Source of the DNA: Streptomyces sp. 11x1 | GTDB taxonomy: Bacteria > Actinomycetota > Actinomycetes > Streptomycetales > Streptomycetaceae | DNA length: 64,000 nt | Assembly (NCBI RefSeq): GCF_032598905.1 | Contig: NZ_CP122458.1 | Span: forward strand, 372,001 to 436,000 | Reading direction: 5' to 3' | Shown: positions 1 through 64,000 of the stretch, in pieces | How positions within the stretch are numbered: the first letter of the stretch is position 1 | How the letters are laid out: each line of letters starts with the position of its first letter | Notes under the pieces: generated by a model | The model's database searches: none | The model's input: only the letters and a program-made list of their open reading frames with translations | What the model was told of the DNA's origin: nothing | Translations under genes and position numbers: made by a program

Positions 1-305
1 CGGTGGGGCACGTCGAAGGCCGCCTCTTCGGCGCGGTAGAGCTGCTCGTAGTAGGCGGGCAGGCCACGTCCCCCGTACACCTCCTGCCAGTTGAGCGCGC
101 CCCACCCGTGGTCGTAGCGGGTGCGTTCCCACTCGTGGATGCGGGCGGTGTACTCGCGTTCCTGCTCCTCGGTCCAGTTCTCGAACACGGCGACGGAGTC
201 GGAGCCGCTGCCCCACGCTCCGCCGACGGCGCGCGGCCGGGCGACCGTGGTGAGCCACTGCCGGGCGTGCGCGCGGAACTCCTCGGGTTCCGGGACGGCG
301 CTCAT
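1..305 (-). CDS. Acyl-CoA dehydrogenase, N-terminal part (cut by window edge)
   Basis: The complement reads from an ATG at 305 into a protein starting MSAVPEPEEFRAHARQWL and containing WGALNWQEVYGGRGLP, the N-terminal helical domain typical of acyl-CoA dehydrogenases. About 101 residues are visible and the rest lies outside the window. A strong GGAGGAAGAG ribosome site precedes the ATG. It follows the thiolase by 18 bases on the same strand, so it is probably the fourth gene of the hydratase/OB-fold/thiolase operon. Steroid side-chain dehydrogenases often act as pairs, so it could partner the dehydrogenase at 3197-4366. That pairing is inference. Confidence 0.8.
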   Translation of the reverse strand, partial: MSAVPEPEEFRAHARQWLTTVARPRAVGGAWGSGSDSVAVFENWTEEQEREYTARIHEWERTRYDHGWGALNWQEVYGGRGLPAYYEQLYRAEEAAFDVPH

Positions 306-323
306 CTCTTCCTCCACCTCCAT

Positions 324-1469
324 TCAGCGGGACAGCACTGTGCACGCGCTCACGCCCGGGGCGCCGTACACATGGGTGAAGCCGATCCTGGGTTCGCCGG
401 GGACCTGGCGTTCGCCTGCCCGTCCGCGCAGTTGCTGGACGATCTCGTAGACCTGGCGCAGCCCGGAGGCACCGATGGGTTCGCCGTTGGCGATGCAGCC
501 ACCGTCGGTGTTGACCGGCAGGGTCCCACCGATCTCGGTGGCGCCGGAAGCGACCAGGCGCTCCTGCTCGCCGTCCTCGCAGAACCCGCACTCGGCCATG
601 TGCATGACCTCGGCGCCGCTCTCGGTGTCCTGCAGCTGGCAGACGTCGACGTCGCCGGGGCCGATCCCTGCTTCCTCGAAGGCGGCGGCCGAGGTATCAC
701 GGCTGACGCTGGTGAGCCGGCCTCCGGGGATCCAGGGGCTGAACACCTCGAACGAGCCGAAGCGCCGAGTGCGTACCGCCGCCGAGCGCAGGGCGACCGG
801 CGCGCCGTCCAAGGTGCGTGCCGCCTCGGGAGAGCACAGCACCAGGGCTGCCGCACCCGCTCCCGGGGAGCAGAACATGTAACGGGTCAGCGGGTCGCTG
901 ACCATGCCGGAGTCGAGGATCTCCTCGGCGGACACGGGTTTGCGCCGCCACGCCTCGGGGGTCAGACCACCGTTGCGGTACGCCTTCTCGGCGACCAGGG
1001 CGAGGGTCCGCGGCGTGATGCCGTGGTCGTGCATGTAGCGCTGGATCTTCATGCCGAAGAACTGGGTGGTGACCATCAGCCCGTCGCTGCCGTATTCCGC
1101 CCCCAGCCCCCAGTCCTCGGGTCTCGGGTCGAAGGCGCCGCGCGGGTGTTTGTCGAAGCCGACGGCGAGGACGACGTCCGCCATGCCGGAGCGGATCGCG
1201 TTCACGGCCGAGATCAGCGCGCTGCCGCCGGTGGCGCAGCCGTTCTTGACGTTGACGAACGGCAGTCCGGTGAAGCCGAGTTGGGCCACCAGGGTGTCGG
1301 CGAGACCGGCGTTGTCGCTGCCGCCGAACGCGGCCCGCACCCGCGACCACTCGATCCCGGCGTCCGACAGCGCGGCGTTCACCGCGGCGACGGCCAGTTG
1401 CCGGCCGCTGGCCTCCGACCGGCCGAACGGGGTGCGCCCGGCGCCGCAGATCAGGACGTCGGCAGTCAT
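324..1469 (-). CDS. SCP-x/lipid-transfer-type thiolase
   Basis: A 381-residue protein of the non-decarboxylating thiolase fold. The segment VKNGCATGGSALISAV near residue 78 carries the nucleophilic Cys context, and the C-terminal HVYGAPGVSACTVLS carries the second Cys motif. It would cleave a 3-ketoacyl-CoA. The Ltp2-type aldolases of steroid side-chain cleavage also look like SCP-x thiolases but lack the Cys; this protein keeps Cys, so thiolysis is more likely than retro-aldol cleavage. Its ATG overlaps the stop of the OB-fold gene (ATGA), implying translational coupling and probably a complex, as is usual for this thiolase/DUF35 pair. Confidence 0.85.
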   Translation of the reverse strand: MTADVLICGAGRTPFGRSEASGRQLAVAAVNAALSDAGIEWSRVRAAFGGSDNAGLADTLVAQLGFTGLPFVNVKNGCATGGSALISAVNAIRSGMADVVLAVGFDKHPRGAFDPRPEDWGLGAEYGSDGLMVTTQFFGMKIQRYMHDHGITPRTLALVAEKAYRNGGLTPEAWRRKPVSAEEILDSGMVSDPLTRYMFCSPGAGAAALVLCSPEAARTLDGAPVALRSAAVRTRRFGSFEVFSPWIPGGRLTSVSRDTSAAAFEEAGIGPGDVDVCQLQDTESGAEVMHMAECGFCEDGEQERLVASGATEIGGTLPVNTDGGCIANGEPIGASGLRQVYEIVQQLRGRAGERQVPGEPRIGFTHVYGAPGVSACTVLSR

Positions 1470-1852
1470 GAACCCTCCTCGCCCGGGGTCGTGGGCCTGG
1501 CCCGCGGGACGCCGTCGCCGGCCCTCACGGTGAGGGGCATCCCGATGCGGATGTCATCGAGGTCGTGGACATCGAGTACGGCCGCCACCCGCACGCCGTC
1601 CGCCAGCTCGACGTAGCCGAGGGCGAACGGCTCGAAGCCGCCGGGCGGAGCCTGGTAGGGCGGGGACTTGGGGGCGTACCGCTGCACCGTCCAGGTCCAC
1701 AGCCTGCCCGTACCCCGGAGGACCGCCGGATCGGCCGGCCCCCCGCAGCGGGGGCACGCGTCCTCCGCGGGGTAGGCCGTCACCGCGCAGCCGGAGCAGC
1801 GTGAGCCCTGGAGCCCGGCGGCGACGGTCGGACTCCGCGGGTCCGTGGCCAT
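1466..1852 (-). CDS. OB-fold/zinc-ribbon (DUF35) partner of the thiolase
   Basis: A 128-residue protein with an N-terminal rubredoxin-like zinc ribbon (CSGC then CPRCGG) followed by an OB-fold segment around LWTWTVQRYAPKSPP. DUF35 proteins bind acyl-CoA and are obligate partners of SCP-x-like thiolases and of MaoC-type hydratases. The chosen start MATDPRSP lies five bases after the hydratase stop; the open frame extends further upstream but that part runs antiparallel to nothing recognisable. The four-base overlap with the thiolase start supports a co-translated pair. Confidence 0.85.
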   Translation of the reverse strand: MATDPRSPTVAAGLQGSRCSGCAVTAYPAEDACPRCGGPADPAVLRGTGRLWTWTVQRYAPKSPPYQAPPGGFEPFALGYVELADGVRVAAVLDVHDLDDIRIGMPLTVRAGDGVPRARPTTPGEEGS

Positions 1853-1857
1853 CCGGA

Positions 1858-2646
1858 TCAGCGCCCCGTCCACTTGGGTTCGCGCTTCTCCAGGAACGCC
1901 GACACGCCTTCGTTCGCGTCCTCGGAGTTGAGGGCCACGCCCACGGCGAGGTGCTCCATCACCATCAGCGACTGGATGTCGGCGTCCAGGCTGCGGTCGA
2001 TCGTCATCTTCGTCAGCCACATCATGAAGGGGCTCTTGTCGATGAGGTCCCCGATGAAGGCATCGACCGTCTCGTCCAGCTTGTCGGCCGGCGCGGATTT
2101 GTTGATCAGTCCGAAGTCGACGGCCTCGACACCGGAGAGGAGCTTGCCGGTGAGCATCAGCTCCTTGGTCTTGCGTATGCCGATCATGCGCGGCACCCGG
2201 TAGATCGGGCCGGCCCCGCCGAACAGGGCGCGGCGGATGTGGAAGTCGCCGATCTTGGCGTCGTCCGCGGAGATGGCGAAGTCACAGGAGATCATGATTT
2301 CGAAACCGCCGGCGGTGACGTAGCCCTCCAGGACCGCGACCGAGGGGGTCTTCATGGAGTAGAGGCGGTCGCAGACCTTCGCGGACTTCACCGCGACGTC
2401 GATCGCGTTGGACTTACCGACGTACTCCGCCTTCAGGCTGTCGAGGTCGAAGCCCGAACAGAAGGTGCCGCCGCGGCCGCGAACCACCAGTACGCGCAGC
2501 TCGGGGTCCTCGTCGACCTCGGTGATGATCTCGTCGAGCCGGTCCAGGATCGGCACGGTGACGCAGTTCTTCTTCCACGGGCGGTTGAGCCACACACGGG
2601 CGACGTTGCCGTCACGCTCGAACTGGATCTCGTCTTCCACTGCCAT
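1858..2646 (-). CDS. Enoyl-CoA hydratase/isomerase family protein
   Basis: A 262-residue crotonase-fold protein. The oxyanion-hole segment RGRGGTFCSGFDLDSL and the second loop EGYVTAGGFEIMISCDFAISAD are visible. The usual catalytic Glu pair is not obvious, so hydration, isomerisation or a related crotonase reaction are all possible. The start is the ATG at 2646, with GGAGG five bases upstream; the in-frame TTG at 2658 overlaps that ribosome site and is less likely. It is the first gene of the operon running down to position 1. An operator-like motif lies 13 bases upstream. Confidence 0.85.
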   Translation of the reverse strand: MAVEDEIQFERDGNVARVWLNRPWKKNCVTVPILDRLDEIITEVDEDPELRVLVVRGRGGTFCSGFDLDSLKAEYVGKSNAIDVAVKSAKVCDRLYSMKTPSVAVLEGYVTAGGFEIMISCDFAISADDAKIGDFHIRRALFGGAGPIYRVPRMIGIRKTKELMLTGKLLSGVEAVDFGLINKSAPADKLDETVDAFIGDLIDKSPFMMWLTKMTIDRSLDADIQSLMVMEHLAVGVALNSEDANEGVSAFLEKREPKWTGR

Positions 2647-2658
2647 CCCAGCCTCCAA

Positions 2659-2675
2659 ATTGAACTGAATTCACT
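2659..2675. promoter_or_regulatory. Island operator-like motif, copy 1
   Basis: AATTGAACTGAATTCAC contains a full match to the consensus TGAACTSAATTCA seen at other promoters of the island. It sits just upstream of the hydratase ribosome site and would block or shape transcription of the hydratase operon. Assignment to the TetR protein at 15182 is inference. Confidence 0.6.
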
Positions 2676-2779
2676 ACGAGTCTGCGAGGGTGAAGGTGCG
2701 CTGTCAACCCTTCGATCGAGACAGGTTCAGATGTGAAAGCCACCATGGGACAGCGGCGGAACACTTCCACCAAGTGATC

Positions 2780-2796
2780 GAACCGAACTTAATTCA
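2780..2796. promoter_or_regulatory. Island operator-like motif, copy 2
   Basis: GAACCGAACTTAATTCAG differs from the consensus TGAACTSAATTCA at two positions. It lies between the hydratase operon and the decayed flavin oxidoreductase remnant, where it may be a relic of that gene's neighbourhood or a second site for the hydratase promoter. Confidence 0.45.
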
Positions 2797-2849
2797 GACC
2801 AAAAGGGCAAGGAACGCACCTACTTCGGTTCACTTCGCCTGGGCGCTTC

Positions 2850-3175
2850 GTCCCTCCGGTGGTCCAGGCGCCCGAGCGGCTCGCGGATAGGACATCGACT
2901 GCGGCATGGAGCTCCGCCGCGCCCACCCGTCGAACCCCCTGCCGCAGCGTCGACTCGGGGGCCACGGCGGTGCCTCCGGTGATCACCATGATGGCGTGCG
3001 CCGCCCCGGGCCGGTCGCCGCCAGGAGGCCGCGTCGGTCTCGGTGGGGGCACCGTCGCTGACGGCGGTGGTGGTGGTGTGGGTGGTGGCCGAGGCGGTCG
3101 CGGAGGGTGAGACCGTCGAGTGCGAAGGGTGCGGTGAGGCGAGTGAGGGCCCGGGTCTGGCGCCATACGGCTTTC
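2850..3175 (-). pseudogene. Remnant of old-yellow-enzyme-type NADH:flavin oxidoreductase (N-terminal part)
   Basis: One complement frame reads LTRLTAPFALDGLTLRDR, which fits the start of old-yellow-enzyme proteins (PF-L-GL-LRNR). After a frame change it continues SDGAPTETDAASWRRPARGG, then HAIMVITGGTAVAPES, the order expected for the first 70 residues of that family. No frame is open through the whole stretch and nothing resembling the remaining 300 residues follows. I read it as a truncated, frameshifted gene. It would once have supplied an ene-reductase to the island. The family call rests on motif memory only. Confidence 0.45.
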
Positions 3176-3196
3176 TTCGCCGTCCTCCTCGCCCGT

Positions 3197-4366
3197 TCAG
3201 GCGGCGGAGCGGGCGCCCAGACCGATGAGCCCGGCGAGTCGGGCCCGATGCCCGTCCGTCGTGCCGAACAGCACCTCGCTGCTACGTGCGCGGCGCACAT
3301 ACAGATGGGCCGGGTGCTCCCAGGTGAAGCCGATGCCACCGTGCAGTTGGACGTATTCGGCCGTGGCCAGGCGGAAAGTCTCGGAGCAGACCACGGCGGC
3401 GGCGCAGCAGGCCACCGGCAGTTGCTGCGGGGCAACGGCGGCGCAGGCAGTCGCGTGTGCCGACGCCGAGCGTGCCGCCTCCAGCGCGACCAGCACATCG
3501 GCCAGCCGGTGCTTGACAGCCTGGAAGGAACCGATGGGGCGCCCGAACTGGTGGCGCTGCGCGACGAATTCGACCGTGGCGTCCAGCGCGTGTCCGCTGC
3601 CGCCGACCTGTTCGGCCGCCAGCGCGGCCCGCCCGGTGTCGAGAGTCGCCGAGACCGCGCCTTCGGCGCCCTCCACCGTCCCCACGGCGATGGCCGGGGC
3701 GCCTCGGAATTCCACCAGCGCCTGGCGGCGCGTCTCGTCCAGGACACGGCGCGGAGTCCGCCGACAGGTGTCCGGGGCGGGCTCACAGGCGAACAACCGC
3801 GGTCCGACCGGAGTTTGTGCCCGTACCAGGATCAGGTCCGCGCCCGCCCCGTCGAGCACGAAGTCCGCCCGGCCCCGCAGCAGCCAGCCCGATCCACCCT
3901 TCTCGGCGATGACGCCTAGCTCGTCGGTCTCGGGATTCACGGGCTTGTCGGCGTCGAACGCGGCCACGGTCGCGGTGAGCGTGCCGTCGGCGATCCGCGG
4001 CAGGTAGCGCTCGCAGGCCATGGGGTCGCCGCTGTACAGCAGGGCGTGAGCAGCGAGGACCACCGTGGGCAGGAGCGGCGCGCAGTACAGGGCGCGCCCG
4101 GATTCCTCCAGGGCGACGGCGAGTTCGGCGAACGTGAAGCCCGACCCGCCGTACGCCTCCGGAACGGCCAGCCCGTGGACCCCGATCTCGCCCGCGAGGC
4201 GCCTCCAGAGCACTTCGTCGTATCCGCGCGGGGTGGCCAGCTGCTTGCGGACATCCTCGGCACCACTCGCCTCGGTGTGGAAGTCCCGCAGCACGGCGCG
4301 CAGTTGCCGCTGTTCGTCGGTTTCGGACAGCGACTGGGGGTCGATCTCGGGATGACGACGACGCAT
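3197..4366 (-). CDS. Acyl-CoA dehydrogenase
   Basis: A 389-residue protein of normal family length. The C-terminal domain shows QRHQFGRPIGSFQAVKHRLAD, with the FAD-contacting Arg and Gln, and the late motif QLHGGIGFTWEHPAHLYVRRA. It would introduce a 2,3-double bond into an acyl-CoA and pass electrons to ETF. The start is the ATG at 4366 with AGGAG five bases upstream; a GTG two codons earlier overlaps that site. The N-terminal domain is loosely conserved, as in the half-type dehydrogenases that form alpha2-beta2 complexes on steroid side chains. It is transcribed alone, from a promoter bearing operator copy 3. Confidence 0.85.
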   Translation of the reverse strand: MRRRHPEIDPQSLSETDEQRQLRAVLRDFHTEASGAEDVRKQLATPRGYDEVLWRRLAGEIGVHGLAVPEAYGGSGFTFAELAVALEESGRALYCAPLLPTVVLAAHALLYSGDPMACERYLPRIADGTLTATVAAFDADKPVNPETDELGVIAEKGGSGWLLRGRADFVLDGAGADLILVRAQTPVGPRLFACEPAPDTCRRTPRRVLDETRRQALVEFRGAPAIAVGTVEGAEGAVSATLDTGRAALAAEQVGGSGHALDATVEFVAQRHQFGRPIGSFQAVKHRLADVLVALEAARSASAHATACAAVAPQQLPVACCAAAVVCSETFRLATAEYVQLHGGIGFTWEHPAHLYVRRARSSEVLFGTTDGHRARLAGLIGLGARSAA

Positions 4367-4380
4367 GGGCACTCCTCACA

Positions 4381-4400
4381 AAACTGAACTCAATTCACTT
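4381..4400. promoter_or_regulatory. Island operator-like motif, copy 3
   Basis: AAACTGAACTCAATTCACTT contains TGAACTCAATTCA, a perfect consensus match, 14 bases upstream of the acyl-CoA dehydrogenase start and downstream of the SDR gene. Confidence 0.6.
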
Positions 4401-4454
4401 ACCGTAGATACAGGACTCCGGCCGGGCAAGGCCTGCGCACGAGTTGATTTCCGC

Positions 4455-5255
4455 TCAGGCGGTGAACCGGCCGCCGTTGGCGAGCAGCACCGCGCCGACG
4501 AGGTTCACCGCGGCATCGCTCGCGAGGAAGAGAGCGATGTCGGCGATCTCCTCCGGTGTCGCGTACGGGCGCACCCGCGGGTCGGCGAAACCGGCTCGCA
4601 GCACCTCGGGCGTGCGCGCCGCCATCCCCGTCTCCGTCGGCCCCGGAGCCACCACGTTCACGCGGATCCCGGACGCGACGACCTCCTTGGCCACGGCCTG
4701 AGCCAGTGCGTGCACACCCGCCTTGGAGGCGGCGTAGTGGGGATATCCGACGGGGGTGTCGAAGGCCGCCGACGAGCCGATCACCACGATCACCCCGGCC
4801 CCGAAGGGCCGCATGACCCGCACCGCGGCGCGCAGCACATGGAACGTACCGTCCAGGTTGACCCGCATGACGCGCCGCCAGGAGGCGTCGTCGAGGGAAT
4901 CGGTCATCTCGACGGGCCGCCCCTCGACCAGGGCGGCCGCGATGCGCTCCTTGGCCTCGGGGTCGTCGACTCCGGCCGCGTGCACCAGGACGTCGAGCCG
5001 TCCGTGCCGGTGCAGCAGGTCCTGGACGGCGGCGTCGACGCCCGCCGCGTCCGCCACGTCGAGTTCGACCGCCTCCGCGGCGGGCAGTTCCTTGGCGACG
5101 GCCGCGGCGCCCTCGCCGTTCACGTCGGCCAGGACGACGGTCCGCGCCCCTTCCGCGGCCAGTTGCCGTGCGACCGCCGCACCCATGCCGGAGCCGGCGC
5201 CTGTCACCATCGCGACCTTGTCCGCGAACCTTTCCGTCCGTGCGTCTGTGCGCAT
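4455..5255 (-). CDS. Short-chain dehydrogenase/reductase
   Basis: A 266-residue classical SDR. The cofactor loop VTGAGSGMGAAVARQLA lies near residue 19, HAAGVD replaces the usual NNAG, and the catalytic Ser-Tyr-Lys are in IGSSAAFDTPVGYPHYAASKAG. It would oxidise or reduce a secondary alcohol/ketone with NAD(P). The start MRTDART at 5255 has GGAGG eight bases upstream; an upstream in-frame start adds eleven unlikely residues. It is divergent from the alcohol dehydrogenase at 5356, and the shared 100-base gap carries operator copy 4. An insert of about 20 residues before the NLDGTF motif is longer than usual. Confidence 0.85.
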   Translation of the reverse strand: MRTDARTERFADKVAMVTGAGSGMGAAVARQLAAEGARTVVLADVNGEGAAAVAKELPAAEAVELDVADAAGVDAAVQDLLHRHGRLDVLVHAAGVDDPEAKERIAAALVEGRPVEMTDSLDDASWRRVMRVNLDGTFHVLRAAVRVMRPFGAGVIVVIGSSAAFDTPVGYPHYAASKAGVHALAQAVAKEVVASGIRVNVVAPGPTETGMAARTPEVLRAGFADPRVRPYATPEEIADIALFLASDAAVNLVGAVLLANGGRFTA

Positions 5256-5291
5256 CAGCCGATCCTCCCTCGCTGCCACTTTCCACACCCT

Positions 5292-5308
5292 ATTGAACTG
5301 ACTTCACC
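5292..5308. promoter_or_regulatory. Island operator-like motif, copy 4
   Basis: ATTGAACTGACTTCACC matches the consensus at twelve of thirteen positions. It sits in the middle of the divergent promoter region between the SDR (4455-5255) and the zinc alcohol dehydrogenase (5356), so a single bound repressor could control both. Confidence 0.6.
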
Positions 5309-5355
5309 TCTGTTACCGTGGCAGCCGCGGGCTGACAAGACCTGGGACGGTGAAG

Positions 5356-6396
5356 ATGAGGGCACTGCGACTGACGGCGTGGGGCGAGCCCCCGACACAG
5401 ACCGAGGTCGAGCGGCCAGTCCCCCACGGCGCCGAGGTACTCGTGCGCGTCGAAGCCACCGGGCTGTGCCACTCCGACCTGCACGTCATCGACGCGGCTG
5501 CGGGAGCACTCCCTTACCGGCTGCCGTTCACTCTCGGCCACGAGGTCGCGGGGCGGACCACGGCCCTGGGACCCGACGCCGACGGGCTCGCGGTCGGCGA
5601 CCGCGTGGTGCTGTACGGACCGTGGGGTTGCGGCGCCTGCGACCGTTGCGCCGCGGGCCGGGACAACTACTGCGACCGGCGCGGAGCCCTCGCCTGGCAC
5701 GGCGCGGGGCTGGGCCGGGACGGCGGAATGGCCGAGTACGTGCTCGTCCCCTCCGCCCGCCATCTGGTGCCGATCGGCGACCTGTCGGCCGATCAGGCGG
5801 CTCCGCTCTCCGACGCGGGCCTGACGCCTTATCACGCCGTGGCCGGTCTGCGGCACACGCTCGGGAAGGGCACCACCACCGCCGTCATCGGTGTCGGCGG
5901 GCTCGGTCACCTGGCTGTACAGATCCTCCGCGCGACCACCCCCAGCCGTGTACTGGCCGTCGACGTCCGGGAGGAGGCTCTGGCTCTCGCGGACCGCTCC
6001 GGCGCGGACTTCGGCACTCTGCTGCGGACGGACACCGCGGGGGTCCTGCGGAAGCGGAGTGGTGGCGCGGGAGCGGACGCCGTGCTCGACTTCGTCGGCA
6101 CCACCGAGACGCTGGAACTCGCGACCGGCATTCTGCGCCCGGGTGGTGAACTGGCCGTCGTCGGCAGCGGCGGCGGCCGGCTGACGGTCTCCAAGCCGGG
6201 TGCTCTTCCACCGGGCTTCAGACTCTCGCTGCCCTTCTGGGGGACCCGCCCCGAGCTCGCCGAGGTCGTGGCGCTGGCCCGCTCGGGGGCGATCCGTGTC
6301 GAGACGGAGCCGTTCCCGCTGTCCGCCGCACCAGAAGCGATCGGCCGGCTGCGTGGGGGCCGGGTGCGGGGGCGGGCCGTACTCGTCCCCGACTGA
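5356..6396 (+). CDS. Zinc-dependent alcohol dehydrogenase (MDR family)
   Basis: A 346-residue medium-chain dehydrogenase. Catalytic zinc ligands are visible in GLCHSDLH and LGHEVAG, the four-Cys structural zinc loop is GCGACDRCAAGRDNYC, and the Rossmann motif is IGVGGLGHLAVQIL. It would interconvert an alcohol and an aldehyde or ketone using NAD. The ATG at 5356 is preferred to the GTG at 5350 because MRALRLTAWG is the usual family start. It is divergent from the SDR and is followed 100 bases later by a second SDR on the same strand. Confidence 0.88.
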   Translation: MRALRLTAWGEPPTQTEVERPVPHGAEVLVRVEATGLCHSDLHVIDAAAGALPYRLPFTLGHEVAGRTTALGPDADGLAVGDRVVLYGPWGCGACDRCAAGRDNYCDRRGALAWHGAGLGRDGGMAEYVLVPSARHLVPIGDLSADQAAPLSDAGLTPYHAVAGLRHTLGKGTTTAVIGVGGLGHLAVQILRATTPSRVLAVDVREEALALADRSGADFGTLLRTDTAGVLRKRSGGAGADAVLDFVGTTETLELATGILRPGGELAVVGSGGGRLTVSKPGALPPGFRLSLPFWGTRPELAEVVALARSGAIRVETEPFPLSAAPEAIGRLRGGRVRGRAVLVPD

Positions 6397-6498
6397 CCGC
6401 GTTCACCGGCAGGTCGGTGACCACGGGCGACCACAGGCAGCGTGCTGACCACAGGCAGGTGGTGACCTCTGACCACGCATACAGAAGGGAAGCTCGGG

Positions 6499-7266
6499 AT
6501 GCGCTTCGACGGAAGAGTCGCGATCGTCACCGGCGGCGCCCGGGGTCTGGGCGCCTCACATGTGCGCGGGCTGGCCGCGGAAGGCGCCAGGGTCGCTGTC
6601 TGCGACCTGCTGGACGACGAGGGAAAGGCCCTGGCCGAGGAAGTCCCCCACGCGCGGTACTGCCGCCTGGACGTCACCGATGAAGAGGCGTGGATGTCCG
6701 TCGTCCGCACCGTCGAGGACACCTTGGGCCCCGTGGACGTCCTGGTCAACAACGCGGGGATCGTTCACTTCGGCGGCGTGGAACAGCAGACGCCCGTGCA
6801 CTTCCGCCGGATCGTCGACGTCAACCTGGTGGGTGCCTTCCTCGGTATGCACACCGTCCTCCCCGGCATGCGTGGCCGCGGCCACGGAGCGGTCGTCAAC
6901 ATCTCCTCGGCCGCCGGCCTCATGGGTTTCGCCGACGGCATCGGCTATGTGGCGAGCAAGTGGGGGGTGCGGGGGATGACCAAGGCCGCCGCTCTGGACA
7001 TGGCGGGCACCGGGGTGCGCGTCAACTCCGTGCATCCGGGCGTGATCCGCACGCCCATGGGTGGGAGCGCCTCGCCCGAACTGTTCGCCAGTCAGCCCGT
7101 ACCGCGTATCGGGGAGCCCGAGGAGGTCACCCGCGTGGTGCTCTTCCTGGCGAGCGACGACGCCTCCTACACCACGGGCGGCGAGTTCCTCGTCGACGGC
7201 GGCCAGACCATCGGCCACGTCGGTCACGCTCACGCGACGGCGGAGCAGCAGGGCTTGGTCAGGTAG
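6499..7266 (+). CDS. SDR resembling 3-alpha,20-beta-hydroxysteroid dehydrogenase
   Basis: A 255-residue SDR with VTGGARGLGASHVRG, NNAGIVHF, ISSAAGLMG and the catalytic YVASKWGVRG. The length and the runs VNISSAAGLMG and SKWGVRG match my memory of the Streptomyces 3-alpha,20-beta-hydroxysteroid dehydrogenase, so a steroid-like alcohol is a plausible substrate. That is an inference from remembered sequence. The ATG at 6499 follows GAAGGGAAGCTCGGG. It is probably co-transcribed with the alcohol dehydrogenase upstream and the flavoprotein remnant 37 bases downstream. Confidence 0.87.
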   Translation: MRFDGRVAIVTGGARGLGASHVRGLAAEGARVAVCDLLDDEGKALAEEVPHARYCRLDVTDEEAWMSVVRTVEDTLGPVDVLVNNAGIVHFGGVEQQTPVHFRRIVDVNLVGAFLGMHTVLPGMRGRGHGAVVNISSAAGLMGFADGIGYVASKWGVRGMTKAAALDMAGTGVRVNSVHPGVIRTPMGGSASPELFASQPVPRIGEPEEVTRVVLFLASDDASYTTGGEFLVDGGQTIGHVGHAHATAEQQGLVR

Positions 7267-7303
7267 GTATCAGTGCTGGTACATCGCGGTGAGGAAGAGT
7301 CGA

Positions 7304-7465
7304 GTGCGAGTGTCGGACCACCGAACGGTCGACCTGCTCGTCATCGGGGCGGGAATGGCCGGCCTGACAGACGGCATCGCGTCGGCCCTGGTGTTCGGAG
7401 TCACCGCGGCCGACAGCGCGACGCTTCGCGCCGCGCCCCACCGGCGGGGGGCCGCGGCCGACTGA
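7304..7465 (+). pseudogene. Internally deleted FAD-binding dehydrogenase (KstD/fumarate-reductase-like)
   Basis: A 53-residue frame opens VRVSDHRTVDLLVIGAGMAGLTDG, a clear FAD-binding N terminus, and then passes directly into GIASALVFGVTAADSATL, which resembles the C-terminal motif of the same flavoprotein family. Around 400 to 450 residues between these ends are missing, with the frame kept. The starting GTG at 7304 follows GAGGAAGAGTC, so the ribosome site survives. 3-Ketosteroid dehydrogenases belong to this family, which fits the island. The remnant cannot bind flavin properly and is taken as non-functional. Confidence 0.7.
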
Positions 7466-7548
7466 CTGTCAGTGGCCAGGCCGTCGGCGGCGCGACGGTC
7501 GAAGTACACGAACGCCTACCGGAGTGCAGGCTCCGGCTCCGCCAAGCG

Positions 7549-7564
7549 CCTGAACTCACTTCGC
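7549..7564. promoter_or_regulatory. Island operator-like motif, copy 5
   Basis: CCTGAACTCACTTCGC contains TGAACTCACTTCG, two mismatches from the consensus, 57 bases upstream of the CurA-like reductase start. Confidence 0.45.
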
Positions 7565-7620
7565 CAACCAATCGGCTGCCAACGCACCCGCCCTTGGGTT
7601 CGTGAGCCCAGAGGTCGACC

Positions 7621-8763
7621 ATGATGACTGGAACAAAGCAGTTCAGGGACCAGATGCGCACCCGGGCCGGGTCGGTTCACCCGCCCCTGGAAGGTGCGGC
7701 AGCGGTCGGCCGTGAAGTCCGGCCGACCGCATACCCACGTGGCGAGGTCCGGGCGTCGGACTTCCGCGTCGTAGAAGTGGAGGTGCGACAACCGCGTCCG
7801 GGCGAGGTACTGGTCCGCAACACATGGACATCCGTCGACGCCGCACTCCGGCTGCGGCTCAGGGAGACGGCGCCACCGGGATACTTTCCGGCCTTCCCGC
7901 TCGAAGAGCCGATGGACGGAATCATGACCGTCGGGGAGGTCGTCGAGTCTCGCGCAGACGGGTTCACCCGCGGCGACATGGTGTGGCACGCCTCCGGCTG
8001 GCGCGACTACGCGGTCGTCGAGGCGGAGAAGCCGGCGCTCGGCGGTGTCGGCACTCTCACGAAGCTCGACGTGCGCGTCGCACCTCCACAGGCCCACCTC
8101 GGCGCCCTCGGCGCCAACGGACTCACCGCCTACGCCGGCCTCTTCCATGTCGCGGGCCTGCGTGACGGTGACGTCGTCTGGGTCTCCGCCGCGGCCGGCG
8201 CCGTCGGCAGCCTCGCCGCACAGATGGCGAAGATCCGCGGGCATCGCGTCATCGGCAGCGCCGGTTCCGACGAGAAGGTGCGCTACCTCCTGGAGGAACT
8301 CGGCTTGGACGCCGCGTTCAACTACAAGCGCGGCACCCTTCCCGACCTTCTGCGCGAGGCGGCTCCGGACGGCATGGACGTCTACTTCGACAACGTCGGT
8401 GGCGACCACCTCGAGGCCGCTCTCGGGGCACTGCGGACATCGGGCCGCATCGCGATCTGCGGCATGATCTCGGAGTATGCGGCCGAGGAGCCGCCGCACG
8501 GCCCCGGAAACCTCATGCCGGCGGTGACGAAGAGCCTGACGATGCGCGGCTTCCGAGCCAGTGGCCACACCCACCTGCTGCCCGCGATGAGCCGGCACGT
8601 GGGCGCATGGATCCGCGAAGGCCGTCTCCGCTACCGCGAAACGATCGTCGACGGCCTGGCGCAGGCACCGGCGGCCCTGGCGGGACTCCTGCGGGGCGAC
8701 AACATCGGCAAGACGCTTGTGCGGATCGACGGCGTCACGCATCGTGAGAGCGCCGCCGACTGA
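7621..8763 (+). CDS. CurA-like zinc-free NADP-dependent oxidoreductase
   Basis: A 380-residue medium-chain reductase without zinc-ligand motifs. The nucleotide loop is VSAAAGAVGSLAAQMAKIRG and the family signature DVYFDNVGGDHLEAAL is present, as in prostaglandin/curcumin double-bond reductases. It would reduce an activated C=C bond of an enone with NADPH. The family core starts near GREVRPTAYPRGEVRASDF, so this protein carries about 30 extra N-terminal residues. The ATG at 7621 nevertheless has GAGG six bases upstream. It is a single-gene unit with its own operator-like motif. Confidence 0.88.
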   Translation: MMTGTKQFRDQMRTRAGSVHPPLEGAAAVGREVRPTAYPRGEVRASDFRVVEVEVRQPRPGEVLVRNTWTSVDAALRLRLRETAPPGYFPAFPLEEPMDGIMTVGEVVESRADGFTRGDMVWHASGWRDYAVVEAEKPALGGVGTLTKLDVRVAPPQAHLGALGANGLTAYAGLFHVAGLRDGDVVWVSAAAGAVGSLAAQMAKIRGHRVIGSAGSDEKVRYLLEELGLDAAFNYKRGTLPDLLREAAPDGMDVYFDNVGGDHLEAALGALRTSGRIAICGMISEYAAEEPPHGPGNLMPAVTKSLTMRGFRASGHTHLLPAMSRHVGAWIREGRLRYRETIVDGLAQAPAALAGLLRGDNIGKTLVRIDGVTHRESAAD

Positions 8764-8890
8764 GGCGGGCCACGCAGGGCGCCGAGTATCCCCCGGCACA
8801 TCGAACCCCCGTACGTTCGCCGTCGCCACCCTCATCGGCGCGAACTGGTCAGGTTGCCGCCGCCCTACCCACGGCGGCCCGATCGGGCCG

Positions 8891-8911
8891 CTACTGAACT
8901 GAAATAAGTCC
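8891..8911. promoter_or_regulatory. Island operator-like motif, copy 6
   Basis: CTACTGAACTGAAATAAGTCC keeps the left half TGAACTGA of the consensus but a degenerate right half. It lies 370 bases upstream of the ABC importer operon. Confidence 0.4.
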
Positions 8912-9141
8912 AGCACATGCCACTGGGCGGTCCCACGGCACTCCCCGCACAGCCCTGCTGCCGCCACCACAGGGGCGCAACCGACACGGGAAGGGAATCC
9001 TGAGCCCACATCGGGCGGCCTTCGAGCTCACAGTGGTCGACGTCACCCATGGTCCGAGCCGGGCCGGAGCAAGCACAGCCACCGCGCACCGCCCCGCCGC
9101 CCCTTCCACGCACCGTCCCTTCACCCCGCCCGTGGTGCGGC

Positions 9142-9180
9142 TGTGAATTCTATTGCCTAACCGAGTTCAGTTTGGTAACT
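9142..9180. promoter_or_regulatory. Island operator-like motif, copy 7, with AT-rich promoter region
   Basis: On the + strand CCGAGTTCAGTTTGGTAACT contains the half site GAGTTCA, the reverse complement of TGAACTC. A second half-like element, TGTGAATTCTATTG, starts at 9142. The pair lies about 100 bases upstream of the solute-binding protein start, where a promoter is expected. Confidence 0.45.
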
Positions 9181-9279
9181 TCCACGCAATCTTGGCCATC
9201 CGGCCACCATCCAGCGCAAAGTCCACTCGGTTACTGCGCCGGTTCGGCCGGGAGCCGGTTTCACCTAAGGGAGCCGAGA

Positions 9280-10344
9280 ATGAGATCAGATCCGCGACGG
9301 CGCGGGGCTTTGCTCATCCTGCTATCGATCACCACCCTGCTCGTCGCCTCGTGCGGCGGCGGCAACGACAACACCTCCGAGTCCAAGGTCGTGCCCGCGA
9401 CGGCGGACATGGACGAACTGGTCGCCGCCGCGAAGGAGGAAGGACAGATCACGGTCTACTCGGCCCAGGATCTGACCGCCCTCAACAACCTCGCGAAAGC
9501 CTTCGAGGCCAAGTACCCGGGGATCGACGTCAAGACCGTCCGGGGCGTCGACGGTGACCTCGGCGTGAAGGTCGAGACGGAGTTCAACACCGGCAAGGGC
9601 ATCGCCGACATGTACGTCAGCGCGAGCCTGTCCTGGGTGAAGCCGCAGGCCGAGGCCGGGCGGTTCCTGGCACCGACCGGTCCCGAACTGACCGGCAAGG
9701 GCGACTACGACGCCAAGCAGTACGTCCACGAAGGCAACTACTTCGAGACCAACTCCGCGGTCCTCACGTTCGGCTGGAACACCAAGCTCCATCCCGAAGG
9801 GCTGACCGACTACCCGGACCTGCTCGACCCGTCACTCGCCGGCGGCAAGATCGGCGTGATCGAGCCGACGGCACCGTCGCTCGTCGACTTCTACCTGTGG
9901 CTGGAGGAGACCTACGGCGCCGACTTCGTGAAGAAGCTGGCCGCCCAGAAGCCGCGCATCTACCCCAGCTCCCTGCCGATGGGTGAGGCACTGCAGTCCG
10001 GCGAGATCACCGCCGGCAGCTTCATAGCGCCGATCGCGCTCGAGCCCGCGAAGAAGAAGGGCGCGCCGGTCGACTACCGCATGCCGTCGGACGGTGCGTG
10101 GGGCGCCCGGTACTACGGCATGGTGCTGAAGAGCGGCCCGCACCCCAACGCCGGTCAGCTGTTCGCCAACTTCATGGTGACCGCCAAGGGCCAGGAGCTG
10201 ATCACGCCGTCCGCCGGATCGGTGCTGCCCAAGGTCCCCGGCACAGTGATCACCAACGACAAGGTGCGCGTACAGGATCCGGCCAAGCTCACACCCGAGG
10301 CCGTGGCCACGTACCAGAAGAAGTGGAAGTCACTGTTCCAGTAG
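9280..10344 (+). CDS. Iron-type ABC transporter solute-binding lipoprotein
   Basis: A 354-residue extracellular binding protein. It starts MRSDPRRRG, has a hydrophobic signal segment and the lipobox VASC at Cys25, so it should be lipid-anchored outside the membrane. The mature part (DELVAAAKEEGQITVYSAQDLTALN) is typical of the family-1/FbpA-like binding proteins used for ferric iron, thiamine, phosphonates and some organic acids. The start has GGGAG upstream; a longer open frame is not credible. It heads the operon with the ATPase and the fused permease. The position inside a catabolic island suggests uptake of the island's substrate rather than iron, which is inference. Confidence 0.88.
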   Translation: MRSDPRRRGALLILLSITTLLVASCGGGNDNTSESKVVPATADMDELVAAAKEEGQITVYSAQDLTALNNLAKAFEAKYPGIDVKTVRGVDGDLGVKVETEFNTGKGIADMYVSASLSWVKPQAEAGRFLAPTGPELTGKGDYDAKQYVHEGNYFETNSAVLTFGWNTKLHPEGLTDYPDLLDPSLAGGKIGVIEPTAPSLVDFYLWLEETYGADFVKKLAAQKPRIYPSSLPMGEALQSGEITAGSFIAPIALEPAKKKGAPVDYRMPSDGAWGARYYGMVLKSGPHPNAGQLFANFMVTAKGQELITPSAGSVLPKVPGTVITNDKVRVQDPAKLTPEAVATYQKKWKSLFQ

Positions 10345-10443
10345 GGGCGGTGCAGCGCGTCAGCAAGTAACGACGCACAGCAGTGTGGGCACCCGCGTCG
10401 ACGGGCGCCCACTCACCTGATCTTTGGATGTGAGGAGTCCCCC

Positions 10444-11619
10444 GTGTCCCACGTGCGCATCGAGGGTCTGACGAAAAGGTTCGCCGGCAAGCCACCTGCG
10501 GTCGCCGTGGACGACCTGTCGCTGGAGATCGAGCGGGGCGAGTTCATCGTTCTGCTCGGCCCGAGCGGCTGCGGGAAAACCACGACTCTGCGCTGTCTGG
10601 CCGGTCTGGAGACGCCCGATGTGGGACGCATCTCGCTGGGCGACCAGACGGTGCTGGATGTACGCGGGAAGGTCAACCTTCCCCCGAACAAGCGCCGGAT
10701 CGGGATGGTGTTCCAGTCGTACGCGCTGTGGCCGCACATGACCGTGCGCCGCAACATCGGATACCCCCTGAAGACCAGACGGGTGCCCCGTGAGCAGGCG
10801 CGCACGCGGATCGAGGAAGCGGCGGAGCTGGTCGAGTGCTCCGCCCTGCTCGACCGTTATCCGGCGCAGCTCAGCGGCGGCCAGCAGCAGCGGGTCGCCC
10901 TGGCCCGCGGTCTGGCCGCCCAACCCGACCTGGTGCTCTTCGACGAGCCGCTGAGCAACCTCGATGCCCGGCTGCGCGACCAGGTGCGCGCCCAGCTGCA
11001 CGAGTTGCACGCACGGCTGGGTTTCACCGCCGTGTTCGTCACCCACGACCAGAGCGAGGCGCTGGCGCTCGGCGACCGCCTGGCGATCATGAATGCGGGG
11101 CGGATCGAGCAACTCGACACTCCGGAGCGGGTCTTCGAGGAACCGGCCACCGAGTACGTCGCCGGCTTCATCGGCATGTCGAACCGGCTTCCGCTCCAAC
11201 GTCAGGGCGTGGGGTGGGCCCTCGCCTCCCCTTCGGACGCCGACGGCCAGGCCGACGCTCCGGGCAGGACCGTGGTCGACGAGCTCCCGGTGCCCCGCTC
11301 GCACAGCGACGTCGCCGCCCGGCTGCGCCCCGACGACCTTCAGCTCTGTCCGGCCGACGAGAAACCACCGGCCCACAGCGTCGGCCTCCCGGCGGAGGTC
11401 GTCGACGCGCAGTTCGGCGGGCGCCACATGGACGTGGTCGTCGCGATCGGCGACAGCCGCCTGCATGCCCGGGCACCGCTGACCGGCAAGCCATGGGCCC
11501 GGGGCCTGTCACGGGGACAGCGGGTGACCGCGTGGTTCCCTAGGGACGCTGCCATCTACTACGGCGCCGACGGGGTACGGACGACCGAGCACGCCCCCGC
11601 CGCCACAGTGGGGGCGTGA
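10444..11619 (+). CDS. ABC transporter ATP-binding protein (FbpC/PotA type)
   Basis: A 391-residue ATPase. Walker A GPSGCGKTT lies at residues 39-47, with the Q-loop VFQSYALWPH, signature LSGGQQQRVALARGL, Walker B LVLFDEPLSNLDA and switch His in VFVTHDQSEA. The C-terminal 140 residues form the TOBE-like regulatory region of importers for iron, polyamines and similar solutes. The GTG start at 10444 follows GAGGAGTCCCCC. It ends five bases before the permease gene, so the two are co-translated. Confidence 0.92.
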   Translation: MSHVRIEGLTKRFAGKPPAVAVDDLSLEIERGEFIVLLGPSGCGKTTTLRCLAGLETPDVGRISLGDQTVLDVRGKVNLPPNKRRIGMVFQSYALWPHMTVRRNIGYPLKTRRVPREQARTRIEEAAELVECSALLDRYPAQLSGGQQQRVALARGLAAQPDLVLFDEPLSNLDARLRDQVRAQLHELHARLGFTAVFVTHDQSEALALGDRLAIMNAGRIEQLDTPERVFEEPATEYVAGFIGMSNRLPLQRQGVGWALASPSDADGQADAPGRTVVDELPVPRSHSDVAARLRPDDLQLCPADEKPPAHSVGLPAEVVDAQFGGRHMDVVVAIGDSRLHARAPLTGKPWARGLSRGQRVTAWFPRDAAIYYGADGVRTTEHAPAATVGA

Positions 11620-11623
11620 CATC

Positions 11624-13363
11624 GTGACCGCACCCGCCGTAGCACCCCCCACCCCCACGACGACACGGCCGCACCCGGCCCCGTCACCCTCGACCGCGTT
11701 GATCCGTGCGCGGCGTCACCTGCCACGGCTCGGCGCGCTCGCTTTCCTGGCCGCCATCGGCTACCTGGTGATCGCGCCTCTGGTGGGCCTGCAACGGCTG
11801 GCCTTCGAGGACGACGCCCGTGGCTACAGTGCCGCCTTCGACAGCCCGGACATGGCCGAGACGCTGCGCACGACGGCCGGCATGGCGCTGGGTTCGCTGG
11901 TCATCGCGCTCGTCCTCGGCACATTCCTGGCCTGGGCGGCGACCCGCTTGCCGCCCCGCCTGCGGCTGCTGCGCGTCCTGCCCGTCCTGCCCATCGTGGT
12001 CCCGGCCGTGGCGGCGGTGACCGGCTGGGCGTTCCTGTTCTCGCCCCGCCCCGGCTACCTCAACGCGGCGCTGCGCAACCTGCCCTGGTGGAACCATCTC
12101 GACGAGGGCCCTGTCGACATCTACACGCTGCCCTGGATCGTGCTCATCACCGGTTTCGGCCTGACCGCCTTCGTCTATCTGTTCGTCAGCGCCGGCTTCG
12201 GCAACATCAACTCGGAGCTGATCGAGGCGGCACAGGTCAGCGGATCGTCGCCGGCCGGAGTGTTCTTCCGGGTGACGCTGCCGCTGCTGCGACCGGTCCT
12301 GGTGTACGGGGGGTTCGTGGCCCTGCTCCTTGGACTCGGCCAGTTCACGGGCCCCCTGCTGCTCGGCAGGAACAACGGCGTCAACGTCCTCACCACCGAC
12401 ATGTACGTCGCCGTGTCGCAGAGTCCGGTCGACTACGGCAGGGCGGCCGCGATCGGCTCACCGCTGCTGCTCTTCGGTATCGCCGTCGTCCTCTTCCAGA
12501 AGGTGATCCTCGGCGACCACAGCCGCTTCGTCACGCACGGCGGCAAGGCGTTCCGGTCCGGCGGGCGGCCGTCGTGGGTGGCGGTCACGGGCATCGTCGT
12601 CTACGGCCTGGTCGCGCTCGCGCTGCCGCTGGGCGCGCTCACGGTGGTGTCGCTCTCCGCCTTCTGGAGCGGCAGGATCGAGCCGAGTGGGTTCACGCTC
12701 GACAACTTCCGGCGCGTGTTCCAGGAGTCGGGGATCACCGACGCGATCGTCAACAGCCTCGTCACCTCGGTCATCTCCGTCGCCATCGCGCTCCCGCTCG
12801 GCTTCATCGCCGCCTCACTGCTGCTCAGGGGGCGCCGGTTCCGCGTCATCCGGGCCGCGGTCGACTTCATCGTGGCGATGCCTCTCGGGATCCCCGCGGT
12901 GGTCTTCGGCGCCGGTTTCCTGCTGACGTACAGCCGCGAGCCGTTCATTCTGTACGGCACCCGAACGGTGATCGTCCTCGTCTATGTGACGCTGATGCTG
13001 CCCTTCGCGACCCGGATGCAGCTGTCCGGGATGGTGGCACTCGGCGACACCTACCAGGAGGCGTCGCGGACCAGCGGGGCGGGCGCGCTACGGACCACCA
13101 CCGAGATCGTGCTGCCGCTGCTGCGCCCCACGCTCGCGGGAGCCGGAGCGCTGATGTTCGTGCTGCTCACCCACGAGTTCACCGCGTCGCTGCTGGTACG
13201 GGCGCCCACGACGCAGGTCATGGGGACCATCCTGTTCGACTACTGGTCCAACGGCTCCTATCCGCTGGTCGCCGCCATCGCGCTCGTTATGACGATGGTG
13301 ACCTCGGCAGGCGTCTTCGTGGCCATGTCGGTCGCCGGCTCCGACATCTTCGCGAAGCTCTGA
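11624..13363 (+). CDS. Fused iron-type ABC permease (two permease halves)
   Basis: A 579-residue membrane protein with two permease units of about six segments each. Each has an EAA loop: EAAQVSGSSPAGVFFRVTLPLLRP in the first half and EASRTSGAGALRTTTEIVLPLLRP in the second. This FbpB-like arrangement forms the whole channel from one chain. The start is a GTG directly after the ATPase stop, with only a weak ribosome site, consistent with translational coupling. A GC hairpin about 70 bases after the stop probably ends the operon. Confidence 0.9.
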   Translation: MTAPAVAPPTPTTTRPHPAPSPSTALIRARRHLPRLGALAFLAAIGYLVIAPLVGLQRLAFEDDARGYSAAFDSPDMAETLRTTAGMALGSLVIALVLGTFLAWAATRLPPRLRLLRVLPVLPIVVPAVAAVTGWAFLFSPRPGYLNAALRNLPWWNHLDEGPVDIYTLPWIVLITGFGLTAFVYLFVSAGFGNINSELIEAAQVSGSSPAGVFFRVTLPLLRPVLVYGGFVALLLGLGQFTGPLLLGRNNGVNVLTTDMYVAVSQSPVDYGRAAAIGSPLLLFGIAVVLFQKVILGDHSRFVTHGGKAFRSGGRPSWVAVTGIVVYGLVALALPLGALTVVSLSAFWSGRIEPSGFTLDNFRRVFQESGITDAIVNSLVTSVISVAIALPLGFIAASLLLRGRRFRVIRAAVDFIVAMPLGIPAVVFGAGFLLTYSREPFILYGTRTVIVLVYVTLMLPFATRMQLSGMVALGDTYQEASRTSGAGALRTTTEIVLPLLRPTLAGAGALMFVLLTHEFTASLLVRAPTTQVMGTILFDYWSNGSYPLVAAIALVMTMVTSAGVFVAMSVAGSDIFAKL

Positions 13364-13435
13364 CCACGTGTGACCGCGCGGGCCGGCATCGGGAAGGCGA
13401 TCGCCGTGGAGAAGGCGCTCACCGAACGGAACGAG

Positions 13436-13461
13436 ACGACGGCGGCCGTGGCCGCCGTCGT
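13436..13461 (+). terminator. GC-rich hairpin after the ABC importer operon
   Basis: Twelve-base arms, ACGACGGCGGCC at 13436 and its exact complement ending at 13461, flank a two-base centre. No U-run follows, as is common in Streptomyces. It lies 73 bases after the permease stop. Confidence 0.55.
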
Positions 13462-13500
13462 ACGCTCCGATTTCGTGGCGGAGTGGCTTGTCAGCGACCC

Positions 13501-13534
13501 GCGACCTGCGACCTGCGACCTGCGACCTGCGACC
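13501..13534 (+). repeat. Seven-base tandem repeat, GCGACCT
   Basis: GCGACCT is repeated four times, followed by a partial fifth copy GCGACC. It lies in the non-coding gap between the permease and the transporter remnant. The rest of 13364-13803 contains the hairpin above and no gene I can support. Confidence 0.8.
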
Positions 13535-13803
13535 GCATCGTGGCCGATCCCCCACGCGGCCGGACAGAACAAAGCTCGGTGGCGTCTTTCGCCGGCCCGG
13601 AGCCGGCGATCCTCCCCCGGTGCCCAGACGGTACCGAGCGTGTCGAACGTCGTGCCGAACGGCTCGCCCGGATCCGCGACCGCCCGGGAGAACCGAACGC
13701 CACCCGCGCACACGTCACCCTTCGGCGGGCCTTGTGGAGCATGCCGCCCGAGCGAGCTGAGGGGTGACCGCCGCTCACAGCATCGGCAGGCCCGCCCGAC
13801 GCC

Positions 13804-14809
13804 TCATACATCCTCGCGGACCGTGAGCAGGGCACCGATCCCGATCACGCAGACCACCATGACGAAGAACGCCGGGGAGAGCAGGTTCCCGGTCCGCTGG
13901 ACAAGGAAGGCCGAGATGTACGGAGCCGTGCCGCCCGCGAGGACGGTGCCGACGTTGTACCCGATCGCCATGCCGGTGTACCGGACCCGGCGTTCGAACA
14001 GGTGCGGCCACAGACTGGCCGCCGGGACCTGCACGAACGCGCTGCTCAGCATGAAGAGCAGGTAGGCCACGCCGGCCAGAGGCAGGCTGTGCCGGCCCAT
14101 GAGCATCATCGCGGGGTAGGCGGTCACCAGGAATCCCAGCAACCCGAACAACAGGATGCGACGGGAGCCGAACCGGGCGGCGAGCCAGCCGGCCGGCACC
14201 ATGAGTAGCACGGTGACGAGCACGACGCTCGCGCTCAGCCAGAGCACCTGCGTGGAGTCGTATCCCAGGTCGGTGGAGAGGTAGATGCCGATGTACGTCA
14301 GGCCGAGGAAGATGGCGCCGCCCGAGGAAGGCCCTGCGTTGCGGCGGGGCCGACTCATAGATGTAGGTGTAGGCGCCGACCGACTCGCCCCCCGTGGAGA
14401 TGCCCTGCACCACTCGGGCCAGGAGCAGTACGGCGGCGGTCACGCCGATCTGACCGTAGGTCGGCAGCAGTCCCGTGATGCTGCCGGCCACTCCCATGCA
14501 CAGCACCGAGGAGACCAGCGCCTTTCGGCGCCCCCATCGGTCGCCGAGCCATCCGAAGAAGACGCCGCCGACCGGCCGCACCACCAGGCCGGTGGCGAAC
14601 ACCGCCAGCGTCGCCAGGAGCGCGGCCGCTGGATCTTCGCTCGGGAAGAACTGGGGAGCGATCACCACGGCGAGATAGCCGTACACACTGAAGTCGTAGT
14701 ACTCGATCAGTGTGCCGAGGCTGCCGGCGAGCATCGCACGGCGCACCGTGCGCGGATCGTACGCCGCTGTCTCCGACCCTGATGTGGCGGACCGCTGAGT
14801 GGCACTCAT
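13804..14809 (-). pseudogene. MHS-type major facilitator transporter, frameshifted with internal deletion
   Basis: The complement starts MSATQRSATSGSETAAYDP at 14809 after a good GGAG site. It shows the family N terminus GSLGTLIEYYDFSVYGYLA, GDRWGRRKALVSS and QGISTGGESVGAYTYIYESAPPQRRAF. Near 14345 the frame changes, and the protein resumes at FLGLTYIGIYLSTDLGYDS, equivalent to about the seventh membrane segment, running to a normal C terminus at 13804. Roughly 100 residues of the middle (segments five and six and the central loop) are missing. The gene would have imported an organic acid by proton symport. Confidence 0.75.
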
Positions 14810-15181
14810 GCTCCGACTCCCCTTCCCAGGGCACGGTCCCGTACCATGCCGACGCCGGGGACGCTACAGAACTGAACTCAGCACAGCTAGCCCGATGTAA
14901 GGGTTTCTCGAAGGCGGAGGCCGAGGCCGGAGCGGCAACCGTTCATGAAAGCTGATTATGAGCTGCGACTTTGACAGCCAGCGTCAGCGCTTGAGTCATC
15001 GAGGCGCCACCGCGACATGGTTACCGCATCAACACGGCACGACCATTGACGCTCTGAATTCGATTTGGGTCGACCTTCAGCGTGCCCCGCTCCAACGGGT
15101 AGGGGCGGTGGACGGAGCCGCCAAGGGTGCCACCTGGTCACGCCACCCACGGGCGCCGAGCCGACCGCCCCCTCCACCGGT
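14810..15181. other. Intergenic stretch between transporter remnant and TetR gene
   Basis: Contains operator copy 8 at 14867-14885 upstream of the transporter remnant. The rest shows no supported coding frame, and no clear terminator for the TetR gene is seen. Confidence 0.5.
14867..14885. promoter_or_regulatory. Island operator-like motif, copy 8
   Basis: ACAGAACTGAACTCAGCAC keeps the half site TGAACTCA of the consensus. It lies 58 bases upstream of the start of the decayed MHS transporter. Confidence 0.45.
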
Positions 15182-15817
15182 TCAACGCACGCCGGCCAGC
15201 CGCAGCGCGAAGTCGCCGTACTGGTACACGATCTGATCCTCCGTCAGATCGCCGTCCTCGCGGTACCAGACGGGCACACCCATCCCGAGGTCCAAGATCG
15301 CGTAGGAGGTCAGCTTCACCGTGGTGACACTGAAGCGCCCGGCCTGCACTCCCTCACCGAGCAACGTCCTGAACGCCTGCTCGTAGGCCGCGCGCCGCTG
15401 AAGGACCTCCGCACGGTGGGGTTCGTCCAGGCTGCGGATCTCCCGGGTCCCCACGAACGCCTCGAGGCGGTGCCGGGCGTGGTAGCGAACATGAGCCTCC
15501 GCGGCCCGGCGCAGCCGCTCCACCACGTCCTCACAACCGGAGACAGCGACACGGTGGTTTCGTAGCAGGTCGTCCATCGTGCCCGTCATGATCTGGGCGA
15601 GCAGCTCCTGCTTGGAGCCCACATGCTTGTACAGACTCGGCCCGCGCATCCCCACCGCTTCGCCGATGTCCGCCATCGTGGTGGCGGCGTACCCTCGCTC
15701 CGCGAACAGGACGAGCGCCGCGTTCCGGATCTCCGCCGCACGCGGCCCCGGGGCCCGGCCGGCCGCCGTGCGGCCCCGGGGGACCACCGCCGACTGACTG
15801 CCGCGCTGTGACGTCAC
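15182..15817 (-). CDS. TetR-family regulator, KstR2-like
   Basis: A 211-residue regulator. The helix-turn-helix is TTMADIGEAVGMRGPSLYKHVGSKQELL, about residues 41-68. The C-terminal domain ends VPVWYREDGDLTEDQIVYQYGDFALRLAG, the pattern of the KstR2-type ligand domain, which senses CoA thioesters. The GTG start at 15817 follows AGGGGAAGC; the longer frame upstream is not credible. It is divergent from the hydrolase gene, and operator copy 9 lies between them. It is the only regulator in the island and so the natural candidate for binding the TGAACTSAATTCA sites as an acyl-CoA-responsive repressor. Confidence 0.85.
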   Translation of the reverse strand: MTSQRGSQSAVVPRGRTAAGRAPGPRAAEIRNAALVLFAERGYAATTMADIGEAVGMRGPSLYKHVGSKQELLAQIMTGTMDDLLRNHRVAVSGCEDVVERLRRAAEAHVRYHARHRLEAFVGTREIRSLDEPHRAEVLQRRAAYEQAFRTLLGEGVQAGRFSVTTVKLTSYAILDLGMGVPVWYREDGDLTEDQIVYQYGDFALRLAGVR

Positions 15818-16026
15818 GCTTCCCCTGCCCTGCCCTTCGGCCAGTGATGCGTAGCCGCATGCCCACTTCCCCTGAGCCCAGCTCACCGTAATGCATCCGG
15901 GAAGGCGATTCCCGTACTGGCTGAAGCAGAGCCGAACCCCAGTCCGGCGACAGTAGTGTCCACCGGTCACACGCAACCAGCGCCCCGCGGCTCCGACTGC
16001 CGCTTTTCCACACCACCACTCTTCCA

Positions 16027-16051
16027 AACAGAATTGAATTCAGTTAACTTT
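16027..16051. promoter_or_regulatory. Island operator-like motif, copy 9
   Basis: From 16031 the sequence AGAATTGAATTCAGTTAAC contains AGAATTGAATTCA, two mismatches from the consensus, with extra dyad symmetry through GAATTGAATTC. It lies 31 bases before the hydrolase ATG and 210 bases upstream of the TetR start, so it could serve both hydrolase control and autoregulation. Confidence 0.55.
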
Positions 16052-16081
16052 TGACGGAAGTCACTGACCAGGAGGTCAACC

Positions 16082-16777
16082 ATGGCGTTCGTTCTCATCC
16101 ACGGCGCAAGCTTCGGCGCGAACTGCTGGGACGAGCTGATACCCCACCTGAGATCGGAAGCGCTCGCAGTCGACCTTCCGGGGCACGGCTCCAGGACCGG
16201 AGCCGACCTCGGCTCGGTCACGCTCGCGGACTGCGCGGACGCGGTCCGCGAGGACATGGAGGCGAAGGATCTGCGGGACGTGGTGCTGGTCGGTCACTCC
16301 TTCGCGGGAGTCACGATCCCGCGCGTCCTGGACCTCGTACCTGACCGGATCCGCCATGTCGTCCTCGTGTCGGCCGTGGTGCCGCCGGACGGGACAAGGG
16401 TGCTTGACCAGATCGATCCCGGAGTGCGGGATCTGGTCGAGCAGTCCATCGCCGACGGTGTCTATCACCAGACCCGTGAAGGCGCCGCCGCGATGCTGTG
16501 CAACGACATGGATGAGGCGACCACCTCGTCCACCCTGGACCTGTTGGCCGATGACTCCGCCGCCTTGCTGCGCGAGACCGTGGACCTGAGCGGCTACCGA
16601 CGCCAGATCCCCCGGACGTATGTGCACCTCACGCGGGACCAGTGCTACGTCGAGGAACTCCAGCAACGATCCATGGCGCTCCTTCGGCCCGATGTCATCG
16701 ACCTCGACACCGGCCACATGGCGATGATCAGCGCGCCCGAAAGGCTCGCCGCCGTCCTCAACGCCATCCACGGCTGA
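16082..16777 (+). CDS. Alpha/beta hydrolase
   Basis: A 231-residue hydrolase. FVLIHGASFGANCWDELIP gives the oxyanion HG motif, the nucleophile elbow is VGHSFAG, and the likely catalytic His is in DTGHMAMISAPERLA. It would cleave an ester, thioester or C-C bond of a small substrate. The ATG at 16082 follows a perfect AGGAGG-type site. It is divergent from the TetR gene and closes the catabolic island. Confidence 0.88.
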   Translation: MAFVLIHGASFGANCWDELIPHLRSEALAVDLPGHGSRTGADLGSVTLADCADAVREDMEAKDLRDVVLVGHSFAGVTIPRVLDLVPDRIRHVVLVSAVVPPDGTRVLDQIDPGVRDLVEQSIADGVYHQTREGAAAMLCNDMDEATTSSTLDLLADDSAALLRETVDLSGYRRQIPRTYVHLTRDQCYVEELQQRSMALLRPDVIDLDTGHMAMISAPERLAAVLNAIHG

Positions 16778-16785
16778 CCGCCGGC

Positions 16786-16800
16786 TCGGCCTGCGGCCGA
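16786..16800 (+). terminator. Short hairpin after the hydrolase
   Basis: TCGGCC, loop TGC, GGCCGA, followed by ATTT, begins eight bases after the hydrolase stop. The stem is only six pairs, so this is a modest candidate. Confidence 0.4.
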
Positions 16801-17033
16801 ATTTCCGGCGTACCCGCGCGGCTACCGCAGTACGCGCGGCGGTCACGCCGGCGAAGCACGGAGTGGACCCCGTCCGGGTGACCACACGGCGGACGGGTCG
16901 GGCGTGCCGAAGTCGCCCCGGGACCCGCGCTCGGCCCCGACCGCCAAGGTGAGCAGCCGTCGGTGCGTCCGCGCAGGTCGCACGGCGGAAGGGGAGGCCG
17001 ATGGACCCCGGGTGATCTCCTCCTGGCGCAGCG

Positions 17034-17646
17034 ATGATACTGGCAGGCGCACATGCCCCTGCTTCCCTGTGGCTGAACGAGGCACACGAGTACCTGCTGC
17101 ATCCGGAGCACGGTGAATCGGTCGTCGCGGGTCTGCGGGTTCTGCTCGCCTACGACAGGCTCGCGCCCGTCTTGATCCTCGGCACGATATGGCCCGGGCA
17201 TGGCTACTTCGATGACGTGGCCTACCCGCCGGACCGCACCATCAGACACGAGTCCTGTTCGCAGGGCGGGCCCTGAGCGTGCCGAGCCAGTTCGACCCGG
17301 ACCTTGTCGACGCTTCACGGACCTCTCCTGACCCACGCCTCGCCGAAGCGGCCAACCGGGCGCGGGACGGGATGATCACTCAGTACCTTGCTGCGGCCCC
17401 CGAACTGCTCCAGCTGTCTGAGCTGGTGCAACCCGGTCCGAGGGCGTTGCTGTCCGCTGCCATGACGCCCGCCGACTCGGCCACCCGAAGGGCCTGCCCC
17501 TGCCCTTCCTCGCGGCCGCGGCCGAGGCCTACTTTTCCGACTCCGAGTGGGACCTGCTGCCGGACGACTGGTGCGAGCAGGCGCTGTCCCTGCTGACCCG
17601 GCCAGTCAAGGGAACCCGCGGGCCGCTGCACCTCCAAAGGCCTCTT
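17034..17646 (+). pseudogene. Broken NTPase-like regulatory protein, middle fragment
   Basis: The first frame reads ASLWLNEAHEYLLHPEHGE and LAPVLILGTIWPGHGYFDD, like the Walker-B and following strand of large Streptomyces NTPase/TPR proteins. A second frame from 17279 gives DPRLAEAANRARDGMITQYLAAAPELLQ. A third from about 17464 gives ARRLGHPKGLPLPFLAAAAE and DSEWDLLPDDWCEQALSLL. The order is continuous but split by frame changes near 17277 and 17464. It stops exactly at the inverted repeat of the IS1182 element, which has removed the rest. The upstream NTP-binding part is also absent. Confidence 0.65.
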
Positions 17647-17673
17647 AGCTTGACTCTGTCGGGGATCTTGGAG
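17647..17673 (+). repeat. Left inverted repeat of the IS1182-type element
   Basis: Twenty-seven bases, exact reverse complement of 19463-19489. It also marks the point where the NTPase-like pseudogene ends. Confidence 0.9.
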
Positions 17674-17680
17674 ATGCCGG

Positions 17681-19432
17681 TCAGGTTCCCAGGGTTCGCC
17701 AGGACTTCAGCCGGGGTATCTCGCGCTGGTCGAGGTAGTGCTGGAAGGCAGTCGGTCGGCGGGACGTGGGTGCTTCTTCGGCCGGTGGCAGTCCGCTGAG
17801 GCGCTCGATGTTGACGGCAATGGCCGTCAGAACGTGCTGGATGTGGGCCTTTCCTTGTCCTCGGTAGCGGCAGCGCCGCATGCCGTGTCCGTGGGCGAAC
17901 TCGTTGACCGTGCCCTCCACTCCCGAGCGGACCGCATAGCGGGTCTTCCACTCGGGCGTCTGTTGCTCCGCGCGGACGCGAAGTTGCAGGTCACGGAGTT
18001 CTCGCGGGGGAAAGCCCACGGTTCGGGCGCTGTCGGCGGTGGAGGTGCACTGGGTGCGGGCCGGGCAGGGACGGCACTGACTCTTGGTGAACCTGGCCAC
18101 GATCAGCGGGGCCGCGGTGGGTGACGAGGTTGGGTAAGGGCCGTGCCAGCCCGCACTGACCTGCCCCTGGGGGCACGTGACCTGCTGACGGTCGTAGTCG
18201 ATGTGGAAGTCGTCCCGGGCGAAGCCCTCGTTCTGCCGGTGTTGGCGGGTGGGGTTGCTCCGCAGCGGCCCGGAGACGGTGACCTGGTGTTCACGGGTGG
18301 CCTGTTCGAGGTGGGGCAGGGACGTGTAGCCGGCGTCGACCAGATGCTCGGCGGGCAGCAGCCCGCGCCGCGCCAGACGGGTGTGGATGCCGGGCAGGAC
18401 CTGACTGTCGTGGGTGGTGGCCGCGGTGGTGGCCACGTCCGTGATCACGTTGGGGCCGTCGGGGGCACAGGTCTCCGTCAGATGAGCGGCGAACCCCTTC
18501 CAGCTGATGATGTGCCCGTGCCTCGCATAGCGGGCCGAGGTGTCGTAGGGCGAGACGACTGCCCGGGACGAGGGCGGCTGCCCGGGTCCGCCTTCCTTCT
18601 CGGCGGTGCGCCAGCGCAGCCGGCCTGCCTGGTCACGGTGGTAGTTCTGCACCATGATCTGGCGCAGGGCCTGGACGCGAGGGCCGGACGTGCGGCCTGC
18701 TCCGCGCCGGTAGAGGTGTTCCAGGAGCCGGACGGCATCGTTCCCGGTGGCCAGGATCCTGGTCGTGGGCTTGGTGGGGTTCTTGCCCAGGCGGACCGGC
18801 CGACCGTAGCGGCGGCCCCACTCCTCATCGACCAGCTCGTCCAGCAGGTGAGGGGACATACCGGCGACTTCTTCGAGTGCGGCGCGGACCGCCTCGGTGA
18901 CCAGCTCCAGGCGGGTCAGGTCGCGCACCGCGGCCAGGACGTGGGTGGAGTCGGTGCGCTGCGTGGTGCGCTCGCGCACCAGTCCGGCCTCCGTGAGGCG
19001 GGCCAGCGCGAGGTCGAGGAGGCGATCAGCGCGGTCGCCTTCGGCGAGACGGTCTCGGAAGTCGGCCAGCACGCTGTGGTGGAACCCGGGATCGTCCAGT
19101 TCCATCGCCATGGCGTACTTGAAGTCGATGCGACAGCGGACCGCCTCGGCGGCCTGCCGGTCCGACAGGCCGAGCAGGAACTGCAGCACACAGACGGTGG
19201 CCAGTTGAGCAGGCGAGAGCCCCGGGCGCCCATCCCGCGGGTACCAGTCGGCGAAGTCCTCGTCGCACCACAGCCCATCGAGGCGATCGCGTACCCATAT
19301 CGCCGTCGTACCGCCCGGATTGCTCGCCCGCGCGATCTGCGCGGTCAGAGAGGGGACTTGCTCACCGGAACGAGGGCGAAGGGACAACGGGCACCTCGAC
19401 AACTGCATCGGTCGACGGAACCACCCGAGCAT
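17681..19432 (-). CDS. IS1182-family transposase
   Basis: A 583-residue transposase. The N-terminal DUF772-type region includes [38 protein letters not shown] and [11 protein letters not shown]. The DDE-type core shows [30 protein letters not shown] with LVDAGYTS, and [25 protein letters not shown] near the end. The length and order fit the IS1182 family, and there is no frame break, so the element may still be active. The ATG at 19432 lies 31 bases inside the right inverted repeat. Confidence 0.9.
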
Positions 19433-19462
19433 GCCCGTTGATCATGCTGCCGCACCGAGGAA

Positions 19463-19489
19463 CTCCAAGATCCCCGACAGAGTCAAGCT
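19463..19489 (-). repeat. Right inverted repeat of the IS1182-type element
   Basis: Twenty-seven bases, exact reverse complement of 17647-17673, next to the start of the transposase gene and probably overlapping its promoter. Confidence 0.9.
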
Positions 19490-19604
19490 CAGCAGCGGCA
19501 TCAACCGCCTCAAGGGGCACCGGGCCGTGGCGGCCAGGTACGACAAACTCGCGGTCCGCTACGAGGCAACCGTTCTGGTCGCGGCCATCAACGAGTGGTT
19601 GTGA
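19490..19604 (+). pseudogene. C-terminal tail of an IS5-type transposase
   Basis: Directly after the IS1182 repeat the + strand reads INRLKGHRAVAARYDKLAVR then YEATVLVAAINEWL and a stop. This is the usual end of IS5-family transposases (R-Y-D-K ... I-N-E-W-L). Everything before it is missing, so the IS1182 element or an associated deletion removed the body of the gene. Confidence 0.75.
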
Positions 19605-19617
19605 CGAGAACGGACAC

Positions 19618-19887
19618 TCAGCTGCCGAACCCGGTCAACGCGCCACGGGCATCGAAACTCGCGCTGGACGCCCAGGCGATCTCCCAGCGATTGCCTTCCG
19701 GGTCTGCGATATACGCCGACCGGCCGCTCCAAGGACGGTCCACCGGATCAGCAACCGCGATGGCACCCGCCGCAACCGCGGCCGCGAAGGCTGCATCCAC
19801 TTGCCGACGGCTGTCCACGTTGCAGGCGAGCGTGATTCCCGACCACACAGCGGGAGACGGGATGGTGGCGGCCGCACCGAAGGGGGA
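19618..19887 (-). pseudogene. VOC (glyoxalase-fold) protein, C-terminal fragment
   Basis: The complement encodes VWSGITLACNVDSRRQVDAA, VAAGAIAVADPVDRPWSG and SAYIADPEGNRWEIAWASSA, the second half of a VOC domain with its metal-ligand Glu in the final WEIA. The first 60 to 70 residues are absent: upstream lies the ribosome site of the oppositely oriented gene at 19895. The stop is 14 bases from the IS5 tail. It is taken as truncated and non-functional. Confidence 0.6.
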
Positions 19888-19894
19888 CATAAGC

Positions 19895-20167
19895 GTGGAG
19901 AGCCAGATGTACGAGTGGCCGCGCGAGGCGACCGACATGAACGCCGCAGCACTGGAGCAGTGGCTAGCCGGACACGGCTGGGAGATCGACCCGACGGTCT
20001 TCATGGCCGGCGCGCGGGGTCCCGCGGTCCAGGTGCGGCGTATCGGCGCGGCCTGGCAGGATGGCGAGCCCGGGCTGCTGATCCTGCCCGGCGAGATGGT
20101 GGAGTACGACGGCGCGCAGATGCGCACGGTGGTCCGCCCGGTGACGGCGGCTTCCGTGGCCATGTAG
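19895..20167 (+). CDS. Small hypothetical protein
   Basis: A 90-residue acidic protein, VESQMYEWPREATDMNAAAL, then WLAGHGWEIDPTVFMAGARG and WQDGEPGLLILPGEMVEYDG. I do not recognise a domain. The GTG start at 19895 has AGGGGGA seven bases upstream, and a strong bidirectional terminator follows the stop, so it looks like an intact monocistronic gene. The ATG at 19907 is an alternative start. Confidence 0.6.
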   Translation: MESQMYEWPREATDMNAAALEQWLAGHGWEIDPTVFMAGARGPAVQVRRIGAAWQDGEPGLLILPGEMVEYDGAQMRTVVRPVTAASVAM

Positions 20168-20190
20168 CCCCCGGCGGCTCTGGAATGCGG

Positions 20191-20224
20191 ACAGCCCCCT
20201 TGGCCTGGTGGTCAAGGGGGCTGT
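20191..20224 (+). terminator. Strong terminator between small gene and tRNA-fMet
   Basis: Perfect 12-base arms (ACAGCCCCCTTG and its complement) around a ten-base loop, followed by CTCTTT on the + strand. It lies between two convergent units, the gene ending at 20167 and tRNA-fMet, and probably serves the + strand unit first. Confidence 0.8.
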
Positions 20225-20229
20225 CTCTT

Positions 20230-20306
20230 TGGTAGCGGGGACAGGATTTGAACCTGCGACCTCTGGGTTATGAGCCCAGCGAGCTACCGAGCTGCTCCAC
20301 CCCGCG
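20230..20306 (-). tRNA. tRNA-fMet (CAU), initiator
   Basis: The complement begins CGCGGGGTGGAGCAG and folds as a 77-base tRNA with anticodon CAU at 20270-20272 and an encoded CCA end at 20230-20232. It has initiator features: an unpaired first base (C1 opposite U72) and a GC-rich anticodon stem (CTGGG/CCCAG). The T-loop GGTTCAAATCC is intact. It is the only RNA gene in the window. Confidence 0.95.
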
Positions 20307-20445
20307 TCGGTATGACCACTCTACGCCACTGCCCCTCTGCTCCTGACCGGATTCACCCCAGGCTGCTGTAGGTTCCAGGGCTCCGTTAGCAGTGTCGGTC
20401 GATCTCTAGCAGTCGGCTAGCAATCTTCCGACGCGCGTTAGCAAC

Positions 20446-20723
20446 GACTGTAACGTACACGCCATCGGCCCCGACGCGATCATGGCCCGCGTCAACGCCC
20501 GGGAAGGCACCACCGAGGACCTCACTGAGCAGGCCGCCGCGTGCCGCAACCTCCTGGGCCGACGCATCCTGTCAGAGCGAGGCACCGAGATCGGCCTCCT
20601 CCAGGACATCGACTTCGACCCCGAATCCGGCCAGTCCTGGGCCTGCTCACCTCGTCCGGCACCCTTCCGGGCCAGGGACTGCTCGGCATAGGCTCCTACG
20701 CCGTGGTCGTCCAGGAAACCTGA
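20446..20723 (+). pseudogene. PRC-barrel protein, 5'-truncated and frameshifted
   Basis: One frame gives AIGPDAIMARVNAREGTTED, LTEQAAACRNLLGRRILSER and GLLQDIDFDPESGQ, typical of a PRC-barrel domain. From about 20640 the sequence continues only in another frame as LLTSSGTLPGQGLLGIGSYA and VVVQET, then stops. A single-base indel therefore splits the domain. In-frame stops precede 20446, so the first part of the protein is also lost. Confidence 0.6.
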
Positions 20724-20950
20724 GTGGTCGGCTCCGGAAGTCCTTCGGGGTTTGACCTGGAAGCAGGTCGATAGGTCGATGCGTCTACGACGGCCCGTCT
20801 GACCCACCAACAACGTAGGACCGGCTGAGCCACAGGTCGCCGAGCGGCGAGCGGCCCCAGGCGTGTGCGCCTGCCGAGAATGTCATCCATGCAGCTCAGG
20901 CGCTTGTTCGGTGCTGCAGCAGGATGAGCACTTGTGTTGCTCCGTCTCGC
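20724..20950. other. Non-coding gap between two decayed genes
   Basis: No supported gene, RNA or clear repeat is visible here. It probably contains further unreadable remnants of the PRC-barrel or DUF3179 genes. Confidence 0.4.
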
Positions 20951-21675
20951 CTACCTGACCGTCGCCAACGCGTCGTAGGAGCCGTACGGGTCGCTGCCGT
21001 ACGAGCGCAGCGCCCCGGTGTCGGTGGACAGCACGGCCGTGTCGGGGTGCGCGGTGCGCCACTACTTCCACGTCGTCCACACCAGCGGGACGGTGTCCAG
21101 CTTCGTGCCCTTCAGCGGGCCGCTCATCGCCTGTCCGAGCAGTTGGGGCCACTGTGAGCCGGTCTGCCGGTCGTACATCAGCAGGTTGGAGTTGACAAGC
21201 TTGCCGGTGATGCCGAACGTCAGGTCCTGGACGCTGGGCGGGGCGGAAGAGCTGATGACCGTGCCGGTCAGCGGGCAGTAGGTGACCGCGAGCGGCTGGC
21301 CGCCGACGGTGTCGTTGACGATCTCGTGCCACACCAGCACCATCTGCGGGTACGCCCTCACCTCACCCCGGTGCTCCAGCCCGAAGACCGGATCGCCGTC
21401 GGAGAGGAAGCCCGCCTGGCTCGCGGTGACGAAGCGGGGCCGGTCGATGGAGGGGATGCCGTCCTTGCCCGGGCCGCCGGACACGGCCGCCGCAGCGAGT
21501 GCTTCAAGGGACGGATCCTGCCCCGGCTGCACGGCCGTCACCCGTTCGGCCAACCCGAGAAGGTCTGCCAGCCGATCACGCCGCCGCCGACGAGCACTAC
21601 GGTGGCCACACCGATCGCGCCGGCGCCCTTGAGGGCCTGCCGCCTGCCCCGGTGGGGAGAATTTCGGCCATTCAC
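20951..21675 (-). pseudogene. DUF3179 protein with frameshift and premature stop
   Basis: The complement starts at a GTG (21675) after GGGAGGTCCAAG with VNGRNSPHRGRRQALKGAGA and a membrane segment, IGVATVVLVGGGVIGW. A frame change near 21560 leads into the body: IPSIDRPRFVTASQAGFLSD, VLVWHEIVNDTVGGQPLAVT, YCPLTGTVISS. At 21062-21064 a TAG interrupts VWTTWK-stop-WRTAHPDTAVLSTDTG; the same frame then runs to ALATVR and a stop at 20951. The family usually extends further, so the C terminus is also short. Two lesions and a truncation make this a decayed gene. DUF3179 has no established function. Confidence 0.7.
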
Positions 21676-21817
21676 CTTGGACCTCCCGAAGCGGTCCGGG
21701 ACCACGGCCCCCGCCGCAGCGGAGACCGCCGGCTACCACGATCGTGCCAGGACGCGGCTGGCGGTTCGGTGAGCGCGCTTACAGTTCTCCCCGCCCCCGG
21801 GCACCTACCGTCGGGGC

Positions 21818-22273
21818 ATGGTGCTCAGGATCGTGCTCGGGACGCTGTACACGGCGATGGCCGTCGGCCAGCTCGCCTCCTTCGAGCACATGCCGCGGAT
21901 CCTGTCCGCGTACGGGCTGGTGTCCGGCAGTGCCGCGACCGGGCTGGCCGCGGCGCTGATCGCGGGGGAGCTGGTGTGCGGGGTCTGGTTCCTGGCCCGT
22001 CCCCGCTCGACGGCCCTGGCGCCGGTGTGGGTGTACACGGCCGTCTCGGTGGTGTGGACGGTGCTGGCCGTGCAGGCGTACGCGCGGGGCCTGGTGGTGG
22101 ACAACTGCGGCTGCTTCGGCATCTACCTCACGCAGCGGCTGAACTGGTTCGTGCTGCTCCAGGACGCGGCGACCTTGCTGTACGCCGGCCCGCTGGTCCG
22201 CTCCGCCCGCCGGGCGCCCGCCCCTTCACCCGCTGGCCGAGAGGAGGCGAGCGGTGATGTCCGCGTCCCGTGA
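21818..22273 (+). CDS. MauE/DoxX-like membrane protein
   Basis: A 151-residue protein with about four membrane segments, beginning MVLRIVLGTLYTAMAVGQLA. It has a conserved-looking NCGCFG motif between segments three and four. MauE-type proteins are membrane redox partners in maturation of disulfide-rich enzymes, and the paired Cys fit that. No good ribosome site precedes the ATG, so a leaderless transcript is possible. Its end overlaps the next gene, making it the first gene of the radical SAM operon. Confidence 0.72.
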   Translation: MVLRIVLGTLYTAMAVGQLASFEHMPRILSAYGLVSGSAATGLAAALIAGELVCGVWFLARPRSTALAPVWVYTAVSVVWTVLAVQAYARGLVVDNCGCFGIYLTQRLNWFVLLQDAATLLYAGPLVRSARRAPAPSPAGREEASGDVRVP

Positions 22274-22574
22274 ACGGTCCGGGCTCGGCGGCATGGCCGC
22301 GGTGGTGGGTGCCGGGCTGGTGATGGTGGTGTGCTGCGCGGGCCCGCTGCTCGTGGCCGGCGGAGCACTCGGCGCCGTCGGCGGGGCGCTGGGCCATCCC
22401 TGGCTGATCACCGTCGGTGCGGTCGTACTGCTCGCCGGCACCGGCTACGCCCTGCACTGCCGGGCCCGCCGACGCCGGGGCGCCGGGGCGGAGGACTGCT
22501 GCCCGGCCGCCCCAGCCGAGCCCCGGCCGAACGAACACGTTGATGTAGCCGATCCGGGCGGCGATGTCCGCTGA
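22254..22574 (+). CDS. Small Cys-rich membrane protein, MerT-like
   Basis: A 106-residue protein with two or three membrane segments. The first contains MVVCCAGPLLVAGGALGAVG, resembling the vicinal-Cys first helix of mercuric transport proteins (SSCCVLP). A further Cys pair, DCCPAAP, lies in the hydrophilic tail. The GTG at 22254 has GGAGG six bases upstream; the ATG at 22257 is nearly as good. It overlaps the MauE-like gene and precedes the radical SAM gene by 31 bases. Handling of a soft metal or thiol relay at the membrane is inference. Confidence 0.6.
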   Translation: MMSASRERSGLGGMAAVVGAGLVMVVCCAGPLLVAGGALGAVGGALGHPWLITVGAVVLLAGTGYALHCRARRRRGAGAEDCCPAAPAEPRPNEHVDVADPGGDVR

Positions 22575-22605
22575 ACGCAAGCCCCCATGGAAGAGGAGTT
22601 CTTCG

Positions 22606-24180
22606 ATGACCCAGGCACCCGCGCCCCGCTGCAAGACCGACAGCGACGAGGTGTTCGTGGAGTTCACCAAGTCCATCTGCCCGCTGTGCAAGACCCCCGT
22701 CGACGCGCAGGTCAACATCCGCAACGACAAGGTCTATCTGCGCAAACGCTGCGGTGAGCACGGCGAGTTCGAGGCACTGGTCTACGGGGACGCCGAGGAG
22801 TACCTGTCCTCGGCACGCTTCAACAAGCCCGGCACGATTCCGCTCGTCTTCCAGACCGAGGTGAAGGACGGCTGCCCCAGTGACTGCGGGCTGTGCCCGG
22901 AGCACAAGCAGCACGCCTGCCTGGGCATCATCGAGGTCAACACCGGCTGCAACCTGGACTGCCCGATCTGCTTCGCCGACTCCGGCCACCAGAGCGACGG
23001 CTACTCCATCACCCACGAGCAGTGCGAGCGGATGCTCGACGCCTTCGTGGCCTCCGAGGGCGAGGCGGAGGTGGTGATGTTCTCCGGCGGCGAGCCCACC
23101 ATCCACAAGCACATCCTCGACTTCATCGACCTCGCCCAGACCCGCCCGATCAAGAACGTCAACCTCAACACCAACGGCATCCGCCTGGCCACCGACAAGA
23201 ACTTCGTCGCCGAACTCGGCAAGCGCAACCGGGTGCCGGGCCGGTCGGTGAACATCTACTTGCAGTTCGACGGCTTCGACGAGCGCACGCACCTGGAGAT
23301 CCGGGGCCGGGACCTGCGCACGTTCAAGCAGCGGGCCCTGGACAACTGCGCCGAGGCAGGGCTGACCGTCACCCTCGTCGCGGCCGTCGAGCGCGGGCTG
23401 AACGAGCACGAGCTCGGGGCGATCATCGAGTACGGCATCGACCACCCCGCGGTCCGCTCGGTGGCGTTCCAGCCGGTCACCCACTCGGGCCGGCACGTGG
23501 AGTTCGACCCGCTGAACCGGCTCACCAACCCCGACGTCATCCGCCTCATCAACGCCCAACGCCCGGAATGGTTCACCAAGGGCGACTTCTTCCCCGTCCC
23601 GTGCTGCTTCCCCACCTGCCGCTCCATCACCTACCTCCTCGTCGACGGCGAACCGGGCAACCGCACCGTCGTTCCCATCCCCCGGCTGCTCAACGTCGAG
23701 GACTACCTGGACTACGTCACCAACCGGGTCATGCCCGACGCCGGGATCCGCGAAGCCCTGGAGAAACTGTGGTCGGCCTCCGCATTCATGGGCACCGCCA
23801 CGACCGAGGAAAAGCTGCGGGCCACCGCCGAGGCACTGGACTGCGCGGACGCCTGCGGCATCGACCTCCCGGAAGCGGTAAAGAACTTGACTGACAAGGC
23901 GTTCATGATCGTCGTTCAGGACTTCCAGGACCCCTACACCCTCAACGTCAAGCAGCTGATGAAGTGCTGCGTCGAGGAGATCACCCCCGACGGCCGCCTC
24001 ATCCCCTTCTGCGCCTACAACTCCGTCGGCTACCGCGAACAGGTCCGCGCGCAGATGTCCGGTGTCCCCGTCGCCCCGGTCGCGCCCAACGCGCTGCCGC
24101 TCGCCGGCCGTCTGACGGCGACCCCGTACGGCTCGAAGACCGCCAGCAGCTCGGACGAGGAAGGAAAGCTCTCGTCATGA
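22606..24180 (+). CDS. Radical SAM protein of the Tes (MJ0619-like) family
   Basis: A 524-residue enzyme. An N-terminal rubredoxin-like zinc motif (CPLC, residues 25-28) is followed by a Cys-rich stretch GCPSDCGLCPEHKQHACLG (Cys 90, 94, 97 and 105). Then comes the radical SAM CxxxCxxC motif GCNLDCPICFA (Cys 115, 119 and 122) and the SAM-binding MFSGGEPTIHKH. A late Cys cluster, VPCCFPTCRS, and a final CCVEEITPDGRLIPFC suggest additional iron-sulfur centres. This layout is that of tetraether synthase relatives that join unactivated carbons. The bacterial substrate is unknown. AGGAG lies seven bases before the ATG, and the stop overlaps the methyltransferase start. Confidence 0.85.
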   Translation: MTQAPAPRCKTDSDEVFVEFTKSICPLCKTPVDAQVNIRNDKVYLRKRCGEHGEFEALVYGDAEEYLSSARFNKPGTIPLVFQTEVKDGCPSDCGLCPEHKQHACLGIIEVNTGCNLDCPICFADSGHQSDGYSITHEQCERMLDAFVASEGEAEVVMFSGGEPTIHKHILDFIDLAQTRPIKNVNLNTNGIRLATDKNFVAELGKRNRVPGRSVNIYLQFDGFDERTHLEIRGRDLRTFKQRALDNCAEAGLTVTLVAAVERGLNEHELGAIIEYGIDHPAVRSVAFQPVTHSGRHVEFDPLNRLTNPDVIRLINAQRPEWFTKGDFFPVPCCFPTCRSITYLLVDGEPGNRTVVPIPRLLNVEDYLDYVTNRVMPDAGIREALEKLWSASAFMGTATTEEKLRATAEALDCADACGIDLPEAVKNLTDKAFMIVVQDFQDPYTLNVKQLMKCCVEEITPDGRLIPFCAYNSVGYREQVRAQMSGVPVAPVAPNALPLAGRLTATPYGSKTASSSDEEGKLSS

Positions 24181-24977
24181 ACCAGCCCAGCGGCGAGGAG
24201 CTGAAGGCGTGCTGCGCCGCCGCGTACTCCTCCGACATCGTCGCCCTGCTCCTCGGCGAGTCCTACCACCCTGGCGGCACCGCCCTGACCCGCCGCCTCG
24301 CCGACGGCCTCGGCCTGACCCCGGGTGCGCTGGTCCTCGACGTCGCCTCGGGGCGCGGCACCACCGCCCTGCTGCTGGCCGACGCGTACGGCATTGAGGT
24401 CGACGGGGTGGACTACGCACCGGCGAACACCGCCCTGGCCCAGGGTGCCGCCCAGGCCGCCGGCCTCGCAGATCGGGTGCGGTTCACCACCGGAGACGCC
24501 GAACACCTGCCGTATCCGGAGGGTGTCTTCGACGCCGTGGTGTGCGAGTGCGCCCTGTGCACCTTCCCGGACAAGGCGCGCGCGGCGGCCGAGTTCGCCC
24601 GTGTCCTTCGCCCGGGCGGGCGCCTCGGCATCACCGACGTCACCATCGATCCCACCCGGCTGCCGGCCGAGCTCAGCGGCCTCGGCGCCCGGATCGCCTG
24701 CATCGCCGACGCCCGGCCGCTCCAGGACTACACCGAGATCCTGGCCGGCGCGGGCCTGCGCACACTCCGCACCGAGCGCCACAATCAGGCGATGCTGCGG
24801 ATGATCGACCAGATTGAGGCGAGGCTGAACCTGCTGCCCATGACCGCCCCCGCCCGCCTCACCGCAGCAGGCGTCGACCTCGACGCCGCCCCCGCCGTCC
24901 TGGAAGCCGCCCGGGCCGCGGTCACCGACGGCGTCCTCGGCTACGCGCTGCTCATCGCCGAACGCACCCCGGACTAG
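24177..24977 (+). CDS. Class I SAM-dependent methyltransferase coupled to the radical SAM enzyme
   Basis: A 266-residue methyltransferase with motif I VLDVASGRGTTALLLADAYG, motif II around TTGDAEHLPYPEGVFDAVVC and VLRPGGRLGITDV. Cys residues near the N terminus (LKACCAAAYSSD) and in CECALC are unusual and recall metalloid methyltransferases that bind a thiophilic substrate. The ATG overlaps the radical SAM stop (ATGA), so the two enzymes are made together and probably act on one substrate. No substrate can be named from sequence. Confidence 0.82.
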   Translation: MNQPSGEELKACCAAAYSSDIVALLLGESYHPGGTALTRRLADGLGLTPGALVLDVASGRGTTALLLADAYGIEVDGVDYAPANTALAQGAAQAAGLADRVRFTTGDAEHLPYPEGVFDAVVCECALCTFPDKARAAAEFARVLRPGGRLGITDVTIDPTRLPAELSGLGARIACIADARPLQDYTEILAGAGLRTLRTERHNQAMLRMIDQIEARLNLLPMTAPARLTAAGVDLDAAPAVLEAARAAVTDGVLGYALLIAERTPD

Positions 24978-25012
24978 GGGGCCGGGAGCGGAGACACCTG
25001 CCGCCGACAGGG

Positions 25013-25342
25013 CTATTTGGGCGGCAGGCTCGCCGCGAAGGCGTGCCCCTGGTCGACCCAGTCGGCCAGGGCCTCGTCCTCGGACACAGCGGAGGAAGCC
25101 ACGACGACCCAGCCGCGCATCGGGCGCCCGGTGAAGTCGAAGGGCCGCGTCCCGGGCCGTGCCAGGGCCGCCTCGGTGGCGTCCGGGCCGACCCGGACCA
25201 TGAGCTCGTCCCCGATCACGCCCACGGCCATGTTGCCCTCGTGCAGAAACGCCAGTCCGCCGAACATCCGCTTCTGTGTGATGCCCGGATCCGCGCCCAG
25301 CCGGGCCCGGATGCGTTGCGCCAGTCCTTCGTCGAACGCCAT
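25013..25342 (-). CDS. TfoX N-terminal-domain protein
   Basis: A 109-residue protein, MAFDEGLAQRIRARLGADPG, then KRMFGGLAFLHEGNMAVGV, the TfoX_N fold. Free-standing copies are common in actinomycetes and are not established as competence regulators. The ATG at 25342 has GAGG upstream; a GTG at 25354 would overlap the SRPBCC stop as GTGA, the arrangement seen in the second copy at 40241. It forms a two-gene unit with the SRPBCC gene. Confidence 0.8.
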   Translation of the reverse strand: MAFDEGLAQRIRARLGADPGITQKRMFGGLAFLHEGNMAVGVIGDELMVRVGPDATEAALARPGTRPFDFTGRPMRGWVVVASSAVSEDEALADWVDQGHAFAASLPPK

Positions 25343-25350
25343 GACAGTCC

Positions 25351-25809
25351 TCACCCTCCCCTGCGGCTGCTCACCTGCCGCTCAAGGTCGCGAAGATCCT
25401 TGATCAGCGATGAGCGCACCCTGCGCCCCATCATCGGTCCCGCCAGCCGGTAGAGGCCGGAGGCGTCACCGCGCACTCGGATCCGGGCACGCGTGCCGCC
25501 GTCCGGGAGGTGCTCGAAGGTGTAGGTGACGTGCATCGGCATCGGTCCGGCGACCGAGACCATGTCCAGCAGTCGCGGCGGCTCGTAGGCGGCGACCCGC
25601 AGGACGTAGTCAATCCGCTTGCCCAGGAAGTACGCGGTCCGCGTCACCTCGGCCCCGACCCCGAAGCCGCCCGTATCGGCTTCGCGGGTCAGCTGCGCTG
25701 TCCGGATGCCCTGGGTCCACTCGGCGTCGTGGCGCCAGTCCATCGCGTACGCCGCCACCTGCTCGCACGGCAGCGGGATCTCCCGCTCCACGGTCACGTC
25801 GATACCCAT
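25351..25809 (-). CDS. SRPBCC (polyketide cyclase/START-like) family protein
   Basis: A 152-residue protein, MGIDVTVEREIPLPCEQVAA, with AYAMDWRHDAEWTQGI and the family end LYRLAGPMMGRRVRSSLIKD. SRPBCC folds bind hydrophobic ligands in a deep cavity; the ligand is unknown. It is closely similar along its whole length to the protein at 39783-40244, and both are followed immediately by a TfoX-type gene. It is divergent from the YagU-like membrane protein gene. Confidence 0.82.
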   Translation of the reverse strand: MGIDVTVEREIPLPCEQVAAYAMDWRHDAEWTQGIRTAQLTREADTGGFGVGAEVTRTAYFLGKRIDYVLRVAAYEPPRLLDMVSVAGPMPMHVTYTFEHLPDGGTRARIRVRGDASGLYRLAGPMMGRRVRSSLIKDLRDLERQVSSRRGG

Positions 25810-25967
25810 CCGCTGCCCTCTTCCCCGGCGTCAGTTCCATGGAGCCACCCGGGGCGGTCAGCGGCAACCGGACGCCGCGCGGGACTACCGGCGCGTAGGT
25901 AAGGGCGGTCACATACCTGCCCCCACCAACCGATCTAGCGTCAGCGACGGAAGCAGGAGAACCACCG

Positions 25968-26468
25968 ATGAATGGGACGATCACCATGACCACGGCATCA
26001 CACATCTCCTCCAAGACCGCTGCGATCCCGGTGCACGCCGTCTGGGGCGCTGCGGCCGGCCTCGTCGGCGGCGTCGGCATGGGCATCTGGATGTCGGTCT
26101 CCCGGCCCGTCATGGACACCGCGATGATCACGATGGTGGCCGGGCTGCTGGGCTCGACCAACGCCTTCGCCGGCTGGCTGATCCACCTGTCCATCGCGCT
26201 GTTCGCCGGTGCCACCTTCGGCATCGTGCTCGGCCACCTCGCGCAGCGCCTGGCACCCGCCATCGTCCTCGGCCTGGCCTATGGCGTGGTGTGGTGGGCC
26301 ATCGGCGCGCTGTGGATCATGCCCGCCAACATGGGCATGCCGGTCTTCGAGTGGAACGACATCACCTCCTCCAGCCTCGGCGCCCACCTCGTGTTCGGCC
26401 TGCTCGCCGGCGCCACGTTCGCGTGCATCGCCCAGGCGATGGGCAAGCGCACCGGCCCGGCCCGATGA
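25968..26468 (+). CDS. Four-segment membrane protein (YagU/DUF1440-like)
   Basis: A 166-residue protein with about four membrane segments: AVWGAAAGLVGGVGMGIWMS, TMVAGLLGSTNAFAGWLIHL, LAPAIVLGLAYGVVWWAIGA and LVFGLLAGATFACIAQAMG. The pattern resembles YagU-type inner membrane proteins. Its role is unknown. The ATG at 25968 has AGGAG eight bases upstream; an internal ATG at residue 7 is an alternative. Its stop overlaps an ATG in frame with the downstream Crp gene. Confidence 0.65.
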   Translation: MNGTITMTTASHISSKTAAIPVHAVWGAAAGLVGGVGMGIWMSVSRPVMDTAMITMVAGLLGSTNAFAGWLIHLSIALFAGATFGIVLGHLAQRLAPAIVLGLAYGVVWWAIGALWIMPANMGMPVFEWNDITSSSLGAHLVFGLLAGATFACIAQAMGKRTGPAR

Positions 26469-26653
26469 GCAGCGAGATTCCCGCGTCAAGCCCCGGCCCC
26501 GCCGCCCCGCCGCCGGGCACGGCGCTGCGCCGCATAGGCCCCGTGGACGGCGCGGTGGCCTACTGTCTGGCCAGCGCCGAGGCGCTGGCCAGCCCGGTAT
26601 GGGGTGCCGCACCACCACCGTGGGCCCCTGGACGACGCGAGGAGACACACACC

Positions 26654-27373
26654 ATGACCGACGCCGCAGCCCGAGGCGAGGAAGCGGAGCGGACCTGGTG
26701 CCTGGCCGAGGTCGACATCTTCTGCGACCTGTCCGAGCAGGAGATGGAGGCCATCGCCGCCGCGGCACCGATGAAGACCTACCACGCGGGCGAGATCCTC
26801 TACTCGCCCACCCAGCCCTCCGAAGTGCTGTTCATCCTCAAGAAGGGCCGGGTCCGCGTCTTCCGAGTCTCCGCCGACGGCCGCGCGCTGACCACCGCGA
26901 TCATCTCCCCGGGCACCATCTTCGGCGAAATGGTCCTGCTCGGACAGCACATGTACGACAACTACGCCGAAGCCCTCGACGACACCGTCGTGTGCGTGAT
27001 GAGCCGCACGGACGTCCATCGGCTGCTGCTGGCCGACGCGCGGATCGCCGCCCGGATCACCGCGATCCTCGGCCGCCGCCTGGCCGACCTCGAACAGCGC
27101 CTGTCCGACAGCGTGTTCAAGACCGTCGCCCAGCGCATCGCCACCACACTGACCACCCTGACCAGCGCCCAGCCCCCGGCAGGCCCCCTGCGCCCGGTCG
27201 GACGCCACCCGCAGATCGCCCTCACCCACGAACAGCTCGCCGCCCTCGCCGGCACCTCCCGCGAAACCTGCACCAAGGTCCTGCGCGACTACGCCGACCA
27301 CGGCCTGCTCCGCCTGGCCCGCGGACGCATCAGCGTCCTCGACCCCGAACGGCTCAAGGACGCCGCCGGCTGA
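26654..27373 (+). CDS. Crp/Fnr-family transcriptional regulator
   Basis: A 239-residue regulator. A cyclic-nucleotide-binding-like domain spans about residues 15-130 (IFCDLSEQEMEAIAAAAPMK, SPGTIFGEMVLLGQ) and a winged helix follows (ALTHEQLAALAGTSRETCTK). There is no N-terminal Cys cluster for an Fnr iron-sulfur centre. GAGGAG lies nine bases before the chosen ATG. The frame is open back to an ATG at 26465 that overlaps the previous stop; the extra 63 residues could be a leader or an N-terminal extension. It probably controls the TlpA-CcdA genes downstream. Confidence 0.85.
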   Translation: MTDAAARGEEAERTWCLAEVDIFCDLSEQEMEAIAAAAPMKTYHAGEILYSPTQPSEVLFILKKGRVRVFRVSADGRALTTAIISPGTIFGEMVLLGQHMYDNYAEALDDTVVCVMSRTDVHRLLLADARIAARITAILGRRLADLEQRLSDSVFKTVAQRIATTLTTLTSAQPPAGPLRPVGRHPQIALTHEQLAALAGTSRETCTKVLRDYADHGLLRLARGRISVLDPERLKDAAG

Positions 27374-27463
27374 CGTCACCCATCCGTAAGGCCCCGGCCC
27401 CCTGCCCGCTCAAGCCGCCACGAACTACCCTCGCCACCGGTCCCGACCCCTCAGGAGTCCTCC

Positions 27464-28042
27464 TTGCGCGCCCGCACCCTCCTCCCGGCCGCCCTTCTCA
27501 CTGTGACCGCATGCGGCTCGGGCGGTGGCTCCGCGCCGGCCGGCGACGAGGGGACCTCCCCCTCGAAGCCTTCTTCCCCCGCCCAGTCACCCACCGACTC
27601 CCACGACAGCGGCAGCGGGTCACAGGGCGCGAAGGCCCCCGAGGCTCTGAACTTCTCTGCGACCACTGTGGACGGCAAGCCGTTCGACGCGAAGACCCTC
27701 GCGGGCAAGCCCACCGTGCTGTGGTTCTGGGCACCCTGGTGCCCCACCTGCAAGGGCCAGGCCGCCGAGACGGCCAAGGTCGCCGCCAACCAGCACGGCA
27801 AGGCGAACGTCGTCGGCGTCGCGGGCCTGGACAAGAACGCCGCCATGCGCGCCTTCGTCTCCGACACCGGCACCGACTCCTTCCCCCACCTCTCCGACGA
27901 AAAGGGCGAAGTGTGGAAGCGGTTCAAGATCACCCAGCAGAGCTACTACGTGATCCTCGACCAGACCGGAAAGACCGTCTACGAGGGCGTGCTCCCCGGC
28001 GGCAAGGGCCTGGCGGAGAAGGTCGCCGCCCTCACCGGCTGA
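27464..28042 (+). CDS. TlpA/thioredoxin-like lipoprotein
   Basis: A 192-residue exported thioredoxin-fold protein. The signal peptide MRARTLLPAALLTVTAC ends in a lipobox with Cys17, followed by a Ser/Pro/Gly-rich linker to about residue 55. The active site WAPWCPTCKGQ carries both redox Cys. It would reduce or isomerise disulfides outside the membrane. The start is a TTG at 27464 with AGGAG six bases upstream. It is followed seven bases later by ccdA, the membrane electron donor for such proteins. Confidence 0.88.
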   Translation: MRARTLLPAALLTVTACGSGGGSAPAGDEGTSPSKPSSPAQSPTDSHDSGSGSQGAKAPEALNFSATTVDGKPFDAKTLAGKPTVLWFWAPWCPTCKGQAAETAKVAANQHGKANVVGVAGLDKNAAMRAFVSDTGTDSFPHLSDEKGEVWKRFKITQQSYYVILDQTGKTVYEGVLPGGKGLAEKVAALTG

Positions 28043-28049
28043 CCCCGCC

Positions 28050-28914
28050 ATGGCCGACCTGCCCCTCGCCCTCGCCCTCGGCGCCGGGATGCTCGCCGCC
28101 GTCAACCCGTGCGGCTTCGCCCTGCTCCCCGCCTACCTCTCCCTGCTCGTCCTCGGCGACGACAGCCCCAGCCGTACCGTCGCCGTCGGCCGGGCGCTCG
28201 CCGCCACCGCCGCGATGACCGCGGGCTTCGCCACCTTCTTCGGCGTCTTCGGACTCCTCATCCAGCCCGTCGCCGGCCAGATCCAGCAGCACCTGCCCTG
28301 GTTCACCATCGTCCTCGGCCTGCTCATCGCCACGGCCGGAGCATGGCTCCTCGCAGGCCGCCAACTGTCCACCTTCGCCCCGAAACTCCGCCGTGCCCCC
28401 ACCGTCACGCGATCCGTGCCCTCGATGGCACTGTTCGGTACGGCGTATGCCACCGCCTCCCTCGGCTGCACCATCGCCCCGTTCCTCGCCATCGTCGTCT
28501 CCGCCTTTCGCAGCGGCTCCACCACGGAAGGCATCCTCCTCTTCGCTGCCTACGCCGCCGGGATGGGCCTGATCGTCGGCGTAGCCTCCCTGACCGTCGC
28601 CCTCACCCGCACCACCGCCGTCACCCGGCTGCGCCGCCTCGGCGCGATCGCCCCCCCGGCTCGGCGGCGGTCTGCTCCTCCTGGTCGGCGCCTACGTCGC
28701 CTACTACGGCTGGTACGAGATCCGCGCCCTGCACAACCCCACCACCAACGACCCCGTCATCGACACGGCGGCCACCGTCCAGCGAGCCGTTGCCGACACC
28801 CTGGACACCGCCGGTCCGGCCGTGATCGCCGTACTCTTCGCCCTCCTGCTCCTCGCCACATTGGTCATCCGGCGCCGCAAGCGCACGAGCCGGCACACCG
28901 GCTTCCAACCGTGA
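28050..28914 (+). pseudogene. ccdA: Cytochrome c biogenesis protein CcdA, frameshifted at a run of seven C
   Basis: The first 200 residues are a clear CcdA: MADLPLALALGAGMLAAVNP with the NPCGFALLPAYLS motif and the second Cys in ASLGCTIAPFLA. After TRLRRLGAIA, a run of seven C (28651-28657) shifts the frame. In the next frame the protein continues LGGGLLLLVGAYVAYYGWYE and AVIAVLFALLLLATLVIRRR to a stop at 28914. Removing one C restores a single frame of about 287 residues. The lesion may be a true frameshift, slippage-based variation or a sequencing error. It would pass electrons from cytosolic thioredoxin to the TlpA-like lipoprotein. Confidence 0.8.
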
Positions 28915-29053
28915 TCAAAGGCCCGCGACATGAGGGGTATCGCCTCTCCCTTGCCGCAGAGGCCAGGTCGGCACCCCTGATGCCGGACGCGGGAAACCCG
29001 GGTCGCCTCTGACCGGTCCGGCTCCTCCCGTCTCGGCTCCGAATGCCGGACTG

Positions 29054-29284
29054 TCATGCGGGTGGCAGGCGCGTTGACCGACTCCGGCGGTACGCACGCC
29101 ACCGGCGGCGCAGCCAGTCGCCAGCCTCTCCCACCGCGACCAGCAGCACCGCCGATGCCGCGCACCGCGCAAGGTCCGTGGGCTGATCTGCCGCCCGGCT
29201 CCCCAGCCACAGCAGCACCGTGAGCCCACCCCACCACAGGACGACGGAGGCAATCGCGCGCCGTCGGCGCGTTGCCCCGCTCAC
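29054..29284 (-). CDS. Small membrane protein 1 of a three-gene set
   Basis: A 76-residue protein, VSGATRRRRAIASVVLWWGG, with a hydrophobic segment to about residue 30 and a second weaker one (CAASAVLLVAVGEAGDW), ending in Arg-rich tail. The GTG start overlaps the stop of the upstream gene (GTGA). Function unknown. Confidence 0.6.
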   Translation of the reverse strand: MSGATRRRRAIASVVLWWGGLTVLLWLGSRAADQPTDLARCAASAVLLVAVGEAGDWLRRRWRAYRRSRSTRLPPA

Positions 29285-29577
29285 GCGGTGGCCCTCAAGG
29301 CCCGGTGCGCCGCGACGGCCGCAACCAACGATCCGGTGACGGCCAGGACTCCGGCGACGGCGGTCGCGGCCATGATGAGCCCGGGTGAGGCGTCGGCCAG
29401 CCGCGGCACCGCGTTGAGCGGCGCGGCCATGTAGAGGGCCAGCAGGGCCCACCCGCGCGGGCGCATCGGGGCGAGCCGGGAGTGCAGGCGTTGCGGCACG
29501 CGCCCGGTGATCAGGGCCAGCGCGGCCGGGAGCAGGGTGAGGGAGCAGACGGCAAGGCCGGTCCAGTGCCAGATCAC
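29281..29577 (-). CDS. Small membrane protein 2 of a three-gene set
   Basis: A 98-residue protein with three hydrophobic segments (LAVCSLTLLPAALALITG, WALLALYMAAPLNAV, LIMAATAVAGVLAVTGSLVA). The GTG start overlaps the stop of the gene upstream, and its stop overlaps the gene downstream, so the three are translationally coupled. Function unknown. Confidence 0.62.
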   Translation of the reverse strand: MIWHWTGLAVCSLTLLPAALALITGRVPQRLHSRLAPMRPRGWALLALYMAAPLNAVPRLADASPGLIMAATAVAGVLAVTGSLVAAVAAHRALRATA

Positions 29578-29789
29578 GGGCGTCGTGGTCTTCCTGCGCG
29601 GGTGCGGCGGGTGGCGGCGGTCATGACGAGTCCGGTGGTCAGGGCGGCAAGCCCGGTGACCAGGACGGGCAGGCCAGGGCCGGGCAGGACGTACATGGCC
29701 GCGCCGGTCAGGACGTACATGGCCGCGCCGGTCAGGGACAGCACCGCTCCTGCGGTCGCCAGGATGGTCCTGATGCGGTGTTCGGACAC
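29574..29789 (-). CDS. Small membrane protein 3, with an eight-residue internal duplication
   Basis: A 71-residue protein, VSEHRIRTILATAGAVLSLT, containing GAAMYVLTGAAMYVLPG: the unit LTGAAMYV is duplicated by a 24-base direct repeat. The duplication lengthens the first membrane segment. The GTG start at 29789 has AAGGGA upstream. It leads the set of three and follows the SulP gene on the same strand after 131 bases. Function unknown. Confidence 0.6.
   Translation of the reverse strand: MSEHRIRTILATAGAVLSLTGAAMYVLTGAAMYVLPGPGLPVLVTGLAALTTGLVMTAATRRTRAGRPRRP
29685..29732. repeat. 24-base tandem duplication in coding sequence
   Basis: Two identical adjacent 24-base units starting CAGGACGTACATGGCCGCGC at 29685 and 29709. 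The unit length keeps the frame and adds eight residues to the small membrane protein at 29574-29789. Confidence 0.9.
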
Positions 29790-29920
29790 GCTGTTTCTTC
29801 CCTTCGGGTCGGGTGGGCTCGAGCGGTGGTCAACGGCGGCGGGTGCCGTTAGGGTTCCGAGACTGCCATCGGCCTCCCGCCGTGGGGCAGGAGGCCGGTG
29901 ACTGCTGGACTCGGTGGCGG

Positions 29921-31429
29921 TCAGTGGCTGGCGGCGAGTTCGCCGCTGAGCTTGCCGTGCAGGTGGGCACTGGGGTCGTTCAGGCCGGTGATCTCCACGG
30001 TCTTGCCGCGCTGGGCGTACTTGGTCTCGATGGCGTCGAGGGCGGCGACGGAGGAGGCGTCCCAGATGTGTGCGGCAGACAGGTCGATGACGACCTTGTC
30101 CGGATCGCCCGTGTAGTCGAATTGGCCGACGAGGTCGTTGGAGGAGGCGAAGAACAGCTCGCCGGTGACCCGGTACACGACCGTGCTGCCGTCTGGGTCG
30201 ACCGCGGCGGTGACCTCGGCGAGGTGGGCGACGCGCCTGGCGAAGACGACCATGGCCGTGATCGAGCCGACGACGACGCCGACGGCAAGGTTGTGCGTGG
30301 CCACGACACACGCGACGGTGATCACCATGACGGCGATCTCGCCGGCCGGCATCCGCTTGAGGGTCTTGGGGGCGATGGAGTGCCAGTCGAAGGTCGCGAA
30401 CGACACCATGATCATGACGGCGACCAGGGCGGCCATGGGGATGTCGGAGACGACCGGCCCGAAGGCGATGCACAGCACCATCAGGAACGCGCCCGCGAGG
30501 AAGGTCGACAGGCGGGTGCGGGCGCCGGACACCTTCACGTTGATCATCGTCTGGCCGATCATGGCACAGCCGCCCATGCCGCCGAAGAAGCCGGTGACGA
30601 TGTTGGCGATGCCCTGGCCGATGGACTCGCGGGTCTTGTCGGAGTGGGTGTCGGTGATGTCATCGACCAGCTTGGCGGTCATCAGCGACTCCATCAGGCC
30701 GACCAGAGCCATCGCGAAGGCGTACGGGGCGATCGTCGTCAGCGTGTCGAGCGTGAACGGCACGTCGGGCAGACCCGGCACGGGTAGGGAGGACGGCAGG
30801 GCGCCCTTGTCGCCCACCGTCGGTACCGCGATGGCCGCACCGACGGTGATTACGGTCAGGATGACGATGGACACGAGCGGGGCGGGGATCACCGTGGTGA
30901 TCTTCGGGAAGAACACCATCAGCGCCAGCCCGCCGATGATCAGCGGATAGACGGCCCACGGGACGCCTGTCATCTCGGGGAACTGGGCCATGAAGATCAG
31001 GATGGCGAGGGCGTTGACGAAGCCGACCATCACGCTGCGGGGGATGAACCGCATCAGCTTCGCCACCCCGAGTGCGCCCAGGATGACCTGGAAGACGCCA
31101 GCGAGGATGACGGCGGCGATCAGGTAGCCCAGGCCGTGCTCGCGGTTGAGCGGGGCGATGACCAGAGCGATAGCGCCGGTGGCGGCGGAGATCATCGCTC
31201 GGCGTCCGCCGACGACGGAGATGACCACGGCCATGGTGAAGGAGGCGAACAGGCCGACTGCGGGGTCGACGCCGGCGATGATCGAGAAGGAGATCGCCTC
31301 GGGGATCAGCGCCAGGGCGACGACCAGGCCCGCGAGGACCTCGGTGCGCCAGACCTTCGGGTTGTTCAGCCAGTCGGGCCTCAGGCCGCGCAGGCGCGCG
31401 GCCGGGGACACAGCGGTAGCGGAAGACAA
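29921..31429 (-). CDS. SulP-family anion permease with STAS domain
   Basis: About 502 residues. The transport part begins [20 protein letters not shown] and includes the family signature region [20 protein letters not shown], with ten or more membrane segments. The C-terminal STAS domain shows [20 protein letters not shown]. It would carry sulfate, bicarbonate or a dicarboxylate; substrate cannot be read. The start is uncertain: a TTG at 31429 with AGG upstream is chosen, while a GTG at 31411 is possible and the frame is open to 31591. It is divergent from the MerR gene at 31827, with a palindrome between them. Confidence 0.82.
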
Positions 31430-31749
31430 GAGTTCAGGAACCTGTCGTGCTCGGGCACACCCCCATGGCAGGCCGGGGATGTGCGGGAGGACGCGGAGGG
31501 GCCGGGCCGGCACCCCGCGGACGGCCCCGTCAGCGCGGAGCCGGAAGACCAGAGGGAACGGAGCAGGCAGGCGCGAGGGCGCCGGGCTCACATTCGGGGG
31601 CGAAGCGTCACGGCGGGCAAGCAGCGGCGCCGGGCGTCATGGGCTCGCGCACGCTTCTCTCCTGCAAGAATCGGATCTTCGCTGGGGGCGGCATCGACCC
31701 CGGAACGGCAGCAGCGGGGGCAGCCGGGCCGCCCTCACCTCCATCAACT

Positions 31750-31769
31750 CTACCCTAACGTTAGGGTAG
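31750..31769. promoter_or_regulatory. Perfect 20-base palindrome, likely MerR operator
   Basis: CTACCCTAACGTTAGGGTAG reads identically on both strands. It lies 57 bases before the MerR start and about 320 bases upstream of the divergent SulP gene. MerR-family proteins bind such dyads within the promoter spacer and twist it to activate transcription. The AT-rich TAGATATT just downstream could be part of a -10 region for merR. Confidence 0.75.
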
Positions 31770-31826
31770 ATATTGGCGGTCCCGCTCAGGAGGCACTGCC
31801 GTGAGGGAAAGGCCAGGAGCAGGGAC

Positions 31827-32237
31827 GTGGACGGCAAGCACATGCAGATCGGCGAGGTCGCCGCGCGCACCGAGCTGTCCCTGCGCACCATCCGGCACTA
31901 CGAGGAGACCGGTCTCGTAGTCCCCTCCGCCCGCTCCCAAGGCGGGTTCCGGCTCTACACCGACAACGACGTGGCCCGGCTCATGGTCATCCGGCGGATG
32001 AAGCCGCTCGGCTTCACGCTGGACCAGATGCGCGACCTGCTGGACGCCGCCGACCGCCTTGACGCCGGTGACGAACTCGGACCGGATGAGCGCGAGGTGC
32101 TCCTTCAGCGCGTGCGCGAGTACGAGCAGAGCGCGGCGGAGCAGGTGGAGAAGCTGCGTGTCCAGCTCGCCCGCGCCGAGGACTTCGCCGCCACACTGCG
32201 GGCACGGCTGCCCGAGCACGAGCCGGTGCGCCCCTGA
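31827..32237 (+). CDS. MerR-family transcriptional regulator
   Basis: A 136-residue regulator. The helix-turn-helix and wing are MQIGEVAARTELSLRTIRHY and EETGLVVPSARSQGGFRLYT, followed by MKPLGFTLDQMRDLL and a coiled-coil dimerisation helix. There are no Cys ligands, so a metal sensor is unlikely. The GTG start at 31827 has AGGAG seven bases upstream. It probably binds the palindrome upstream and controls itself and perhaps SulP. The sequence after its stop merges into a transposase remnant on the other strand. Confidence 0.85.
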   Translation: MDGKHMQIGEVAARTELSLRTIRHYEETGLVVPSARSQGGFRLYTDNDVARLMVIRRMKPLGFTLDQMRDLLDAADRLDAGDELGPDEREVLLQRVREYEQSAAEQVEKLRVQLARAEDFAATLRARLPEHEPVRP

Positions 32238-32783
32238 CCGCTCCCGGCTCCGGCATGCTCTGCCTCCCGCAGCGCACGTGGCGCGGGCCTGTTCGACGCC
32301 CCCGACGCCGCTGAGGCCGACGGCGGCGGCTGCGCACCCGAGCCACAGGTCGTCCAGCTCGGCGCCCCAGCCGCGATCGGGGCGGCGGCTGCCGAGCAGG
32401 CCCACACGTCAACGGCCAGGCCGCGCTTGCGGCCCGGCACTTTTCTGCCGCATCACGCCCCGTCGACACCGCGGGCACCCCGGCCGCCGCGTGCACGCTC
32501 TGGGTGTCGAGCACCACCAGGCTCGGGTCCGCCTTCCGACGCGCCATTTCCCGCACCTGCCAGCGCAGCAGGTCGTGAATGGTCTGATCGATGCCGTCGT
32601 CACGCCAGGTGTAGAAGTAGTACTTCACCGCACCGGGTGGCGGAAAGTCGTGCGGGAGCAGCTCCCACTGGCACCCGGTCCGGCCCTGGTAGAGCAGCGC
32701 GTTGACGATCTCCCGCATCGCGTACCGGCCCTGATGGCTGCTGACCGAGGGATGCGCGGCCTTTCACGCGGCGATCATCGGCT

Positions 32784-32860
32784 GTCGGGTAGCGGGGACG
32801 CATTGCTGCGTCCCCGCCCCCTCAGAACCGGGCATGCCCGTTTTCCAGGCACCACGGCTC
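32784..32860 (-). ncRNA. Group II intron domains V and VI
   Basis: Domain V is at 32860-32825 on the complement, GAGCCG-GGTGCC-TGGAAAACG-GGCAT-CGGTTC, with a GAAA loop. Domain VI (32824-32784) has an 11-pair stem GCGGGGACGCA capped by GCAA, then a bulge carrying an A at 32790, then CCC paired with the upstream GGG. That A is seven bases from the 3' end, the usual branch-point position. Confidence 0.75.
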
Positions 32861-32878
32861 AAGCAAGCCCCAAGGGCT

Positions 32879-34641
32879 TCACGGTGATGTAGAGACTGCG
32901 AGTCTCCTGCGTGTTCTGGTTCGGAGACCACGATGGCAAGAGGCGTGTACCAGGCGAGTCTGCGGTCCGTCCGGCGTGCCACTCCGCCCGTGGTGAGTGA
33001 GGTAGCTGGCGGCTACCGCTCTGCGGACGGTGTTCAGCCACCAGCGTTCCCATTCGTGCGGGGACTGCGGTGACTGGTTGGCGGTGAGGATGTAGTCCCC
33101 GCAGAGTGGACAGCGTCCTTCCTGCTTGGCGAGCAGGTTCAGGTTGTAGTTGTCCAGCGGGGGTTTGACCTTCCTCCGTCTTTCGGCCCAGTAGTCCTGC
33201 AGGCCGGGGTCGTCGGGTGACGCCCCGCCCGTGACCAGCTGGTGCCGGACGATATTTGTCCAGGAGAATTTGACCACGTGAAAGGTGCCGCCGCTTTCGC
33301 TGGTACAGCTGCGATCGCCGAGCACCCAGTAGTCGTTCCTGAACTTATTGAACTTGCCGTAGTAGCGGCGCACAATCCACTTCTTCGGCTTGTTGGGGTG
33401 GGAGTGCTTGGCCCACTTGTATGTGAGCCGCCACACATGAGAGTCCAGATCCGAGAAGACCCGGCTGGACACCGCCCCACGGTAGTAGGCCGCCCAGCCC
33501 CGAATGATCGGGTTGAGTTTGGCGATGACCGCCACCACATTCGATCCGCGAAGGTTTCGCATCTCGTCCGTGAGTCTTTTCCGTATCCGCTTGATCGCCT
33601 TCTTGCTTGGTTTGATGATCAGCTTGGACCCGTGAAACTGGCGGAGAGTGAATCCCAGGAAGTCGAAACCTTCGGAGAGATGCACAATGCGCGTCTTCTC
33701 CTCGTTGAAGGTCAGCCCTCTGGGAGCCAGCCACGCTGCAAGCTGCGCCTTGACCTGCTCTGCTTGCTGCCGAGAGTGACAGCAGGCGACCATATCGTCG
33801 GCGTATCGCACCAGCACCGGAGCTCCTCGCGTCGTTTCTCCGGAAGTGCGTCCGGATGCGAGATAGCGGACTCCGGCAGCTTCCTCCAGGCCATGGAGTG
33901 CAACGTTCATCAACAGCGGGCTGATTACACCGCCTTGAGGTGATCCCTCTTCGGTCGGCGTGTGCAGGCCGTCCTCGACCACTCCTGCTTTCAGCCATCC
34001 CCGGATCATTTCCCTGGCCGGGAAGAACCCGATCGCTTCGAGCAGTTGTTCGTGGTCGATTCTATCGAACGCGGCGGACAAGTCGGCATCCAGAATCCAC
34101 AGCCTCCTGGCTCGGGAGCCTTTCAGCGTGGAGTAGAGAGAGCCGATGGCGTCCGCACAGCTGCGGCCCGGCCGGAATCCATAGGATTTCGGCTCGAAGC
34201 GCGCTTCCCACTCGGGTTCCAGTGCGTTACGGACGCGCGCCTGATGGCATCGGTCCATAATCACGGGATACCGAGCGGCCGTTGTTTTCCATTGGCCTTT
34301 GGAATGTACACGCGTCGGACCGGCAGTGGATTCCAGGACGAGCGCGTATGGTGCACGCGCACAGCCACGTCCATCCTGGCCTCGGGTGACAGGGCGGTCT
34401 CCCCGTCGATCCCGGCCGTCCGACGTCCAGCGTTGCGCTGAGTCACCTGCCGCACGCTGATCAGCGTGTTCGACCAGGATCTCAGCATCAGTTTCTGCAG
34501 GGACCGGACCAGAGCCCAGTCCTCTTCCCGCGTCGCCTTGAAGATCCTCTGCCTCAGCCTCACTACGTTGTCCTCGTGGTGACGCCACGCGACGTCGTCC
34601 CATTCGGCAACGTCCTCGGGTCCGTTCACCGCGGTGTCCAA
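32879..34641 (-). pseudogene. Group II intron reverse transcriptase-maturase-HNH protein, one-base frameshift
   Basis: The first frame (34641-34261) gives WDDVAWRHHEDNVVRLRQRI and VYIPKANGKQRPLGIP, the RT0-RT2 region. The second continues VIMDRCHQARVRNALEPEWE and holds the catalytic VRYADDMV, GSPQGGVISPLL, the maturase segment GWAAYYRGAVSSRVF and a C-terminal HNH-like domain with CPLCGDYI. One missing base at about 34259 separates the frames, between GIP and VIM. The start is a TTG after GAGGGG. With a repaired frame it would be about 587 residues and complete. It may be inactive, read by frameshifting, or wrongly assembled. Confidence 0.82.
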
Positions 34642-35479
34642 CTTGCCCCTCGGTTCGGGAGGCCCCGGGCCTCGGTCGTCAAAGGCTCACCAGCCCACGT
34701 CAGCTCCCCTTTCGGGACCCGGCCGCCAGGACCGGCATCCGGCCGGTTCCCCGAGACAGCCGCCTGGAGAGGCAACCACATGTCCCGAGTCCCGCTGCCT
34801 TTCGGCCGCCGGCATCTGCTTCTTGGGCTTCCTGTCCCGCCGAGGAGTTCCGCCCCTCTTACGATCGGCCTACCGAGCCCAAAGGCCCGGACCCCGACGG
34901 GGTTTCCACGTTCCGCGCACACGAGACACGGCCGGGGTGGGCGCCCCCTACACCCCGGGGCCAGCGGTGTTCCCACGACCGGTTGATCGTCCCCGGCCGC
35001 CGCTTGCCGCCTCTTCCAGCGGCCAGGCCCTTGCACCCTGGTCCTCGTCCCGTCACCCAAGGCTTGGGCTGACGAGGCATCATCGGGGGTTCACTTGCGT
35101 TCGCCCGTCCGGCCTTCCCCTCGCCCGGTTGCTCCCCCGGACGGAGCGGGGGCCCTTGGGCTTCTTCCCTGGGCTTCGCACCCTCACAAGCGGGACCTGT
35201 GAACGCACGCCAGGGCGGGGACTGATCTCGAACACTGATCAGGAACTACGCATCCGGTCTATAACCGGCCTCCGATCTGCGAGTTCACTCGAAATGCGCG
35301 ACTTCGTGTCGCACCGACCAGCGCCCACTGCTCGTCACTCACGTCGGTCTTGTAGGGCTTGCGCTCGCTAACGGTGCCCAGCCCAACATGCCCATGGCCG
35401 CCGACCGGCCAGGATGCTGCACCGCCACACGTTCAGGTGACGACAAAACTCCTGTGCACTCTCATTCCGCCCTCTCAGG

Positions 35480-36718
35480 GTGCTGCGGGCGCTCAGGACA
35501 CGGCGGGCGTTCGGGACGCCGCAGGCGCTCCGGCCTCAGCAGGCGTGCCCATCGCGACGGACGGCCCTGCGGCCATGGCGGCCCCCGCCCCCGACTTCGC
35601 CGAGCGGATCACCGCCGGGGTGCACGCCCAGCTGCTCGCCGACCACGGCACCGCGTACGAGATAGCCTCCGCGTGCGTACGGGACTGCCGCGCCCAGGAC
35701 GTGTTCGGCTGGCTCCACACCGCGCTGCACCTGCTCGCCGAGGCCCAACTGGCCCTGGGACGCTACGCCGAGGCGCAGGCCACCGCCGAGGAAGGCCTTG
35801 CGATCGCCGAGGAGTACGGCCGCGACCACCGGGGCGCATACCTGCGGGCGACCCTGGCGACGCTGGCCGCCCTGCGCGGCGACCAGGACCGGTGCGCCGA
35901 TCTCGCCGGGGCTGCCCTGGAGCACGCCGAAGCCCACGGCATCGCACTGGCCGCCGCCCACGCTCACCGGGCCCTCGGTCTGCTCGACCTCGGGCTCGGC
36001 GCTGCCGAGAGCGCGCTTGCCCACCTGGAGGCAGCGCGCGTCCGGGTGGGCCATCCTGCGCTGTCGGCCTGGCTGTTGCCCGATCTCGTCGAGGCAGCGG
36101 TACGCGCCGGGCACCCGGACCAGGCCGCCGAGTCGATCGCTCGCCTCACCGAATGGGTGAGGGCCTCGAACCACCCGGCGGCGCTCGCACTGCTCCACCG
36201 CTGCCGTGCTCTGACCGGCTCCTTCGAGCAACCCGGCGATGCCGAGCGGCACTTCGAGGAAGCCCTGCACCAGTACGACGAGTGCTGCCACGATGTCGGC
36301 CGAAACGACGAGGGCCGTCCCTTCGAGCGGGCCCGTACCGAGCTGCTGTACGGCGAGTGGCTGCGCCGCGAGCATCGCCGCCCGACGCCACCTCCGTGCC
36401 CCCTCGAAACCTTCGAGACCCTGGACGCCCGGCCCTGGGCCACTCGCGCCCGCACCGAACTCCAGGCCACCGGCGAGCAGATCGGCCCGGAAGACCGGGC
36501 GGACACTCCGCTGGCCCTGCTCAGCCCCCAAGGGCGCGAGGTCGTCAGGCTGGCCGCCACCGGCGCCACCAACCGCGGGATCGCCACCCAGCTCTTCCTG
36601 CACCCGCGCACAGTCGGCCACCACCTCTACCGGGCCTTCCCCCAAACTCGGCGTCACCTCCCGTACCGAACTCCCCCAGCGGTTGAGCCAAGACGCCGAA
36701 GCCGACCCCGGCCTTTGA
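35480..36718 (+). pseudogene. LuxR-family (LAL-type) regulator, C-terminal portion, frameshifted
   Basis: The frame carries TPR-like helices (TALHLLAEAQLALGRYAEAQ, AHAHRALGLLDLGLGAAESA) followed by the LuxR helix-turn-helix LLSPQGREVVRLAATGATNR and LFLHPRTVGHHLYRAF. The expected KLGVTSRTEL then appears only in another frame, from about 36640 to the stop at 36718. The N-terminal ATPase half expected for LAL regulators is absent, with transposase exon 1 directly upstream. The gene is therefore truncated at the front by the mobile element and broken near its end. Confidence 0.65.
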
Positions 36719-36721
36719 CCT

Positions 36722-36948
36722 GGCTCGGTCACCGGATCCACGGAATCGTCCAACGGCCGCAAGGAGACCTTCGACGGCTTCTGGCTGCGCGCCTTCGTCC
36801 TGGACCACATGGACGTCCAGGAGGACACCGGGCTCGTCAACGCCTCGACCTTCCAGGAAAGCGAGGCTTCAACACGGTGGTTAAGAGCCATACTTGAGCG
36901 TGCGGGGACCATCCCGTGGTGGCCTGATGCGGGAGAGGCAGTAATCCG
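36722..36948. other. Gap with an unrecognised coding remnant
   Basis: Around 36763-36870 one + frame reads ETFDGFWLRAFVLDHMDVQE then DTGLVNASTFQES, which looks like real protein but has no start or stop of its own. I do not recognise the family. The remainder holds the ribosome site of the TerD gene. Confidence 0.35.
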
Positions 36949-37476
36949 GTGCGCAGCGAAAGCCAGGGAGTGAGTAAGGCCGAGGTCCGGCTGAAGTGGG
37001 ATCCGAGTCCCTGGAATCAGCCGCCTCATCATCTCGACATCATCGCCGCGACCTACGCGGCGGACGCCCCCTACGGGCGGCCCGTGTACGTCGTCCACTT
37101 CGACAGCCGCTCGCCGGACGGCACCATCAACATGAGCCGACACAGCCAAACCGGTCAGGGTTTCGGCTATGTCGAGGCGATGACTCTGGAATTGGACCGC
37201 ATGGCGTCCTCCTTCGCACGCGTGGTCGTGGGCGTGGCGATCCACCAGAACAGCGGCCCCAAGACCTTCGGTGACATAACGAACGCCGGGGTACTGGTGG
37301 TCCACGGGTACGAGGAGCTGCTGAAGGACGACTTCGCACAGGTCGCCGGGGCCAGCGCCACCACCGTCGCGGAGTTCACCCGGGCCACCTCCTCGGCTTG
37401 GGAGTTCCACGAGATGGTCCGAGGATTCGACTGCGACCCCGTGGTCTTCGCTGCTGAAATGGGCAATGCTCCGTAG
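36949..37476 (+). CDS. TerD-family stress protein
   Basis: A 175-residue single-domain TerD-like protein: VRLKWDPSPWNQPPHHLDII, then YVVHFDSRSPDGTINMSRHS, VVVGVAIHQNSGPKTFGDIT and a C-terminal EFHEMVRGFDCDPVVFA. TerD domains bind calcium and act in tellurite and envelope-stress systems; Streptomyces carries many copies without a known single role. The GTG at 36949 has GAGG ten bases upstream; a GTG at 36970 is an alternative. It is one of three TerD-type loci in this window. Confidence 0.78.
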   Translation: MRSESQGVSKAEVRLKWDPSPWNQPPHHLDIIAATYAADAPYGRPVYVVHFDSRSPDGTINMSRHSQTGQGFGYVEAMTLELDRMASSFARVVVGVAIHQNSGPKTFGDITNAGVLVVHGYEELLKDDFAQVAGASATTVAEFTRATSSAWEFHEMVRGFDCDPVVFAAEMGNAP

Positions 37477-37566
37477 CACCCCTGTCACGCCCTCCCGCTT
37501 CAGGCGAACTCACCGCGCCCCTTGGCCGGCGATGCACAACAGGCAGGGGAAGAGGACAATCGGAGC

Positions 37567-38697
37567 ATGAGGCGTCGACTCTCCGACGTGAGCCGTCCCG
37601 CCCGGCTGGCCTCGTCAGGTGAGGGCCTCGGGCAGGACGAGTTGGCGCTGGCCGCCCGCAACCACGGCCTGCCGCTGGAGGCCATGCGCCACGACGTCAC
37701 CCCGCCCGGCCTGCACTACGTGCTGACGCACTTCGACATCCCCCATGTGCCTGATGACGCTTCCTGGCGGCTGACGGTGAGCGGACGCGTACGGCACGTA
37801 CTCGACCTCTCCCTCGCGCAGCTGCGCGCCTACCCCGCGGTTACTACGCGCGTGACGTTGGAGTGCGCCGGAAACGGCCGGGCGTTGCTGGCGCCACGGC
37901 CGGTGAGCCAGCCGTGGCTGGTCGAGGCCGTCGGCACGGCGGACTGGACGGGAGTGCCCTTGCGTCTGCTGCTCGACGAGGCCGGAGTCGAGTCGGGCGC
38001 GATCGATGTCGTGTTCACCGCAGCGGACCACGGCGTGGAGCGGGGTGTCGAGCAGGACTACCAACGCGGCCTCCCTCTCGACGTGGCCACCGGGGACGCC
38101 CCGGAGGTCCTCGTGGCCTACTCGATGAACGGAGCCCCTCTGCCGCCCCAGCACGGCAGCCCGCTGCGTCTCGTGGTGCCCGGCTGGTACGGGATGGCAC
38201 AGGTGAAGTGGCTGCGTGACATCACGGTCGTCGACACACCTTTCATGGGCTTCCAGCAATCCGTGGCCTACCGGATCCGACAGGTACCCGAGGAGGCGGG
38301 TGAGCCGGTCACCCGCATCGCTCCCAGGGCCCTGCTGATCCCGCCGGGCTTTCCCGACTTCATGTCCCGGACGCGGGTGGTGGCGCCGGGTCCGGTTCTG
38401 CTGGAGGGACGGGCCTGGTCGGGACGCGCCCCGGTGACCTCGGTGGAGGTGAGCACCGACGGCGGCCTGACATGGCAGAGGGCCCGGCTCGAACCGGATC
38501 ACGGGCACCGGTGGGCCTGGCGCCGATGGTCCTCCATGTGGTCCGCCTTCCCGGGCGAGCATGTCCTGAGCACCCGTGCCCACGACGCGGCGGGCAACAG
38601 CCAGCCACTGGAGCAGCCCTGGAACCGAGGAGGGTTCGCCAACAACCTCGTCCAACGGGTGCCGGTCTTCTGCCCCGATCCCGCCGACACGCTATGA
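37567..38697 (+). CDS. Sulfite-oxidase-like molybdopterin oxidoreductase
   Basis: A 376-residue enzyme. The molybdopterin domain includes WRLTVSGRVRHVLDLSLAQL and VTLECAGNGR, whose Cys would bind molybdenum, and GSPLRLVVPGWYGMAQVKWL. The C-terminal dimerisation domain includes SVEVSTDGGLTWQRARLEPD. There is no heme domain and no clear twin-Arg signal, so it is probably cytoplasmic. The ATG at 37567 is preferred to an in-frame TTG 45 bases earlier. It would oxidise sulfite or reduce an S- or N-oxide; which one cannot be read. Confidence 0.85.
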   Translation: MRRRLSDVSRPARLASSGEGLGQDELALAARNHGLPLEAMRHDVTPPGLHYVLTHFDIPHVPDDASWRLTVSGRVRHVLDLSLAQLRAYPAVTTRVTLECAGNGRALLAPRPVSQPWLVEAVGTADWTGVPLRLLLDEAGVESGAIDVVFTAADHGVERGVEQDYQRGLPLDVATGDAPEVLVAYSMNGAPLPPQHGSPLRLVVPGWYGMAQVKWLRDITVVDTPFMGFQQSVAYRIRQVPEEAGEPVTRIAPRALLIPPGFPDFMSRTRVVAPGPVLLEGRAWSGRAPVTSVEVSTDGGLTWQRARLEPDHGHRWAWRRWSSMWSAFPGEHVLSTRAHDAAGNSQPLEQPWNRGGFANNLVQRVPVFCPDPADTL

Positions 38698-38747
38698 CCG
38701 CACGGCCCCGGCCACGCCGCCACCGCGCTGCGAGGACCCCGGCCCCC

Positions 38748-39485
38748 TCAGCGGTGCTCGGGGTTGTCCGCCCCCGGTCGGCAGCCGGCGTCCCACTCCG
38801 TGCGCTGGTTGCCGTGGGGCGGAACCCCGCCTGCCCGTTTGAGCATGGCGGCCAGGTGCATCAGGTTCCAGGTCATGAAGTTGGTGTTGCGGTTGGTGAA
38901 GTCGTTCTCCGGGCCGCCCGAGCCGGGGTCCAGGTAGGAGGGGCCAGGACCCGCGGCACCGATCCAGCCGGCGTCCGCCTGCGGCGGGATGGTGTAGCCG
39001 AGGTGCTGCAGGCTGTAGAGGACGTTCATGGCGCAGTGCTTGACGCCGTCCTCGTTGCCGGTGATCAGACACCCTCCGACCCGTCCGTAATAGGCGTACT
39101 GCCCTTGGGGATTGAGCAAACTGGAGCAGCTGTACAGGCGCTCGATGACCTGCTTGGTGACGGAGCTGTTGTCGCCCAGCCAGATGGGCCCGGCGATGAC
39201 CAGGATGTCCGCGGCCATCACCCGCTCGTACAGCGCGGGCCAGGCGTCCGTGGCGAAGCCGTGCTCGGTCATGTCGGGATAGACGCCGGTCGCGATGTCA
39301 TGGTCGATCGCGCGGACGAGTTCCGTGGTCACTCCCTGGCCGTCCATGAGTGCCCGGCTCTTGTCGATGAGCCCCTGTGTGTGGCTGAGTTGGGGCGAGG
39401 GCTTGAGCGTGCAATTGATGAAGAGCGCACGCAGGTCGTCGAAACGGTAACCGTCCTCAGCGGACGGGACCGACGGTGCTGCCAT
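38748..39485 (-). CDS. Flavodoxin-fold NADPH-dependent FMN reductase
   Basis: A 245-residue flavoprotein. ALFINCTLKPSPQLSHTQGL is the FMN phosphate loop, and IAGPIWLGDNSSVTKQVIER and GGCLITGNEDGVKHCAMNVL complete the flavodoxin-like site. It would reduce FMN, quinones or similar acceptors with NAD(P)H. GGAGG lies five bases before the ATG at 39485. It is convergent with the molybdoenzyme and divergent from the second SRPBCC gene. Confidence 0.84.
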   Translation of the reverse strand: MAAPSVPSAEDGYRFDDLRALFINCTLKPSPQLSHTQGLIDKSRALMDGQGVTTELVRAIDHDIATGVYPDMTEHGFATDAWPALYERVMAADILVIAGPIWLGDNSSVTKQVIERLYSCSSLLNPQGQYAYYGRVGGCLITGNEDGVKHCAMNVLYSLQHLGYTIPPQADAGWIGAAGPGPSYLDPGSGGPENDFTNRNTNFMTWNLMHLAAMLKRAGGVPPHGNQRTEWDAGCRPGADNPEHR

Positions 39486-39782
39486 GGGGGCCTCCGGGGA
39501 GAAGAGCGGACAGGGGCGGGGCTGGGGGCTGAGGTGCCAGCGGCAGCGTCTCGCGGAAATCACGCGCTGTCCCGTCACGACGCGCAGAAACACGGCGGGT
39601 TCCTCACCGGCACACGATGGGTTCCGGGGGTGCCCGGCCGCTCGTCGTGCGCCGCTCGTCGCTCGCGGCTCGTCGTGCGCCGACCTCCCGCCTCCCGGAT
39701 CCTGGAGGCACCGGCCGGGCCCAACATCCCGGCCGGTCGGCCGACCGGCCAATGAGAAGACCAAGGACAAGGCGCGAAGACC

Positions 39783-40244
39783 ATGACGATCGATGTGTCC
39801 GCGGAGCGCGTGATCCAGCTCCCTCCCGCACGGGTGGCGGAGTACGCCATGGACTGGCGCCACGACCACGAGTGGACCCAGGGGATCCGCATCGCGCAGC
39901 TGACTCGCGAGGCGGACGAGGGCGGCTTCGGCGTGGGCGCCGAGGTCACCCGGACTGCGTACTTCCTGGGTCGTCGCATCGATTACGTCATGCGCGTGGC
40001 GGGGTACGAGCCGCCCCGCCTGCTGGACATGGTCTCCGTGGCCGGTCCGATGCCCATGCATGTCACGTACACCTTCGAGCCGGACCCGCGTGGCACCCTC
40101 GCCCGCATCCGCGTTCGAGGCGGCGAGGGCGGCTTCTACCGGCTGGCCGCGCCGCTCTTGGCCCGCCAGGTCCGCTCGTCCATCGGCAAGGACCTTCGCG
40201 GCCTTGAGCACCGGCTCGGCAGACGGGAGGGGGAAGTGCTGTGA
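39783..40244 (+). CDS. SRPBCC family protein, second copy
   Basis: A 153-residue paralogue of the protein at 25351-25809. Long runs are shared, including EVTRTAYFLG, GYEPPRLLDM against AYEPPRLLDM, and VSVAGPMPMHVTYTFE, and I judge about three quarters of positions identical. The gene order is also the same, with a TfoX-type gene overlapping the stop by GTGA. The pair therefore moved or duplicated as a unit. The ligand is unknown. Confidence 0.82.
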   Translation: MTIDVSAERVIQLPPARVAEYAMDWRHDHEWTQGIRIAQLTREADEGGFGVGAEVTRTAYFLGRRIDYVMRVAGYEPPRLLDMVSVAGPMPMHVTYTFEPDPRGTLARIRVRGGEGGFYRLAAPLLARQVRSSIGKDLRGLEHRLGRREGEVL

Positions 40245-40456
40245 CGTGCGACGAGGGACTGGCGGAACGGATCAGACGACGACTGGGCCCTGACCACGAC
40301 GTCGTCGAGGGGTGGTTGTACGGCGGGATCGCCTTCCCGCATCGCGGCAACATGCCCGTGGGCGTGAGCCACGACGATCGCATGATGCGGGTCGGCCCCG
40401 ACAGAACCGACGCTCCCCAGGACCGGCCCGCCCCGGCGCCCGCGTCTTCGGCATGA
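40241..40456 (+). pseudogene. TfoX N-terminal-domain protein, second copy, decayed
   Basis: The first 55 residues, VTCDEGLAERIRRRLGPDHD and LYGGIAFPHRGNMPVGVSHD, match the start of the TfoX protein at 25013. After MRVGPDRTDAP the sequence leaves the family and stops at residue 71, so the last 40 residues are lost. GWLYGG replaces KRMFGG. It is probably non-functional, while its SRPBCC partner is intact. Confidence 0.65.
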
Positions 40457-40680
40457 CGCGCCGCCTGGTGCGCCGGTGATCCCTCTCGACGGAGCGGCTT
40501 TTACGGAGGACGAGGTCCTCGTCGAGTGGATGGTGCCCGGCCGCGGCTGCGGCCTGACAGGGGCTGCCGCGGCCGGGGCGGCGATAGCCCTACGGGGCAA
40601 TAGCGGGCGTCTGTGACTTTTGAGCCAAAAGCCATGAGCGGGTGCGCAACTTCTTGACCCCGACAAATCACCTCATAGAC

Positions 40681-41270
40681 ATGACCAAGGCCGGGCCTCG
40701 CCGGAGTCGACGTGCCAAGGGGGACAAGTCGCCACCGCGATCGCGGCGACCGGCGTCCTGCTCACCGGACCGGCGGCGGCCACCTCCGAGTCGTCGATGG
40801 GCGGCGCCGTCGCCGCCCTCGGACAGCAGAAGATCAACCTGAAGCAGGACGGGTGGGGCTCCGCCGAGAGCTGCGTGGTCTACTCCAAGACATCGGTGCG
40901 CCGCTTCAAGACCCACGAGGAAGCCGACCGGGTGCTGGGCTACTCCCGCGCCACCGACCCCCTGATGAAGGGCAAGAACGCGGCGCAGATCCAGGCCACA
41001 CCGGCCTGCGCGAGCGGCTGGCTGCGCCTGTACGAGCACGCCAACGGGGGCGGACGCCGGCCGATCTTCAGCGACTACTACTGGCACAACCTCAACGAGT
41101 ACGGCCTCAACGACCAGACGTCCTCGTGGCGCAACAACCAGGGTTCCAGCCAGTGGGGTTGGCTGGCCCGTGACGAGGGGAGCAATGGTGGGCGGATCTC
41201 CATCAGCCCCAACACCCACAGCTCCAACCTCGGCGCCTACAACGACTGGGCGAGTTCGGTAGCCGCCTGA
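40681..41270 (+). pseudogene. Secreted I36-like (peptidase inhibitor/beta-gamma crystallin-like) protein, frameshifted in signal peptide
   Basis: The mature part, from MGGAVAALGQQ at 40797, reads LKQDGWGSAESCVVYSKTSV, ACASGWLRLYEHANGGGRRP and NDQTSSWRNNQGSSQWGWLA, an I36 or crystallin-like secreted fold with two Cys. Upstream in the same frame lies the signal core VATAIAATGVLLTGPAAA with a good cleavage site but no start. The ATG at 40681 is in another frame and would join it if the G5 run at 40719-40723 had six G. So a one-base loss, or a sequencing error, separates signal from start. Confidence 0.6.
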
Positions 41271-41297
41271 CGGCCGAGGACCGAGTTACGCACGTGC

Positions 41298-41326
41298 GGG
41301 GCGGCACCTTCCGAAGGTGCCGCCCC
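41298..41326 (+). terminator. Strong terminator after the I36-like gene
   Basis: Thirteen-base perfect arms (GGGGCGGCACCTT and complement) with a three-base loop, followed by TT, start 28 bases after the stop at 41270. Confidence 0.85.
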
Positions 41327-41579
41327 TTCACACGCCGCGTCGGCCGAGATGGGGGTCCGGCCTTCAGCGGGGCAACGGTCACCTTGTCGATATCGGGCGC
41401 GTAAGCGTGGAGTTCGCGTGGAGTTGCCGAAGGTGAGGGCGCGCATACCGGCCGTGATCGGAGGCGTCGCACCGGATTTCCCGGCTGCTCCTCGGCCCCT
41501 ACGCCCTGAATGATGGTAACGGGGAGGGCAACCGCGAGGGCTGTCCCTGCGGGCGGTTCCACAGGGCTATCGTCACCAG

Positions 41580-41645
41580 GGAGCCGGAGACGGAGCCGGA
41601 GACGGAGGCAGCAGGCAGCGGGCAGCGGGCAGCGGGCAGCGGGCC
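41580..41645 (+). repeat. Compound short tandem repeats
   Basis: GGAGACGGAGCC occurs as a near-tandem pair, followed by GCAGCGG repeated about four times from 41615. The surrounding stretch, 41327-41699, shows no supported gene. Confidence 0.7.
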
Positions 41646-41699
41646 GACGGAAGGATCGACCGCGGCCGCCCCGCTCTCGCGGCGAATCAGCACACGGCG

Positions 41700-41945
41700 C
41701 GGCCCCACCGTCGCGCGGAACCGACCTCTCCTGCCAGGGCATCCAGGACGCTGTCGGAGACACGCCGAGATTGCCGCGCTCCAGCCGGATGTAGTACTCG
41801 ACGCTCATACCGGCCGGCTGGGCCACCTCCCCGCGACCAGCCCGGGCACCCGGCGCTGCCCGAAGGACGACAGCCCCGCCTGCTCGGGCGTGATCCGGTC
41901 GCGGCAGGTCTCAAGGAATGCGCTGACCTCGGCCTGCTTGTCCAT
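41700..41945 (-). pseudogene. XRE-type (MmyB-like) regulator, N-terminal fragment with frameshifts
   Basis: The complement begins MDKQAEVSAFLETCRDRITP at 41945, then PEQAGLSSFGQRRVPGL. In a second frame it continues AQPAGMSVEYYIRLERGNLG, and a third gives VSDSVLDALAGEVGSAR. Together these are the first 90 residues of the common Streptomyces helix-turn-helix/MmyB regulator, with the DNA-binding motif AQLAGMSVEYYTRLERGNLG recognisable. At least two frame changes and loss of the C-terminal ligand domain mark it as dead. Confidence 0.65.
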
Positions 41946-42241
41946 ACGATCCAGCCTGGGAACGGCAAGGATGGGGACGGGGTTCTCTGCCATTACCCCC
42001 TTCGCCGTGGGGCCTGCTCGTGGAGCCCGACGGGCTGGGAGAGGTCGCGCCGAGCCGCCACAGCCCATCGATATCACCGGCTCCGTCGACCTGGACCAGA
42101 TCGAGCCCCGTCAACTTCGACCGCTCCGCCGACCTGATCGGCTGCGGCGTAAAGAGTTTTCTCGTCAATCCACAGCGCGGCCGATGAGTTTGTGGCTCCC
42201 GGCCGGTCCAAGCTCGTGACAGCCCAGGAAAGGAAACCGCC

Positions 42242-42847
42242 ATGTCGGAGCTTCTCGTCGACTTCATCACCTCCCTCGACGGCTACGCGTCGGGAGAGGG
42301 GTGGCCCGGGTTCTGGGGCCTAGAGGGGCCGGAGTACCTCGCCTGGCTCGGCGAGCAGCCCGAGGCCACCTACCTGATGGGGGCGAACACCTACCGCCTG
42401 ATGTCGGGCTTCGCCGCAGGCGAGGTCCCGGAGGGCCAAGACGAGTTCAGGCCCGAAGAGGAGGCGTCCGTCGACGAACTCACGCAAGCGTCCAAGGTGG
42501 TCTTCTCCTCCTCCCTCGAGGAGCCACTGACATGGGCCAACTCCACACTCGTCCGCGACGACGCCGTCGAGGCGGTGCGCGCCATGAAGTCGGGCGGCAC
42601 GGGGCTCCTCAGCACGATCGGCAGCCTCAGCCTGTGCCGGTCCCTGCTGCGAGCCGGACTCGTCGACCGCTTCCGGGTCGTGATGTTCCCGGTGATCACC
42701 GGGGCCACGGGCGCAGAGCGCATCTACGACGGCTACCCGGACGTCGCGCTCGAGATGATCGAGCACCGCACCTTCGACGGCCGCATCCAACTGGTCGAGT
42801 ACCGGCCCCGCGTGCTCGAGCACCCGCCGCTCGGCGCCCCTGCGTGA
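42242..42847 (+). CDS. Dihydrofolate-reductase-family (RibD C-terminal-like) protein
   Basis: A 201-residue protein with LLVDFITSLDGYASGEGWPG, YLMGANTYRLMSGFAAGE and KVVFSSSLEEPLTWANSTLV, the NADPH-binding reductase fold of the RibD C-terminal group. These free-standing proteins are common in actinomycetes and mostly of unknown substrate. AGGAAAGGAAACC precedes the ATG. It is a single gene flanked by non-coding or decayed DNA. Confidence 0.85.
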   Translation: MSELLVDFITSLDGYASGEGWPGFWGLEGPEYLAWLGEQPEATYLMGANTYRLMSGFAAGEVPEGQDEFRPEEEASVDELTQASKVVFSSSLEEPLTWANSTLVRDDAVEAVRAMKSGGTGLLSTIGSLSLCRSLLRAGLVDRFRVVMFPVITGATGAERIYDGYPDVALEMIEHRTFDGRIQLVEYRPRVLEHPPLGAPA

Positions 42848-43637
42848 CGTCGCCTCGTCCGCCGGTCTGGACGACCGCCAGGCCGGCGGCGGGCACGGAG
42901 CAGGGCCTGACAAAGGTGAACGGCCAACACCAGGATGCCGGGGCCAGGTCGTGGCGGGACTGACGGAGACAAGGTTCCCGTGAGTGTGAGCATCGCTGCG
43001 GAGTGCTTGGGCAGCGTCTCGTGGTCCCTGACATCCCGAATGCGTGCATCCACCACTCCAGCGACCTCCCCGCCATCCCCAGAACTCGGCACATCCACGA
43101 ACCCGTTCACCGCTTTCGTCCTGCTCCCGATCTTGATCGTCAGACGGAGTAGGAGTTTCGCCCGGTCGACAAGCAGCCCAAATCCGCGACGTCCCTGACG
43201 TCACAACCCCACCCGGCCGACAGACAGCCCTGGTCACACCCCAACGGCCGTCGAATCGGCTGGTGGCAGCCCTGCCGGTCGGCCCTTACGGCCGGCTGAT
43301 CCATGATCGCCAGGCTGTCACTGCGCTGGTGCCTGCTGCTCATCACTCCACCGAGTGGCACTTCGCGCTTCTCCCAGGGAAATCGGAAGCGAGGCGCATA
43401 GCCTGCGCTGGTGCCGAAGCGGGCCGAGTACGGCCGAGTACGGCCGAGTACGCGCCATCTCGGTCACGGCGCCCACGCTTTCCGGGCATGGGCTCTGGCG
43501 CTTTGCTCATGGCCGGATCACGGTCCCAACCACGGGTGGGGAACCACCCTCGGGGGGACACCGCACGCGCGAACACTGTTGCGGGGCGCAGCCTCGGCCA
43601 TGAGCAGCGCAGGTGGCGAGGAGACAGGCCTCCAGCG
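42848..43637. other. Long stretch without a recognisable gene
   Basis: Several frames are open on both strands, as expected at this GC content, but none shows family motifs, a convincing ribosome site or plausible composition. It contains a ten-base triplicate repeat at 43422-43452. It may be decayed DNA. Confidence 0.45.
43422..43452 (+). repeat. Ten-base tandem triplication, GGCCGAGTAC
   Basis: Three consecutive exact copies of GGCCGAGTAC. No coding sequence is affected that I can support. Confidence 0.8.
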
Positions 43638-44036
43638 TCACCGGAGTCTCAGGACACCAGGGGCTCGTTCTTCGAAGATCTCGATCAACCAGTCGAAGAC
43701 GGTTGACCCCTGCTCCTCACGCGCCGCGGCCAGCTCGGCACTGACCGCTGGGCGGTTCGTGGGGTGGCAGCGCGAAAGGCGGATCTCCAACTGCCGAGCA
43801 GTCTCTGGGTAGCTCAAGTGCACCCGAGACGCCTGGTGGTCCCGCCACTCGACCACGTAGTCATCGTCGTCGGGCGTTCCGAATCCGCCGCTGAGGCAGT
43901 CGGCGAAAGCGTCGAGATTCCTGCCGAAGTAGCCATCGGGGCCGTTGATCGTCTCGCCGATGACTCGCCAGAAGTCTTCCAGCGTCCTGATCCGGGTGCC
44001 GTCCAGCACGTATGTCGCGGTCACAGCCCGCAGCAT
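43638..44036 (-). CDS. Barstar-family ribonuclease inhibitor-like protein
   Basis: A 132-residue protein. YVLDGTRIRTLEDFWRVIGE and GYFGRNLDAFADCLSGGFG are the barstar core, and RQLEIRLSRCHPTNRPA is the later helix region. Barstar proteins bind and block barnase-type ribonucleases. No ribonuclease gene lies beside it, so it is an orphan inhibitor. The ATG at 44036 is chosen without a clear ribosome site; a GTG four codons later is possible. Confidence 0.78.
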   Translation of the reverse strand: MLRAVTATYVLDGTRIRTLEDFWRVIGETINGPDGYFGRNLDAFADCLSGGFGTPDDDDYVVEWRDHQASRVHLSYPETARQLEIRLSRCHPTNRPAVSAELAAAREEQGSTVFDWLIEIFEERAPGVLRLR

Positions 44037-44064
44037 ACGTGCGGCTCCGTGGGAAGCAACGGCT

Positions 44065-45009
44065 TCATCCGGCCCGCCATTGCGCTGATTCCGAGCTCCG
44101 GTGATCACTGGGACGTGTGCCGCGCAGTCGTTTGAAGGCCACGCTCAGGGCGAACGCGTTGGCGTAACCCACCTTCCTCGCGATCGTGCCCACCGTGTCG
44201 TCGGTCTCCCGGAGCATGTCTGCGGCCAAGGTGATCCGCCAGTCCGCGAGGTAGGACATCGGTGGTTCGCCGACCAGGGTGGTGAACCGCCTGGCGAGCG
44301 CCGCCCGCGATACCCCTACCTCGGCCGCCAGATGCGCCACCGTCCACGGGTGGGCGGGTGCGTCGTGGAGCAGCCGCAACGCGGTACCCACGACCGGATC
44401 GTCCAGTGCACGGCACCAGGCCGGGGCGTTCGCGTCCGGGTTGTCGAACCAACTGCGCAGCGCGGAGACCAGCATCAGGTCCAGCAGTCTGTCCAGCACC
44501 AGTTGCTGTCCCGGTCGGTCTCTGGCGACCTCCTCGGCCAGCGATTCCCCCGACGGGAAGGGGCTGCCCTCGGCCGGCACGACCAGCACGGCGGGCAGGG
44601 CCTGCAGCAGCCGTTCGCTGAGCGCTCCCCGGCGCTCGAATGCCCCGCTGACCAGAACGGCAGCCCCCTCGGACGCCGTTCCGCAGGTCCGGGCGGGCCT
44701 GGGGGCGTGCTCGACGCCCTCAGCCCTGGGACAGTAGTCGGCGCTGGTCACCACCAGCGAGGGTGCGGTCCCGGGGGCGTCGGCCACCGCGTAGGGCGCG
44801 TCGCCGCGGATGACGGCGATGTCGCCGACATCGATCGGCACCGGCTCGTGCTGGTCGGGCACGATCCACGCCCGGCCGCGCACCATCGTGGCGAGCGTCA
44901 GCGGGGCGCCGCCGGCCATCCGAAGGGCCCAGGGTGGTCGCATGATCGTCTGCCGGAAGACGGCGCCGCGCGCGCGTACCTCTGCCAAGAGCTCCGACAC
45001 GGCATCCAT
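44065..45009 (-). CDS. AraC-family regulator with cupin domain
   Basis: A 314-residue regulator. The N-terminal cupin-type sensing domain covers about residues 1-190 (APLTLATMVRGRAWIVPDQH). Two helix-turn-helix motifs follow: WTVAHLAAEVGVSRAALARR and DDTVGTIARKVGYANAFALS. This is the cupin_6/AraC type common in front of redox enzymes. It is divergent from the NmrA-like gene with an 80-base gap, so it probably controls that gene. Confidence 0.87.
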   Translation of the reverse strand: MDAVSELLAEVRARGAVFRQTIMRPPWALRMAGGAPLTLATMVRGRAWIVPDQHEPVPIDVGDIAVIRGDAPYAVADAPGTAPSLVVTSADYCPRAEGVEHAPRPARTCGTASEGAAVLVSGAFERRGALSERLLQALPAVLVVPAEGSPFPSGESLAEEVARDRPGQQLVLDRLLDLMLVSALRSWFDNPDANAPAWCRALDDPVVGTALRLLHDAPAHPWTVAHLAAEVGVSRAALARRFTTLVGEPPMSYLADWRITLAADMLRETDDTVGTIARKVGYANAFALSVAFKRLRGTRPSDHRSSESAQWRAG

Positions 45010-45089
45010 GCCGTCAGCGTAGACGCCTAGACATCAAGCAGATGCTTTCAACCATGGATCGTCTCAGCTGCAGCCGGTTGGCTGAGGTC

Positions 45090-45935
45090 ATGTCTGAACA
45101 TCCGATTCTTGTCACTGGGGCAACGGGGAAGTCCGGCCGCCGCGTTGTCACGCAACTCCGGGCCAAGGGGCTGCCGGTTCGCGCGGCGTCCCGGAACGGC
45201 GAGCACGTCCTCGACTGGACCGACAGCGCCACCTGGGATGCCGCTCTGGAGGGTGTGCGGTCCATGTACATCGTGCAGTTGGACGGCACGATGCTCGTTC
45301 GCCCGTTCATCGAGCGGGCGGTGCGGCATGGGGTACGGCGGATCGTGCTGGCCTCGGGGCGCGGGATCGGCATCCCGGACTACGCGAAGGACAGCAGCGG
45401 GATCCTCGCGGGCCTCGTCGACAGCGAGGCCGCTGTGCGGGAAAGCGCTCTGGAGTGGACGATCAGCAGGCCGGGCTGGTTCGCGCAGAACTTCAGTGAG
45501 GGTTTCTTCGCCGACGACATCCTCGCCGGTGAGCTGCGGCTGCCCGCCGGCGACGGGGCTGCCAGCTTCGTCGATGCCGAGGACATCGCCGCAGTGGTGG
45601 TCGCCGCGCTGACCGAGGACCGGCACGTGGGCCAGACCTACGAGTTGTCCGGACCCCGAGGGGTGACGCTGGCCGAGGCGGTCGCCACGATCTCCGAGGT
45701 CACCGGCCGTGAAATCCGCTACGTGCCGCTCTCCGCCGAGGGCTACGTCGCGGAACTTGTTCAGCAGGGGTTGCCGTCGGCGGACGCCGAAGCTTTCGCG
45801 GACGTCATCGAGCCACTCAGGGAGGGTAGGGATGATTACGTCAGCGACGGCGTGCAACGTGCCCTTGGCCGCCCGCCGCGGACCTTCGCCGAATTCGCCA
45901 AGTTCACTGCTGACGCGTGTGATTGGTCGACCTGA
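45090..45935 (+). CDS. NmrA-like NAD(P)-binding protein
   Basis: A 281-residue Rossmann-fold protein. ILVTGATGKSGRRVVTQLRA is the cofactor loop, with RRIVLASGRGIGIPD and ALEWTISRPGWFAQNFSEGF typical of the NmrA/QOR2-like atypical SDR group. It lacks a clear catalytic Tyr-x3-Lys, so it may sense redox or be a quinone reductase. The start MSEHPILV is preferred on family grounds; in-frame ATGs at 45042 and 45054 lie upstream. Confidence 0.83.
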   Translation: MSEHPILVTGATGKSGRRVVTQLRAKGLPVRAASRNGEHVLDWTDSATWDAALEGVRSMYIVQLDGTMLVRPFIERAVRHGVRRIVLASGRGIGIPDYAKDSSGILAGLVDSEAAVRESALEWTISRPGWFAQNFSEGFFADDILAGELRLPAGDGAASFVDAEDIAAVVVAALTEDRHVGQTYELSGPRGVTLAEAVATISEVTGREIRYVPLSAEGYVAELVQQGLPSADAEAFADVIEPLREGRDDYVSDGVQRALGRPPRTFAEFAKFTADACDWST

Positions 45936-46277
45936 CTGCCGCTGATGCGCGGCCCATGGCGACGAACCGGCAAATCGGCCGGCAGGATCCCGGTCCTTGC
46001 CGGTGCTTGGGCAGCAGACGGACAGGCCTGCTCTGTTGATCTCCCCACCTCGCATCTCGGCGAGGGCTGACTCAGGTCGTGCACACGCCAGGCGCCGCAT
46101 GCCACCGCCACCGGGCCCGTCGGGCTGCGGTGGCGGTGGCGGTGGTGTATGGGGTGTCGGTCAGCGGGTGGCCTGGCGGCGTCGATGATGACGTCGGCGA
46201 CCGCGTCGGGCTGGGAGATGGAGACCAGGTACTGATCTGTCCCGCTCGACGACCGCTGCGAGAGGCACCGCCGCCGC
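45936..46277. other. Gap with faint hydrolase debris
   Basis: No intact gene. On the complement near 46170-46245 a short stretch reads YLVSISQPDAVADVIIDAA, like the C-terminal end of an alpha/beta hydrolase, without the rest. A GGTGGC-type run lies at 46128-46146. Confidence 0.35.
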
Positions 46278-46613
46278 ATGCTGGACGGCGAGGGATTCTC
46301 GGACCGCAACGACAACCTGTACAGCTGAACGGCCCTGTTGGGCGACCGCCGCGGCGGCCCCGACGTGTCGCCTCACGCCGCACCGGCCCGGGCCAAGGAT
46401 CTCAGCGGCCTGCCCCGCGCCTACCTCGACACCGGCTCGGTCGAGACGTTCCGCGACGAGATCCTGGCCTACGCCGGCCGCCCGTCCGAGGCGGGCGTGA
46501 GCGTCGACCTGCACATGTGGGGCGGCGGCTTCCATGGTTTCGACGGCCCCCGCCCTACGCGGCGGTCTCACGAACCTCCGAGCCGCGACGACTTCATCCG
46601 GCGGGCCCTCTAG
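46278..46613 (+). pseudogene. Alpha/beta hydrolase (HSL/acetyl esterase type), C-terminal fragment with nonsense codon
   Basis: The frame reads MLDGEGFSDRNDNLYS, then TGA where Trp is expected, then TALLGDRRGGPDVSPHAAPA, RAKDLSGLPRAYLDTGSVET and FRDEILAYAGRPSEAGVSVD. The segment MWGGGFHGFDG carries the catalytic His region. The nucleophile half is missing upstream. The final part, after GFDG, also looks eroded. It is a decayed esterase of the hormone-sensitive-lipase group. Confidence 0.7.
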
Positions 46614-46699
46614 GACTGAGCGGCCCCGACCCGGCGCGGACCGGACCCATTCCGACCGTTCCGAGGAGCGATGGAGGCCCGCGAGATGCTGGAACTCCT

Positions 46700-47110
46700 T
46701 CAGTTCAGGATCGCGATGGCTTCTATCTCCACCAGGTGGTCGGGGATGTCCAACGCCGCAACGCCCAGCAGCGTGGCCGGCGGGGCCGGGGTCACGCCGC
46801 CCAGCTTCGCGGATGCACGACCGATCCCCTCCAGGAGCTGGGGCATCTTGTCGGGGGTCCAGTCGACGACGTGGACGTTCAGTTTCGCCACATCGTCGAA
46901 GGAACCACCGACCTCGGCCAAGGCGGTGGCGATGTTGAGATAACACTGCTCCACCTGGGCGGCAAGATCGCCCTCGCCCACCGTGGCCCCTTCGGCGTCC
47001 CAGGCGACCTGCCCGGCGATGAAGACCAGTTTCGTCCCCGTCGCGACCGCCACCTGCCGGTAGACGTCGATCTTGGGCAATCCGTCGGGGTTCACCAGAG
47101 TGATGGCCAT
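46700..47110 (-). CDS. RidA/YjgF-family protein
   Basis: A 136-residue protein, MAITLVNPDGLPKIDVYRQV, with LVFIAGQVAWDAEGATVGEG and VKLNVHVVD-type motif KLNVHVVDWTPDKMPQL. RidA proteins hydrolyse reactive enamines/imines; the catalytic Arg of true RidA is not evident, so it may be a divergent Rid member. GAGGAGG lies eight bases before the ATG at 47110. It is divergent from the HxlR regulator, with 145 bases between. Confidence 0.82.
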   Translation of the reverse strand: MAITLVNPDGLPKIDVYRQVAVATGTKLVFIAGQVAWDAEGATVGEGDLAAQVEQCYLNIATALAEVGGSFDDVAKLNVHVVDWTPDKMPQLLEGIGRASAKLGGVTPAPPATLLGVAALDIPDHLVEIEAIAILN

Positions 47111-47255
47111 GCTGTCTGCCTCCTCGTCAAGAGAGCCCGTGGGCTCGCTGCCACCGGACCGAGGGCGCCTCGGTCTCTTGTGGTTACTCAGGCACCGTAG
47201 GAGAGTGGCTGCTGACGTGGAAGTACGCACTTTTCAGTGACTGGAGAACCTCACG

Positions 47256-47633
47256 GTGACCAAGCAGTTCACGGGCTCGCCCGACGAAGCGGATCTTCGG
47301 CGCGCGGATTCTCTGGCGCGGGAGATCTTTTCGGACGTTGCCAACAAATGGGCGCTTTTGATCATCGAGGCCCTGGGAGAGCACACCCTGCGCTTCGGCG
47401 AGCTGCGGAACGAGATCGAGGGCATCAGCCACAAGATGCTCACCCAGAACCTGCGCATGCTCGAACGCAACGGTCTGGTCGACCGGACGGTGCACCCCGT
47501 GGTGCCGCCCAGGGTCGAGTACGCCCTCACCGAGCCGGGCCAGGCCCTTCGGGTGACGATCGACGGACTGTGCGACTGGACCCACCGATACCTCGGCCAC
47601 ATCGAGACCTCCCGCCACCGCTTCGACGCCTGA
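47256..47633 (+). CDS. HxlR-family transcriptional regulator
   Basis: A 125-residue winged-helix protein. DVANKWALLIIEALGEHTLR, GISHKMLTQNLRMLERNGLV and VEYALTEPGQAL are the family hallmarks. The usual N-terminal redox Cys is absent; there is a single Cys late in the protein (GLCDWTHRYLG). It is divergent from the RidA-like gene and most likely represses it. The start is a GTG at 47256. Confidence 0.87.
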   Translation: MTKQFTGSPDEADLRRADSLAREIFSDVANKWALLIIEALGEHTLRFGELRNEIEGISHKMLTQNLRMLERNGLVDRTVHPVVPPRVEYALTEPGQALRVTIDGLCDWTHRYLGHIETSRHRFDA

Positions 47634-47691
47634 GGCGGACAACTGCGTCGTTTGAAGAGCGTGCGGGCGGCGCGGCAGGCACCGCTTCGCG

Positions 47692-48372
47692 TCAGGCTCT
47701 GGTGGGTTGCTGTGCCTGGGAGCCGTCGGCCGCGAGCGGAAGGCTGCGCAGTGACAGTGCGCTCGGCGCCGGCAGCGCTCCGTGGGCCGCCTCGGCACGG
47801 AACGACTGGAGCAAGTACGCCACCAGACGCCGGGACGCCGCACGGTCGCCCGGCAGCGCGGTGACCAGACCGCAGTGGGCCAGCAGGGCCACGGCGATGT
47901 CGGAGGGGTGGAAGTCGGCTCGCAGCGCGCCCGCCGCCTGTGCCCTGCGGACCAGGGTCATGAAGTCCCGCTCGGCCTGCTCCCGTTCGCGCGCGTGTTC
48001 TCGTGTGCTGTCCGGAAAGGCCGTGACGAACGCGGCCGGGAAGCCCCGTTCTTCCCGTTGCAGTTCGCAGACCGTCTCGACCAGCCGCTGGAAGCCCTGC
48101 CACGGATCGGGGTCGGCCAGGGCGTCGGTGAGCGCCCGAGCGCAGGTGTCCATCTGGTGCGCAAACGTGGCCCGTACCAGTGCGTCCCGCGTCGGGAACC
48201 GCCGATACAGCGTCGCCACACCGACCCCCGCCCGTCGGGCCACGGTCGCCATGGGTGCGTCGATGCCGTGCTCGGCGAAGACCAGGCGGGCGGCCGAGAG
48301 GATGCGCCGCCGGTTGCGCCGGGCGTCGGCCCGCAGACTGTCCTGCCCCGCGATCCGAGAGGATTCCCCCAC
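47692..48372 (-). CDS. TetR-family regulator
   Basis: A 226-residue regulator with helix-turn-helix PMATVARRAGVGVATLYRRF near residues 41-60 and a C-terminal domain of the type found beside oxidoreductases (ADFHPSDIAVALLAHCGLVT). The GTG at 48372 follows GAGAGACAGC. It is divergent from the quinone oxidoreductase-like gene at 48489 and probably represses it. Confidence 0.86.
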   Translation of the reverse strand: MGESSRIAGQDSLRADARRNRRRILSAARLVFAEHGIDAPMATVARRAGVGVATLYRRFPTRDALVRATFAHQMDTCARALTDALADPDPWQGFQRLVETVCELQREERGFPAAFVTAFPDSTREHAREREQAERDFMTLVRRAQAAGALRADFHPSDIAVALLAHCGLVTALPGDRAASRRLVAYLLQSFRAEAAHGALPAPSALSLRSLPLAADGSQAQQPTRA

Positions 48373-48488
48373 CGCTGTCTCTCACCTCCGGTCAAGTGGA
48401 CGATCTCGTCCGCTTGTCAGCCTACGCTCGGCGCCACGATCCCCCGGACCGGCCACTGGTGGCGAAGGCGAGAGCGAAGGTGAGAGCG

Positions 48489-49460
48489 ATGACGATGGAC
48501 GACCGCACGATGAAAGCCGTACTGTTCGACCGCTTCGGCGGCCCCGAGGTGCTGTATGTGGGCCGGGTCCCACGTCCCGGGCCGGCACCTGGCGAAGTCC
48601 TCGTGCGCGTGCGCGCGTTCAGCGTCAACGGCGGTGAGCTGGCTGCCCGTTCCGGAAGGGCCCGCCTCATCACGGGCCGGAAGTTCCCGCAGCGCGTCGG
48701 GCTGGACTTCACTGGTGAAATCGCCGAACTCGGCTCCGGCGCCACCGGCGTGGCGGTCGGCGACCAGGTGTGGGGTGTCCTGGGCCGCACCTCCGGATTC
48801 GGCAGCGCCGCCCAGTACGTGACCGTACGCCCCGAGCTGCTCGGACGGGTCCCGGACGGGCTGGACCTGGTGGCCGCCGCCGCGCTGCCGGTGGCCACCA
48901 CCGCCGTCACGGCTCTGCGCGACAAGGCCGCGCTGAGCCCCGGCGAACGGCTGCTCGTACGGGGCGGGGCAGGCGGCGTCGGCAACGCCGCCGTCCAGCT
49001 CGGACAGGCGTACGGCGCCGAGGTCACGGCCCTGGCCCGCGCTGCCAACCTCGACTTCGTCCGTACGCTCGGTGCGCACCATGCCGCCGACCACCGGACC
49101 GTGTCACCTGCGGAACTCGGACTGTTCGACGTGGTCCTCGACACGGCGGGCACCGACCTGCGTACCGTACGGCGGATGCTGAAACCCGGCGGACGCATGG
49201 TCACCATCGCCGTCGACCTGACGCGACCCGCCGCCTCGCTGGGCTACATCGCGGCCAGCGCTGTTCACGGACGCGGCCGAGTGCGCTTCTTCAGCGGCAA
49301 CCCCGGACGCGCCCACCTCGACGACCTGGCCCGCCATGTGACGGAGGGAAAACTGCGGCCGGCGGTGGACACGGTCTTCCCGCTGGAAGAGACAGCGGCG
49401 GCACACCGGGCCCTGGAGGCGGGCGGGGTGCGGGGCAAGTACGTGGTCCAGGTCGACTAG
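48489..49460 (+). CDS. Zinc-free quinone oxidoreductase-like MDR protein
   Basis: A 323-residue medium-chain reductase, MTMDDRTMKAVLFDRFGGPE, with LLVRGGAGGVGNAAVQLGQA as the nucleotide loop and no zinc-ligand Cys sets. It would transfer hydride from NADPH to a quinone or enone. Three in-frame ATGs are close together; the first has AAGG eight bases upstream. A nine-base near-repeat, GCGAAGGYGAGA, lies at the ribosome site. It is divergent from the TetR gene. Confidence 0.86.
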   Translation: MTMDDRTMKAVLFDRFGGPEVLYVGRVPRPGPAPGEVLVRVRAFSVNGGELAARSGRARLITGRKFPQRVGLDFTGEIAELGSGATGVAVGDQVWGVLGRTSGFGSAAQYVTVRPELLGRVPDGLDLVAAAALPVATTAVTALRDKAALSPGERLLVRGGAGGVGNAAVQLGQAYGAEVTALARAANLDFVRTLGAHHAADHRTVSPAELGLFDVVLDTAGTDLRTVRRMLKPGGRMVTIAVDLTRPAASLGYIAASAVHGRGRVRFFSGNPGRAHLDDLARHVTEGKLRPAVDTVFPLEETAAAHRALEAGGVRGKYVVQVD

Positions 49461-49542
49461 GGCTTGTCGGGAAGGCGCTGGTCACAGCCACTCGGCCGGC
49501 ACGTGCGGCCGGACGCACCAGGACCGACACAACGGGGGTTCC

Positions 49543-50040
49543 ATGATTCGGTCGCTTCTACGACGTCGCCGGGCAGCCCGGGGCCTCCCGGTCCCGAACA
49601 CCTGCACCCCAGGCCGGCACGCCCTGGCCACCCGGCACCTGCTGCTCTACACCCCGGTGACCCAGCTCGACGCGTTGGCCGCCTTCGCCGCGAGCGCGGA
49701 CGCCGATGCCCAGCGCCGGCAAGGGAACCAGACGTACCAGCTCGTACCGGACCCCAACACCAGACAGGCCCTGCTGCGCATGGGCTCTGCCGGCGCCCCC
49801 CCCCACTGGTTCACCAAGACCGACCCCGAACTGGCCGAGCCCACACCCAGCCCCGAGACGCCCGGCTGCCGAGGCCGGCTTCGATCCGGCGGCCATCGAC
49901 GCCACGCCTGCCACTTGGGCTGGGTCTCAGGGGTCAACGCGACGAAGGCTGCGCGACCTTCCCGCCCCGATGATGTGTGGGGATGTAGCCCGTCGCCCCA
50001 GGTGGCAGAGCGTCAAGGCACTCCTGGGAACAGGCGTTGA
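49543..50040 (+). CDS. Hypothetical protein, possibly frameshifted near its end
   Basis: A frame of 165 residues starting MIRSLLRRRRAARGLPVPNT. The first 105 residues (LLLYTPVTQLDALAAFAASA, NQTYQLVPDPNTRQALLRMG) look like real protein. After about 49865 a neighbouring frame (AAEAGFDPAAIDATPATWAG) looks more natural, suggesting an indel. I do not recognise the family. Its last 100 bases overlap the opposite gene at 49934, which also argues against the annotated end. Confidence 0.4.
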   Translation: MIRSLLRRRRAARGLPVPNTCTPGRHALATRHLLLYTPVTQLDALAAFAASADADAQRRQGNQTYQLVPDPNTRQALLRMGSAGAPPHWFTKTDPELAEPTPSPETPGCRGRLRSGGHRRHACHLGWVSGVNATKAARPSRPDDVWGCSPSPQVAERQGTPGNRR

Positions 50041-50383
50041 CCAGGAGCAGCAGGACGTCGGTCGCCACCAGCCGGGAGAGCCATGCCTGGTGCGGGCCCG
50101 TCGTGGGAATGGGCCCGGTACAGACACTGCAGGTGCGGGCCGCGCTGATGCCCCAGCGGGACGGAGCCAGGCTTTCGAGGGACAGGTCCGTATCGCCGGG
50201 CGCGCGGAGCGGCGGGAACGACGGCCGGTACTTGTAGTTGCCGTAGATCGAGCGCGTGCTCACCGTGCTGTTCACCAGCCGAGTGCAGCGTGTGATTTCG
50301 TAGGGGAACCAGTGCAGCCGTCGCGAGGTGTACGGGCTGAAATCCTCCAGGTCGGTCATGTCTCCGATTTCCGGAGGTATCAC
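49934..50383 (-). CDS. Hypothetical protein with CxxC motif
   Basis: A 149-residue protein, VIPPEIGDMTDLEDFSPYTS, RRLHWFPYEITRCTRLVNST and CSVCTGPIPTTGPHQAWLSR, followed by VNACSQECLDALPPGATGY. The four Cys could bind zinc. The first residues, IPPEIGDMTDL, recall a leucine-rich-repeat step, so the true N terminus may lie upstream and be lost. The GTG at 50383 has no good ribosome site. I do not know its function. Confidence 0.5.
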   Translation of the reverse strand: MIPPEIGDMTDLEDFSPYTSRRLHWFPYEITRCTRLVNSTVSTRSIYGNYKYRPSFPPLRAPGDTDLSLESLAPSRWGISAARTCSVCTGPIPTTGPHQAWLSRLVATDVLLLLVNACSQECLDALPPGATGYIPTHHRGGKVAQPSSR

Positions 50384-50744
50384 CGTGGAAGGACGTCCTC
50401 GCGCCGGGCGGACTCACCCGGCCCTGGCTGAAGCAGTGGCAGCGGTCCTGCGGCACCCCGAGCCGGGAGTCCACGGCCTCGGGAAAGCGGTTCGGGAAGA
50501 CCTGTGGGGGCGGTTGTTCGTCGGTCATGGCGCAACGACAGGGACAGCGAGGGCGGCCGCTGCACGGGACGCTGCACCGGCCGCCCCGCCACGGTCCGCC
50601 TATGGCCTTCCGGAGGAACTCGACGACGACGTCAGAGAGTTGAGGAGATCTGGTCGGCGCGAATGATTCCCGTGAGGGCGGACCGCACGTCGGTGAGCTC
50701 GACACCACGGTCCCGGACTCGTGACGCACGGGGCCGGATCGCGA
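50384..50744. other. Stretch without a supported gene
   Basis: Lies between the CxxC protein and the broken tandem TerD gene. A complement frame with MTDEQPPPQVFPNRFPEAVD may be the lost front of the CxxC protein after a frameshift, but this cannot be shown. Confidence 0.35.
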
Positions 50745-52023
50745 TCAACGCCACTTGAACTCCACCGGCCCCGCGTTCATCTCGACGGTGCCGTCCGGGT
50801 GGAGGACTGGGCGGCGCTCGGTCATTCGGGCGCTGTAGGCCTCGACGTGGTGGATCGCCGCTCCGTCGCCGTCGGTGAAGTCGACGAGGGCGACGGCCAC
50901 CCAGTAGCGGGTCTTGGTGTTCTCGTAGAGCGGGACGGTGACGGTCGAGCCACGGCCGTCGGTGACCACGACCTTCGCGCCGAAGCTGCGGAACGAGCCG
51001 AAGCCGTTGCTGACCGCGGAGTAGGCGCACAGGAGGACGTAGCCCTGCTGGTCGGGGCGGGGAGTGTCTCCCGGCCGGGGACCCGGGCGTCGCCGTCGAG
51101 GTGGATGAAGGGAGGGTTCTTCAGGGAGCCAAGACGCTTGTAGTAGATGACGTCGGCGCTCTTGCCCTTCTTCGCGGTGCCCGTGCTGGTTGTGGGGCGC
51201 GATCTCTTGTTGGCGGTGATGAGTGTCCCGGGCGGCCTCTCGTCGCGTATGGCGAGGGAAGCGGGAACGAAGAGGGCGTAGAGGTCGAGATCGGCGCCCT
51301 TTCTGCGGCGCTGATCGCTGCCGCCGTCCCACTCCAGGGTCGCCGTCACCAACAGCTCGCGGTCCGCCTTGTCCAGGCTGATGGCGACCTGACCGCCCTG
51401 TCGAGGCTGATCGCGCCGAGCGGCGGTTTGCGCAGGCTCGTGAGGGACGCGGCGGGAGCGGTGTGTGCGTCAGTGGCCTGCGGGGGCTCCACGGGCTCGG
51501 CCTGCTCGTCGGCCACGTCGATGCCGAAGTCGATGGCGAGTCCCGCCAGGCCGTCGGCGTAGCCCTGTCCGATGGCACGCAGCTTCCAGGTCTCGCCCCT
51601 GCGGTACAGCTCCATCAGGAGTACGGCGCGTTCACCGTCGGTGAGGAAGGGTGGGCGGAACTCGACCGGGTCGGCACCGAGTTGGGCGGCGCGGACCAGT
51701 ACGTTCTCGATGTCGCGGAAGGTGCGGCTCATGTCGTCGGGGTCGCAGCTGCCGACCAGGACCACCCTCTCTACGTCCGCGGGGAGCCCGGCCGGGTCGA
51801 TCTCGACGCGCTCGGGCCCTGCGGAATCAGCGGCGAGGTGCCGTATCGCGCCGGACTCGGCGGACGGCTGGTTGTAGAAGACCAGGTCGTCGTCGGAGCG
51901 CACCTTGCCGTCCGCCGCCACCAGCAGAGCGCTGAGGTCGACCGTGCCACCCAAGGCGTGCAGTTCGGCGACGACGGTCCCGAGGCCCACCGCGACGTTC
52001 TCACCCTTGCGCAGCTCCGGCAT
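50745..52023 (-). pseudogene. Tandem TerD-domain protein with two frameshifts
   Basis: From the ATG at 52023 the complement encodes a complete TerD domain: MPELRKGENVAVGLGTVVAE, GSCDPDDMSRTFRDIENVLV, MELYRRGETWKLRAIGQGYA. After PLGAISLD the frame shifts near 51395 into QVAISLDKADRELLVTATLE and KGADLDLYALFVPASL, a second TerD domain. It shifts again near 51065 into PDQQGYVLLCAYSAVSNGFG and ends GPVEFKWR at 50745. With both indels repaired it would be one protein of about 425 residues. The first domain alone could still be made. Confidence 0.72.
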
Positions 52024-52238
52024 GCGGCCCACCTCTCGAACAGTCCACGACGATCACCTGACCCTGTCACATCAGGCCCGAATCGGAACCACGTTCCCAC
52101 GGGCCGGACAGCCTCGCGAACACCACCGCCCGCTCATACACGAACGCGACACCGACAGCAGGGACGAAGTTGGTCCGACAGGAGGCGAGGCGTGGTCGGC
52201 CGGGCGGCTGCAAGAATCCTCGTCGAGGAGGGGCGGGT

Positions 52239-52511
52239 GTGACTGAGGCCTTCGTTTCAGCGGCGGGGGCGACGCTGCTGACCCTGGTCTTCCCGCTGAT
52301 CCTCACCCAGAGCCCCGACAAACGGGTCCTCCCGCTGTCCGTCTGGTCCTTCCAGGGCGAGCACGATCAACGTCCCGGCGACCTCGCCGCGGTCGTCCTC
52401 TCCACCCTCCCGATCCTCGCCCTCTACGTCCTCGGCCGACGCCGGCTCATCGGCGACCCCAGCGTCGGATTCGGCAAGCGGGCGACCGGTTCCCTGCGCC
52501 GCAGCAGCCGC
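52239..52511 (+). pseudogene. Sugar-type ABC permease, C-terminal fragment
   Basis: From a GTG at 52239 after GAGGAGGGGCGGGT the frame gives VTEAFVSAAGATLLTLVFPL, ILTQSPDKRVLPLSVWSFQG and VVLSTLPILALYVLGRRRLI, matching the last 80 residues of carbohydrate ABC permeases (final two membrane segments). The channel body with the EAA loop is absent. The frame has no stop before it runs antiparallel through the thioredoxin gene. A strong ribosome site on a fragment is odd but it is most likely a remnant. Confidence 0.45.
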
Positions 52512-52850
52512 TCAGAGATGGTCGTCCAGCAGTTGCCGTACCTCGGCGGTGGACATGGGCCCCGTGCCATGGGCCACCACCTCTCCCTCCTTCAGCAGGA
52601 CGCAGGACGGGGCTCCGGTGATTCCGAATCGCTCGGTCGCGGCCGGACAACGCGTGATGTCGGCGCGGACGACCGTCAGGCGGCCCGCGCGGTCGTCGGC
52701 GACGGCGCCCACGACAAGGTCCATCACCCGGCAGGGCTCGATCGCCTTGGGCCATGTCCCGGTGAAGTAGGCGAGGACCGGAACTCCGCTCTTCCCGAGG
52801 ATGAAATCGAACTCCGCGTCCTCACGGGGGCGGTGGACCCGCATCGTCAT
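52512..52850 (-). CDS. Thioredoxin-like protein with a single active-site Cys
   Basis: A 112-residue thioredoxin-fold protein. The site normally reading WCGPC is TWPKAIEPCRVMD, so only the second Cys remains; cis-Pro is present in ITGAPSCVLLKEG, next to another Cys. Dithiol reductase chemistry is therefore unlikely, and a binding, peroxidase-like or monothiol role is possible. AGGAG lies five bases before the ATG at 52850. Confidence 0.78.
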   Translation of the reverse strand: MTMRVHRPREDAEFDFILGKSGVPVLAYFTGTWPKAIEPCRVMDLVVGAVADDRAGRLTVVRADITRCPAATERFGITGAPSCVLLKEGEVVAHGTGPMSTAEVRQLLDDHL

Positions 52851-52950
52851 GGAAGCTCCTGACCTCACGTTCCGTTGTTCCGTCCCCATCATCCCTCGCG
52901 CGGGGTTGCCGGGCCGGGGCGCATCGTCCACCGGATCCGGCCGAGCCGTG

Positions 52951-54090
52951 TCAGCCGGCCCGCAGACCAACCGCCAGCGTCAGTTCGAGGACCCGGTCCG
53001 GCGATGCGAGGTCCGGAAACAGCTCCCGCAGCTGGGACATGCGGTAGCGGACGGTCTGGGGATGGACGAACAGCGCCGCCGCGACCTCGTCCCGCCTGCC
53101 CTGGTGCAGCAGCCACGCCCGCAACGTCTCCTCCAGCCGCCGTGCGGTCGCGGCAGGCAAGGCCCGCAGCGGGGCGAGGGCTCGGGCGCGCAGGTCCGCG
53201 AACGCGTCCGCGTCGGCGCTCAGCACCAGCTCGGGCAGGTGGTCCTCGGTGTCGCGAATGTCAGCGGAGAGGGAGCGCGCGCGTACGGCTCGCGCGTACG
53301 AGGCCGAAGCGCGCGCCCACGGCCGGGCCGGGCCGACCACGGCGCTGCGGTCGGTCAGCTGCCGCAGGAGATGTGATCGTTCGGCGTCGGGGACGAGCAG
53401 CACGCCGGTGGCGTCCGGCAGATCGTCGAGGACGAGGGTGTTCGGGTCGAGCACGCGGTAGGCGGGCCGGGCCTGGGCGGCGGGCAGCAGGACCGCGGTC
53501 AGCGAAACCGGAGGCTGCCACCCGGCCCGTTGCGCAGAGGCCATCAGTACGTCCGAGCTCGCGTCGGCGAGGAGGTCGCGGGCCAGATGTTCCAGGTGGC
53601 GCTCGTGGGCCCTGCCCCGGGCGGCCAGTTCGTCGGCGTGGCCGGCGGCGCTCGCGGCGGAGAGCTCGTCGATGTAGGCGAAGGTCAGCTCGGCGAACTT
53701 GGCGACCTCGGCGGCGGGCAGACCCGCGGGGACGGCGCCCGCTGCCAGGCATCGCCAGGCCACGCGGGCGCCGACGCGGTAGGCGCTGAGCAGCGCGTCC
53801 ATCGAACGGCCGTCGCGGACCTCGCCGCGGCCCAGCTCGTAGGCCGCGTCCCCGGCGTCGCCGCCCGTGGCGTTCCCGCTCGCGAGGTCCAGGTAGTGCC
53901 CCAGGGCGGTGCGGACGGCGCGGCGGATGGTGGCGCCCATGTGGCCCGACAGGGCGCCCGCGTAGGGAGGCACCTCGTCGATGATCGCCTGGACGACCTC
54001 GTCGGCGGTGGTCCTCAGCGCGGCCCGAAGTGCGGTGACCGTCGTCTCGTCCAGGGCCAGCTCGCTGACCCTACGGATCGCATGACTCAC
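52951..54090 (-). CDS. PucR/CdaR-type transcriptional regulator
   Basis: A 379-residue regulator with a long helical sensing region and a C-terminal helix-turn-helix of the PucR type: ETLRAWLLHQGRRDEVAAAL, FVHPQTVRYRMSQLRELFPD. The GTG at 54090 follows AAGGA at eight bases; a TTG seven codons earlier overlaps that site. It is divergent from the ferredoxin reductase-desaturase operon with an 87-base gap and is its probable regulator. Confidence 0.85.
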   Translation of the reverse strand: MSHAIRRVSELALDETTVTALRAALRTTADEVVQAIIDEVPPYAGALSGHMGATIRRAVRTALGHYLDLASGNATGGDAGDAAYELGRGEVRDGRSMDALLSAYRVGARVAWRCLAAGAVPAGLPAAEVAKFAELTFAYIDELSAASAAGHADELAARGRAHERHLEHLARDLLADASSDVLMASAQRAGWQPPVSLTAVLLPAAQARPAYRVLDPNTLVLDDLPDATGVLLVPDAERSHLLRQLTDRSAVVGPARPWARASASYARAVRARSLSADIRDTEDHLPELVLSADADAFADLRARALAPLRALPAATARRLEETLRAWLLHQGRRDEVAAALFVHPQTVRYRMSQLRELFPDLASPDRVLELTLAVGLRAG

Positions 54091-54177
54091 GTTTCTATTC
54101 CTTGCGAACAATTCAGCCGACCAGATTCACATCCTGCGGTCAGGACTTTACGCCTTGGGGCACAGCAAGCTGGACTC

Positions 54178-55233
54178 ATGACGAGTACAGCCCTCCGCAG
54201 CAGGGCGTGGAAACTGCTGGAGATGGTCACGACGCCGCTGCTGCCGTCGGACTACCTTGACCTGGTCAGCCCGCTGCGTGCGGGCGCCGACCTGCGAGGG
54301 CGTATCGAGGCCGTGCACCCCGAGACGGGTGACGCCGCGACGATCGTGATCAGACCGGGACGGGGCTGGCGCGGTCACACGGCCGGCCAGTACGTGCGGA
54401 TCGGGGTCGACGTCGACGGGGTGCGCCTGTGGCGTGCCTACTCGGTGACGTCGCCGACGAACAGCCAGGACGGCCGCGTCGCGATCACCGTGAAGGCGAT
54501 CCCGGACGGCAAGGTCAGCAACCACCTGGTCCGCAGGGCGAAGCCGGGCACGCTGATCCAGCTCGACCAGGCGACCGGTGACTTCGTGCTGCCGCGGGCC
54601 AAGCCCGCCAAGGTGCTCTACCTGACGGCCGGCAGCGGCATCACGCCGGTGATGGGCATGCTGCGCGACACCGAGTTCGACGACGTCGTCATGGTCCACA
54701 GCGCGCCGCGGCCGCAGGACGTGATCTTCCGCGACGAGCTGCATGCCCTGGTCGCGGACCAGAAGCTGCGGCTCACCGAGGTGCACACCGACACCGACGG
54801 CATGCTCGACATCGCCCGTCTCTACGAACTCGTACCCGACTGGGCCGAGCGCGAGACCTGGGCCTGCGGGCCCGCGGGCCTGCTCGACGCCGCCGAAAAG
54901 CACTGGGCCGAGCACGGCGTGCACGAGCGCCTGCACACCGAACGCTTCCGCCCCGGCATCGTCGTCGCCGGTGAAGGCGGGGAGGTCACGTTCAGCGGCA
55001 CCGGCAAGACCGTCGACGCGGACGGCGCCACGCCGCTTCTTGACGTCGGCGAGGAGGCCGGCGTGCTCATGCCCTCCGGGTGCCGCATGGGCATCTGCTT
55101 CGGCTGCGTCACGCCGCTCAGGGCGGGTGCCGTCCGCGACCTACGCACCGGCGAGATCACCGAGGCCGAGCCGGGCGTCCTCATCCAGACCTGTGTGTCC
55201 GCCGCCGCGGGCCCCTGCGACATCGAACGGTAG
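54178..55233 (+). CDS. Ferredoxin reductase-like electron donor (FAD, NAD and 2Fe-2S domains)
   Basis: A 351-residue flavoprotein. The FAD site is RLWRAYSVTSPTN, the NAD site is VLYLTAGSGITPVMGMLRDT, and the C-terminal plant-type 2Fe-2S domain carries SGCRMGICFGCVTPL and a final Cys in VLIQTCVSAA. It would pass electrons from NAD(P)H to the desaturase encoded seven bases later, as in the mycobacterial Rv3230c/DesA3 pair. The ribosome site is weak. Confidence 0.9.
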   Translation: MTSTALRSRAWKLLEMVTTPLLPSDYLDLVSPLRAGADLRGRIEAVHPETGDAATIVIRPGRGWRGHTAGQYVRIGVDVDGVRLWRAYSVTSPTNSQDGRVAITVKAIPDGKVSNHLVRRAKPGTLIQLDQATGDFVLPRAKPAKVLYLTAGSGITPVMGMLRDTEFDDVVMVHSAPRPQDVIFRDELHALVADQKLRLTEVHTDTDGMLDIARLYELVPDWAERETWACGPAGLLDAAEKHWAEHGVHERLHTERFRPGIVVAGEGGEVTFSGTGKTVDADGATPLLDVGEEAGVLMPSGCRMGICFGCVTPLRAGAVRDLRTGEITEAEPGVLIQTCVSAAAGPCDIER

Positions 55234-55240
55234 GAGCGCC

Positions 55241-56359
55241 TTGACCGCCATCGACCCCACCGCCCATCTGACCGCGAAGCAGATCGAGGAGCTCGGCCGC
55301 GAGCTGGACGCGATCCGCGACGAGGTGATCGCGAGCCGCGGCGAGAAAGACGCCGCCTACATCCGCAAGGTCATCTCGGCGCAGCGCAAGCTGGAGCTGG
55401 TCAGCCGGGGTGTGCTGCTGTTCTCGTTCTTCCCGCCCGCGTGGATCATCGGCACCGCGGGTCTGTCCGTGGCCAAGATCATGGACAACATGGAGATCGG
55501 CCACAACATCCTGCACGGCCAGTGGGACTGGATGCGGGACCCGAAGATCCACTCCACCACCTGGGAATGGGATCACGTCTCGCCGGCCGACCAGTGGAAG
55601 CACTCGCACAACGAGCTGCACCACACGTACACCAACGTGATCGGCAAGGACAACGACCTCGGCTACGGCATCATGCGCGTCGACGAGGACCAGAGGTGGC
55701 ACCCGTTCCACCTCGGCCAGCCGCTGTGGAACTTCATCAACGCCTGCTTCTTCGAGTACGGCATCGCCGCGTACGACCTGGAACTCGGCAAGAACCTGCG
55801 CAAGCGCCGCCGCAACAACCCGGAGTTCCGCGCGCGGGCCAGGGCCGTGGGCCGCAAGATCCGCAAGCAGGTGCTCAAGGACTATGTGATCCACCCGCTG
55901 CTGTCGGGCCCGTCGTTCCTCACCACGCTCGCCGCCACGTTCACCGCGAACCTGGTCCGCAACATCTGGTCCCACTCGGTGATCATGTGCGGACACTTCC
56001 CCGAGGGTGTGCAGGTCTTCGAGCGCCGGTCGATCAAGGGCGAGACGCGCGGCCAGTGGTACCTGCGCCAGATGATGGGCTCGGCGAACATCAGCGGCAG
56101 CAAGGCCATGCACTTCATGTCCGGCAACCTGTCGCACCAGATCGAGCACCACCTGTTCCCCGACCTGCCGAGCAACCGGTACGCCGAGGTCGCGGTGAAG
56201 GTGCGCGCGCTGTTCGAGAAGTACGAGCTGGAGTACGTCACCGGACCGCTGCCCAAGCAGGTGTTCTCGGCGTGGCGCAAGGTGGTCCGGCTCTCACTGC
56301 CGAACAAGAAGCCCAAGGTCAAGACCCCGGACCGCGAACAGGAGCTCCTCGCGGCCTGA
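55241..56359 (+). CDS. Membrane acyl-CoA/fatty acid desaturase
   Basis: A 372-residue di-iron desaturase. The three His boxes are HNILH (residues 88-92), HSHNELHH (121-128) and HQIEHH near residue 300, with hydrophobic segments around LFSFFPPAWIIGTAGLS and the central region. DesA3-like enzymes insert a delta-9 double bond in stearoyl-CoA. The start is a TTG at 55241 with AGGAG four bases upstream. It forms an operon with the reductase and probably adjusts membrane fluidity. Confidence 0.92.
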   Translation: MTAIDPTAHLTAKQIEELGRELDAIRDEVIASRGEKDAAYIRKVISAQRKLELVSRGVLLFSFFPPAWIIGTAGLSVAKIMDNMEIGHNILHGQWDWMRDPKIHSTTWEWDHVSPADQWKHSHNELHHTYTNVIGKDNDLGYGIMRVDEDQRWHPFHLGQPLWNFINACFFEYGIAAYDLELGKNLRKRRRNNPEFRARARAVGRKIRKQVLKDYVIHPLLSGPSFLTTLAATFTANLVRNIWSHSVIMCGHFPEGVQVFERRSIKGETRGQWYLRQMMGSANISGSKAMHFMSGNLSHQIEHHLFPDLPSNRYAEVAVKVRALFEKYELEYVTGPLPKQVFSAWRKVVRLSLPNKKPKVKTPDREQELLAA

Positions 56360-56643
56360 TCCCGGTACGGTCAACCGGCATCGGAGGCTTCGGTGATCCG
56401 GCACAGCGCGGCATCCGGCTGCGCTACTGCCTGGAAGTGCGCCAGGAGCACGGCAACAGCCCGGCAAGCCGGCCCGGTGAGTGTCGAGGCGCCGATTTCA
56501 CGGCGACGACAGAGCCCTGTCCCGGCTGACCTCGCCGCCGACGACGTCGCGCTCGCACCGGTCGGCAACGGAAGATCCGCGGGAAGCAGGACCTCGTTCC
56601 TGTGAACCTCCGGCGGTGGCGCGTCGACGGGGCACGAATCGGA

Positions 56644-57801
56644 TCAGTTCAGCCGAGCCGGGACCCAGGCGTGGTGCCGAAGGATCATGCGGGTCGCGAG
56701 GTGGGAGGGTGTCCACCGCATAGCCGTGTTGCGCAGGATGACGGCCAGCGGGTGGGAGAGCTGCTGGCCCATCCGCCCGGCTCGCCGGGCGGCGCGCGCC
56801 ACCGCCTGGCTGCGCGGCCGACGCTCGGCGTCGTAGCGTGCGAGCGCGGCGTCGACGGTGGGCTCGGCGGCGAGCGCGGCGGCCAGGGTGACCGCGTCCT
56901 CCAGCGTCTGACAGGCGCCCTGTCCGAGGTTGGGGGTCATGGCGTGTGCCGCGTCACCGAGCAGTGCGATCCGGCCGACCGTGTACGAGGGCAGCGGCGT
57001 GCGGATTTCATTGACGTCGTGATGCAGTACGGCTGCGGGTCGCGTCGCGTCGAACAGCGCGGGGATCGGGTCGTGCCAGGTGCGGAACCGCCGACGCAGT
57101 TCCGCCAGCGGGTCGGCGAACCGCGTTCCGGCGGGCAGGTCGAGGACGGCGTGCCACTCGGCCCGCCCGTCCCGAAACGCGATGTGCCCGAATTCGGCCC
57201 CCTGCCCCCACGTCAGCTCGAAGTCGGTGGGCAGTTCGACCGCCTGCTCAGTGATGGCCCGCAGCACTGTCGAGCCGCTGTAGACCGGGCCGGGGTGGGC
57301 TGGGAAGAGAAGACTGCGCACCTTGCTGCCGATGCCGTCGGCCGCCACCACCAGATCGGCATCCAGGACCGTCTCGCCGCAGCCGACTCGAACCGTCCCG
57401 GGGCGGATCTGTCGGAACGAGTCGGCCTCGGAGCCGATCAGCAGTCGCTCGGCGGGCAGGGCCTCGCGAAGCAGCCGGTGCAAAGTGGAGCGAGGGATGC
57501 CCATGATCGGCGTACCCACCGCCTTCTCCAGCACCGCGCCGTCCATCCGGGCCAGCCAACGGCCCTCAGGCGTGCGGGTGCCGCCTCTGTACTGGCCGCG
57601 CGAGGCATCCCGTACCGCCTCGCCGACGCCGAGTTCGTCAAGTGCCCGCACTCCGTTGGCGGCCAGTGAAATGCCCGCCCCCGCGTCTTCGAGCAGGCAC
57701 GCGCGCTCGATGACCGTCACGTCCCATCCGATGCGGCGCAGGCCGATCGCGGCGGCCAGCCCGCCGATGCCCGCTCCGACCACCACTGCCGTGTTACCCA
57801 T
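56644..57801 (-). CDS. FAD-dependent aromatic-type monooxygenase
   Basis: A 385-residue group A flavoprotein. VVVGAGIGGLAAAIGLRRIG binds the ADP part, DLVVAADGIGSKVRSLLF is the DG motif, and ALLGDAAHAMTPNLGQGACQ is the GD motif. Salicylate-hydroxylase-like enzymes and FAD monooxygenases that inactivate antibiotics share this pattern. It is divergent from a TetR gene with two matching operators between, so expression is probably substrate-induced. Substrate unknown. Confidence 0.88.
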   Translation of the reverse strand: MGNTAVVVGAGIGGLAAAIGLRRIGWDVTVIERACLLEDAGAGISLAANGVRALDELGVGEAVRDASRGQYRGGTRTPEGRWLARMDGAVLEKAVGTPIMGIPRSTLHRLLREALPAERLLIGSEADSFRQIRPGTVRVGCGETVLDADLVVAADGIGSKVRSLLFPAHPGPVYSGSTVLRAITEQAVELPTDFELTWGQGAEFGHIAFRDGRAEWHAVLDLPAGTRFADPLAELRRRFRTWHDPIPALFDATRPAAVLHHDVNEIRTPLPSYTVGRIALLGDAAHAMTPNLGQGACQTLEDAVTLAAALAAEPTVDAALARYDAERRPRSQAVARAARRAGRMGQQLSHPLAVILRNTAMRWTPSHLATRMILRHHAWVPARLN

Positions 57802-57815
57802 TCCGCAAGCCCCCT

Positions 57816-57866
57816 CCTTCTACATCTGTAGAAGGACCACCCTAGCTGGGGCTCTACAGGTGTAGA
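57816..57866. promoter_or_regulatory. Two TetR operators, TCTACANNTGTAGA
   Basis: The first dyad, CCTTCTACATCTGTAGAAGG, is at 57816-57835 and overlaps the leader of the monooxygenase gene. The second, TCTACAGGTGTAGA, is at 57853-57866, eight bases before the TetR start. The shared core TCTACANNTGTAGA on both sides of a divergent promoter is the classic TetR arrangement. Confidence 0.8.
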
Positions 57867-57874
57867 AAGGAGCC

Positions 57875-58432
57875 ATGGCTTCGGATCGGCGCACCCTCCT
57901 CGCGGACGCGGCTCTCGACGTCCTCGCCGACGAAGGGATCCGCGGCCTCACCCACCGGGCGGTCGACCGCAAGGCGGCTCTACCGCCCGGCACCACGTCG
58001 GCGTACTTTCGCACCCGGGCCGCGCTGCTCACCGGACTCGTCACTCGCCTTGTCCAACTCGACCAGGAGGAACTGCAATCGATGGCCGAGCAGCTCCCGC
58101 CCATCCGCACGGTCGAGGAACTGGTGGACGGCATGGTGTTGCTCACCCGTCAGCGACTCACCGGCGAGGGGCGCCGCCGCTCGCTCGCCCGCTACGCCTG
58201 TGCGGTCGAGAGCGTGCGGGACCCCGAACTGCGCGAGATCCTCGTGCCCCGCGAGAACGCCGGTCGCGAGGCCGTCCGGTTGTTCCTGGCCGATCAGGGC
58301 GTGGCGGACGCAGAGAACCGCACACGCACCCTCCTGACCTGCATCGACGGGCTGATCTTCGACCGACTGGTGAGCGGCGGCGAAGTGCCGCGCGAGCCCC
58401 TCGAAGGTATTGCCGCCGCCGCCCTGCGTTAG
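57875..58432 (+). CDS. TetR-family regulator whose stop codon lies in a MITE
   Basis: A 185-residue regulator. The helix-turn-helix is GLTHRAVDRKAALPPGTTSA with YFRTRAALLTGLVTRL after it. AAAGGAGCC precedes the ATG. The last codon before the stop is CGT, and the TAG stop is the first three bases of the MITE inverted repeat at 58430, so the natural C terminus may have been a few residues longer. It probably represses the divergent monooxygenase. Confidence 0.86.
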   Translation: MASDRRTLLADAALDVLADEGIRGLTHRAVDRKAALPPGTTSAYFRTRAALLTGLVTRLVQLDQEELQSMAEQLPPIRTVEELVDGMVLLTRQRLTGEGRRRSLARYACAVESVRDPELREILVPRENAGREAVRLFLADQGVADAENRTRTLLTCIDGLIFDRLVSGGEVPREPLEGIAAAALR

Positions 58433-58643
58433 GCCCTGTCGTCACATTCCCGCCTGCCCCGCGACGCCATGCACGCGCTCTCGACGCACCGGGCACCGAC
58501 CCGAGTACGTCCAGTACGCCGGTCAGCGCCCGGCACGCCGAGAGCACACTCCCCCGGTCTCGGCTGCGCTCGACCGGGAGGTACCCCCACGACGCCGCGG
58601 GGCCGCCCTTCGGGCGACGACGGGAATGTGACGACAGGGCCTA
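58430..58643. mobile_element. MITE-like element with 23-base terminal inverted repeats
   Basis: A 214-base element. Positions 58430-58452 (TAGGCCCTGTCGTCACATTC...) and 58621-58643 are exact reverse complements. It encodes no protein. The TA at each outer end is compatible with a TA target duplication of the IS630/Tc1 type. A second hairpin, CCGGTC/GACCGG, lies within. It is inserted at the 3' end of the TetR gene. Confidence 0.85.
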
Positions 58644-58651
58644 GGAGACCG

Positions 58652-58750
58652 CTGAAGATCTTGCTCTGGCCGCCCGACTCACCCTGGATTGCCGGTAAAT
58701 GTCAATCGCCATCAAGTAGGGCAAGCCGGGCGCATTTTCGAGATCTTCAG
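58652..58750. repeat. Inverted ten-base repeat flanking a 79-base core
   Basis: CTGAAGATCT at 58652-58661 and its complement AGATCTTCAG at 58741-58750. It sits eight bases after the MITE and may be a second small mobile remnant. No coding sequence lies inside. Confidence 0.4.
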
Positions 58751-58808
58751 GACGCTTCTAGAGGGCGTTGCAGCGCTGACGCGGTACTCGCGACCGCGCC
58801 AGCACGTC

Positions 58809-59336
58809 TCATGCGCCGGTAAGTCCGTCGATCTGCTCGCGAATGAGATCAGCATGACCGTTGTGACGTGCGTATTCCTCGATCATGTGCACCATGATCC
58901 AGCGCAGGGAGACCTCCTGATCGCCGACGAAGCCCGCTTCCTGTGCGGACAGGCGACCGGAATCGTCCAGCGATGCGTCAGCGATCAGCTCACGGCCTCG
59001 GGCGATCTCGGCTCGCCAGACAGCCGTAGCTTCGTCGAGCCCTCGGCCCGGGCGAAGCGCATAGCCGTCGACGTTGTTCTCGCCGAAGATCGGCGGCATG
59101 TCCTGACCTGCGAATACGCGCTGGAACCAGTTGCGTTCCACCTCTGCCGCGTGCTGCACGAGGCCGAGCAGCGTGATCGACGAGGGTGACGCTGCGGCAA
59201 GCCGTAATTGATCGTCCTTGAGGCCCGAACACTTCAGGGCGAGAGTCGCACGGTGAAGGTCCAGCCATGCCTCCAGCATGACGCGCTCGTCAGCACGCGC
59301 GGGTGGGATGGGCCGTCCGTCCGGTGTCGTTTTCAT
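58809..59336 (-). CDS. DinB-like (DUF664) protein
   Basis: A 175-residue helical-bundle protein, [20 protein letters not shown], with [20 protein letters not shown] and the family end [20 protein letters not shown]. The spaced His residues ([20 protein letters not shown]) form a metal site. Family members include thiol-S-transferases using mycothiol or bacillithiol. The ATG at 59336 has only a weak ribosome site. Confidence 0.83.
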
Positions 59337-59550
59337 CGGCACACCATGGCAGCGACAACCGCGCCCCACGACCACCTTCGCTTGCAGCGTACGCGCATCC
59401 CCATGGCTTCCCCCACGTTCACAACCACGGCACGGCCACCACGCACGTCGGCTGTTCCACCTGAGCGAGGAAGGACAAAGGGAAGGGGAAGGGCAAGAGG
59501 TTGACCCTCGACATGGTCGAGGCACCAGAGTCCTGGGTGTGGAGAGCGAG

Positions 59551-60639
59551 ATGCACAGCATTGGAGAAACGGCCCGGGACAGCGGGCTCGGGGTGAGTGC
59601 CCTGCGGTTCTACGACCGTGCCGGCGTGCTGGTCCCCGCTTGGGTGGACCCGGTGAGCGGATACCGCTGGTACGCACCCGAACAGCTCGAAGAGGCCCGG
59701 CTCCTTGGCCGGTTGCGTCGGGCGGGCATGCCGCTGGCCGACATCCGGCTCGTCCTGGCCGGCTGGGGCGGCGCGGACACGGAACTGGTGCGCGGTCTTC
59801 TGCAGGCGCACCTGCGCCGTCTCGAGTCGGGGCTGTCCGATGCCCGCAGCGAGTTCTCCACACTCCGAGCCCTACTCGACCACAGGGAGACAGCCTCCAT
59901 GACCTCGCTTCACACCACCACCGCCGCCCGGTTCTCCGTGCCCGCGCCGGAGGTGGCCGCCGCGTTGGACGCGGTCCGTTTCGCGGCCGGTACCGACGCG
60001 GAGCTGCCGATGCTCGGCGGGATCCTGTTCGACATCGAGGGAGAACTGCTCCACCTCGTGGCCACCGATCGCTACCGCATGGCGGTCGCGCGAACACGTA
60101 CGACCGGGCACGGCGGGCCCCGGACGCAGGTGGTCGTACCTCTGCCGCTCGCCGACGCGATGCGGGCCCTGCTGACCGGCGAGGAGCCAGCCGAACTCAT
60201 CGTGGACGGTGACCGGGTGACGCTCGAGACCGGGGACCGGCAGGCGGCAGGGCAGAGTCTCGGGGGCGAGTTCCCCGACTACCGCCGCCTCGTCCACCTC
60301 CCCGCCGGTCGCCGGGCCCGCGTCGGGGCAGTGGCCTTCCGCCAGGCCCTGGAGACCGGCCCTGTCCGCGCGGGCGAGACGCCTGAGCAGGACAGCGAGC
60401 CGTACGACCTGAGCGTGCTCCGGGTCGCGGAGAACGGGACCGTGATCGTCTGCGACGACAGTGACGACGACCCGAACAACGTTGCAGTCAACCGCGATCT
60501 CCTGCTGGACGCGCTCACCGCCGGGGCCCGGGACGAGCTGATCATGGAGCTGGGCGCGCCCACGGCACCGCTCGCGATCCGCCGGCCCGACGACGAGCAC
60601 GCCTTCTCGCTGCTGATGCCGGTTCGTCTGGAGGACTAG
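59551..60639 (+). CDS. MerR helix-turn-helix fused to a DNA polymerase beta-clamp-like domain
   Basis: A 362-residue two-part protein. Residues 1-115 are a MerR DNA-binding region ([60 protein letters not shown]) with a coiled helix. From about residue 125 the sequence turns into a sliding-clamp-like fold: [39 protein letters not shown] and a C-terminal [19 protein letters not shown], which recalls the DnaN end. It covers about two clamp subdomains rather than three. It may sense a ligand in a clamp fold rather than encircle DNA. GGAG lies six bases before the ATG. Confidence 0.83.
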
Positions 60640-60828
60640 ATGTCGGCGTGACGGGCCACGGTTCGTCGTGCGCCCGCCCTGTTCACCGTGGTCGCCTGCG
60701 TCGTGTCCGTCACGGTCGTGGCCGTCACCGCCCGGCCCCCGTACTCGCGTCGGCCGGTCGTCCGGGTCTGGGCGGAGGCCATGCGAATTCACGTGACAGT
60801 TGCGGACCAGCTCGGCGATCATCGGCCG

Positions 60829-61575
60829 ATGACCACGGGACCGGACATTCTCCGTCTGAGCATCGTTCGCCCTCCACCCGACGAGGGCCTCGTGGAGGTT
60901 CGCCCGATCGTCAATGGCCGGGTGGTCCCCGGTGGCGTCGGAGGCTCCCGGTACCTGGGCGCAGGCCCCAGGCATCTGCTGGGCCAGGACGGGCTGTTGC
61001 ACGCCACTGCGACGCCCCACGAGGTTCGTCTCGCCTGGTCCGGGTGCGGCGTGGAGGAGTGCTGTGGCGCGCTGTACGTGACGGTCACGCGTGACGGCGA
61101 TCATGTTGTCTGGGCGGGCTGGCGCGATCCGTCCAACGAGGACGTCGACCTGCCGGAGCTTCGGTTCACCGCGGGTCAGTACGACGCCGAGATGCTGCGC
61201 GCCGGAGAGGACCGCAGTTGGGAGTGGCCGGCAGGAGCGGTTGCGCGGCTGCTCGAGGCAGGGCTGAGGAGACACGAGGACTGGCTCGTCAGGTGGGACT
61301 GCGCGTTGGAAGGCGTCTTGGCCTCCCGCAAGGAGCCCGATCGCATCCACGTCGTGTTGCTGCATCCCCGTGACCGGGCTGATGCCGATCTGCCCTGGCT
61401 TCAGTTCGGGATGACCCTCCCCATCTCCTCGGATCCCCCCTCGGACCAAGCCGAGCACCTCGAAGGGCGACTGACCGCCGGCGATCCCCGTGCCGCCGCC
61501 GAAGTCTGGGGCGGCTCGCACGATGCCGAGCAACTGGGATATCCATGGCCGCCGGTCGACCCGCTGTCCGTGTGA
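60829..61575 (+). CDS. Hypothetical protein
   Basis: A 248-residue soluble protein, MTTGPDILRLSIVRPPPDEG, with WSGCGVEECCGALYVTVTRD, a Cys cluster (C-x4-CC), and WEWPAGAVARLLEAGLRRHE. I do not recognise the family. The codon pattern and absence of frame breaks suggest a real gene. The start is uncertain: an ATG at 60781 with GGAGG two bases upstream and a frame open to 60688 are alternatives. Confidence 0.65.
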   Translation: MTTGPDILRLSIVRPPPDEGLVEVRPIVNGRVVPGGVGGSRYLGAGPRHLLGQDGLLHATATPHEVRLAWSGCGVEECCGALYVTVTRDGDHVVWAGWRDPSNEDVDLPELRFTAGQYDAEMLRAGEDRSWEWPAGAVARLLEAGLRRHEDWLVRWDCALEGVLASRKEPDRIHVVLLHPRDRADADLPWLQFGMTLPISSDPPSDQAEHLEGRLTAGDPRAAAEVWGGSHDAEQLGYPWPPVDPLSV

Positions 61576-61743
61576 GGGGCTGGGAGAGGCGGGGGGGGGA
61601 CCTGCCCTGCGGTACGAGAGGTGGCGTCGGCGGGCGGGCGGAAGCCGGGGTGGTGGCCCGGGCAGGCCGGGCCAGCCTGGACCTCGTTCTGCTGGTGTCC
61701 CGTGCAGCTGGCGGCCACCCGGCCAGGCACCCGCGTCAGCAGC

Positions 61744-62115
61744 CCTGAACAGGCAGAACGGATGACCCACCGGGTCGAACAGCACCCGCACAGCATCCTG
61801 GGGCTGGACGTCCGCCAGGGTCGCCCCCAGGGCAACAGCGTGCTCGACGGCCGAGGACAGATCGTTCACCTCGATGTCCAGATGCATCATCATCTGCTGT
61901 TCGGACCGTGTGGCAGGCCAATGCGGCCGGATGAAGAGCGGCTCCGTCTGGAACGACAATCCGGCACCGCCGTCCGGCGGCGCGATCTCGACCCAGTCTC
62001 GTTCGTCCCTCCGAAGCGGCCACCCGAGCAGGCCCTGATAGAACCGCGCCAACGCGCGCGCGTCCGGTGCGTCAAGGGTGGTCGCGGCCAACGTGAAGCG
62101 CGGTTGAGACCTCAT
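61744..62115 (-). CDS. VOC (glyoxalase-fold) protein lacking its own stop codon
   Basis: About 124 residues of a VOC domain: [40 protein letters not shown], and the closing [14 protein letters not shown]. Family members stop within a few residues of that motif. Here the frame continues without stop to 59872, antiparallel to two other genes; a TGA is found ten bases on in the +1 frame, so a one-base indel near 61740 probably moved the stop out of frame. The domain itself is complete. Confidence 0.65.
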
Positions 62116-62177
62116 GCAGTGCGGCTACCCGGTTCCGCCGCCGACAGTTCCGTCCATTCCACCGAGTGGCGCGGTCG

Positions 62178-62450
62178 TCAGGGGCTGTCGCCGCCCCAGT
62201 CCCAGCGGGACGGATCGCCCGGGCGCGGGTCGTACAGGGCCCGCCCGCCAGGGCCGAACTGCCCGAGCTCCGTGGCGAGGGAGACACCGTGGTCGATCTC
62301 CTCCGGCCTCCAGCCGGTGATGTCGAGCAGCAATCCGTCCAGCGGCCCGCCCACCAGTTCGGCGTAGCTACGCCCGGGCTTCGGGCCCGGGTGGTCATGG
62401 TCCGCTCCGTAGATGCGGCCGCGCATCAGCTGCTCATCCTCACTGTTCAT
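62178..62450 (-). CDS. Small hypothetical protein
   Basis: A 90-residue acidic protein, [40 protein letters not shown] and [18 protein letters not shown]. This GGPLDG-type pattern is common in uncharacterised actinomycete proteins. It is divergent from the TerD-vWA gene and follows the VOC gene's start region on the same strand. Function unknown. Confidence 0.6.
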
Positions 62451-62543
62451 ACGGTTCAGCTTCTCAGCCACCACCGACAACGAGGCCGGTGCGGTTGCGC
62501 AGCGCGCAGTCCCGGGGCCGGGTTCTTGGGACAGACTGGGCGC

Positions 62544-63959
62544 ATGACAGCGACATCGATGGCCAAGGGCGGCAACCTTCCCGTCGCCGCCACGGCGGTA
62601 CAGGTAGAGCTCGGCTGGTCCGGGGGCGCCGGTGCGCCGGACGCCGACGCCTCGGCGCTGTTGCTCCGTGCCGACGGGCGGGTGAAAGACGACGGGGACT
62701 TCGTCTTCTACAACCAACCCCAGCACGCCTCGGGTGCCGTGCGTCACCTGGGGAAACAGCGGACCGGTGGCGGTACGACGGACACCGTCGGGGTGGATCT
62801 GGGGGCCCTGGAGCCGGAGATCGAGCGGGTCGTTCTCGGTGCTTCAGCGGACGGTGGCACCTTCGGCCAGTTGTCCGGTCTGCGGCTCCGGCTGCTCGAC
62901 GCCGGGACAGGTGAGGAGCTGGCGCTGTTCGAGATGGAGGCAACGACAGAGACCGCGTTCATCGGCGGAGAACTGTATCGGCGGGCCGGTCGGTGGAAGT
63001 TCCGCGCGGTGGGGCAGGGGTACGCGTCCGGACTCGCGGGGCTGGCCACCGACTTCGGGATCACCGTGGACGAAGAGGCAGGCGCCACCGCCTCGACGGC
63101 TTCCACCGCCCCCACGCCCACCCCTGCCGTCCCGAGCACCCCACCCCACGCCGGCCCTCCCGCCCCGCCCCGGTCCCCGGCGGCCCCCACCCCGCGTCTG
63201 GTCAAAGGCGAGGAGCAGCTGCCGGTGGACATGCGCAAGCGGCTCTCCTTGCGCAAGGAGCAGATAGCCGTCAGCCTGCGCAAGCACGGGGCGGAGGGAG
63301 TGACTGCACGCGTCATCCTGGTCCTGGACGCCTCCGGGTCGATGTCGTTCCTGTACTCGAAGGGCGTCGTGGCAGATGTCGTCGAGCGGATGGCGGCCGT
63401 AGCCGCCCAGCTCGACGACGACGGTGAGATGCAGGCGTGGACGTTCGCGTCGAACCCGGCCCGGCTCCCGGACCTCGCCCTGGGCGACCTGCCGGAGTGG
63501 CTGCGGCGTCATGTCCGGGTCGGTGAACTGACGTTGTTCCGGCGCAAGAAGCCACAGAGAGGTCTGCTGCCGGGCCAGGTGGACATGCGCGCGGTCGGCA
63601 TCCAGAACGAGGAACAGAAGGTGATCGCCGAAGTGCGGGCCTACGTGCGCGATCACCCGGCGGCCGCCCCCACGCTGGTCCTCTTCTTCTCCGACGGCGG
63701 TGTCTACCGGAACAAGGAGATCGAGACCGAACTGCGGGCAGCCGTGGACGAGCCGGTCTTCTGGCAGTTCGTCGGGCTGGGCCGCTCCGACTACGGGGTG
63801 CTGGAACGGTTCGACACCTTGCCCGGCCGCCGCGTCGACAACGTGGGATTCTTCGCCGTCGACGACATCAGCCGCGTACCGGATGCCGAGCTGTACGACC
63901 GGCTGCTGTCCGAGTTCCCTTCATGGATACGCGAGGCTCGACGGCTGAACATCATCTGA
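62544..63959 (+). CDS. TerD-vWA two-domain stress protein
   Basis: A 471-residue protein. A TerD domain covers about residues 1-185 ([40 protein letters not shown]), then a Pro/Ala-rich linker to about 235, then a von Willebrand A domain with the metal-binding [20 protein letters not shown] and [20 protein letters not shown]. TerD-vWA fusions occur in tellurite/phage-stress gene systems and are thought to form surface-associated or membrane complexes. The ATG at 62544 has a weak ribosome site. Confidence 0.88.
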
Positions 63960-64000
63960 GTCGGCGCCCGGAAGACCGGCTCACGTGGCTGTGAGGGCTG

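Follow-up and report, generated by a model that had tools for sequence, protein, structure and literature searches.

Adjoining genes for a radical SAM protein (rSAM) and a class I methyltransferase (MT) form the conserved core of an operon in Streptomyces sp. 11x1, which is probably undescribed in this genus, as the first-pass annotation held. The operon lies in a window of 64,000 nucleotides, i.e., the whole stretch of DNA analysed, to which all coordinates refer. Our best explanation, put forward tentatively, is that rSAM and MT constitute a two-enzyme module acting on a thiophilic metal or metalloid for which mer-type genes provide uptake or sensing; the module is probably mercury-associated. 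The two genes are paired across actinobacteria and haloarchaea, the MT carries strictly conserved cysteines, a small membrane protein of the operon is homologous to proteins encoded beside merA, thiol-redox genes recur nearby, and in Amycolatopsis arida the pair itself comes directly after an ArsR-type regulator gene that is divergent from merA.

The operon and its two-gene core

The following features of the window are relevant here.

21062..21739, minus strand: truncated DUF3179 gene (PF11376, E 1.3e-57 over the first 135 positions)
21818..22273, plus strand: MauE-like membrane protein, 151 aa (PF07291, E 4.8e-13, 50 bits, cut-off 27)
22257..22574, plus strand: small CC membrane protein, MerT/MerF-like (homologues beside Streptomyces merA)
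22606..24180, plus strand: rSAM, Tes/TrsS-related, 524 aa (PF04055, PF23545)
24177..24977, plus strand: class I MT of the DVU_1556/ArsM kind (NF045667, NF008823, cysteine table)
25968..26468, plus strand: membrane protein 'memb', recurring with the CRP gene (no Pfam match)
26654..27373, plus strand: CRP/FNR-type regulator, start inferred (PF00027, PF13545)
27464..28042, plus strand: TlpA/redoxin-type protein with a CPTC motif, inferred lipoprotein (PF00578, PF08534)
28050..28600, plus strand: CcdA/DsbD-type membrane protein, 5' part (PF02683, 24.5 bits against a cut-off of 27.1)

The four plus-strand reading frames between 21818 and 24977 bear out the coupled operon that had been proposed from the sequence. 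The gene of the CC protein starts within the MauE-like gene, and the MT start codon overlaps the rSAM stop codon (ATGA). An alternative in-frame ATG of the rSAM at 22564 would overlap the CC protein gene; the start is taken as 22606 because a purine-rich stretch precedes it. When 400 kb of Streptomyces DNA (20 x 20 kb) was searched as a control, none of the four proteins had a match (1e-3), and the set is therefore more than a chance assembly.

As a fixed unit of four genes, the operon did not hold up. Of 87 distinct rSAM loci of actinobacteria (91 minus four second copies), 86 have the MT adjoining the rSAM, the lone miss being a broken rSAM copy (that of L011 is broken and not cut by a contig end), and the pair is found in six haloarchaeal plasmid loci, with an interrupted rSAM frame in one of them (L100). 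The full set, with the CC protein directly in the operon, occurs in only 19 of the 87, all from Streptomyces. MauE is present in 46 of the 87, all Streptomyces except a short locus of a Micromonosporaceae MAG with a divergent MauE (L059), and, among long loci, in 36 of the 43 from Streptomyces versus none of the 29 from other actinobacteria. Since the loci and the genomes are related to one another, neither these counts nor the p-values below are of independent events. Nine of the 29 (six Salinispora, two Micromonospora, one Longimycelium) have rSAM and MT with no scored partner at all.

In a 31-row rSAM tree, the MT-adjacent proteins do not form one clade (two changes), and thus no single origin is claimed for them; the rSAMs of L110 and L111, on long branches, are interspersed among them. 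Five rows from loci without MT (L098, L107, L108, L109, L112), some of them linked to Lgt, form a separate group. Two apparent fusions of CC protein and rSAM (P0001, P0002) were dropped, as both could be run-on frames.

Family relationships and cysteine ligands

The window rSAM scores 329 bits against the Tes family (NF045702, curated cut-off 450) and 335.6 bits against TrsS (NF045646, curated cut-off 490), which NCBIfam names 'radical SAM (seleno)protein'. Judged by these scores, it is equally close to both and by curated cut-off a member of neither; haloarchaeal rSAMs reach similar TrsS scores (337.5 bits for L093, 352.5 for L096). The Cys-rich, Tes-like layout described in the first-pass annotation was confirmed, with Tes as the best PDB match (7tol, 276 bits). 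Lloyd et al. described for Tes a rubredoxin-type site C-X2-C-X20-C-X2-H, an N-terminal cluster held by three cysteines and a radical SAM cluster CX3CX2C. The window rSAM matches these patterns with C25-C28-C49-H52, C90-C94-C97 and C115-C119-C122, respectively, and all three ligand sets are invariant in a 36-row alignment (window plus 35). Domain layout and the C-terminal CC and PFC motifs are likewise shared with Tes (MJ0619). In contrast, invariant C105, C140, C333, C334, C413 and C417 are not matched by Cys when the protein is aligned with Tes by phmmer, and the rSAM differs further in scoring below the Tes cut-off, in its MT partner and in its occurrence in haloarchaea reported to lack GDGT. 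AlphaFold modelled the rSAM poorly (pLDDT 61.3), and the model was not used.

The MT falls short of the DVU_1556 family (NF045667; 139.9 bits, cut-off 155), which the MT of a more distant pair (L105) passes at 162.4 bits; its second-best NCBIfam family is ArsM (NF008823; 92.9 bits, cut-off 263). Its conserved cysteines are C12, C13, C125 and C175, in keeping with the Cys-bearing enzyme noticed at first reading. C125 and C175 are present in every one of the 103 rows (duplicates make up at least five) and are aligned with Cys in both ArsM references, whereas C12 and C13 are kept in 95 and 96 of the 103; the N-terminal CC is missing from the haloarchaeal MTs displayed. In CmArsM, As(III) is bound by Cys72, Cys174 and Cys224 (PMC12608789), and we infer that C125 and C175 may be metal(loid) ligands of the MT. 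None of 15 other MTs of the same DNA has both cysteines together, most of them being unaligned at the second site. The predicted fold of the MT (pLDDT 88.9) resembles small-molecule MTs most closely, and ArsM is not among the best 50 matches listed.

Two known systems invite comparison. The first joins TrsS to a DVU_1556-family MT (NF045646, NF045667), the same two kinds of protein in adjacent genes, and at an actinobacterial locus of this type (L111) the MT (209.9 bits, cut-off 155) keeps the EC and C-x-x-x-A-R cysteines. However, the window proteins miss both cut-offs (335.6 of 490 and 139.9 of 155 bits), the DVU_1553-family CoA ligase of L111 was not recognised as a partner of the window-type pair, and the latter is partnered instead by mer-type, DUF3179 and thiol-redox genes. 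The second is ArsM with ArsS or ArsL, where a radical SAM protein also stands beside a metalloid-type MT with conserved cysteines; the genes are adjacent in the case of arsinothricin (PMC8552651). Here the difference is that the best families of the window rSAM are TrsS and Tes, not ArsS or ArsL, and that the MT is far under the ArsM cut-off (92.9 of 263 bits).

Mercury-type and thiol-redox neighbours

The CC protein has a CC motif in its first hydrophobic stretch and DCC after the second. Its first-pass label as MerT-like finds no backing in Pfam or NCBIfam (no match at 0.01) but is supported by homologues: it is 42-52% identical to CC proteins encoded beside five genuine merA genes of other Streptomyces (four loci: L164, L166, L170 and, with two, L172), and it scores 70 bits with an HMM built from merA-adjacent CC proteins, which had no match in the 400 kb of control DNA. 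The merA-adjacent proteins scanned likewise miss the MerT and MerF cut-offs, and a Kribbella homologue matches MerT weakly and below cut-off (E 7.7e-5 and 2.2e-6). An ArsR-type gene lies between the CC gene and the divergent merA at four of the five merA genes, and L164 additionally carries a genuine MerB; at two of seven merA genes examined (G086, G089) no CC protein was found by motif. Proteins with the CC motifs number 32 in 1.55 Mb (111 loci) versus none in the 400 kb of control, as counted by a simple regular expression and hydropathy test that misses some loci.

At two loci, MerA and an ArsR-type gene accompany the pair itself. In A. arida (L069), a genuine merA (551 bits, cut-off 454) is divergent from an ArsR-type gene, which is followed by rSAM and MT. 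In Kribbella (L071), a CC protein elsewhere in the locus, an ArsR-type gene and a MerA truncated where the locus stops were found, the mer-type genes being 5.5-6.3 kb from the MT. The mer genes of S. lividans are arranged as divergent merAB and merRTP with ArsR as repressor (PMC5312570, PMC3466566). The likeness to Streptomyces mer extends from the homologous CC protein to the regulator of ArsR type that adjoins merA in L069 and L071 and to CRP, memb and DUF427 genes at the merA loci L164 and L170. The window region differs in having neither MerA nor MerB, and the excerpts of those two papers do not mention rSAM and MT as a mer function. A canonical mercury-resistance operon was rejected, since the window genome has no MerA over cut-off (best match 281 of 454 bits) and none of the 103 family loci has MerB.

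Across 150 Streptomyces genomes, rSAM (10 genomes) and MerA (6) share two (p 0.052). In one of these, G097, the sole rSAM is broken and lacks an MT, so that most of the overlap is lost: without it, one shared genome is left (p 0.32) and there is no co-occurrence for intact rSAM. In the same genomes, DUF3179 goes with genuine MerA (four shared, 0.28 expected, p 2.5e-5). The same holds for DUF3179 and rSAM (four shared, 0.47 expected, p 3.3e-4; three shared, 0.42 expected, p 0.005 without the broken G097 copy). DUF3179 also recurs near rSAM and MT in both actinobacteria and haloarchaea; in the window gene, two in-frame TAG stops were seen in a whole-genome scan.

The remaining neighbours recur as well. 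The memb gene is found in 28 of the 43 long Streptomyces loci and 7 of the 29 others, as well as at the merA loci L164 and L170, and the CRP regulator in 30 and 14, respectively (7 of the 14 weak, 38-55 bits). Long Streptomyces loci carry TlpA/redoxin in 18 cases and CcdA, whose frame in the window continues to 29012, in 16; a redoxin is present in five of six haloarchaeal loci, and pyridine-nucleotide disulfide reductases also recur. DUF3179, TlpA/CcdA and disulfide reductases had no match in the 400 kb of Streptomyces control; the control matches were one SulP and one MerR2-type regulator, and haloarchaeal plasmid control DNA (3 x 50 kb) gave none with nine models and the CC scan. Some of the counted loci supplied seeds for the partner models and so match by construction, and rarer partners may be missed, as the Pfam survey covered 135 of 181 predicted neighbour genes and the best 25 of 116 families.

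Possible functions of the pair

Lipids, metalloids and small natural products had been suggested as possible substrates. These options are sound, and a soft metal or metalloid is now favoured over a lipid because of the ArsM-type cysteines, the merA-adjacent homologues and the thiol-redox partners. In the proposed mechanism, the Streptomyces CC protein would carry a metal ion across the membrane and hand it on, thiol to thiol; mercury is the most likely cargo, with organomercury or another soft element as possibilities. The MT would use C125 and C175, aided by C12 and C13, to hold either the metal(loid) itself or a ligand that carries it, and would methylate it. The rSAM would make or break a carbon bond, the role that ArsS and ArsL have next to ArsM, while TlpA, CcdA, MauE and the disulfide reductases would maintain the thiols in the reduced state. 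Where a genome has no MerA, as is the case for that of the window, the pair would dispose of the imported ion. Several points count against this explanation. SAM donates a methyl cation, which makes it chemically unfavourable to methylate Hg(II) directly. The window genome has no MerA over cut-off, intact rSAM does not co-occur with MerA, and MerB is absent from the family loci. Further such points are the nine loci with no scored partner, the haloarchaeal MTs lacking the N-terminal CC, the interrupted rSAM frame of L100, the fold matches of the MT model and the two merA genes with no CC protein by motif.

As(III), on the other hand, is nucleophilic and can be methylated by SAM. This speaks for the biosynthesis of an organoarsenical (or an Sb, Se or Te compound), in which the MT would methylate the trivalent metalloid and the rSAM add a carbon group, the mer-type neighbours merely sharing a soft-metal island. 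The conserved ArsM cysteines, the rank of ArsM as second-best family and the precedents of ArsS (arsenosugar) and ArsL (arsinothricin; PMC8552651) fit this explanation. It is nevertheless unlikely, given that the metal genes recognised nearby are mer-like and that rSAM shows no link with ArsM-carrying genomes (4 of 10 rSAM genomes, 2.33 expected, p 0.18). For the latter reason, a system for arsenic alone is not favoured.

SAM also methylates thiols easily, and rSAM and MT might make a small thiol- or sulfur-bearing ligand or cofactor, e.g., a metal buffer or redox carrier, that the neighbours use or recycle. The recurrent TlpA/redoxin, CcdA and pyridine-nucleotide disulfide reductase genes agree with such a product, as does Tes catalysis, in which the substrate carbon is transiently bonded to a sulfur of the Fe4S4 cluster (PMC9433317). 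However, no conserved substrate, carrier or ligase gene was recognised in the operon, and the CoA ligase found at L111 was not recognised among the partners, which makes this proposal more doubtful still.

Least probable is a membrane-lipid enzyme, i.e., a bacterial Tes analogue that joins or modifies fatty-acyl chains: Tes is the nearest solved structure, brGDGTs have been suggested to be made by bacterial Tes homologues (Zeng et al., PMC8941075) and genes of Lgt type, annotated or recognised by eye, are found close to other rSAMs of the wider family, but the tetraether-lipid reading was set aside because the Tes cut-off is missed, the partner is an ArsM-type MT and no lipid gene, the MT-less rSAMs, Lgt-linked ones among them, group separately in the tree, and haloarchaea are said to make archaeol only, without tetraethers (PMC8941075).

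Zeng et al. found 20 genomes of Halobacteria with Tes homologues but no GDGT production and left the function of these homologues open (PMC8941075). The haloarchaeal plasmid relatives found here are pairs of rSAM and MT, most of them near a redoxin and several near DUF3179 and disulfide-reductase genes, and close relatives occur, by sequence match alone, in Halobellus and Halorientalis, both genera named by Zeng et al. Metal(loid) handling by the two-enzyme module could, as a long shot, amount to a cobalamin-independent organomercury or organometal pathway of aerobic actinobacteria and haloarchaea, in which the Tes-type rSAM and ArsM-type MT would form or cleave a carbon-metal bond, the mer-type transporter deliver the ions and the pair replace MerA where it is absent. 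If true, this would provide a function for the unexplained Tes homologues of haloarchaea. The question of that function is now testable: the family may be a soft-metal rather than a lipid enzyme. Such genes should not be counted as markers of tetraether lipids. For soils and saline habitats, the two genes are a new candidate pair for the handling of mercury or metalloids.

The conserved unit and its distribution

In the two-contig, 10.7 Mb assembly of the host, four plus-strand genes that overlap or almost touch occupy 21818-24977.

Genes of the quartet, in order, within 21818-24977
First gene, +: MauE-like protein (PF07291)
Second gene, +: CC protein, a small MerT/MerF-like membrane protein with a Cys pair, 105 aa
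22606-24180, +: third gene, radical SAM protein (rSAM), 524 aa
24177-24977, +: fourth gene, methyltransferase (MT), 266 aa

A scan of GTDB genome contigs gave 258 stretches encoding relatives, the best 80 of which were mapped by tblastn together with the matches from the genus. The rSAM query matched 92 loci; L002 was dropped because it holds an unrelated radical SAM protein, and four of the remaining 91 are second copies (L003 = L015, L004 = L023, L007 = L034, L012 = L076), which leaves 87 distinct loci, the window's own (L001) included. MT adjoins rSAM in 86 of these (90/91 with duplicates), the only exception being L011 of genome G097, where a broken rSAM has lost its C-terminal part together with MT. 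MauE is present in 46/87 (49/91), in Streptomyces throughout except for L059, and the CC protein in 19/87 (22/91), exclusively in Streptomyces and always with MauE. The first-pass annotation had proposed the four genes as a coupled set; the four do co-occur elsewhere, which keeps that proposal from being refuted on this count, but the conserved unit is the rSAM-MT pair rather than the quartet. The broken rSAM of L011 sits between MauE and a CRP gene, and in Streptomyces flavidovirens (L013, P0001) CC protein and rSAM form a single 626-aa frame, either a fusion or a run-on frame.

Within a wider set of 112 rSAM-like matches, MT is adjacent in 102. The other ten are L011, L104 (rSAM truncated by the contig end), L111 (MT on the other side of rSAM), L098, L099, L107-L110, and L112. 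The rSAM gene is patchily distributed, occurring in 10/150 sampled Streptomyces genomes (E 1e-40 or better, including the broken copy in G097); matches in 13/296 genomes of the phylum (E 1e-30) include some other subfamilies.

Adjacent rSAM and MT genes are also found on plasmid records of Haloarcula, Salinirubellus, Halorarius, and Halalkalicoccus (six loci on five records, two being near-copies on one plasmid), with an interrupted rSAM frame in L100 and, among the matches listed, 29.7-33.0% identity to the window rSAM. DUF547 and redoxin genes adjoin the pair divergently in four of the six loci, and DUF3179 is annotated nearby in three (L093, L096, L100). The entire neighbourhood is present twice on the Haloarcula halophila plasmid (L094, L141). 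A search with the Haloarcula rSAM protein returned members in Halobellus, Halorientalis, Haloplanus, and Natronomonas among the best 120 of 3167 matches. Zeng et al. described 20 Halobacteria genomes with homologues of the tetraether lipid synthase (Tes) but without GDGT, and called the function of these homologues unclear (PMC8941075); the members in the four genera are probably the same proteins.

Family relations and conserved cysteines

The window rSAM scores 335.6 bits against TrsS, a radical SAM (seleno)protein of NCBIfam, and 329 bits against Tes, under the respective cut-offs of 490 and 450. MT likewise remains under the cut-offs of the DVU_1556-family methyltransferase (139.9 bits, cut-off 155) and of the arsenite methyltransferase ArsM (92.9 bits, cut-off 263). 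The MTs of L105 and L111 exceed the DVU_1556 cut-off, and L111 additionally carries a DVU_1553-family CoA ligase gene; these members, from more distant actinobacteria, bridge the window family to the named one. We file the pair under the TrsS/DVU_1556 kind, as a variant. A 2026 review (PMC13188914) lists TrsS among radical SAM selenoproteins. The radical SAM frames of L111 and L108 each contain one internal TGA, possibly selenocysteine.

The ligand patterns of three Tes metal sites described by Lloyd et al. (PMC9433317) are retained in rSAM. We regard a role of the pair in tetraether lipids as improbable. On Mycobacterium and Persicobacter plasmids and in other actinobacteria, Lgt-type genes (some annotated as such, others recognised by eye) adjoin or lie close to other Tes/TrsS-like radical SAM genes (L098, L099, L108, L112); these radical SAM genes possibly form a separate, lipid-linked subfamily.

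MT cysteines were compared in 103 aligned rows (the window and 102 others, with at least five duplicates). Every row (103/103) keeps C125 and C175 (102/103 keep both after HMM realignment), and their columns coincide with Cys columns in both ArsM references, from Adhaeribacter and Halomicrococcus. C12 (95/103) and C13 (96/103), which are absent from the haloarchaeal rows among those listed, fall on the SCC at the N-terminus of ArsM. In CmArsM, As(III) is held by Cys72, Cys174, and Cys224 (PMC12608789), the last two of which are the probable counterparts of C125 and C175, judging from the alignment. Among 15 other methyltransferases of the same DNA, none has Cys at both positions and one has it at the first, the second site being mostly unaligned.

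Neighbouring genes and a possible link to mercury

Partner HMMs (seeds from the window, actinobacteria, and haloarchaea; threshold E 1e-6) found MauE in 36 of 43 long Streptomyces loci, CRP in 30, memb (a membrane protein found with the CRP gene) in 28, DUF427 in 23, redoxin in 18, CcdA and CC-motif proteins in 16 each, disulfide reductase in 12, DUF3179 in 10, SulP in 9, and Trx3 in 8. The 29 other long actinobacterial loci hold disulfide reductase (15), CRP (14, seven of them weak at 38-55 bits), DUF427 (10), memb (7), DUF3179 and CC-motif (5 each), redoxin and CcdA (3 each), and SulP (1); the six haloarchaeal loci hold redoxin (5), DUF3179 and disulfide reductase (4 each, one weak in either case), DUF547 (4), CC-motif (2), and memb (2, weak). 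Control Streptomyces DNA (400 kb) yielded a single match to the models, SulP, and 150 kb from haloarchaeal plasmids yielded no match to the nine models run there. The 111 loci (1.55 Mb) hold 32 CC-motif membrane proteins, versus 0 in the 400 kb control. All partners are absent from nine long loci (L078, L082-L084, L086, L087, L090-L092), and the case for their being required is weaker for it.

In Streptomyces, Saccharothrix, and haloarchaea, some DUF3179 genes have a CC membrane partner of their own.

DUF3179 genes with their own CC membrane partner
L096, 5888-6370
L100, 11578-12180
L085, 8365-9033

The window DUF3179 gene (21062-21739, -) is interrupted by in-frame TAG codons (two in the genome scan), and uninterrupted copies occur in relatives. 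Upstream of the neighbourhood, 17681-19432 (-) is a long ORF that we take to resemble an IS-type transposase. The window also has genes for a SulP-type sulfate permease (29921-31591, -) and a MerR-type regulator (31773-32237, +), and several Streptomyces loci have both of these in the vicinity of the pair.

Across the 150 Streptomyces genomes, mercuric reductase (MerA) is over cut-off in 6 and DUF3179 occurs in 7. Shared genomes number 4 for DUF3179 and MerA (0.28 expected, p 2.5e-5), 4 for DUF3179 and rSAM (0.47, p 3.3e-4), 2 for MerA and rSAM (0.40, p 0.052), and 4 for ArsM and rSAM (2.33, p 0.18), the p values being uncorrected for relatedness or for six comparisons. In G097, one of the shared genomes, the broken copy is the sole rSAM; leaving it out gives 3 for DUF3179 and rSAM (p 0.005) and 1 for MerA and rSAM (p 0.32). 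At the genome level, the connection with MerA is thus through DUF3179 and not directly through the pair.

Of the eight merA genes over cut-off, seven were examined with their surroundings (L164, L166, L168, L170, L172 with two, L173). Five have a CC protein, 42-52% identical to that of the window; none was found by motif at L168 and L173. An ArsR-type gene lies between the CC gene and a divergent merA in four of the five, the one at L164 being confirmed in Pfam, and L164 also has MerB over cut-off and a MerR-type gene. The layout resembles the one described for merAB/merRTP of S. lividans (PMC5312570), where ArsR repression has been reported (PMC3466566). Locus L069 of Amycolatopsis arida has a genuine merA (551 bits, cut-off 454) and, running the opposite way from it, an ArsR-type gene with rSAM and MT behind it; the pair thus occupies the merTP position. 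At 5.5-6.3 kb downstream of MT, Kribbella L071 has a CC protein, an ArsR-type gene, and a MerA truncated where the locus ends; the edge of L077 holds a partial MerA (398 bits across ~70% of the model).

Possible substrate of the pair

In the literature covered, which took in few subscription papers, no description of the pair in actinobacteria or haloarchaea was found apart from the unexplained haloarchaeal homologues of Zeng et al., and we provisionally consider it undescribed so far.

The demonstrated part is the association and the residue conservation. That the pair acts on a soft metal(loid) supplied by mer-type proteins is close to an even call. Direct methylation of Hg(II) by SAM is chemically unlikely; with mercury as the substrate, the radical SAM step would therefore supply the carbon chemistry, or the chemistry would take place on a ligand. 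If the substrate were As, Sb, Se, or Te, an ArsM-like step would be chemically straightforward.
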